A stretch of DNA of 23,669 bases from a virus, in the IMG/VR virus record IMGVR_UViG_3300031707_000176, positions 1-23,669 of that record. The stretch is one strand, 5' to 3'. Below are positions 1 through 23,669 of the stretch, in pieces. Made by a program: the position numbers and the translations under genes. The notes beneath the pieces are model-generated. The model was given only the letters and a program-made list of their open reading frames with translations, was not told where the DNA came from and did not search any database. Each line of letters starts with the position of its first letter. Position 1 is the first letter of the stretch.

Positions 1-72
1 AAAGGCCCCTTTCTCCGGGTGCGAGATCTCAAAGTGCGACGGGTGCTCGGCGACTAGGCTGTAGTCCGACAT
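1..72 (-). CDS. 5' end of a late gene, cut by the window edge
   Basis: Only the first 24 codons are present; the protein begins MSDYSLVAEHPSHFEISHPE and runs off the left edge without a stop. The ATG (positions 72-70) shares a base with the TGA stop of the preceding gene (TGATG overlap), and a GGAGGG ribosome binding site sits seven bases upstream, so the start is well supported. The coupling to the ejection-like protein suggests another virion or late protein. The short H-F-x-I-x-H-P-x-K-G-x-F stretch recalls N-termini of small phage virion-associated proteins, but too little is visible for a functional call. Confidence 0.7.
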   Translation of the reverse strand, partial: MSDYSLVAEHPSHFEISHPEKGAF

Positions 73-1235
73 CAGCCAGCCCTCCCGACGTGCTTCTCGA
101 GGATGGCTATGCGCTTCTTGAGTTCAGAGACTTCCCGCTTGGCGTTGAGGACGCCGGCATAGCCCTTAGCTTTGCTGTCGCCTCCCGCCTTTTGGCCTTG
201 GATGTGGGCGACGAACTCTTTAGCCGCCTCCGGGTCGTTGGCTTTCGACCTCGGGATGACGATCTCGCCGGGCGACAGCTTGGCGTCGACGGTGTCGTTC
301 CTTGGGTCGTCGCCAGGATGCGGGGCATTGCCGGGAACCTTGGTGCCTGTTGATGCCGCAATGGCCGCCGCGCCCAGTGCTCCGGCAGCATTTAGCAGTC
401 CGCCGAACATCCCGGACTTAGCTTTGCTGTTCTGAACATCGTATTTCGACTGAATATCAGCCCCGCCAAGCTGTGCCTGGGTCTGCGTGTTGTTGTAGCC
501 GTTCGCCCCCTGGATGTTCTGGCCTCTGTTTGCCAGTCCAATGTCGGCGCCGCCGAGCTCTGTTTGCAGATCCTGACCGCGCCAGCCTTGAAGCATTCCG
601 CCGAGTTGGTTCTGCGCCTGCCCCTGCAGACCGAGTGCCAGGTTCGCTGCCTGTCCGCCCGCCTGCTGGTTGTTTGAGGCATTGTTCTGCGCCGTCATCC
701 TGGCGGCGAGTGCCGGGTTGATGCCCTTCTGGCTGCCGAGCAACGACGCCGACTGCAGGTTGTTGGCGTTCGTATTGGCCTTGAGCTGGTTCTGCAGCAT
801 GGCTTGGGCGGGAGACATTTGGCCGTTGGCCTGCGCCTGCAACTGCTGGGCGAGCGCCTGCTGTTGGACGCCGATGTTGTTGGAGTTGGTGAAGTCGGCT
901 GTGACTGCCGGGTTGTTCGCCAGCGGGTCCTTCAGGCCCTGAACGCCACCGAAGTTGTTGGTGATCTCCGGTGCCTTGCCCGAGGCGCCGATCTTATCCT
1001 GCATTCCAGCCTGGCCGGTGGCCCCATGTGGGTCGATGATCGGCCCACCCGGGCCAGCGCCCAGAAGGCCGCCGCCGGCGTAATTCCCCAAGCCCCCGAA
1101 CGATGGCAACGAGCCGCCGCCGCCGATCCCGAGGGGGTCGGCATCGACACCGACGTCGCCGCCGTTAAAGAAGTGTCGGACCGCCGGCTTCTTCTCGCCA
1201 AAGAGCACATTCAGAGCGTGGAGGATATGCTGCAT
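72..1235 (-). CDS. Putative ejection or internal virion protein, Gly/Ala/Gln/Asn-rich
   Basis: 387 residues. The N-terminal third is glycine-rich (about residues 25-75). Residues 120-260 are rich in Gln, Asn and Ala and contain a short repeat (LGGADI at about 227 and 257). Residues 274-296 form a hydrophobic Gly/Ala segment that could insert into a membrane. The motif KLSPGEIVIPRS (about 319-330) is one I know from phage tail and internal proteins, usually with a similar D-T-V lead. Residues 366-384 look like a short coiled coil. It follows the large tail protein by 10 bases, with a good AAAGGG ribosome binding site in the gap. Composition, position at the end of the tail genes and the hydrophobic segment fit a DNA-ejection (internal core) protein; a tail-fibre-associated role is the alternative. 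The assignment rests on motif and context, not on a recognised full-length family. Confidence 0.6.
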   Translation of the reverse strand: MQHILHALNVLFGEKKPAVRHFFNGGDVGVDADPLGIGGGGSLPSFGGLGNYAGGGLLGAGPGGPIIDPHGATGQAGMQDKIGASGKAPEITNNFGGVQGLKDPLANNPAVTADFTNSNNIGVQQQALAQQLQAQANGQMSPAQAMLQNQLKANTNANNLQSASLLGSQKGINPALAARMTAQNNASNNQQAGGQAANLALGLQGQAQNQLGGMLQGWRGQDLQTELGGADIGLANRGQNIQGANGYNNTQTQAQLGGADIQSKYDVQNSKAKSGMFGGLLNAAGALGAAAIAASTGTKVPGNAPHPGDDPRNDTVDAKLSPGEIVIPRSKANDPEAAKEFVAHIQGQKAGGDSKAKGYAGVLNAKREVSELKKRIAILEKHVGRAG

Positions 1236-1245
1236 AAAAGGCCCT

Positions 1246-4200
1246 TTACCCGTAGTTTCTGGTCTGGCTGAGCCGATTGAGGCCGCCTTTCGATCCGACT
1301 TGCAGAGTCAACGCCGAAAGAGAAAGACCCTGCCCGAAGCCGGATGCCTGCGTGTCCTTGAGCGTAAGCTGAATCGCCTCGCACTTCTGCCGGGCGAAAT
1401 CGACACGGTATTGATAGGGGGCGACCGACGTCCCCACGATATCGTCCGTCTGAACCACCGTAGGATCGAAGTCATAAGCCACCTGGACGTTCAAGTGGTG
1501 CGGGCTCTGATACTGGCCGAGAATCTCGCTGGAATAGACGCGCTGGAAGCCCTGAAGACCCGCAAGCGACAGCCAAGACGTGGTCAAGCTCAGTTGGATG
1601 AAGGCCCCGGCATCGGTGTAGACCCCCGGCGCCTCCGTCCGGACCCTCCCGGCACTCGAAATGTAGGTGTAGTTCCCGTTGTAGTTGGTCGCCGCCACCG
1701 CTGAGATCCCGGTAAACACCGACCATTGGCCATACCCCCGTTCGTCCTTGACGGTGTCGGCGTAGTCGTAGACCAGCGCCGTGCCGTTGCTGAGAGTGAA
1801 CCGGACTTGCGTCGTGCCGTCGACTCTTAGAGCCGAGGTGACGGTGTAGGAGTTGTAGGCTTCGACGTCGCCGCCGATGTAATGGTCCTTCATGGACCTG
1901 TCGAGGAGGTAGATGCCTTTGGGAGACTGGTACATCAGCCCGTCTGGCATGGCGACGACACTAGCGGCGTTGTTGCAGCCGGTGTCCGACTGTACGATCT
2001 GCCAGGGCGTGAAGTCGTTGCCCGAGCCGTTCGGCGCCGGCCCGTCGCCGACGACATAGCCGAGGGTATTCTCTTTAAAGAGGACCAGCTTGTCGTCGAG
2101 CTGCCCGCCAGCGAGAAAGCCGCCGCCTCGTTGATCTTCGTTCTGGACGAATAGGTCCGAGAACTCGACCGGCGAGCCCGGGACGATCTGCTTGGAGTAC
2201 CACCAGGAGGTCGGCGTCTCGGCAGGCACGGCGATCATCCGTTGCTTATAGGACGTCAGGAAGAGCGGCGCCGGAATCGGTGAGTTGTCGACTTCGCCGT
2301 CGGTCGTGTATAGGGTGCCGTTGCCCTGGATGGAGCCATCGGGGGACGTGTCGATAAAGGTGAGGGTGCTCGCCGTCGTGTCGTTCGACACCGGGTTAAG
2401 AATGTCGGTAACCCGGTAGTAGATCGTCCCGGCATCCAGCGTCCGGTAGATGCCGATGGAGATGGCGCCGGTGGGCGTCGAGCCGCTGGTCTTGGACGTC
2501 AGCGACAAGGCCGAGATGTTGAGGGTCACCGCCTTGTTGGCGACCGTCCTGGTCAGCGGCAACGACGGGGCACTCCGGTGAGTCTGGCCCTGGTTGTCGA
2601 CCCATTCATAGCAGGCGACCCAGCTATAGGTGCCGGTGATTGCGGTGTCAGAGACCGACGAATTGACGATCTCCGGGTAGAGGTGGAAGCCGTGCTCGGC
2701 CACCTGGGCGCCGTCGTAAACCGAGAGGAACCCGCCGCTGACATGCAGAGAGTTCGCCAGCTCCACCGACGCGGCTATGGCGCCGAACGTCACGGTCGAC
2801 GAGCTAACGCCGTAGATATTGAAGTTAAGACCGCTGAACAGTCCCGCCTCGGAGACCTGCAGGAGCCCATACTGATAGACGCCTGCAGCCAGATTGTTAA
2901 CCTCCGAGAGGTGCCTGAGCGTGTAGCCGCCACCCGAGGTCGGCATGAACTTGGCGACGACCTTGCCGGCGGTGGTGATCAAGAAGTAGGTCTGCTGGGG
3001 CGCCGACTGCACCGCCGACCCCTGGTAGGTGGTCAGGACGTAGTTGATACCGCCGTAGGCGAACGACTTGCCGCCGAGACCGACGTTACGGGCGATAATG
3101 CTGGCGGACCCGATGGCGCCGGCGACGGTCAGCGTCTGCGTGTAGACGTCATCTAGGTAGATGTCGACAAACTCCCAGAAGAGCTGGGCTGTGGTCGTGC
3201 CGGCGCCCGCAACAAACGACGCCGTGATGTTAACCGCCGAAGTCCCGGAGGTGACCACCTGATCGGCGAGAGTAAAGCCCGACAGGTTGAAGTTGAAGAC
3301 GAAGCCCCTAAGGTTCGACCCGGCGTCGTTGCTATAGACCACCCAGGCATTGAGGCTCGGATCGCCAAAGATGGTGATGGCGCCATTGGCATCGTGGGCG
3401 ACAGCCGCCCCCGACGTCTTGGTAAATGCCGCATCGAGATAGAACGTGTGGACGCTGTTACCTCCACCACTGCTGTTATAGGCAACAAAGAGACGGGTGC
3501 TGATGACCGCCACGTCAAAGTTCGCATGGGCCGTCAGCACGTCGTTCGCGAGGAGGACCGCGGCCGAGATGGCCGACGGCGTCGCCACCGGCACCGTGCA
3601 GTAGGAAAGGGCGGTGCCGCCGCTGGCGTAGAAGACAATGACAAAGTAGGATCCGAACGTGACCACCTTTACCATGGTGCCGGCGCTCGTCGAGCTCGGC
3701 ACGACGGCGCCGCTGACCAGCTTCTGGCCGCTGACCGTGTCGACGACCGTATAGACGACCGGGTTGGAGAATGAGAAGCCGAAGGTCGACGTCGAGACGA
3801 AGCACTGGAGGCCGGAGCCGGCATGAAAGGAGCTGTCAGCGCTGCTCTGGCTCGCCGATGCCTGGTAGATGGGCGTCGTCGTCACCGCCGTCGGCTCGAT
3901 CAGCCCAGTGACCTGCGACCACTGGGCCTCGCTTGGCGAATAGCTGAGGAGCTGCGAGCCATCGAGCATCGTTAGCTCGTTCTTATAGCTCGCCACGCCG
4001 ACGCCGTTCGTAATCGTGCCGCCGCCGCTGTAGGTATGGGCGTATTCTGTGTAGCCCTGCCGCTTGTCGATGCGGTCGGTGGTGATGAAGGTGCCGTTGG
4101 TCAACGCCAGGAGCTTGCCGGGAACGACCTGCTTCGGGTCCGTCTTGGAATCCAGGCCCCGCTTGAAGCTGATCGGCACGTTCTGCTTTTGGAGGGCCAT
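1246..4200 (-). CDS. Large tail protein, nozzle or stabilisation type
   Basis: 984 residues, the largest gene in the window. The N-terminus (about 8-60) contains a GLDSKTDPKQVVPGKLLAL-like segment followed by a tyrosine/glycine KRQGY motif and YKNELTMLDG. This opening is shared by podovirus tail proteins of the stabilisation or nozzle type (P22 gp10 or T7 gp12 role). The rest is Ser/Thr/Gly/Val-rich with many short beta-strand patterns and no membrane segment, as expected for a beta-propeller-rich tail tube. Residues near 640-760 hold a conserved-looking stretch (QRMIAVPAETPTSWWYSKQ, then LFKENTLGYVVGDGP). The ATG shares its A with the TGA of the upstream gene. It lies two genes after the adaptor-like protein, the order seen in T7-like and P22-like short-tailed phages. 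The exact subfamily is uncertain. Confidence 0.75.
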   Translation of the reverse strand: MALQKQNVPISFKRGLDSKTDPKQVVPGKLLALTNGTFITTDRIDKRQGYTEYAHTYSGGGTITNGVGVASYKNELTMLDGSQLLSYSPSEAQWSQVTGLIEPTAVTTTPIYQASASQSSADSSFHAGSGLQCFVSTSTFGFSFSNPVVYTVVDTVSGQKLVSGAVVPSSTSAGTMVKVVTFGSYFVIVFYASGGTALSYCTVPVATPSAISAAVLLANDVLTAHANFDVAVISTRLFVAYNSSGGGNSVHTFYLDAAFTKTSGAAVAHDANGAITIFGDPSLNAWVVYSNDAGSNLRGFVFNFNLSGFTLADQVVTSGTSAVNITASFVAGAGTTTAQLFWEFVDIYLDDVYTQTLTVAGAIGSASIIARNVGLGGKSFAYGGINYVLTTYQGSAVQSAPQQTYFLITTAGKVVAKFMPTSGGGYTLRHLSEVNNLAAGVYQYGLLQVSEAGLFSGLNFNIYGVSSSTVTFGAIAASVELANSLHVSGGFLSVYDGAQVAEHGFHLYPEIVNSSVSDTAITGTYSWVACYEWVDNQGQTHRSAPSLPLTRTVANKAVTLNISALSLTSKTSGSTPTGAISIGIYRTLDAGTIYYRVTDILNPVSNDTTASTLTFIDTSPDGSIQGNGTLYTTDGEVDNSPIPAPLFLTSYKQRMIAVPAETPTSWWYSKQIVPGSPVEFSDLFVQNEDQRGGGFLAGGQLDDKLVLFKENTLGYVVGDGPAPNGSGNDFTPWQIVQSDTGCNNAASVVAMPDGLMYQSPKGIYLLDRSMKDHYIGGDVEAYNSYTVTSALRVDGTTQVRFTLSNGTALVYDYADTVKDERGYGQWSVFTGISAVAATNYNGNYTYISSAGRVRTEAPGVYTDAGAFIQLSLTTSWLSLAGLQGFQRVYSSEILGQYQSPHHLNVQVAYDFDPTVVQTDDIVGTSVAPYQYRVDFARQKCEAIQLTLKDTQASGFGQGLSLSALTLQVGSKGGLNRLSQTRNYG

Positions 4201-4652
4201 CAGATCCCCACGACATAGCTGAAGGTGCAGGCAAAGAGCCCCTTGACGCCGGCCGCCGTCATCGCCGAACCCGTCAGCGTCCTATAGAGGCTGATCGTCC
4301 CATTGATCTCGATGCCGGCCGTCGCCATCGCTGTCACGCCGTTGTCGATCGTCGGCACCTGAACATACTGGACCTGCCGCGGCCAAAGAGCCTTAGGCAA
4401 GCCGAGAAGGGTAGCGAGCGTGCTATTTGACACACCTTCGATGGGCAACGGAACACTGACCGTCACGCCGCCGCCCTTTACCCCCTGCTCCCAGAAGAGC
4501 GTCGACGTCGGCCTGGTCGTGCAGCCGGTCAGCGTCACGACGAAAGAGCCAGACTGCTCGGCGAAGATCGGCTCGATAGCCTGCTTGATGTTCTGCTGGA
4601 CCTGGTTGACCTCGCGGTCCTTGGTCTGCACCTGGGCGATGCGGAAGGCCAT
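4200..4652 (-). CDS. Small structural-type protein of unknown function
   Basis: 150 residues, sandwiched by TGATG overlaps between the adaptor-like gene and the large tail gene, so it is almost certainly translated with them. Residues 1-33 are polar and probably helical, with a heptad-like QTKDREVNQVQQNIKQAI run. From about 36 on, the protein becomes beta-rich (VVTLTG, VTVSVPLPIEG, TISLYRTLTG) and ends in CTFSYVVGI. Phage proteins with a short N-terminal helix and a beta-sheet body at this position are often virion components such as fibre-base or head-completion proteins. I do not recognise a named family. Confidence 0.65.
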   Translation of the reverse strand: MAFRIAQVQTKDREVNQVQQNIKQAIEPIFAEQSGSFVVTLTGCTTRPTSTLFWEQGVKGGGVTVSVPLPIEGVSNSTLATLLGLPKALWPRQVQYVQVPTIDNGVTAMATAGIEINGTISLYRTLTGSAMTAAGVKGLFACTFSYVVGI

Positions 4653-5416
4653 CAGAACGACCCCGACCCGTTGCCCGAGCCGTTGCCGGTCGGATACCAG
4701 TTGTCCTGGTAGGTGGCGTCGGTCACCTTCGGCGGCGAGCCAATATCGCGGCTATCGGCGAGGTTCATAATGCGGACCAGCAGCTTCTCCTTCTCGGCCA
4801 TCAGCGCCGAGACGTCCGACTCCTCCTTGACGAGGCATTTGATCGCCGCGTCGACGATGACATATTCGAGCCAGCCGCTAATTCCATCGGACGTGTCCGA
4901 GAGGGTGGCGAGCTCGGTCATCTTCGGGACGTACCAGAGGTAGATCGTCTGGCCTGCAGAAGCGATCGGCGTCAGCCAGAGGTAGATCCCGTTGAGGCGA
5001 TATCTCAGGTTGGTGACGCCGTAGAACGACTGGAAGTTCGGGACGGCGAAGCGGTTCCTGTCGCCAAACTCGAACTTCTTGATAGAGACAAGGCTCTGTT
5101 GGGCACTTCCCGACGTCCCCGACAACTGAAGATCGACGCCGAGAAGCTTGTAGAGGTCGGTCGGCAGCGTGTATTGCTGCGTCGTCCCGTCCGTCACAAA
5201 GCTGTAGGCGGGCACCTTGACGAAGTAGTTGGCCCCGTAAGCCGAGATCAACTGGTCGTAGAGGTCGTAGAGCGACAGGTTGATGTAGGAGACGAGCTCG
5301 ACGTCCGTCACGAAGTACTGCGTGTCGGTGACGTTCGGCGTGTAGCCGTTCGGCAGCATGTCGGCCCGCTGCCGGACAGCCGTCATCAACTGCGAGAGGG
5401 TCATCGTCGAGGCCAT
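4652..5416 (-). CDS. Head-to-tail adaptor-like protein
   Basis: 254 residues. The start MASTMTLSQLMTAVRQRADM is followed by a Y-F-V-T-D-V-E-L-V-S-Y-I-N segment and YDLYDQLISAYG, a helical pattern typical of phage adaptor or gatekeeper proteins that bind the portal (T7 gp11 or P22 gp4 role). The middle is beta-rich (YTLPTDLYKLLGVDL, then LTPIASAGQTIYLWYVP). A second helical block (about 180-220) contains EYVIVDAAIKCLVKEESDVS, the usual place for the alpha-helical core of this fold. The C-terminal 20 residues are Gly/Asn/Ser-rich. The gene lies after the capsid gene and before the large tail protein, as an adaptor should. The start is weakly supported by ribosome binding sequence but lies four bases after the previous stop. 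Confidence 0.7.
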   Translation of the reverse strand: MASTMTLSQLMTAVRQRADMLPNGYTPNVTDTQYFVTDVELVSYINLSLYDLYDQLISAYGANYFVKVPAYSFVTDGTTQQYTLPTDLYKLLGVDLQLSGTSGSAQQSLVSIKKFEFGDRNRFAVPNFQSFYGVTNLRYRLNGIYLWLTPIASAGQTIYLWYVPKMTELATLSDTSDGISGWLEYVIVDAAIKCLVKEESDVSALMAEKEKLLVRIMNLADSRDIGSPPKVTDATYQDNWYPTGNGSGNGSGSF

Positions 5417-5419
5417 CGG

Positions 5420-5569
5420 TCAACCGCCGTTATTGTAGGGGTCATCGAGAAAGCGGAAGCGGACCCGGAGCGTCTCCTCCGGGTCCGGCTCGACCGGCAC
5501 GAACTTGACCAGGACCCCATTGCGGAGGCCTGTCCAAACGAGATCCTTGGTCCAGTCCGTGCCGTCCAT
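5420..5569 (-). CDS. 49-residue small unknown protein
   Basis: This small gene fills the gap between the 85-residue protein and the adaptor-like gene. It begins MDGTDWTKDLVWTGLRNGVL and ends with FRFLDDPYNNGG. The ATG shares its A with the TGA of the upstream gene (TGATG), and the next gene starts four bases after its stop. The overlap and the ordinary composition argue that it is real. It is acidic and contains two Trp residues and a PDPEETLRVRF strand-like segment. I do not recognise it; a small virion or head-completion protein is plausible from position alone. Confidence 0.6.
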   Translation of the reverse strand: MDGTDWTKDLVWTGLRNGVLVKFVPVEPDPEETLRVRFRFLDDPYNNGG

Positions 5570-5826
5570 CACTCCATCTCTCCCGCCTCGTCGTGCGGCT
5601 CCTGCTCGCAGGCCAGGAACATCGCTTTGAAAGCGTCCGCTAATGCCTGCGGGCTCTTGGTGTCGACGGCGTGCAGGAAGTCTTGGGCCAGAGACGTGAG
5701 ATCATCGCCACCGCCCATGCCTTCCTCAGGCATCTGGACAGACCCACCGTCGGAGTAGCCTTGAGGGCCATCCTTCATGCGGGAGACGATGACGCCCGCC
5801 GCTTTCTTCCGGTCATGAATGAACAT
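5569..5826 (-). CDS. 85-residue acidic small protein, unknown
   Basis: The protein starts MFIHDRKKAAGVIVSRMKDG, has a Gly/Pro/Glu-rich linker (about 25-42), then a helix-forming segment (LTSLAQDFLHAVDTKSPQAL, about 43-62) and an acidic tail. A-L-A-D-A-F-K-A-M-F in the second half resembles the C-terminal helix of small phage head proteins. The gene lies 10 bases after the decoration-like gene and is coupled to the 49-residue gene by TGATG. The function is unknown; chaperone-like or head-completion roles would fit the position. Confidence 0.6.
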   Translation of the reverse strand: MFIHDRKKAAGVIVSRMKDGPQGYSDGGSVQMPEEGMGGGDDLTSLAQDFLHAVDTKSPQALADAFKAMFLACEQEPHDEAGEME

Positions 5827-5836
5827 CGGTGACCCC

Positions 5837-6244
5837 TTACGGTGCGGTGGAGTTGGTGAGGGTCACGGTGAAGCGGACTTCCTGGCCGCTCGACGGATCC
5901 GTCGCCGTAGTTCCGTCAGCCGCGTAGAACTGCAGCACGACAGTCGGCGTCGTCGTCGCCACCGCTTCGCTAATCACCTGGACGATCGGCGCATTCACCG
6001 CCGTAGCGAAGAGCTGCATCACCGAGACGTTGAACAGCCGCGGATAGATGTCGTTGCCGCTCGTCGTGTTACCGAGCGTCACGGTGTATTTGCCGGCGCT
6101 GTTACGGACGATCGTCTTAATGCCCTTGGAGTTGGTCGCGTCGAGGGTGACGGCGCCAGTCGCCCCGATGGTCGCACGACCGAAGAGGAAGACGGTTTGC
6201 TTGGCGAGGGTCAGCCCGAACTGGGTGAAATACCTGTTGGCCAT
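5837..6244 (-). CDS. Probable capsid decoration or minor head protein
   Basis: 135 residues, almost entirely beta-strand-like and rich in Thr, Val and Ala. It starts MANRYFTQFGLTLAKQTVFL and continues with IGATGAVTLDATNSKGI, a pattern I associate with small structural phage proteins that follow the major capsid gene. There is no signal peptide or membrane helix. The gene is separated from the capsid gene by a strong terminator hairpin, as often seen for head proteins made in different amounts. AAGGA lies about 11 bases before the ATG, a rather long spacing. A decoration role is inferred from size, composition and position; a head fibre is the alternative. Confidence 0.55.
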   Translation of the reverse strand: MANRYFTQFGLTLAKQTVFLFGRATIGATGAVTLDATNSKGIKTIVRNSAGKYTVTLGNTTSGNDIYPRLFNVSVMQLFATAVNAPIVQVISEAVATTTPTVVLQFYAADGTTATDPSSGQEVRFTVTLTNSTAP

Positions 6245-6319
6245 AAGTAATTGTATCCTTTGATGAAACCTGGTTCTAAGCCAGGAGGGCGGTTAGCTCT
6301 ATCCCCATGCCCCCATGAG

Positions 6320-6367
6320 GTAAAGAGAGGAAGGGGAGTCGCCAGCCATCCTTGGCCGGCGACTCCC
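6320..6367 (-). terminator. Intrinsic-type terminator after the major capsid gene
   Basis: Read leftward, GGGAGTCGCC pairs perfectly with GGCGACTCCC (arms at 6358-6367 and 6334-6343, 14-base loop with a possible inner GCC/GGC pair). It is followed by a pyrimidine-rich run with several T residues (CCTTCCTCTCTTT, ending near 6322). It starts about a dozen bases after the capsid stop. The T-tract is interrupted by C, so termination may be partial, letting some transcription reach the decoration and tail genes. Confidence 0.65.
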
Positions 6368-6379
6368 GCGCCGCGGAAC

Positions 6380-7606
6380 TTAGGCAGAGAAGAGGACGTT
6401 GGCATTCCAGCCCGGCGCGTTGGTTCGCAGCTGAGCGTAGTAGCCAACCCGGACTTCGCCGGCGTCCGCGTTGTAGACCCGGAGCATCTCGAGGCCGTCG
6501 CCGTAGCGCAGGATCTGCGGGGCGTCGCCCAAGCACTCCAGGCACCATGTGTCCATCTGGAGCAGGAAGCCCTGCGAGCCCTGGCAGCTACGATCAGGAA
6601 AGACCTTGATCATGCTGTTGGCGCCGTTGACCATGATGCCCCGGAAGGCGATCTCGGCCGGGCCTTTGAGGTCGACGTACTGCACCTTGGCGCCCAGCGA
6701 CTTCTCCAGAGCGGAATAGCTGGCGTAGTTGGTAATGCAGACGTTCGGCTTGCCGCCTTCCCGGGCCAGCAGGCTCGAGGAGTCGATTAGGGCTTCTTCG
6801 ATCGACTGGGCCGAGCCGTCGTAGTAGATCCCCGCGAGACGGGTGCGGTCGACGGAGCGGTCGACGCCGAAGAAGGACTCGCCCGTCGTCGGGTTGGTCG
6901 CCGGCAGCCAGCCCGGGAGGCCGATCACCTTGGCGTTCAAGTCGCCTTGAACGAGCAGGAAGTCAGCCGCTGCCCAAGAGGCCGGCGAGCCCGCCGCGCC
7001 GCCCTGAGTCGCCGAGACCGTGACGGTGCCGGCGGAACGGTTGACGGCGATGATGTAGCCGAGGGCCGCCCGCGGGGTCAGGCCTCCGTCGGTGGCGTTG
7101 GCCTGCAGCACCATGTTGACTTCAAACTGAGTCACGTCGGCGCTGTTCGTCAGGACGATGACGCCGGTGGTGATCGTCGAGATCTTGCCGATCGAGCCAG
7201 TTCCGTTGCGGAAGAGGGCGCCAGTCAGCGAGTTGGTCGCCGAGCGGATCGCGCCGTCGATGACGATCTTGGAGCCTTCCAGGAAGGACATTTTGTCCGT
7301 CGCGGAGGCGAGCATCGTCTGGTTGTCGATCGTCGCAATCGAGTAGTCGCTTACCCGCGTGAGCAGGAAGCTCTCGATGGAGACGGGCGACTGGTTCGCC
7401 TGGGCCGTGAGGAAGGTCGCCGAACGACCTTGAGAGACGCCGGTGATGATCGGCACCGGCTTGTACTTGCCGCCGAAGTCGGTCTTTTTCGGGACCATGG
7501 CGAGGAACGGGTTGTCGGCGTAGACGAGGTTCTCGACGACCTGGCCGTCGTAGAGTTCCTTAAGGGCCGCGTTCATGTTCGTTAGGTTCTGATAGACAGC
7601 AGACAT
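6380..7606 (-). CDS. Major capsid protein
   Basis: 408 residues. The N-terminus (MSAVYQNLTNMNAALKELYD, then NPFLAMVPKKTDFGGKYKPV at about 33-52) matches the pattern of podovirus-type major capsid proteins with the HK97 fold: a short N-arm, a D-N-P-x-L-x-x-x-P-K motif and a positively charged strand. Later parts fit the P- and A-domains (FLEGSKIVIDGAIRSATNSL, and a conserved ITNYASYSALEKSLGAKVQY near 300). The gene follows the scaffold gene in the same orientation and precedes a terminator, the standard head-gene order. The start is well supported by AAAGGAT eight bases upstream. No separate protease gene is visible, which fits a capsid without a cleaved delta domain. The family call is by pattern and position. 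Confidence 0.85.
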   Translation of the reverse strand: MSAVYQNLTNMNAALKELYDGQVVENLVYADNPFLAMVPKKTDFGGKYKPVPIITGVSQGRSATFLTAQANQSPVSIESFLLTRVSDYSIATIDNQTMLASATDKMSFLEGSKIVIDGAIRSATNSLTGALFRNGTGSIGKISTITTGVIVLTNSADVTQFEVNMVLQANATDGGLTPRAALGYIIAVNRSAGTVTVSATQGGAAGSPASWAAADFLLVQGDLNAKVIGLPGWLPATNPTTGESFFGVDRSVDRTRLAGIYYDGSAQSIEEALIDSSSLLAREGGKPNVCITNYASYSALEKSLGAKVQYVDLKGPAEIAFRGIMVNGANSMIKVFPDRSCQGSQGFLLQMDTWCLECLGDAPQILRYGDGLEMLRVYNADAGEVRVGYYAQLRTNAPGWNANVLFSA

Positions 7607-7610
7607 GCGC

Positions 7611-7629
7611 TTAATCCTTTAGTGATTAA
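7611..7629 (-). promoter_or_regulatory. Small hairpin over the capsid ribosome binding site
   Basis: In the leader of the capsid gene, TTAATC (7624-7629 read leftward) can pair with GATTAA (7611-7616) around a seven-base loop. The capsid ribosome binding sequence AAAGGA straddles the loop and the second arm. The stem is short and AT-rich, so at most it would modulate ribosome access. Confidence 0.35.
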
Positions 7630-7640
7630 ACGCCCCCGCT

Positions 7641-8483
7641 CTATTTGTTCAGGGCCGCTAAGGCTCTGGACATTCTATCGGCCTCGACACGAGGCGAGAC
7701 GAGCGAAGGCGTGGACGTTGTGAGGTCGTTGCTCAACGTGCGCCGCTGCGCTGCTTCTCTCGTGGCCGTGATGTTCGGCTTGCCTTCCCCTGGCTTGGGC
7801 GCGGGGTCCGCCTGGCCGTGCTTGGCCTTGTATCGAGCGGACTTCTCGTAGAGTTCCGCTTGCTCGCCGCAGTACTTCTCGACCAGATCGGCGGCTTCTT
7901 TAATCGAAAGCGCCTTCTTGTGCTTGTGGAAGTACTCCTCTACCGTATCATAAATCAGATTTTCGGCATTGAAAATGCTGATGAGTTCGTATTCGGTTGG
8001 CTTGCCTTTGACGAAGAGGCCGATCTCCTCTTTGAAGGCCGAGAGAGTCTCTTCGGCCTGGGCTTGTTGGGCCGCCAGTTGATCTTGAAGCTGCTTCTGC
8101 TGCAGCTCCTCCTGCTCTTTCCTGAAAGCGGCGATCTCCTCGGCAACCGTTGCCCGGGCAACGCCTTCGGGGGTCGGCACGCCGTCGGAGAGCTCGTATT
8201 CGGTCGCCGCCTTGTAGTCGAACCCGTAACGCTCCAAGGCTTCCCGAGGAGATTTAGGCTTAGTCCCATAGCGTTCCTTGAGGGCCTGGGCTTCGGCCTT
8301 CTCGGCGTCGAGAGCCGCCCGCTCAGCCTTGAGTTCCTCCCGCTTGCGTTGCAGGGCCGCCTCTTTCCTGGCGAGCACCGAGAACTGCGGGGCGATGGCC
8401 TCAGGCTTAGCCGGCGGCGGCGGGGCCGTCTCGGGAGCGTGACCATTGGCGAGAGGGGCTTGGACGGCGGCGGCTTCTGTCAT
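7641..8483 (-). CDS. Scaffold protein
   Basis: 280 residues, very rich in Glu, Lys, Ala and Gln with long predicted helices. Residues 10-32 form a Pro/Ala-rich head. Residues 33-75 and 115-150 look like coiled coils (KEAALQRKREELKAERAALD; then RKEQEELQQKQLQDQLAAQQ). The last 60 residues are basic and flexible, ending in MSRALAALNK, a short basic amphipathic C-terminal helix typical of scaffolds that bind the coat protein. It lies directly between portal and capsid genes, the canonical scaffold position. It starts at an ATG with AGGAG eight bases upstream. There is no sign of a serine protease motif, so I call it a pure scaffold rather than a scaffold-protease fusion. Confidence 0.8.
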   Translation of the reverse strand: MTEAAAVQAPLANGHAPETAPPPPAKPEAIAPQFSVLARKEAALQRKREELKAERAALDAEKAEAQALKERYGTKPKSPREALERYGFDYKAATEYELSDGVPTPEGVARATVAEEIAAFRKEQEELQQKQLQDQLAAQQAQAEETLSAFKEEIGLFVKGKPTEYELISIFNAENLIYDTVEEYFHKHKKALSIKEAADLVEKYCGEQAELYEKSARYKAKHGQADPAPKPGEGKPNITATREAAQRRTLSNDLTTSTPSLVSPRVEADRMSRALAALNK

Positions 8484-8559
8484 TCGCGAATCTCCTTAGA
8501 GGGCCTGCTGGCCCGACTTTCACGGGCTGCACCTGGTAAGGTGGCAGCAGGTTAAATAC
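8484..8559 (-). other. Structured spacer between portal and scaffold genes
   Basis: This 76-base gap contains two good hairpins: 8526-8548 (GCTGC-ACCT paired with AGGT-GCAGC around a four-base loop, one bulge) and 8501-8514 (GGGCC/GGCCC). Neither is followed by a T-tract in the leftward direction, so this is not a clear intrinsic terminator. It may be an mRNA processing or stabilising element ahead of the highly expressed scaffold and capsid genes. The scaffold ribosome binding site follows the second hairpin. Confidence 0.35.
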
Positions 8560-10431
8560 TCAAGCGGCCGCGGCAGCCATGCCGGGGACGTTGGGGACCA
8601 TGTTGGACTGCGGAGGAGCCATTGGGACCGCTTGCGGCGTGCCCATTCCGCCTGCCGGGGGCTGAGAGGCGACGGCCATCGCTTGGAGCTCGTCGTTGAA
8701 GTCGCGCAACATCTGAATGTGCGCCTCTTCGCAGTTGATCTTCTTGGCGTAGGCGATGTAGTCGAGCACCAGCTCTTTCGCCAGGGCGAGATCGTCAGTC
8801 GGCTCGGGCTCGTACCAGATGCCGTCGTCCATCATCTTCTCCAGCACCTCGTGAAGCCAGTCTTCCTTGGCGTTCGCCAGGCGGTCGGAGGCTTCAAGGT
8901 CCGGGAAGCTGAGGTAGCGCCTGCCAGACCGCGGCGAGATCATCCCTGCCTGGATGTACTCCTGGATGGTCTGCAGTCTGCCTGCAGGATCGGAAGGCAG
9001 CGACGAGATGGGGAACGACTGCATAACGTACTCTTCGTCGTCGAGATCGACGTCGGCCCAGTCGATCGTCTCCAGGAACTTCTTCCCGGGCATCGTCACC
9101 TTGTAGGTGCCGGCGTCCTCGAAGATCTCCTGAGTCGTCTCGATGGCGAGGCGGGCGAGGTCGAGGTAGTAGCGGTCGTACTGCTGGGCGATGACGGTGA
9201 AGCGCTCGCTCTCGATGTCTTGGTGCTCTCGGAGGGCTCGCCCGCTATCGAGTCCTGCAGGCTTCAGCCCAGAGGCGGACATTTGCGAGACGCCCAGCTG
9301 CTCGAAAGCCGCCGACTTAAGTGTCTGCAGGTGCGAATAGATCTCGGGAGGGACGATCGGCGGGGCGATATAGCTGGGTTGAGTGCCAGTGTATTCGAGG
9401 ATGAGCCCATAGTCGTTGGTCAGGTGCTCCTTGACGATCTTGGCGCCCCGCTCGCAGAGGATCTTCTGCGTCCCGGCCATGTGCATAGAGCGTTGGATGA
9501 CCCAAAGGAGCTTGTTGATCTCAAGCTGAATATTCTGGATCTGCTCGGCGCCGCCCTGCGCCCAGTACCCGTAGAGGCGCGTCGACCAAGGGAGCCTCGC
9601 GAACGGGAAGTGGTCCTTCTTCCAAGGCTCCTTGAATAAGACGTCGTTCTCCATGCAGATGACGTGCAGGCCATCGGTCGCCTCAGGTCCAGACGGGAGC
9701 CGCCAGGACTCAGCGACCGTCACCTGATCGGAGACGGTCTGGTAGGCCCCCGACTCCATCCTAACGGTGTTGGCCGAGAGGATCGCCGACCGCTTCCCCG
9801 GATAGGAGTCGAGGAGGACGGCCCGGTCGACGTTCTTGGTCCGGTGCATCTGCCGAGGCTGCCCATAAAGAGACTCCATCGGGTCGACGAGGAGCTCGGA
9901 AGCGATGACCCGCTCGAACTTGACCCGGCCGTAGTGCTCGAAGACGTGAGTGAAGCCGTCGCCGAGCACCGCCGAGTCGCGGAAAGCGATATGGCCCTGA
10001 TCGTATGCGTCGTTCTCGTAGAAGATGCCGTCGACGAACTTAGAGAGCTTCTCGGCCCGCCGCTGCATCTTCCAGTCGCCCCCTGATGTCAGGAAGAGCG
10101 GCTTAGGCTTGTTCTTGACCGTCTTGGCGGTGATGGTGTCGATCCCGGAGGCGACGACGTTATAGGTGATCCGATCTTTGAGCGGGCTCGTCGCCTGAAC
10201 CTTGGCGAACGACAGCCCGTTGAGCCCGATCATGTTGGCGTTGCCGTAGAGCCGCCCTGAGATCTGGAACTGTGTCTGCCTCGCCGCATCGATCTGAGAA
10301 AGGGTGTTGATGGTCGCCGTGATCGCCTGCGCCATCTCGATATGGCCCCGCTCGGCCCACCAGCGATTCTGCGGCTGGACGTCTCCCGGGATCTCCGCGC
10401 CGGTCCCAAACTGCTTCCACTCGACGGCCAT
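8560..10431 (-). CDS. Portal protein
   Basis: 623 residues, within the range of podovirus portals. The N-terminal half contains segments typical of portal wing and stem: ANMIGLNGLSFAKVQATSPL (about 64-83), then KTVKNKPKPLFLTSGGDWKM with the Lys-Pro-rich turn. A central WSTRLYGYWAQGGAEQIQNI motif and a following long helix (QLEINKLLWVIQRSMHMAG) correspond to the clip and stem helices. The C-terminus is Pro/Gly/Met/Ala-rich, as often seen for the crown or barrel tail. It lies downstream of the terminase and upstream of the scaffold. The ATG has GGAGG about six bases upstream. This is a dodecameric DNA channel by family knowledge; the family assignment is by motif pattern and synteny. Confidence 0.82.
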   Translation of the reverse strand: MAVEWKQFGTGAEIPGDVQPQNRWWAERGHIEMAQAITATINTLSQIDAARQTQFQISGRLYGNANMIGLNGLSFAKVQATSPLKDRITYNVVASGIDTITAKTVKNKPKPLFLTSGGDWKMQRRAEKLSKFVDGIFYENDAYDQGHIAFRDSAVLGDGFTHVFEHYGRVKFERVIASELLVDPMESLYGQPRQMHRTKNVDRAVLLDSYPGKRSAILSANTVRMESGAYQTVSDQVTVAESWRLPSGPEATDGLHVICMENDVLFKEPWKKDHFPFARLPWSTRLYGYWAQGGAEQIQNIQLEINKLLWVIQRSMHMAGTQKILCERGAKIVKEHLTNDYGLILEYTGTQPSYIAPPIVPPEIYSHLQTLKSAAFEQLGVSQMSASGLKPAGLDSGRALREHQDIESERFTVIAQQYDRYYLDLARLAIETTQEIFEDAGTYKVTMPGKKFLETIDWADVDLDDEEYVMQSFPISSLPSDPAGRLQTIQEYIQAGMISPRSGRRYLSFPDLEASDRLANAKEDWLHEVLEKMMDDGIWYEPEPTDDLALAKELVLDYIAYAKKINCEEAHIQMLRDFNDELQAMAVASQPPAGGMGTPQAVPMAPPQSNMVPNVPGMAAAAA

Positions 10432-10433
10432 AC

Positions 10434-10760
10434 CTACCCTCCTTGGTGTATGAGCTTCAGAGCCTTGCGGCCCCGCTTGTTGTTGGCTGCTGCTAGATTC
10501 TCATGCTTCGCGACCATCTCTTTGGCGAGTTCGTAGAGGGCCTGGTCGACGATGGCTTGGAACTGGCCTTCCTTGGTCAGCCTGCCCGTCGATAGAACCT
10601 CTTCGACGACCTCGGTGACTTCGAGCGTCAGCCCGAATCTCCCCCAGGCCATCGACATGAAGTAGCCGTCTTTGTCCTGGGCCTTCTGGATGGCGGCGGC
10701 CGGCTTCGTGTAGGTCTCGAAGACGGTGCCTAGCTCGGTCATGACGTCTTGCAAGTCCAT
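10434..10760 (-). CDS. 108-residue small protein, unknown
   Basis: The protein begins MDLQDVMTELGTVFETYTKP and is largely helical, with an acidic middle (EVTEVVEEVLSTGRLTKEGQ) and a basic C-terminus (KRGRKALKLIHQGG). An in-frame TAA immediately upstream (ATG ATC TAA ATG pattern, shifted) and the preceding stop four bases away fix the start at 10760; a longer reading from 10952 would overlap the 72-residue gene and is rejected. The portal start follows three bases after its stop. The position between terminase and portal suggests a late or head-assembly accessory; no family recognised. Confidence 0.65.
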   Translation of the reverse strand: MDLQDVMTELGTVFETYTKPAAAIQKAQDKDGYFMSMAWGRFGLTLEVTEVVEEVLSTGRLTKEGQFQAIVDQALYELAKEMVAKHENLAAANNKRGRKALKLIHQGG

Positions 10761-10764
10761 TAGA

Positions 10765-10983
10765 TCATCCTGGCGGTTGCGGTTGAGTCTCGAGACGGTC
10801 GAAAGGGGTCGGGCACGAGGCAAAGAGGAGCTCGTCCTCCGTCGGCATCTGCTCGTCGGCCTTAAGGCTCGGATCGGCGACGTACTGCGGATCGAGCAGG
10901 GCCGAGAAGTCGCCGACCTTGACGGATGAGACCCCCATCTCTCTGCAGACAACGAGGATGGCTCTGATCTCAGCGGGCGTCAT
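10765..10983 (-). CDS. 72-residue small protein, unknown
   Basis: The protein starts MTPAEIRAILVVCREMGVSS and continues VKVGDFSALLDP, then an acidic Pro-rich tail. A short helical start followed by V-x-x-V-K-V-G-D-F-S is common in small phage proteins of unknown function located near terminase genes. GGAGG lies six bases before the ATG at 10983, which strongly favours this start over the upstream in-frame ATG at 11028. It overlaps the end of the membrane-protein gene by 14 bases. Confidence 0.65.
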   Translation of the reverse strand: MTPAEIRAILVVCREMGVSSVKVGDFSALLDPQYVADPSLKADEQMPTEDELLFASCPTPFDRLETQPQPPG

Positions 10984-11101
10984 GATGGGCCTCCAGGCGA
11001 CCAAGGTGCATGCCCCAAATGTAGCCACATACGGCGCCGATCATCAGCACCGAGAAGAGGATGCCACCGGCCATTAGGAACATGAAGTCGTTGTCGCTCA
11101 A
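10970..11101 (-). CDS. 43-residue single-helix membrane protein (holin-like candidate)
   Basis: The reading frame starts with TTG at 11101, with GGAGGT eight bases upstream, overlapping the terminase stop as TTGA. The protein begins MSDNDFMFLMAGGILFSVLM. Residues 6-29 form one hydrophobic helix (MFLMAGGILFSVLMIGAVCGYIW-like), with a polar acidic N-terminus and a short His/Arg-containing C-terminal tail. One transmembrane segment, small size and position among late genes would fit a small holin or spanin-like lysis protein. Such proteins are also found without lysis roles, so the function is only a suggestion. No other holin is seen near the endolysin. Confidence 0.6.
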   Translation of the reverse strand: MSDNDFMFLMAGGILFSVLMIGAVCGYIWGMHLGRLEAHHDAR

Positions 11102-12543
11102 GCCTGCCACCTCCATTGCGGGTCCGGATCGTCAGCGAGGGCCGGGTCGAACTGATCCCGCTGCTCAAGCTGGCGGATGATCGCCGCTTCGTGCTCGGCG
11201 ACCTGCGCCTTCAGCCATTCCGCCGAGCCAAGCTTCGGCTTAGGAATGACTGGAGTGTGAAGCCAACCCAGAGCAGCCCGGTAGGCATAAAGGACGGCGT
11301 CGCAGATGTCGGAGTGGAAGGCATCAGAGACGACGAGCTTGTCGCCGCTGGACTTGTCTCGGTCCCACTCGAGGAGCATAGAGTCCTGGGCGAAGGCGCT
11401 ATCGCGTCGGGCAAACAGCCTTTTGGTCCGTAGGGCATCATTGACAAGTTCGATATGGGCATACTTCTCAGCCTTCTGAGCGGGTTTGATCGGCAACGAG
11501 TAGCGTGCGACCATCTCTTCGGCGATCTTCTTGCCGAGGCCGCCAGTGTCCATAACGAGGGCGAGAGGGTCGTACTGTTGGACCAGCTTGCCTAGCTCCG
11601 CGGCGAGTTCCGTGACGCCCTGCTTCCTCTTGACCGACTCGTGAACGAGGTAGACGCTCGGCGAGGCTTCCGACCAAGCCAGAACCGCGATGGCGTCCGC
11701 GTCAGAATAGCCCAGGTCAACGCCAATGACGTAGCTCCAGCTAGAGCCTGTAGGGAGGTCATCGAAGTGGTTAAGATCACTCCAGCGAAAGACCAAAGAG
11801 TTGGTGTCGACCGTCCAACGTCCAAAGCACTCCCGCTGAATGGCCGGATCATCGATAGAGACGCCCATGCGGGCGCAGTCCTCGAGGATCAGCTCCATCG
11901 GCTCGCGTCCCGACTTGAGCTTCAAATGAGGGTTGGCCATCATGTTCCAGGAGTGTCGCGACCATTTGTCCGAGTGGACGCACTCGTGAAAGAAGCCGAC
12001 CGGGATCGGCGGCGGCGTGCCGGTCAGCGCCAGCGATCCGTTGAAGTCGTAGAGCGATTTCGCCAGTACATCGTCGACCAGTTCCCGGAGATAGGAGCGG
12101 AAGCTCTGCGCCTCGTCGATATAGACTTTCTTAAGCGGGAAGCCCCGGTATTTCTCAACCTCGGATTTATCCTTAGCGCCTGAGAGGTAGATGATGTGCC
12201 CGTTAGGCATTGTCATCGTTAGCTCGGTGGCGTGCTCTTTCCCGCCCAGGCCGTAGAGGCTGTTGATCGACGTCAGATCCCGCCAGAGAATGCGCTTGGC
12301 ATTGAGGCGGGAGAGAGTGATGTAGAGGCAGGCCATGTTCGGGTGGCGCTGAGCGGTGTCGAGCAAGTCAGCGGCGATGCCGACGGTCTTCCCGGCGCGC
12401 CGCGAGCAATCAGCGGCCTTGAAGCGGGCCGGGTCCTGGATGAACGCCAGCTGCTCCGGGAAGCAGTAGGCGGCGATATCGAACGGCGGGGGCCGCGAGG
12501 CTAAGACCTCGAGCATGGCGCGCAGTTCGGCGTCGTCGCTCAA
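11098..12543 (-). CDS. terL: Terminase large subunit
   Basis: 481 residues. The ATPase domain has a Walker A-like CSRRAGKT (46-53), a Walker B KVYIDEAQ (139-146, D143 and E144) and a coupling-type LTGTPPP motif (173-179). The nuclease domain has the first acidic residue in VIGVDLGYSDADA (D276), a second in LVMDTGG (D332) and a third in HSDICDAVLYAY (D415), the RNase H-like arrangement of TerL nucleases. The protein packages phage DNA into proheads through the portal. The start is TTG at 12543 with GAGGA eight bases upstream; there is no good ATG nearby. It follows the 97-residue gene by one base and overlaps the membrane-protein gene. The length is normal and all motifs look intact. Confidence 0.93.
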   Translation of the reverse strand: MSDDAELRAMLEVLASRPPPFDIAAYCFPEQLAFIQDPARFKAADCSRRAGKTVGIAADLLDTAQRHPNMACLYITLSRLNAKRILWRDLTSINSLYGLGGKEHATELTMTMPNGHIIYLSGAKDKSEVEKYRGFPLKKVYIDEAQSFRSYLRELVDDVLAKSLYDFNGSLALTGTPPPIPVGFFHECVHSDKWSRHSWNMMANPHLKLKSGREPMELILEDCARMGVSIDDPAIQRECFGRWTVDTNSLVFRWSDLNHFDDLPTGSSWSYVIGVDLGYSDADAIAVLAWSEASPSVYLVHESVKRKQGVTELAAELGKLVQQYDPLALVMDTGGLGKKIAEEMVARYSLPIKPAQKAEKYAHIELVNDALRTKRLFARRDSAFAQDSMLLEWDRDKSSGDKLVVSDAFHSDICDAVLYAYRAALGWLHTPVIPKPKLGSAEWLKAQVAEHEAAIIRQLEQRDQFDPALADDPDPQWRWQA

Positions 12544-12544
12544 G

Positions 12545-12838
12545 TCAGGCTTCCTCGATCATCGTCAGGCAGATGATGTTCGTAAACGGCACGACCCAGC
12601 TCTCGTCGCCGAGCCTGATATAGAGGCCAGGCCCCATCAAGTGCATGTAGAAGTTGCGTTTGAACTGCTTGAGTTGGTGGTCGACGTCTAAGCCGGTGGC
12701 CGTGACATGACAACCTAGTTGGACCCCTGTGTGAAACGCTACCCGCTTGACCTTCATCGACGACGGCTGCCGATACTCGCCGCTGATATGCTTGACGCCG
12801 CGGCCCGCAGGCTTCGCTGTCTCGGTCTGGACTTCCAT
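12545..12838 (-). CDS. 97-residue small protein upstream of terminase
   Basis: The ATG at 12838 shares its A with the TGA of the upstream GNAT-like gene (TGATG), and the stop lies one base before the terminase TTG. The protein has a polar start, then VKRVAFHTGVQLGCHVTATG (about 30-49) and a C-terminal beta-rich part ending in IICLTMIEEA. I do not recognise a named family, though small proteins with this beta pattern often sit next to terminases. A longer reading to 12931 is possible but the coupled start is favoured. Confidence 0.65.
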   Translation of the reverse strand: MEVQTETAKPAGRGVKHISGEYRQPSSMKVKRVAFHTGVQLGCHVTATGLDVDHQLKQFKRNFYMHLMGPGLYIRLGDESWVVPFTNIICLTMIEEA

Positions 12839-13272
12839 CAGATCTCCATGAGCAAGTAAGGATTGTAGCGGAGACGAGGCCAGCGTTTTAGGAGTCGCAG
12901 GCAGTCGTAAGTAAAGTGCGTCAGATGGCACTCTTCGATGTCGAGATCGGCAGCGTCGAGAAGGCCCGAGAGGATCCCGCGCCGCTCAAAGACCTTCTTA
13001 ACGTGGGCGTAGTGCACGACGCCTGGCCTGTAGATCAGATAGCCGAGGATGACGGCGGGCTCGTCCTCGAGCGAGGCGACGAGAACTTGGGAGGCGATAA
13101 GGAGGCGCTCGGCGAGTTGGCGCTGAGCGGTCTGGTGAGTCGACGGCAGAACATGCTTCGCCAGCGGCGACGCCAGCGACGTCCTGACCCAGGTCGAGTA
13201 GATGAAAGGAAGATCGTCGGCGGTCGCCTGGCGATGAGCGATCATGGCAGGCTGTTCGGCCAAGGCTTCCAA
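12838..13272 (-). CDS. GNAT-like acetyltransferase fold protein
   Basis: 144 residues from a TTG at 13272, three bases after the upstream stop. An internal ATG at 13245 gives a more typical GNAT N-terminus (MIAHRQATADDLPFIYSTWV) but lacks a ribosome binding site, so either start is possible. The order fits the GNAT fold: an R-x-A-T-x-x-D-L first strand and helix, a central ILGYLIYRPGVVHYAHVKKV strand pair (about 75-94), then VFERRGILSGLL where the acetyl-CoA-binding R/Q-x-x-G-x-G/A loop would lie. The second glycine of that loop is not clearly conserved. Related small proteins are common next to phage terminases; substrate and role are unknown. Confidence 0.6.
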   Translation of the reverse strand: MEALAEQPAMIAHRQATADDLPFIYSTWVRTSLASPLAKHVLPSTHQTAQRQLAERLLIASQVLVASLEDEPAVILGYLIYRPGVVHYAHVKKVFERRGILSGLLDAADLDIEECHLTHFTYDCLRLLKRWPRLRYNPYLLMEI

Positions 13273-13275
13273 TCG

Positions 13276-13674
13276 TCACCCGACTTTCAAAGGCATCTTG
13301 GCAGCGACAAGCTCGAGGAGCTCTTGAGTGGACTTCGCCGCTAGGTCCTGCATGGCCTGGTCGGACTCCTCGACGACCTTGACCTTGCCTATCGCTCTGT
13401 CGAGCAGGAAGGCCAGGCGGGCGAAGTCGCCGTGCTTGGCGGCCTGGGCGAAGATGGAGGCGATGGCAATCTCGAGCATCGGCGTCGAGGGCGAGCCGAC
13501 GGCGGCTTGGAGCTCGTCGCGGCTCATCCGAGCGTATTTGGAGACGAGAGCGCAGACCTCAAGCTGGGTCAGCGCGTGGATGCCGCGCAGTTCGGGAGGC
13601 AATGCTTTACGGCCGCCAGGGTTCCCTGACTGGCCCGGCTTCCACGGCGCGCCGATCTGTTTGGCAGCACTCAT
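13276..13674 (-). CDS. WKPGQSGNP-motif protein, possible small terminase
   Basis: 132 residues. The N-terminus carries APWKPGQSGNPGGRKALPPE (about 9-28), the signature of the DUF5681-type proteins often found just upstream of terminase large subunits. The body is helical, with QLEVCALVSKYARMSRDELQ (about 37-56) and a longer helical stretch to about 95, and the C-terminus is helical and acidic to basic. The start at 13674 is fixed by GGAGA seven bases upstream and by an ATGA overlap with the zinc-finger gene; the longer upstream reading is a shadow. Position and motif make a small-terminase role reasonable, but the family has no settled function and I cannot see a clear DNA-binding HTH. Confidence 0.65.
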   Translation of the reverse strand: MSAAKQIGAPWKPGQSGNPGGRKALPPELRGIHALTQLEVCALVSKYARMSRDELQAAVGSPSTPMLEIAIASIFAQAAKHGDFARLAFLLDRAIGKVKVVEESDQAMQDLAAKSTQELLELVAAKMPLKVG

Positions 13675-14111
13675 ACTGATTTCTCCGGTGCCGTCAGCAC
13701 GGCTTGCTTGCCGGTAAAGGCCTCCCAGCGGGCGAGGATGACCGTGCCCCCCTTGGGTTCGGCTCTGTCCCAGCGTACGTGACAGGACCGGCACAGCCAT
13801 CGGACGCGCAGAGGCTCAGAATAATTGAAGTGGGCGCCTTCGATTTTGCCATTGGCGCTGCATTCCTCGCAGCATGTCGGGCGGACGATGTTGCCAGCTT
13901 GGACGTGGTAGCGCAGCAAACTCTGGGCCGATCGAGCGGCTGTCGTAGCCTTGCGCTGGATCAACCGACCCGTCTTGGCCGCCTCATACTTGCAAGTGGT
14001 CGAGCAGAATCGCTGAGATAGGCGGTCCAACGGACCGAAAGTCTCGCCACACTTGTCGCACGCCCTGAACGTCTGCGGCTTCCGATTGCCTCCGATTTTA
14101 TTCGACGACAA
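13671..14111 (-). CDS. Two-module zinc-finger protein with a methyltransferase-like C-terminal tail
   Basis: 146 residues from a TTG at 14111 with AGGGGG seven bases upstream, overlapping the methyltransferase end by 14 bases. The first module is CDKCGETF with a following FCSTTC (Cys at about 18, 21, 36, 40). The second is CCEEC-x(7)-GAHFNY-x-EPL-x-VRWLCRSCH (about 80-111), the pattern of phage HNH-related zinc-binding proteins; the usual catalytic histidines are partly missing, so nuclease activity is doubtful. The tail VILARWEAFTGKQAVL (about 124-139) closely matches the methyltransferase C-terminus VILSRWEQFTGKGAQL, although DNA identity is lower. That suggests the gene ends in a captured or duplicated methyltransferase terminus. 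Confidence 0.65.
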   Translation of the reverse strand: MSSNKIGGNRKPQTFRACDKCGETFGPLDRLSQRFCSTTCKYEAAKTGRLIQRKATTAARSAQSLLRYHVQAGNIVRPTCCEECSANGKIEGAHFNYSEPLRVRWLCRSCHVRWDRAEPKGGTVILARWEAFTGKQAVLTAPEKSV

Positions 14112-15246
14112 GTTGAGCCCCCTTTCCGGTGAACTGTTCCCACCTAGAAAGGATGACGTCGCAGTACTTGGGGTCGATCTCCATGCCGAAGCAACGGCGC
14201 TGCGTTTTGTGGCAGGCAATGAGGGTGGAGCCTGAACCCAGGAACAAATCGATGATCTTGGCATCCTTGTCCGAATATTCGGTTATGACCCTTTCCAATA
14301 CCGTTACCGGCTTCTCGGTCGGATGAACGCGCTTCGTGTCGGCGTTGCGGGCCGTGAATCCGCTCCAGAGATGCCGGATTATGAAACGCCTATGATGATG
14401 GCGACTCCAGAGCATTTCAAAATGGTTGCCGGTCAGGCCATCCGAAGCTTCGGAACGCTTGTCCCAAACGATCCATGAACCGCCTGGAGGCAGGCGCGTA
14501 TGATACCAGTCGCCGCCCCACCAGAATTGTTCCTTTACTTCGTCGAACATGGCGATGATTGGCGCCGGGTCAAAATCCCTATCATCTCCTTCGACTGGAC
14601 GATAGGTCTTCGACTTCACCTTGATTTCGGCCATTTTTGTATAATCAGTATCCAGATGCATTCCGTAAGGAGGATCGGTGAAAACCATATCGGCCTTGCT
14701 TCCGCCCATGAGCCGCGCAACTTGCAGCACGTCGGTCGAGTCGCCGCATATCAGGCGATGGCCGCCAAGGAGCCACAAGTCCCCCGGCTTGCACCGCGTC
14801 TCCACGTTCTCAGGGACGGCGTCAGGATCCGTCAGGCCTTCAGGGGGCTCAGGCGTGGCGATCAGCGCCGCCAGGTCGTCGGCATCGAAGCCGATGCTGC
14901 CCAGGTCGAAGTCCATGGCCTGGAGGCTCTTCAGCGTCTCGTTGAGGATGCCTGCGTCCCATTCGGCGAGCTCGGCGGTGCGGTTGTCGGCGAGCGCGAA
15001 AGCGATAGCGTCGGCCCCCGTCAACTCCGTTCTCACGACGGCGATCTTCGGCCATCCAAGACTGCGAGCCGCCTCGAGCGTCCCATTCCCCGCGACAACG
15101 ACGCCCTTGCCGTCAACGACAATCGGCTTCTGCTGCCCGAACTTCGCCAGGCTCCCCTTGATCGCGTCAAGGTTCTTGACGGAATGCCGGCGAGCATTGG
15201 CGGGATCGAAGGCGAGATCGGCAATGGCGATCGTCTCGACGTTCAT
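14098..15246 (-). CDS. ParB-like domain fused to a DNA methyltransferase (DPPY type)
   Basis: 382 residues. Residues 1-90 form a ParB/Spo0J N-terminal-like domain (IADLAFDPANARRH at 7-20, KPIVVDGKGVVVAGNGTLEA at 40-59). Residues 150-382 form an amino methyltransferase: the catalytic DPPY motif at 191-194, HPTEKP at 308-313 and the S-adenosylmethionine-binding motif DLFLGSGST at 333-341. DPPY preceding the FxGxG motif indicates a beta-class N6-adenine or N4-cytosine enzyme. Such ParB-methylase fusions are known in phages and may protect phage DNA from host restriction or mark it for regulation or packaging; no cognate restriction gene is seen here. It begins the leftward late run with an ATG and a weak GAGG site, 24 bases from a good promoter. 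Confidence 0.9.
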   Translation of the reverse strand: MNVETIAIADLAFDPANARRHSVKNLDAIKGSLAKFGQQKPIVVDGKGVVVAGNGTLEAARSLGWPKIAVVRTELTGADAIAFALADNRTAELAEWDAGILNETLKSLQAMDFDLGSIGFDADDLAALIATPEPPEGLTDPDAVPENVETRCKPGDLWLLGGHRLICGDSTDVLQVARLMGGSKADMVFTDPPYGMHLDTDYTKMAEIKVKSKTYRPVEGDDRDFDPAPIIAMFDEVKEQFWWGGDWYHTRLPPGGSWIVWDKRSEASDGLTGNHFEMLWSRHHHRRFIIRHLWSGFTARNADTKRVHPTEKPVTVLERVITEYSDKDAKIIDLFLGSGSTLIACHKTQRRCFGMEIDPKYCDVILSRWEQFTGKGAQLVVE

Positions 15247-15269
15247 TATGCCTCAAGGTGATGACTATC

Positions 15270-15296
15270 AGTATAGTACGCCTGCATCTTCGTCAA
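15270..15296 (-). promoter_or_regulatory. Leftward promoter for the methyltransferase-led late run
   Basis: Read leftward, TTGACG (15296-15291) is a five-of-six match to the -35 box and TATACT (15275-15270) five of six to the -10 box. The spacer is 15 bases, shorter than the usual 17, so the promoter may need an activator. The predicted start of transcription near 15262 leaves a short leader before the methyltransferase ATG at 15246. This sits immediately downstream of a tandem direct repeat. Confidence 0.45.
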
Positions 15297-15297
15297 G

Positions 15298-15324
15298 AAG
15301 TCAAGCCGGCTAAAGTCAAGCCGG
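15298..15324. repeat. Tandem direct repeat upstream of the late promoter
   Basis: AAGTCAAGCCGG occurs at 15298-15309 and again at 15313-15324 with a 15-base period, and GTCAAG recurs once more at 15292-15297 inside the -35 box. The repeats lie directly upstream of and partly in the -35 region of the leftward promoter, a typical place for an operator or activator-binding site. Confidence 0.6.
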
Positions 15325-15374
15325 GAAATGCCGACAAGCCCTAGACCATTGTTGCACTCCTGAAGATTGCTATT

Positions 15375-15404
15375 GAGGGCCGCCCGGCGATTCCGGCGGC
15401 CCTC
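15375..15404. repeat. Perfect 10-bp inverted repeat in the divergent gap
   Basis: GAGGGCCGCC (15375-15384) and GGCGGCCCTC (15395-15404) form a perfect stem around a 10-base loop. No T-run follows on either strand, so it is not a standard intrinsic terminator. It lies between the leftward promoter and the rightward endolysin gene and may insulate the two or serve as a protein-binding palindrome. A second weaker hairpin follows at 15461-15480. Confidence 0.5.
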
Positions 15405-15501
15405 GTGTTATCATCAAGGCACTTTTTGTCGTCTTCGACTTCATCTCCGCAACGAGCGAGCCTCTGCCTTTCGGCGGGGGCTTGCGTTTAGGAGGCGAGC
15501 C

Positions 15502-15876
15502 ATGCCGCACTTCTCGACCCTGTCTGCAGAGCGGCTGGCGACGTGCCACCCGGACCTGCAGAGGCTGTTCAACGAGGTCGTTAAGTCGGTGGACATATCG
15601 ATCTTGTGCGGGCACCGAGGCCAGGCGGCCCAGAACTTCGCCTTCGAGACGGGCAACTCGCAGGAGGACTGGCCGAGAAGCCGACACAATTCGACACCGA
15701 GCGAGGCTGTAGATGTCGCGCCGTATCCTATTGATTGGGCTGATATTGTCGGCTTCCAACGGCTCGCCGTCATCGTCAAGACGACTGCAGCGAGGCTGGG
15801 GATAAAGATCCAGTATGGCGGGGACTGGACCTCGTTTAAGGACAGGGTCCACTGGCAATTGCCGCGAGTCCCTTAG
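15502..15876 (+). CDS. Endolysin, L-alanyl-D-glutamate-type peptidase (M15)
   Basis: 124 residues. The start is the ATG at 15502 with GGAGG six bases upstream; the longer upstream reading is rejected. Motifs of the M15C group are present in order: ILCGHRGQAAQNFAFE (about 34-49), WPRSRHNSTPSEAVDVAPYP (about 57-76, zinc ligands H62 and D71), YGGDW (catalytic D108) and VHWQL (zinc ligand H117). T5-type endolysins of this group cut the L-Ala-D-Glu bond in peptidoglycan. There is no signal peptide, so release needs a holin or other membrane disruption. It is the only plus-strand gene between 1 and 20700 and has no visible holin or spanin beside it. Confidence 0.88.
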   Translation: MPHFSTLSAERLATCHPDLQRLFNEVVKSVDISILCGHRGQAAQNFAFETGNSQEDWPRSRHNSTPSEAVDVAPYPIDWADIVGFQRLAVIVKTTAARLGIKIQYGGDWTSFKDRVHWQLPRVP

Positions 15877-15878
15877 TG

Positions 15879-15959
15879 GCCGGTGTGGCAGGCAGGCGGC
15901 GGCGGGCACCGGCGATGAGAGGCGGGCTAACTTTACTATACCCTCTCTTACTGGTTAGC
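15879..15959. repeat. Convergent intergenic hairpins after the endolysin
   Basis: Three overlapping inverted repeats occur here: GCCGGTG/CACCGGC (15879-15885 and 15907-15913), GAGAGG/CCTCTC (15917-15922 and 15942-15947) and GCTAAC/GTTAGC (15926-15931 and 15954-15959). They lie between the end of the rightward endolysin and the end of the leftward 64-residue gene. No T-tract is present, so a bidirectional termination role is possible but unproven. Confidence 0.35.
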
Positions 15960-16153
15960 TACTGCACTCCCAAACGACCACCGTCTTGCCTTCGTGTTCG
16001 CGTTTCGATGTCGTCATAAATCGCTACGCTCGAATACTGAGTCAGCCAATTGAGAACGCACTTGCCATTGCCGAACTGGACGCCCTCGGCGACATGACCC
16101 GTCCCGCTGACCCCTGAGACGTCTACGTTTCGCACCAATTTGAATTGCCTCAT
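15959..16153 (-). CDS. 64-residue small phage protein (KLVRNVDVSG type)
   Basis: The protein starts MRQFKLVRNVDVSGVSGTGH and continues VAEGVQFGNGKCVLNWL, a pattern I recognise from many phage genomes as a small conserved protein of unknown function (K-x-x-L-x-R-x-x-D-x-S-G-x-S-G-T-G-x-V-A-E-G). The ATG at 16153 has GGAG upstream and overlaps the end of the 44-residue gene (ATGA). No catalytic motif is visible. Confidence 0.7.
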   Translation of the reverse strand: MRQFKLVRNVDVSGVSGTGHVAEGVQFGNGKCVLNWLTQYSSVAIYDDIETRTRRQDGGRLGVQ

Positions 16154-16284
16154 ACTCTCTCCACCTTCGTCGCCGTGCATTTCAGGCAGCGCAGGCGGCG
16201 CCCGCCCCCAAGCAGCAGCGAGTCGAACTGCCAGCTATGACTGCAGAATATCACGTTGAGCGCCTCTTTTATGGTCTGCCACAC
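16150..16284 (-). CDS. 44-residue Cys/His protein, possible zinc knuckle
   Basis: The GTG at 16284 has AAGGA six bases upstream, overlaps the stop of the 64-residue zinc-finger gene and ends in an ATGA overlap with the next gene. The protein reads MWQTIKEALNVIFCSHSWQF at its start and ends RRLRCLKCTATKVERV. The C-S-H-x-W and C-x-x-C pairs, about 18 residues apart, suggest a single zinc site. It resembles very small phage proteins of the C-x-H-x-W ... C-x-x-C type, whose function is unknown. Confidence 0.65.
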   Translation of the reverse strand: MWQTIKEALNVIFCSHSWQFDSLLLGGGRRLRCLKCTATKVERV

Positions 16285-16463
16285 GGGACGTCCTTCATGC
16301 TCGCAATCTTGAACTTGAGGGCCGCCGCCCTCGCCCTCCTCAACTCTACCTGCCTGCTATTTACGCATTCCTTGCAAGTATACATGAGGCCGTCGGGCGC
16401 CCCGTCGGAGGCGTAGAAGGCGGTCGGCGGCTTGGACTCCTGGCAGCGGTTGCAGACCTTCAC
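16269..16463 (-). CDS. 64-residue CxxC...CxxC zinc-ribbon protein
   Basis: The GTG at 16463 is preceded by GGAGGG seven bases upstream and overlaps the previous stop as GTGA; the longer upstream reading with a poly-proline start is rejected. The zinc motif is VCNRCQESKPPTAFYASDG followed by MYTCKECVNSR (Cys 4, 7, 30, 33). This K-x-C-x-x-C-x(3)-K-P-x(3)-F ... C-K-x-C motif is common in small phage zinc-finger proteins and in HNH endonucleases, but no HNH catalytic core follows. The C-terminal half is basic and helical, consistent with nucleic acid binding. Confidence 0.65.
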   Translation of the reverse strand: MKVCNRCQESKPPTAFYASDGAPDGLMYTCKECVNSRQVELRRARAAALKFKIASMKDVPCGRP

Positions 16464-16819
16464 TTGCGGCCCTCCTGGTGGGGGCGGTAGTGGTGCAGCG
16501 GGCATGCGTGGGACCGGCAGTCGCCGACCCGCGTCTTAACGTCCTCCCAGCCGACGCATTGCTCGCAGTGAGCTCTAACGGCGACCTTGGGGGACGACAG
16601 ACCCAAGAGGGCCTTGATGAGACGGTCCTGGTAGGACGCCGGGCAGGCGTCGATGACCTTCAGGGCCGACGGGGGTAGCTCCCGCCTGGCCCGGGCAATC
16701 CGCTGGGCGCGGCGTTCTTCACTGACCCGGGCTATCTCTGCCGGCTCCAGGGACTTCGGCATGGCTCGCGCCGGTGATTTGACGGGCGTCGTCTTGCCAG
16801 AATTAATTTCCTTGCTCAC
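16460..16819 (-). CDS. 119-residue CEQC-type small protein
   Basis: The start is taken at the GTG at 16819, which has GGAG six bases upstream; the GTG at 16825 would sit on top of that site. The N-terminal 60 residues are Lys/Arg/Ser-rich and probably unfolded or helical. The C-terminus carries CEQCVGWEDVKTRVGDCRSH followed by ACPLHHYRP (about 87-115), the C-x-x-C ... C-x(4)-C-P-L-x-x-Y-R-P pattern of a small phage protein family that I know only as hypothetical. The four cysteines suggest one bound zinc. Confidence 0.7.
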   Translation of the reverse strand: MSKEINSGKTTPVKSPARAMPKSLEPAEIARVSEERRAQRIARARRELPPSALKVIDACPASYQDRLIKALLGLSSPKVAVRAHCEQCVGWEDVKTRVGDCRSHACPLHHYRPHQEGRK

Positions 16820-16877
16820 GGACACTCCTCTCTTAAATGGTTAGGCCGCCATTCTTAGGCGGATCATGGGATGATCT

Positions 16878-17108
16878 TCAAGCTTTTACTGCACGCCATT
16901 GTCTTCCGAGGGCAATCTTCGACACCTGCGAGACCGACAGCCCGAACCTCGCCGCCAGCGCCGTCGTGCTCGACGGGTGGTCCTTAGGCCAAGCACGCCT
17001 CCCCTCCTCCGAATACCTGGCCCGCCTGATGGCGATGACGACGCCCTCGGTGATCTTGGCCATCCCGTTTCGTTCCCCGCTCTTGGCGGTTCTACGTGCC
17101 AAATTCAT
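16878..17108 (-). CDS. 76-residue HTH protein resembling homing-endonuclease DNA-binding modules
   Basis: The ATG at 17108 has AGGAGG six to seven bases upstream and overlaps the HNH gene end by 17 bases. The second half contains STTALAARFGLSVSQVSKIA (about 47-66) followed by LGRQW, a helix-turn-helix in the arrangement (L-A-x-x-F-G-x-S-x-x-x-V-x-x-I-x-x-x-x-x-W) seen in the DNA-binding tails of phage HNH and GIY-YIG homing endonucleases. A leading VVIAIRRARY helix completes it. Its position just downstream of the HNH gene suggests a separated DNA-binding module or a small regulator. Confidence 0.65.
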   Translation of the reverse strand: MNLARRTAKSGERNGMAKITEGVVIAIRRARYSEEGRRAWPKDHPSSTTALAARFGLSVSQVSKIALGRQWRAVKA

Positions 17109-17649
17109 CTCTCGCCTCCTCTCGTTTCTTCGCTCGATATTTCTTGTGGCGTCCCGAATATTTCTTGTTCATCTCGGCCATTTTCCCCGGGTGCCTATCG
17201 AGCCATCTCTTCCGGTAGACATTGATCTTGGCCCGATTCTCTTTGTTCCAGCCCCGCATATAGGCGCGGTGGCAAGTCCAGCACGTCTTGCTCCCGTCCT
17301 TCCTGTGGATAAGGTTCCCGTCCGTCAACGGATGGCCGAGATTGCATGAGGTCTTGGCGGCATTAACAGCAGACGGGCCAATGCCCCTCATCGTGTTTGT
17401 CCGAACAGTCACAGCTTCGAGATGATCGGGATTAACGCAGCCAGAATTACGACAGAGGTGATCGATTACTAATCCGTCGGGGATAGGACCTTTAACCAGT
17501 TCATAAGCAATTCGATGAGCGCCAACGGATTTTCCTAGACGGGTTATCCGTGCGTAGCACTTGACCTTATAGGACGTCCATTCCCAGCAAAAATCCGTCT
17601 TGCAGACCTTCGCCCAAAATCTATCAACGAAAGCCTGGTCCGACTTCAT
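17092..17649 (-). CDS. HNH endonuclease (HNH_3 type)
   Basis: 185 residues from the ATG at 17649, which overlaps the ERCC4 gene stop as ATGA; the longer reading is less likely. The N-terminus has FWAKVCKTDFCWEWTSYK (about 11-28) and SVGAHRIAYELVKGPIPDG (41-59). The HNH core is VIDHLCRNSGCVNPDHLEAV (61-80, with D63, H64, N73, H76) followed by TNTMRG. A second zinc-binding segment, CNLGHPLTDGN ... KTCWTC (102-126), is usual for these enzymes. The tail is Lys/Arg-rich and probably contacts DNA. Free-standing HNH enzymes of this type in phages often behave as homing endonucleases. All core residues look intact. Confidence 0.88.
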   Translation of the reverse strand: MKSDQAFVDRFWAKVCKTDFCWEWTSYKVKCYARITRLGKSVGAHRIAYELVKGPIPDGLVIDHLCRNSGCVNPDHLEAVTVRTNTMRGIGPSAVNAAKTSCNLGHPLTDGNLIHRKDGSKTCWTCHRAYMRGWNKENRAKINVYRKRWLDRHPGKMAEMNKKYSGRHKKYRAKKREEARDEFGT

Positions 17650-18131
17650 GTGGCAATCTTCAGATTGGAGTGGAAAGCCTGTAACTCGCGCCAACGGCGA
17701 CGGGCGGCTACGAATAGAAACTTAGCCGCGACTATACCAGCCGCCTTATGCCCGTCAACCGTGAAGATGGGCAAGCCCTGCGCCGACCACGAGAGCAGGC
17801 TGCTCGTCACCTGATTCGGCGTAATCCTGGCCCGCCATTGGCCGAGCTCGAGCTGGGCCATGGTCGCCTCGACGATCAGGAGCCGGGCGGGGTAGGCCAT
17901 CAGCCGCTGGATCTCCTTCTCGAAGCGTTCCCGCTCGGACCCGACGCAGAGGACCAGATCAGGGAGCGACTTCCTCTCGACGGCAACCTCGTGCTCGAGA
18001 CCCGCCACCGAGTAGTCGCCAGTCGGCAGCGAGCCGCGGACCACCGAGAGCGGCGCCAGGTCGAACGGGAGTTGCTCGCGGGTATCGACGACGGCGGTGA
18101 CGTCGGCGGGAATGAGGTCCTTACGGGCCAT
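17646..18131 (-). CDS. ERCC4/XPF-type nuclease
   Basis: 161 residues. The signature of the ERCC4 nuclease fold is complete: TAVVDTREQLPF (about 12-23, D16), GDY (38-40) and VERKSLPD (51-58), giving the canonical GDXnERKX3D active site with D39, E52, K54 and D58. The following helices (ERFEKEIQRLMAYPARLLIV) fit the fold. Phage members are likely structure-specific endonucleases acting on branched or flap DNA during replication or recombination. The ATG at 18131 has GAGG six bases upstream and lies inside the end of the 41-residue gene. No helix-hairpin-helix pair is visible, so targeting must come from elsewhere or from dimerisation. Confidence 0.88.
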   Translation of the reverse strand: MARKDLIPADVTAVVDTREQLPFDLAPLSVVRGSLPTGDYSVAGLEHEVAVERKSLPDLVLCVGSERERFEKEIQRLMAYPARLLIVEATMAQLELGQWRARITPNQVTSSLLSWSAQGLPIFTVDGHKAAGIVAAKFLFVAARRRWRELQAFHSNLKIAT

Positions 18132-18246
18132 CCACGACCTCGATCCACTGAGTCCCCTTATTGACTCCCTCCTGGGCGCCCCCGCCTTCATAGGTCACCG
18201 TGTAGGTGAACGAACTGGCAGGACCGTTGAAATATTTCTTGGGCAT
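18121..18246 (-). CDS. 41-residue unknown protein downstream of the repeat region
   Basis: The ATG at 18246 has AGGAG six bases upstream, placed right beside the repeat array. The protein reads MPKKYFNGPASSFTYTVTYE, then a Gly-rich EGGGAQEGVNK and an acidic WIEVVDGP end. It looks like a small beta-sheet protein. The following ERCC4 gene starts inside it. I do not recognise the family; translation may be affected by RNA pairing of the repeats that flank the ribosome binding site. Confidence 0.55.
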   Translation of the reverse strand: MPKKYFNGPASSFTYTVTYEGGGAQEGVNKGTQWIEVVDGP

Positions 18247-18256
18247 GAATATCTCC

Positions 18257-18427
18257 TGTCCCGGGCTGTCCCGGGCTTTTCGGGAAAACTCTCTTGGCAT
18301 ATGCGCATACTCATATATGACATAATTATCTTTAAAAGAGGTAAGGACACCCGGGACAATATAGTGATTCCTGTTGCTTAGGGTCGGGACGAGAGCCCGG
18401 GACAGGCCCGGGACAGGCCCGGGACAA
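18257..18427. repeat. Six-copy CCCGGGACA repeat region, origin-like or control element
   Basis: The motif CCCGGGACA occurs as three direct copies at the right (18396-18404, 18407-18415, 18418-18426, 11-base period), one single copy at 18350-18358 and two copies on the other strand at the left (TGTCCCGGG at 18257-18265 and 18267-18275, 10-base period). The two outer groups are inverted relative to each other and bracket an AT-rich core. It lies between the helicase gene and the 41-residue gene, which face the same way. Iterons flanking an AT-rich melt region would fit a replication origin; in RNA the arms could also form a long stem reaching the AGGAG of the next gene. Confidence 0.65.
18300..18336. 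repeat. Stacked perfect palindromes in the AT-rich core
   Basis: Between the repeat groups, TATGCGCATA (18300-18309), TCATATATGA (18311-18320), ATAATTAT (18322-18329) and TTTAAA (18331-18336) follow one another with single-base spacing. Each is a perfect palindrome. This is the most AT-rich stretch of the replication region and could be a DNA-unwinding element, a set of protein-binding sites or part of a promoter. Confidence 0.5.
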
Positions 18428-19852
18428 TTAAGGCTCACGTTTGAGCCTCCTGAGGTTGCTGGCTTCCTCTATTTTATCCAATCCTTCAGCATCCCTGCGG
18501 GTGAATCTCCGCTCGTCGGCGGTGCGTTCACGGATGCCGCAGAACACGTAAAGACGTTTTGTTTGGGAGGCATTCTTATCTTTTGTAATCGTTTGAAACT
18601 CCACCTTAATTTCTTCGCAAAGGAACCTTTTTTTAAGCAGCCTCTTACCAAAAGCTTGATGACGAGGGTCGTTGCCGAACTTCTCAACGACACGTTCCTG
18701 GAAGTGACTACGCAGGATATAGGCATCCTTGTTAACTAGGCCATCTATCCGCGGGACGATTACGTAATGGGACTCGATCAAGTCGAGATAATCGGCTTCG
18801 AACTGGTCGATAATGTCGTCCAGACCTTCCTTCTTGCAGGGGATTCGCAGCCCCTTCGGCAGCGCCTCATAGGCCGCCAGACAATGGCCGACAAAGGCCG
18901 GCAACTCCTTGGCGAGCTCGCCGCGGAAGTCCACCTCCCCCATCATCTCCGACGGGGGGACGGGGGCGACCCGGCAGTCGATGACCCGCAACTTTAGCGC
19001 CTCGTCATGCGGGATCTCAGGCGGGTCGTTGGAGAAGAGGAAGAAGAGGGCGTTGAGATTGGCGACGAATGCCTTCTCGTACTTCTCGCTGATCGAGTGC
19101 CGCCCGTCGCCAGTTGCCGCCTTGAAGGCGTCCGACCTTATAAACGAGGCTGGCGCCTCCTGAACGATACCGACCCGGCGACCGACCAGTTGGGCCTTCC
19201 AGTAGGAAGTCTTCAACTCCTCGCGGCCGAGGACGGCGAAGTTATCCCCAGACAGCACTTCGATGACCCAGGAGAACTGCGACTTGCCGGAGTCAGCCGG
19301 TCCCCAGACCCAGACGGCCTGCTTCCGGTCGGCGTCGGGGTCGAAGATGGAACCGATCCGGGCACAGAAGGCATCACTGTTGGTCTCGACCCGCGCCAGC
19401 ATCCCCGCCAACAGGGGGGCAAAGGCGGCAAGTTGCCCAGACGGGACGGTGACCGGGTCGAAGTCAAGGCGGGCCATGACGATGGCGGGGTCCGAGCGGA
19501 AGCCCACCGACTTGGGCAACTGGCGCATATGGGTCGTCTGATGCGCCCACGACCGGACGATGGCTAGGCACTTCTCATAGGGAACGTTGTAGTCGATGAG
19601 CGCCCCGGAGAAGTAAGAGACGTACTCCCGCAGGAGACCGGCGACGTACTCACGGCTGATGCGGACGGCGACCTGGTTGGCGTCCACCTTTAAGAGAATG
19701 GGAGCGCCAACGTCATCGACCTTGACGACCCTAATCGTGTGGGGCCAGGGGCCATGGCCCTTCTTGAGTTTCGGGCCGGCCTTCTCGCTCAGGAGTGCGC
19801 ACAGGTTCACCTCGATGACTCCCGCTGGTGTCTTCGCCCTTGACTTCTGCAT
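18428..19852 (-). CDS. SF3-type replicative helicase (primase-associated)
   Basis: 474 residues from the ATG at 19852, chosen because AAGGA lies five bases upstream; the ATG at 19882 has only a poor site. The Walker A is VWGPADSGKS (182-191). A Walker B-like strand RVGIVQEAP (226-234) supplies E232. The sensor region LFFLFSNDPP (269-278) has the conserved Asn of SF3 motif C, and an arginine (R289) in ALKLRVID is a candidate Arg finger. This is the pattern of phage D5/SF3 primase-helicases, here without the primase domain, which is encoded upstream. It should form a hexamer that unwinds the replication fork. The gene overlaps the primase by 122 bases in another frame and ends at the repeat region. 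Confidence 0.82.
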   Translation of the reverse strand: MQKSRAKTPAGVIEVNLCALLSEKAGPKLKKGHGPWPHTIRVVKVDDVGAPILLKVDANQVAVRISREYVAGLLREYVSYFSGALIDYNVPYEKCLAIVRSWAHQTTHMRQLPKSVGFRSDPAIVMARLDFDPVTVPSGQLAAFAPLLAGMLARVETNSDAFCARIGSIFDPDADRKQAVWVWGPADSGKSQFSWVIEVLSGDNFAVLGREELKTSYWKAQLVGRRVGIVQEAPASFIRSDAFKAATGDGRHSISEKYEKAFVANLNALFFLFSNDPPEIPHDEALKLRVIDCRVAPVPPSEMMGEVDFRGELAKELPAFVGHCLAAYEALPKGLRIPCKKEGLDDIIDQFEADYLDLIESHYVIVPRIDGLVNKDAYILRSHFQERVVEKFGNDPRHQAFGKRLLKKRFLCEEIKVEFQTITKDKNASQTKRLYVFCGIRERTADERRFTRRDAEGLDKIEEASNLRRLKREP

Positions 19853-20615
19853 CGATTTCCTTCCGTCCGCGGATTGCGCCATTACCTACAGCTTCACGCA
19901 CTTCATCAGCACCAAGGGTGATCGGGCTTCGCATGATCAGATCGATGATCTCGGGTTCGCTATAACCGCACTTCGTTAGATAGATGCCTATTTTGAAACA
20001 GGTGGTGTTACGCATCCCCTCCGGACAGCCGAAACGGAGGATCCCTTCGATCCACGACGGGACGAACTTGGCGGCCCGGTATTCGGCGTAGCTTCGCGGC
20101 GCCTGCGGCGGGGGAGCTCGATAGGTAGTCTGCTCATAGCCCGCATCGGTAACTGAAATGATCTCCTGACAAGGCCAGAAATATCGGGCGCCGTCCATAC
20201 AAGCCGAATCCGCCCCGTATTTCTCGATGTAAAACCGCATCGTATGCCGGTAGTCTTCCAGATTGGCGATCACTTCCTCAAAGCGCAGGACGACGCGGAA
20301 ACGGTCACAGGGCGGGGTCTCGCCCTTCTGTTTTTGGTGGCTCTTAGTCGTCCCGATGACGTGGGCGCAGTCGCACCAGAGATTGAGCGCTTGGTCGAGC
20401 GGCAGGAGACCATCATCGAAATCGAGGACGAGCAGGCGGGCGCCAAGGAAATACTTCTGCTGGCGGCGCCCGCCATCCCAGGTGCAGGACGACCATGTAA
20501 ACCGCTTGGCGCAGGCCGCGACCCGGTCCATCGACACGTTGGGAACGGCTATAAAACCGCTACCATATTTGTAGGTATTTCCTATATCAGTCGTATTGCG
20601 ATGATAGGAAATCAA
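19731..20615 (-). CDS. Archaeo-eukaryotic-type primase (AEP)
   Basis: 294 residues if started at TTG 20615. The frame is open to a TTG at 20687, and an ATG at 20531 is also possible. The upstream DNA is AT-rich and holds regulatory signals, so I prefer a start within it. Primase motifs are LLVLDFDDG (D65 and D67), TTKSHQK (H93) and the CDRFRVVL strand (R105, R107), with a likely third metal ligand in ACMDGARYF (D141). These match the DxD, sxH and hD motifs of AEP primases. The later WIEGILRFGCPEGMRNTTCF to IIDLIMRS segment resembles a PriCT-type C-terminal domain. It makes the primers for the helicase encoded next. The last 40 residues overlap the helicase start. Confidence 0.75.
   Translation of the reverse strand: MISYHRNTTDIGNTYKYGSGFIAVPNVSMDRVAACAKRFTWSSCTWDGGRRQQKYFLGARLLVLDFDDGLLPLDQALNLWCDCAHVIGTTKSHQKQKGETPPCDRFRVVLRFEEVIANLEDYRHTMRFYIEKYGADSACMDGARYFWPCQEIISVTDAGYEQTTYRAPPPQAPRSYAEYRAAKFVPSWIEGILRFGCPEGMRNTTCFKIGIYLTKCGYSEPEIIDLIMRSPITLGADEVREAVGNGAIRGRKEIDAEVKGEDTSGSHRGEPVRTPEREGRPETQEGPWPLAPHD
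20577..20612. repeat. Nine-bp inverted repeat, candidate operator
   Basis: ATTTCCTAT (20577-20585) and ATAGGAAAT (20604-20612) are perfect inverted copies separated by 18 bases, so the two half-sites lie about 27 bases apart. The right arm ends four bases before the -35 box of the rightward promoter, and a ribbon-helix-helix gene starts 100 bases further on, suggesting autoregulation. Confidence 0.5.
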
Positions 20616-20644
20616 TTGACTTGCCCTACGTGATGGATGATATT
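20616..20644 (+). promoter_or_regulatory. Rightward promoter of the recombination operon
   Basis: TTGACT (20616-20621, five of six to the -35 consensus) is followed after 17 bases by GATATT (20639-20644, four of six to the -10 consensus). It fits a housekeeping-sigma promoter whose transcript would start near 20651 and reach the GTG of the ribbon-helix-helix gene at 20711. Confidence 0.45.
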
Positions 20645-20710
20645 GGGACCGAATAGAAAACCTACGCCAATCATCGTTGGTCGTCAACCGCTACGAGGAA
20701 GGAGCTGAAT

Positions 20711-20905
20711 GTGGCCGGCAAGAAGGTGAATACAAAGAAAAACCCCAAAGGACTTCTCCACGTCCTCGTGGACAAGGGGGAGTTGAAAAAACTCCAGCAG
20801 GTGGCAGCCAACCTGGATATGACGCTCTCCAACTACGTCCGCCTATTGGTAAGCCAGCATCTCAGGACCCCGCTCAAAATCGAACTTTCGCAGAAGGCAT
20901 CTTAA
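20711..20905 (+). CDS. Ribbon-helix-helix-type DNA-binding protein
   Basis: 64 residues from GTG 20711, with GGAG six bases upstream. A basic N-terminus (MAGKKVNTKKNPKG) precedes a strand (LLHVLVD), then helix 1 (GELKKLQQVAANLD, about 23-36) and helix 2 after a turn (MTLSNYVRLLVSQHLRT, about 37-53). The strand-helix-helix order with T-L-S-N-Y-V-R at the start of helix 2 is the ribbon-helix-helix (Arc/CopG) pattern. Such proteins bind DNA as dimers through the paired strand. As first gene of the operon it is a good candidate repressor of its own promoter. Confidence 0.7.
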   Translation: MAGKKVNTKKNPKGLLHVLVDKGELKKLQQVAANLDMTLSNYVRLLVSQHLRTPLKIELSQKAS

Positions 20906-21162
20906 TGTCGATGAACCTGCTAATGCGTGCCGGGATCCTGCAGCGCATCGTCGCTCTAAATCTCGTTAGGCTGGCCCTGATGGACTCGCGGGAAGACCTT
21001 CACCGTCGGTTGTTGAGGGCGCTGGCAATTACCGACGAGAAGCTGGCGGAGGCGACGGCCGAGCTCGGTCGCTACCCGGAGGACGAGCCCGCCTGCAGTG
21101 AAGATGGGGGCTACGAGGATAGGGATCCGCTCGTTAATGCTGTGAAGGGAGATCTAGGATGA
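20905..21162 (+). CDS. 85-residue helical small protein, unknown
   Basis: The ATG at 20905 shares an A with the TAA of the previous gene (TAATG). The protein starts MSMNLLMRAGILQRIVALNL with a strongly hydrophobic helical opening, continues into a charged helix (REDLHRRLLRALAITDEKLA, about 29-48) and ends in an acidic tail. It could be membrane-associated at the N-terminus or simply a helical bundle. No family recognised. Confidence 0.6.
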   Translation: MSMNLLMRAGILQRIVALNLVRLALMDSREDLHRRLLRALAITDEKLAEATAELGRYPEDEPACSEDGGYEDRDPLVNAVKGDLG

Positions 21163-21347
21163 GTCCGATGGACACGCTTCGCGCCAGCAAACTCAACCTC
21201 GATCTGTTCTGCAAACTGCACCCGATCATCGAGCACGACCCCATCATGGTCCTGGCTCGCGCACAGCTTGCTGATGGTATTCACCGACTTGAGACGGCGA
21301 TTGGCCGCTCGGTCACCGTCGCCAATGTCGAACGGCACTCGCCATGA
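21159..21347 (+). CDS. 62-residue small protein, unknown
   Basis: The ATG overlaps the previous stop (ATGA), with AGG and GGAG elements upstream. The protein reads MSPMDTLRASKLNLDLFCKL and continues HPIIEHDPIMVLARAQLADG, mostly helical. The overlapped start and stop on both sides and the operon context support its being translated. Function unknown. Confidence 0.6.
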   Translation: MSPMDTLRASKLNLDLFCKLHPIIEHDPIMVLARAQLADGIHRLETAIGRSVTVANVERHSP

Positions 21348-21502
21348 TCGAGATCGTCAACGCCCATCAGGCTTCTGGCTTGCCGGACAACTACCAGGAG
21401 CGCCAACTGATGGCAGAGATCCTCTATCACTGGCACGGTTTCCTTCTCTGCCCCAATCCGCTAGTCAGAGCCTATATGAACCCGATCAAGGAATTCCCAT
21501 GA
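21344..21502 (+). CDS. 52-residue small protein, unknown
   Basis: A short gene overlooked by length limits. Its ATG overlaps the previous stop and its TGA overlaps the next ATG (ATGA on both sides). The protein begins MIEIVNAHQASGLPDNYQER and continues QLMAEILYHWHGFLLCPNPL, with two Trp/His-rich helical turns in the second half. Tight coupling to the Sak4-like gene suggests co-translation. I do not recognise it. Confidence 0.6.
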   Translation: MIEIVNAHQASGLPDNYQERQLMAEILYHWHGFLLCPNPLVRAYMNPIKEFP

Positions 21503-22245
21503 CAGAACTCGCAGCCGCCCCCGACCCGTTCGCCGTCATTCATGGCAAGACGCCAGCCGCCTGGAAAGTTCTCGTCTATTCGACGCCGGGTGTTGGAAAA
21601 AGTACTTGGGCCGCCTTCGCTCCCAAGCCCATCTTCCTAGACTTGGAGAACGGCCTGGACCGCGTCGACTGCACCAAGACGCCGAAGCAGTTGACGACCA
21701 TCGAGGAGGTCATCGACTGGCTTCGTTGGTTCATCCGTTCGGAGTATCAGACGGTCGTCATCGACACTATCGACGAGGTCGAGAAGTTCCTGTCGGCGAA
21801 GGTCGTCGCCGCCTGGAACCACGACAACAAGAAGGTGACGACGGTCGCCGATATCCCCTACGGGCGCGGCGGGGACTTGCTCGTCGCTCAGTGGCGCGAC
21901 TTCATCTCGAAGCTGGACCACGTCCATAATGCCGGCAAGAACGTGCTGCTGATTGGCCACGAGCAGATCGTCAAGTTCGAGAACCCGTCGGGCGCCAACT
22001 ACGACTTCTACACCGTCAACATTCACAAGAAGGCCGCGCCCGTCGTCATGGCCAAGCTGGACGGCGTCTTCTTTGCCAGGATCGACACCTACTTCAAGGG
22101 GGAGAAGGACGGCAAAGGGAAAGCTGTCGCTGCAGGAGAGCGGGTCCTTTATACGACGCAGGGCGGGAGCTTTGTCGCCAAGTCCCGCTTTGATCTTCCA
22201 GACTCGTTGCCCTTAGACGGGGCCGTGTTCAGCAAACTCATCTAA
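21499..22245 (+). CDS. Sak4-like RecA-fold ATPase (annealing recombinase)
   Basis: 248 residues. The ATG at 21499 has AAGGA six bases upstream and overlaps the previous stop. The Walker A motif is YSTPGVGKST (27-36) and the Walker B motif YQTVVIDT (83-90). FLDLENGLDRV (46-56) follows the first strand, as in the phage AAA_24/Sak4 family. LLIGHEQIVKF (150-160) is the following sensor strand. Members are short RecA-like ATPases that promote single-strand annealing together with an SSB. The next gene, a DUF669 protein, is a frequent partner. The upstream extension of this frame to 21268 is not needed. Confidence 0.85.
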   Translation: MTELAAAPDPFAVIHGKTPAAWKVLVYSTPGVGKSTWAAFAPKPIFLDLENGLDRVDCTKTPKQLTTIEEVIDWLRWFIRSEYQTVVIDTIDEVEKFLSAKVVAAWNHDNKKVTTVADIPYGRGGDLLVAQWRDFISKLDHVHNAGKNVLLIGHEQIVKFENPSGANYDFYTVNIHKKAAPVVMAKLDGVFFARIDTYFKGEKDGKGKAVAAGERVLYTTQGGSFVAKSRFDLPDSLPLDGAVFSKLI

Positions 22246-22257
22246 GGAGCATTAGGA

Positions 22258-22749
22258 ATGGTATTCGTTGACTTCAGCAAGATCGAGGATACGGACGACT
22301 TCGGCCAGCTCACCCCCGGAACTTATAAGGTGATCGTCGAATCCTCGGAGTATAAGGCGACGAAGGCCGGCACCGGGCACTACATGGGGGTAACGTTTGC
22401 CTGCCAGGACCCCGCCGTCGCCGGTAGGAAAGTCTGGGAGAACTTCAACATTCAGAACGCCAGCGAGAAGGCCCAGAAGATCGGTCTCGGACAGTTCAAG
22501 AGGTTCTGTGCGGCGATCGGCATCACCGACGCTCTCAAGTCGGCGGACGACTTCAACCGGCAGGCACAAGGAAAGCTCTTATGGCTGGAACTGACGACAT
22601 ACAAGGACGACCGGGACCAGACAAGGACGAAGGTGCTGAAGTACATCAGCAAGCAGGAGGCAGCCAGCCTGCCGAACGGGACGCCGCCACCCGCCCCGCA
22701 AAGGCCGGCGACGAGCGGGACGGCGAGCCTGGACGAAGTGCCCTTCTGA
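22258..22749 (+). CDS. DUF669 protein with SSB-like acidic tail
   Basis: 163 residues. The N-terminus (FVDFSKIEDTDDFGQLTPGT, 3-22) and YKVIVESSEYKATKAGTGHY are typical of DUF669, with an OB-fold-like beta core to about 130 (GKLLWLELTTYKDDRDQTRT). A flexible Pro/Ala-rich linker (140-157) leads to a C-terminal DEVPF, very like the DDDIPF tip of bacterial SSB that recruits partner proteins. AAGGAG lies eight bases before the ATG. Its place after the Sak4-like gene suggests it is the phage single-strand DNA-binding partner. Confidence 0.82.
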   Translation: MVFVDFSKIEDTDDFGQLTPGTYKVIVESSEYKATKAGTGHYMGVTFACQDPAVAGRKVWENFNIQNASEKAQKIGLGQFKRFCAAIGITDALKSADDFNRQAQGKLLWLELTTYKDDRDQTRTKVLKYISKQEAASLPNGTPPPAPQRPATSGTASLDEVPF

Positions 22750-22880
22750 GGGATCCCTTCGCCCCTCCCGGCCTCTCCGATATCGAGTACGCCCACTGGT
22801 ATCTCGACCGCGTAGAAGGTTGGGAGCGGGCGGGCAACGGCCTGTTGATAACCTGTGGACTCTGGGAGCCGCCGAGATGA
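22746..22880 (+). CDS. Possible 44-residue gene without a standard start
   Basis: The reading frame between the DUF669 gene and the next ATG encodes LSDIEYAHWYLDRVEGWERA and continues to GLLITCGLWEPPR, which looks protein-like (Trp/Tyr-rich, ordinary composition) and ends in an ATGA overlap with the next gene. No ATG, GTG or TTG is available after the previous stop; CTG at 22746 is the only overlap-type start. An ATG at 22581 would force a 169-base overlap. It may use a rare CTG start or be the remnant of a gene that lost its start. Confidence 0.35.
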   Translation: MRDPFAPPGLSDIEYAHWYLDRVEGWERAGNGLLITCGLWEPPR

Positions 22881-23116
22881 GCGAAGATCGTCCATCAGAA
22901 ACCGGCACGCTACGCTTTAACCTTGATAGCTCGGATGGCCGTGTCGCCATGATGCGCTCGCTCAAGTCGATGGATATGGCACTCGCGCTCGCAGCTATCC
23001 GCGAATGCCTACGCCAGCGGGAGAAGTATGGCCCGCCTGGCACCTGCGAGGAATTGACCCAAGCCATTCGCGACATCATTTCCGACCATGTGGACTTAGA
23101 CGAGGTGCTGCGATGA
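22877..23116 (+). CDS. 79-residue small protein, unknown
   Basis: The ATG at 22877 has GGGAG upstream and overlaps the previous frame stop. The protein reads MSEDRPSETGTLRFNLDSSD, then a helix-rich middle (ALALAAIRECLRQREKYG), and ends DIISDHVDLDEVLR. The end of this gene is part of the 303-bp duplication. The arrangement of an N-terminal beta part followed by two helices is common in small phage accessory proteins; no family recognised. Confidence 0.6.
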   Translation: MSEDRPSETGTLRFNLDSSDGRVAMMRSLKSMDMALALAAIRECLRQREKYGPPGTCEELTQAIRDIISDHVDLDEVLR

Positions 23117-23574
23117 TCGACATAGCTAAGGCGCGGGCTCTCTGTGCGGCGGCGACACCGGGTCCGTGGACGTTCACGACATGCTACGGTGTGGCTACCG
23201 TCGAGCATGGTCCTGACCGTGATGCGATAGCTCACGCCGTTGACTACCTCCAAGTGGGCGACGAGTACGACAATGCCTCTTTCATCGCCTCTGCCCGCAC
23301 CCTTCTACCGGAGGCGCTAGATGCCCTGGAGCAAGAGCGGGCGGTATGCGTCACCATCACGACGGCACTAGGTGATGGACCTATCCGACCATGTGGACTT
23401 AGACGAGATGCTGCGATGATCGACATAGCTAAGGCGCGGGCTCTCTGTGAGGCGCAGTACGGCGCAAAGTCAGACCCTGAGGTATTCAGAGCTGCGGCTC
23501 TCGACCTACTCCCCGAGGCGCTGGATGCCCTTGAGCAAGTGCGGGCGGTATGCGTCACCATCACGACGGCACTA
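23081..23574 (+). repeat. 303-bp tandem duplication with an internal deletion
   Basis: Bases 23081-23151 recur at 23384-23454 (offset 303, two mismatches), and 23311-23370 recur at 23515-23574 (offset 204, few mismatches). The copies therefore differ by a 99-base, in-frame deletion. The unit carries the last codons of the 79-residue gene and the first gene of the next protein. The near-identity suggests a recent event. Confidence 0.8.
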
Positions 23575-23669
23575 AAGCAGGCGATCGTCGAGCGTGACGC
23601 CCTCGATGCCGAGAACGCCCGGCTCACCGCCACCCTGAAGAAGATCGGCTTCGCCGGTTCCGATTGCCC
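23113..23669 (+). CDS. ATPGPW-family phage protein, internally duplicated, cut by window edge
   Basis: The ATG overlaps the previous stop (ATGA) and the frame stays open to the end of the window (185 codons). The first part reads MIDIAKARALCAAATPGPWT, the ATPGPW motif of a widespread family of phage accessory proteins (Ea22-like), followed by NASFIASARTLLPEALDALE. At residue 102 the same MIDIAKARAL start occurs again in frame, then a shorter version of the body lacking about 33 residues including ATPGPW, and LLPEALDALEQVRAVCVTIT. The second unit also begins with ATG (23416) and the same upstream sequence, so it may be translated separately. The fused reading may therefore be a duplication product. 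Confidence 0.65.
   Translation, partial: MIDIAKARALCAAATPGPWTFTTCYGVATVEHGPDRDAIAHAVDYLQVGDEYDNASFIASARTLLPEALDALEQERAVCVTITTALGDGPIRPCGLRRDAAMIDIAKARALCEAQYGAKSDPEVFRAAALDLLPEALDALEQVRAVCVTITTALKQAIVERDALDAENARLTATLKKIGFAGSDC

Follow-up and report, generated by a model that had tools for sequence, protein, structure and literature searches.

Directly behind a helicase gene in the 23,669-nucleotide stretch of viral DNA analyzed here (IMG/VR record IMGVR_UViG_3300031707_000176; hereafter, the window), copies of one short sequence are arranged in inverted sets around AT-rich DNA. The question raised by this locus is what the repeats do. A preliminary description, made without database searches, had recognized in them the organization of a replication origin, and had put forward translational control through a folded RNA as an alternative. 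We report here a computational analysis of the array, of the genes that surround it and of comparable loci in other phages, prophages and satellites.

Organization of the Iteron Array

Exact counting located six copies of CCCGGGACA in the 23,669 bases of the window, every one of them inside positions 18257–18426. Two copies, on the minus strand, make up a distal inverted pair: the outer one (18257–18265) touches the Shine–Dalgarno sequence of a 41-residue gene, and the inner one (18267–18275) follows after a 10-bp step. The remaining copies are on the plus strand and comprise a central one (18350–18358) and a proximal tandem triple (18396–18404, 18407–18415 and 18418–18426, in 11-bp steps), the last of which is set apart from the helicase stop codon by a single base. 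The start-to-start spacings are 10, 83, 46, 11 and 11. The number of copies, their inverted, central and tandem layout and the 10- and 11-base spacing had all been described correctly; of the span then given to the array (18257–18427) the start holds, the end being at 18426, where the last copy stops.

Two weak near-copies on the plus strand, each with one mismatch, lengthen the array: AGGACA (18344–18349), which lies 9 bp ahead of the central GGGACA and forms a tight pair with it, and GGGACG (18386–18391). A third one-mismatch match to GGGACA is GGGAAA at 18282. When the surrounding 300 bp were subjected to 1000 dinucleotide shuffles, the best 9-mer never reached more than two copies, vs. the six observed. 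The array is real and beyond chance.

Between the inverted sets lies an AT-rich core (18276–18349), a candidate melting region, which has 66% AT in a genome of approximately 60% GC. The perfect palindromes previously seen in this AT-rich DNA were confirmed: four 8-bp palindromes (GCATATGC, TATGCGCATA, TCATATATGA, and ATAATTAT) are present in the core, against 0.35 expected (P = 0.0006).

Gene Neighborhood of the Array

The array is located within a series of minus-strand genes, the order being primase, helicase, array, 41-residue gene and ERCC4-type nuclease. The adjoining primase and helicase genes to which the preliminary description had referred correspond to positions 19731–20687 and 18428–19882, respectively. 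The former encodes a primase-like protein of 318 amino acids (phrog_2135 DNA primase, E = 6e-11), and its end overlaps the start of the helicase gene. On the opposite side of the array are the 41-residue gene (18121–18246) and the gene for the ERCC4-type nuclease (PF02732; 17646–18135), whose start codon overlaps the end of the 41-residue gene.

The helicase (484 amino acids), which we propose as the origin-binding initiator, matches DUF5906 (PF19263) above the cut-off (E = 4e-9) and, weakly, the SF3 helicase E1 of papillomavirus; it is D5/SF3-like. As most of the VapE proteins tested also score over the PF19263 cut-off, the protein can be placed in a wider VapE/DUF5906 group, and it is a D5/SF3-type initiator of the kind found among VapE, DUF5906 and P4-alpha proteins. 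When the window helicase was aligned with 21 VapE-type proteins, the resulting alignment, in which the VapE rows dominate, matched PDB entry 7pds, “similar to D. nodosus vapE,” with E = 3e-102. The C-terminal region of the helicase, where initiators of this type would have a winged-helix DNA-binding domain, gave no significant Pfam match. Both AlphaFold2 models obtained for the protein are of low confidence; the 150-residue model shows the order helix–helix–beta-hairpin. The Foldseek matches of these models were discarded as meaningless, the models being too weak for use.

Conservation of the Array in Close Relatives

Divergent relatives of the helicase and the primase were sought. The viral contigs yielded only two phages, both at >99%, and in the genome contigs no relative of either protein was found. 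Both relatives possess primase and helicase genes and carry the array unchanged; between the helicase stop codon and the beginning of the 41-residue gene, all three phages available, the window included, have the same DNA. Absence of the array from close relatives that retain the primase–helicase pair had been named beforehand as evidence against an origin, and the opposite was found, although this is a weak test, because both relatives are near-identical to the window. A search for a divergent relative of the window helicase with an array beside it found none, the only close DUF5906 relatives being the near-identical phages.

Among named phages, no match to the helicase was obtained at E < 1e-5. 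Of the named phages that have a related helicase, MW202458 comes closest (28% identity across 160 residues), and no repeat array is evident in its helicase locus. Phages with related terminases (40–75% identity) were also considered as comparison genomes and rejected, as they are either fragments or devoid of this helicase.

The relatives differ from the window elsewhere. A segment comprising a ParB-N/DNA methylase gene and a neighboring ORF (13590–15170) is missing from both of them, which represents a recent gain or loss, and a further segment of about 175 bp (15947–16121) is likewise missing from both. One relative (L065, genome G001) is a complete genome of 34.9 kb with ends that overlap by 357 bp. 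Only one repeat in it is denser than the array: an unrelated tract of ACGGGG/ACGGGT hexanucleotides, which lies outside the window, near the contig junction, and extends over several hundred bases (approximately 350–820 on the reversed strand).

Comparison With Known Replication Elements

The preliminary description knew of no described phage family with this motif. The exact 9-mer indeed seems new, and a literature search for GGGACA in connection with phage replication returned nothing relevant. The arrangement, on the contrary, matches that of the P4 crr and of SaPI/PICI origins and, as far as placement is concerned, that of the SCCmec Cch2 site.

The annotated crr of P4, which is required in cis for replication, is located directly 3′ of the alpha gene and contains inverted sets of GGTGAACA; the alpha primase-helicase binds both crr and the P4 ori. 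As in the window, where one base separates the helicase stop codon from the array, short iterons ending in ACA are found immediately 3′ of a helicase gene, in inverted sets, with tandem steps of 9–11 bp and an AT-rich spacer. The two differ in the motif (GGTGAACA in P4, CCCGGGACA in the window) and in the distance between inverted sites (43 bp in P4, 77–86 bp in the window). In addition, P4 has primase and helicase fused, a duplicated crr and a separate ori, whereas primase and helicase are encoded by separate genes in the window.

PICI origins are situated immediately 3′ of the rep initiator gene and have an AT-rich region between two iteron sets (PMC6092414), and the C-terminal domains of SaPI Rep and SCCmec Cch2 recognize repeats that follow directly after the genes encoding these proteins (PMC7581432). 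The window shares with SaPI/PICI origins both the position immediately 3′ of the initiator gene and the two iteron sets, here inverted, around an AT-rich region, in this case the 66% AT core (PMC6092414; PMC7581432). The comparison covers the arrangement; SaPIs and PICIs, whose Rep proteins are self-loading helicases, are satellite islands whereas the window belongs to a complete phage. The SCCmec Cch2 site resembles the window in having separate primase and helicase genes and repeats directly downstream of the helicase gene; it differs in consisting of three AAGTG direct repeats, inverted repeats being dispensable for Cch2 binding (PMC7581432). Replicons of the pRN1/BIP-1 type also have a cis element 3′ of a primase-polymerase/SF3-helicase gene; the likeness is one of placement, as that element is a large stem-loop and the window has iterons (PMC4234260).

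Arrays Behind VapE and DUF5906 Helicase Genes

We scanned viral contigs for paired CCCGGGACA and obtained 64 stretches. Many of these look like chance matches or other repeats; two of them, L035 (71% GC) and L009 (46% GC), were informative, since in both a VapE helicase gene is followed directly by dense clusters of inverted GGGACA. The core common to these arrays and to that of the window is GGGACA. L009 has the same sequence as L097, a Muricomes prophage, and L097/L162 (Muricomes), L099, and L035 all have GGGACA behind a VapE helicase. In L009 (1060–1144) the iterons start within the last VapE codons and encode a tail rich in Gly-Thr-Thr, the array being partly coding.

As these leads had been found by their motif, loci were next chosen by the helicase protein instead. 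Sixty-three loci from viral contigs and 42 from genome contigs were reduced to 73 VapE loci upon removal of redundancy; they were counted as independent once DNA identity above 80% had been removed, deeper relatedness remaining among them. An array was scored when one hexamer was present six or more times, without overlap, between −50 and +450 of the helicase end, and 352 stretches from the same VapE loci were used as controls. Arrays were scored in 46 of the 73 loci and in 11 of the 352 controls (Fisher P = 5e-32), and the signal was maximal from 0 to +300 bp from the helicase end. The hexamers most repeated downstream of the helicase in the 63 viral-contig loci were GGAACA, TTACAA, GAACAA, GGACAA, GTGACA and similar ones, and the control stretches of these loci gave no such signal. 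The motifs vary between phages; ACA/TGT was contained in 27 of the 46 top hexamers vs. 23 of 352 in controls. GGGACA by itself is not general (at least four copies in three of 63 loci), and the placement rule became visible only once the motif was allowed to vary between phages.

A second survey was carried out with the Pfam model of DUF5906 on 398 genomes. It covered two bacterial classes, Bacilli and Bacteroidia. Thirty of 58 DUF5906 loci, a few of them VapE loci that are counted in both surveys, had an array, against four of 206 controls (P = 3e-19). By this test, a strong array was lacking in roughly half of the DUF5906 loci and in more than one-third of those with VapE.

Both motif orientations were present in 45 of 45 arrays examined. 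In 39 of 44 VapE arrays the inverted neighbors are 38–60 bp apart (41–48 bp in 33 of them), and tandem pairs are commonly 8–9 bp apart; L035, for instance, has GGGACA spacings of 42 (inverted) and 9 (pair). P4 shows these same spacings, with 43 bp between inverted sites and a 9-bp pair in crr, and 43 and 10 in ori. The window departs from this module of an inverted site, 41–48 bp and a tandem pair of 8–10 bp: its inverted sets are 77–86 bp apart with tight steps of 9–11 bp, and its 46-bp step connects two copies that point the same way.

Among the VapE loci, resemblance in the bases preceding ACA tracks identity of the C-terminal region after correction for ATPase identity (partial rank r = 0.17, permutation P = 0.002), the reverse partial correlation being 0.08 (P = 0.07). 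The effect goes in the expected direction, and it is small.

Dense GGGACA/TGTCCC was also observed at three loci selected by the motif. In L016 (10528–10900) it is found right behind a Prim-Pol/AAA_25 gene, and in L010 (499–660) and L062 (908–1240) inside genes that match phage replication initiation proteins.

Alternative Functions of the Array

Operators typically contain inverted and tandem repeats, and a small protein encoded nearby (20711–20905) has a weak repressor-family match (phrog_876, E = 0.008). A phage or host transcription regulator, such as this protein, might bind CCCGGGACA and control the downstream genes. We consider this very unlikely: a scan for sigma-70-like promoters, restricted to that type, found none in or beside the array, which is located inside the operon behind the helicase stop codon, rather than where a divergent gene starts near 20690, and the survey ties such arrays to helicase genes.

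Control at the RNA level would require that the outer arms pair in the helicase–nuclease transcript and mask part of the AGGAG of the 41-residue gene, coupling expression of the nuclease to some signal. The potential for pairing over about 20 bases, predicted to reach the AGGAG, is borne out by the sequence: complementarity between the outer arms extends over 18 nt (89%), and they would pair beside the Shine–Dalgarno sequence. Folding of the leader RNA, proposed earlier as a check, gave −76 kcal/mol against −55.6 for shuffles (z = −5). The 41-residue gene is, moreover, probably coding, since an insertion in its version from the relative G002 (at 18173–18175 of the window) stays in frame and extends the product to 77 amino acids. 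A strong hairpin is nevertheless a by-product to be expected whenever a GC-rich DNA motif is repeated in inverted orientation; motif copies are likewise inverted in P4 crr and in the VapE arrays, which lack the 41-residue gene, and repeat steps of 9–13 bp with many pairing registers fit protein binding better than one RNA fold. The three sequences, being identical in the array, offer no covariation, and an Rfam scan at the array gave no match of weight and no family above threshold. We therefore regard control through RNA as highly improbable.

That the array is a selfish or structural repeat with no role in replication, made of transcript-end hairpins or generated by slippage, is hardly credible: CCCGGG is self-complementary, which makes 6-bp hairpins with 4–5-base loops possible between neighboring copies, but a terminator scan found no terminator-like site at the array, tandem slippage does not yield inverted sets, and arrays whose motifs differ recur at this position in dozens of independent loci.

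A Candidate Origin of Replication

The position of the array, its anatomy and the survey of related helicase loci selected by protein support the organization of a replication origin originally proposed. A search for the motif in other phages, one of the checks that had been suggested, also found GGGACA behind VapE helicases. The GC skew, the other test named beforehand, lent no support: cumulative skew shows no switch at the array, its maximum being about 2.3 kb away. We give this little weight because the skew is weak in this small phage.

The array is placed directly behind the helicase gene, is invariant in two relatives and has counterparts behind many VapE/DUF5906 helicases and P4 alpha. 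We infer that 18257–18426 is, very probably, a replication origin or a cis-required region like the P4 crr, with the neighboring DUF5906 helicase as the initiator that would bind the iterons, melt the core and load itself. The helicase, encoded immediately upstream, would use a DNA-binding domain at its C-terminus to bind the CCCGGGACA iterons, and two helicase oligomers would form on the inverted sets. The helicase would next melt the core with its AT-rich palindromes and load itself, and the neighboring primase would start the new strands. Protein binding, melting of the core and initiation at the array are predicted from these comparisons. Most likely, the array is an origin of the P4/SaPI type in a new phage lineage, and a concrete replication mechanism would be assigned to a lineage without a close named relative.

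The wider placement rule is a more interesting result than a single origin. The survey suggests that the origin may generally lie immediately 3′ of the VapE/DUF5906 helicase gene, a layout for which satellites (P4, SaPI) have been the main examples. Tentatively, and with somewhat less than even confidence, we propose that VapE/DUF5906 helicases across Bacillota, Bacteroidota and other phages and prophages have their own origin directly behind the gene, with short, mostly NNNACA iterons in a nearly fixed geometry, that the C-terminal domain and the bases before ACA constitute a readable recognition code, and that dense GGGACA may mark origins for unrelated initiators too. If this is true, the origins of very many uncharacterized phages could be called from sequence, and, should the rule be general, not only origins but also replication specificity and the compatibility of phages, prophages and satellites would become predictable in the same way.
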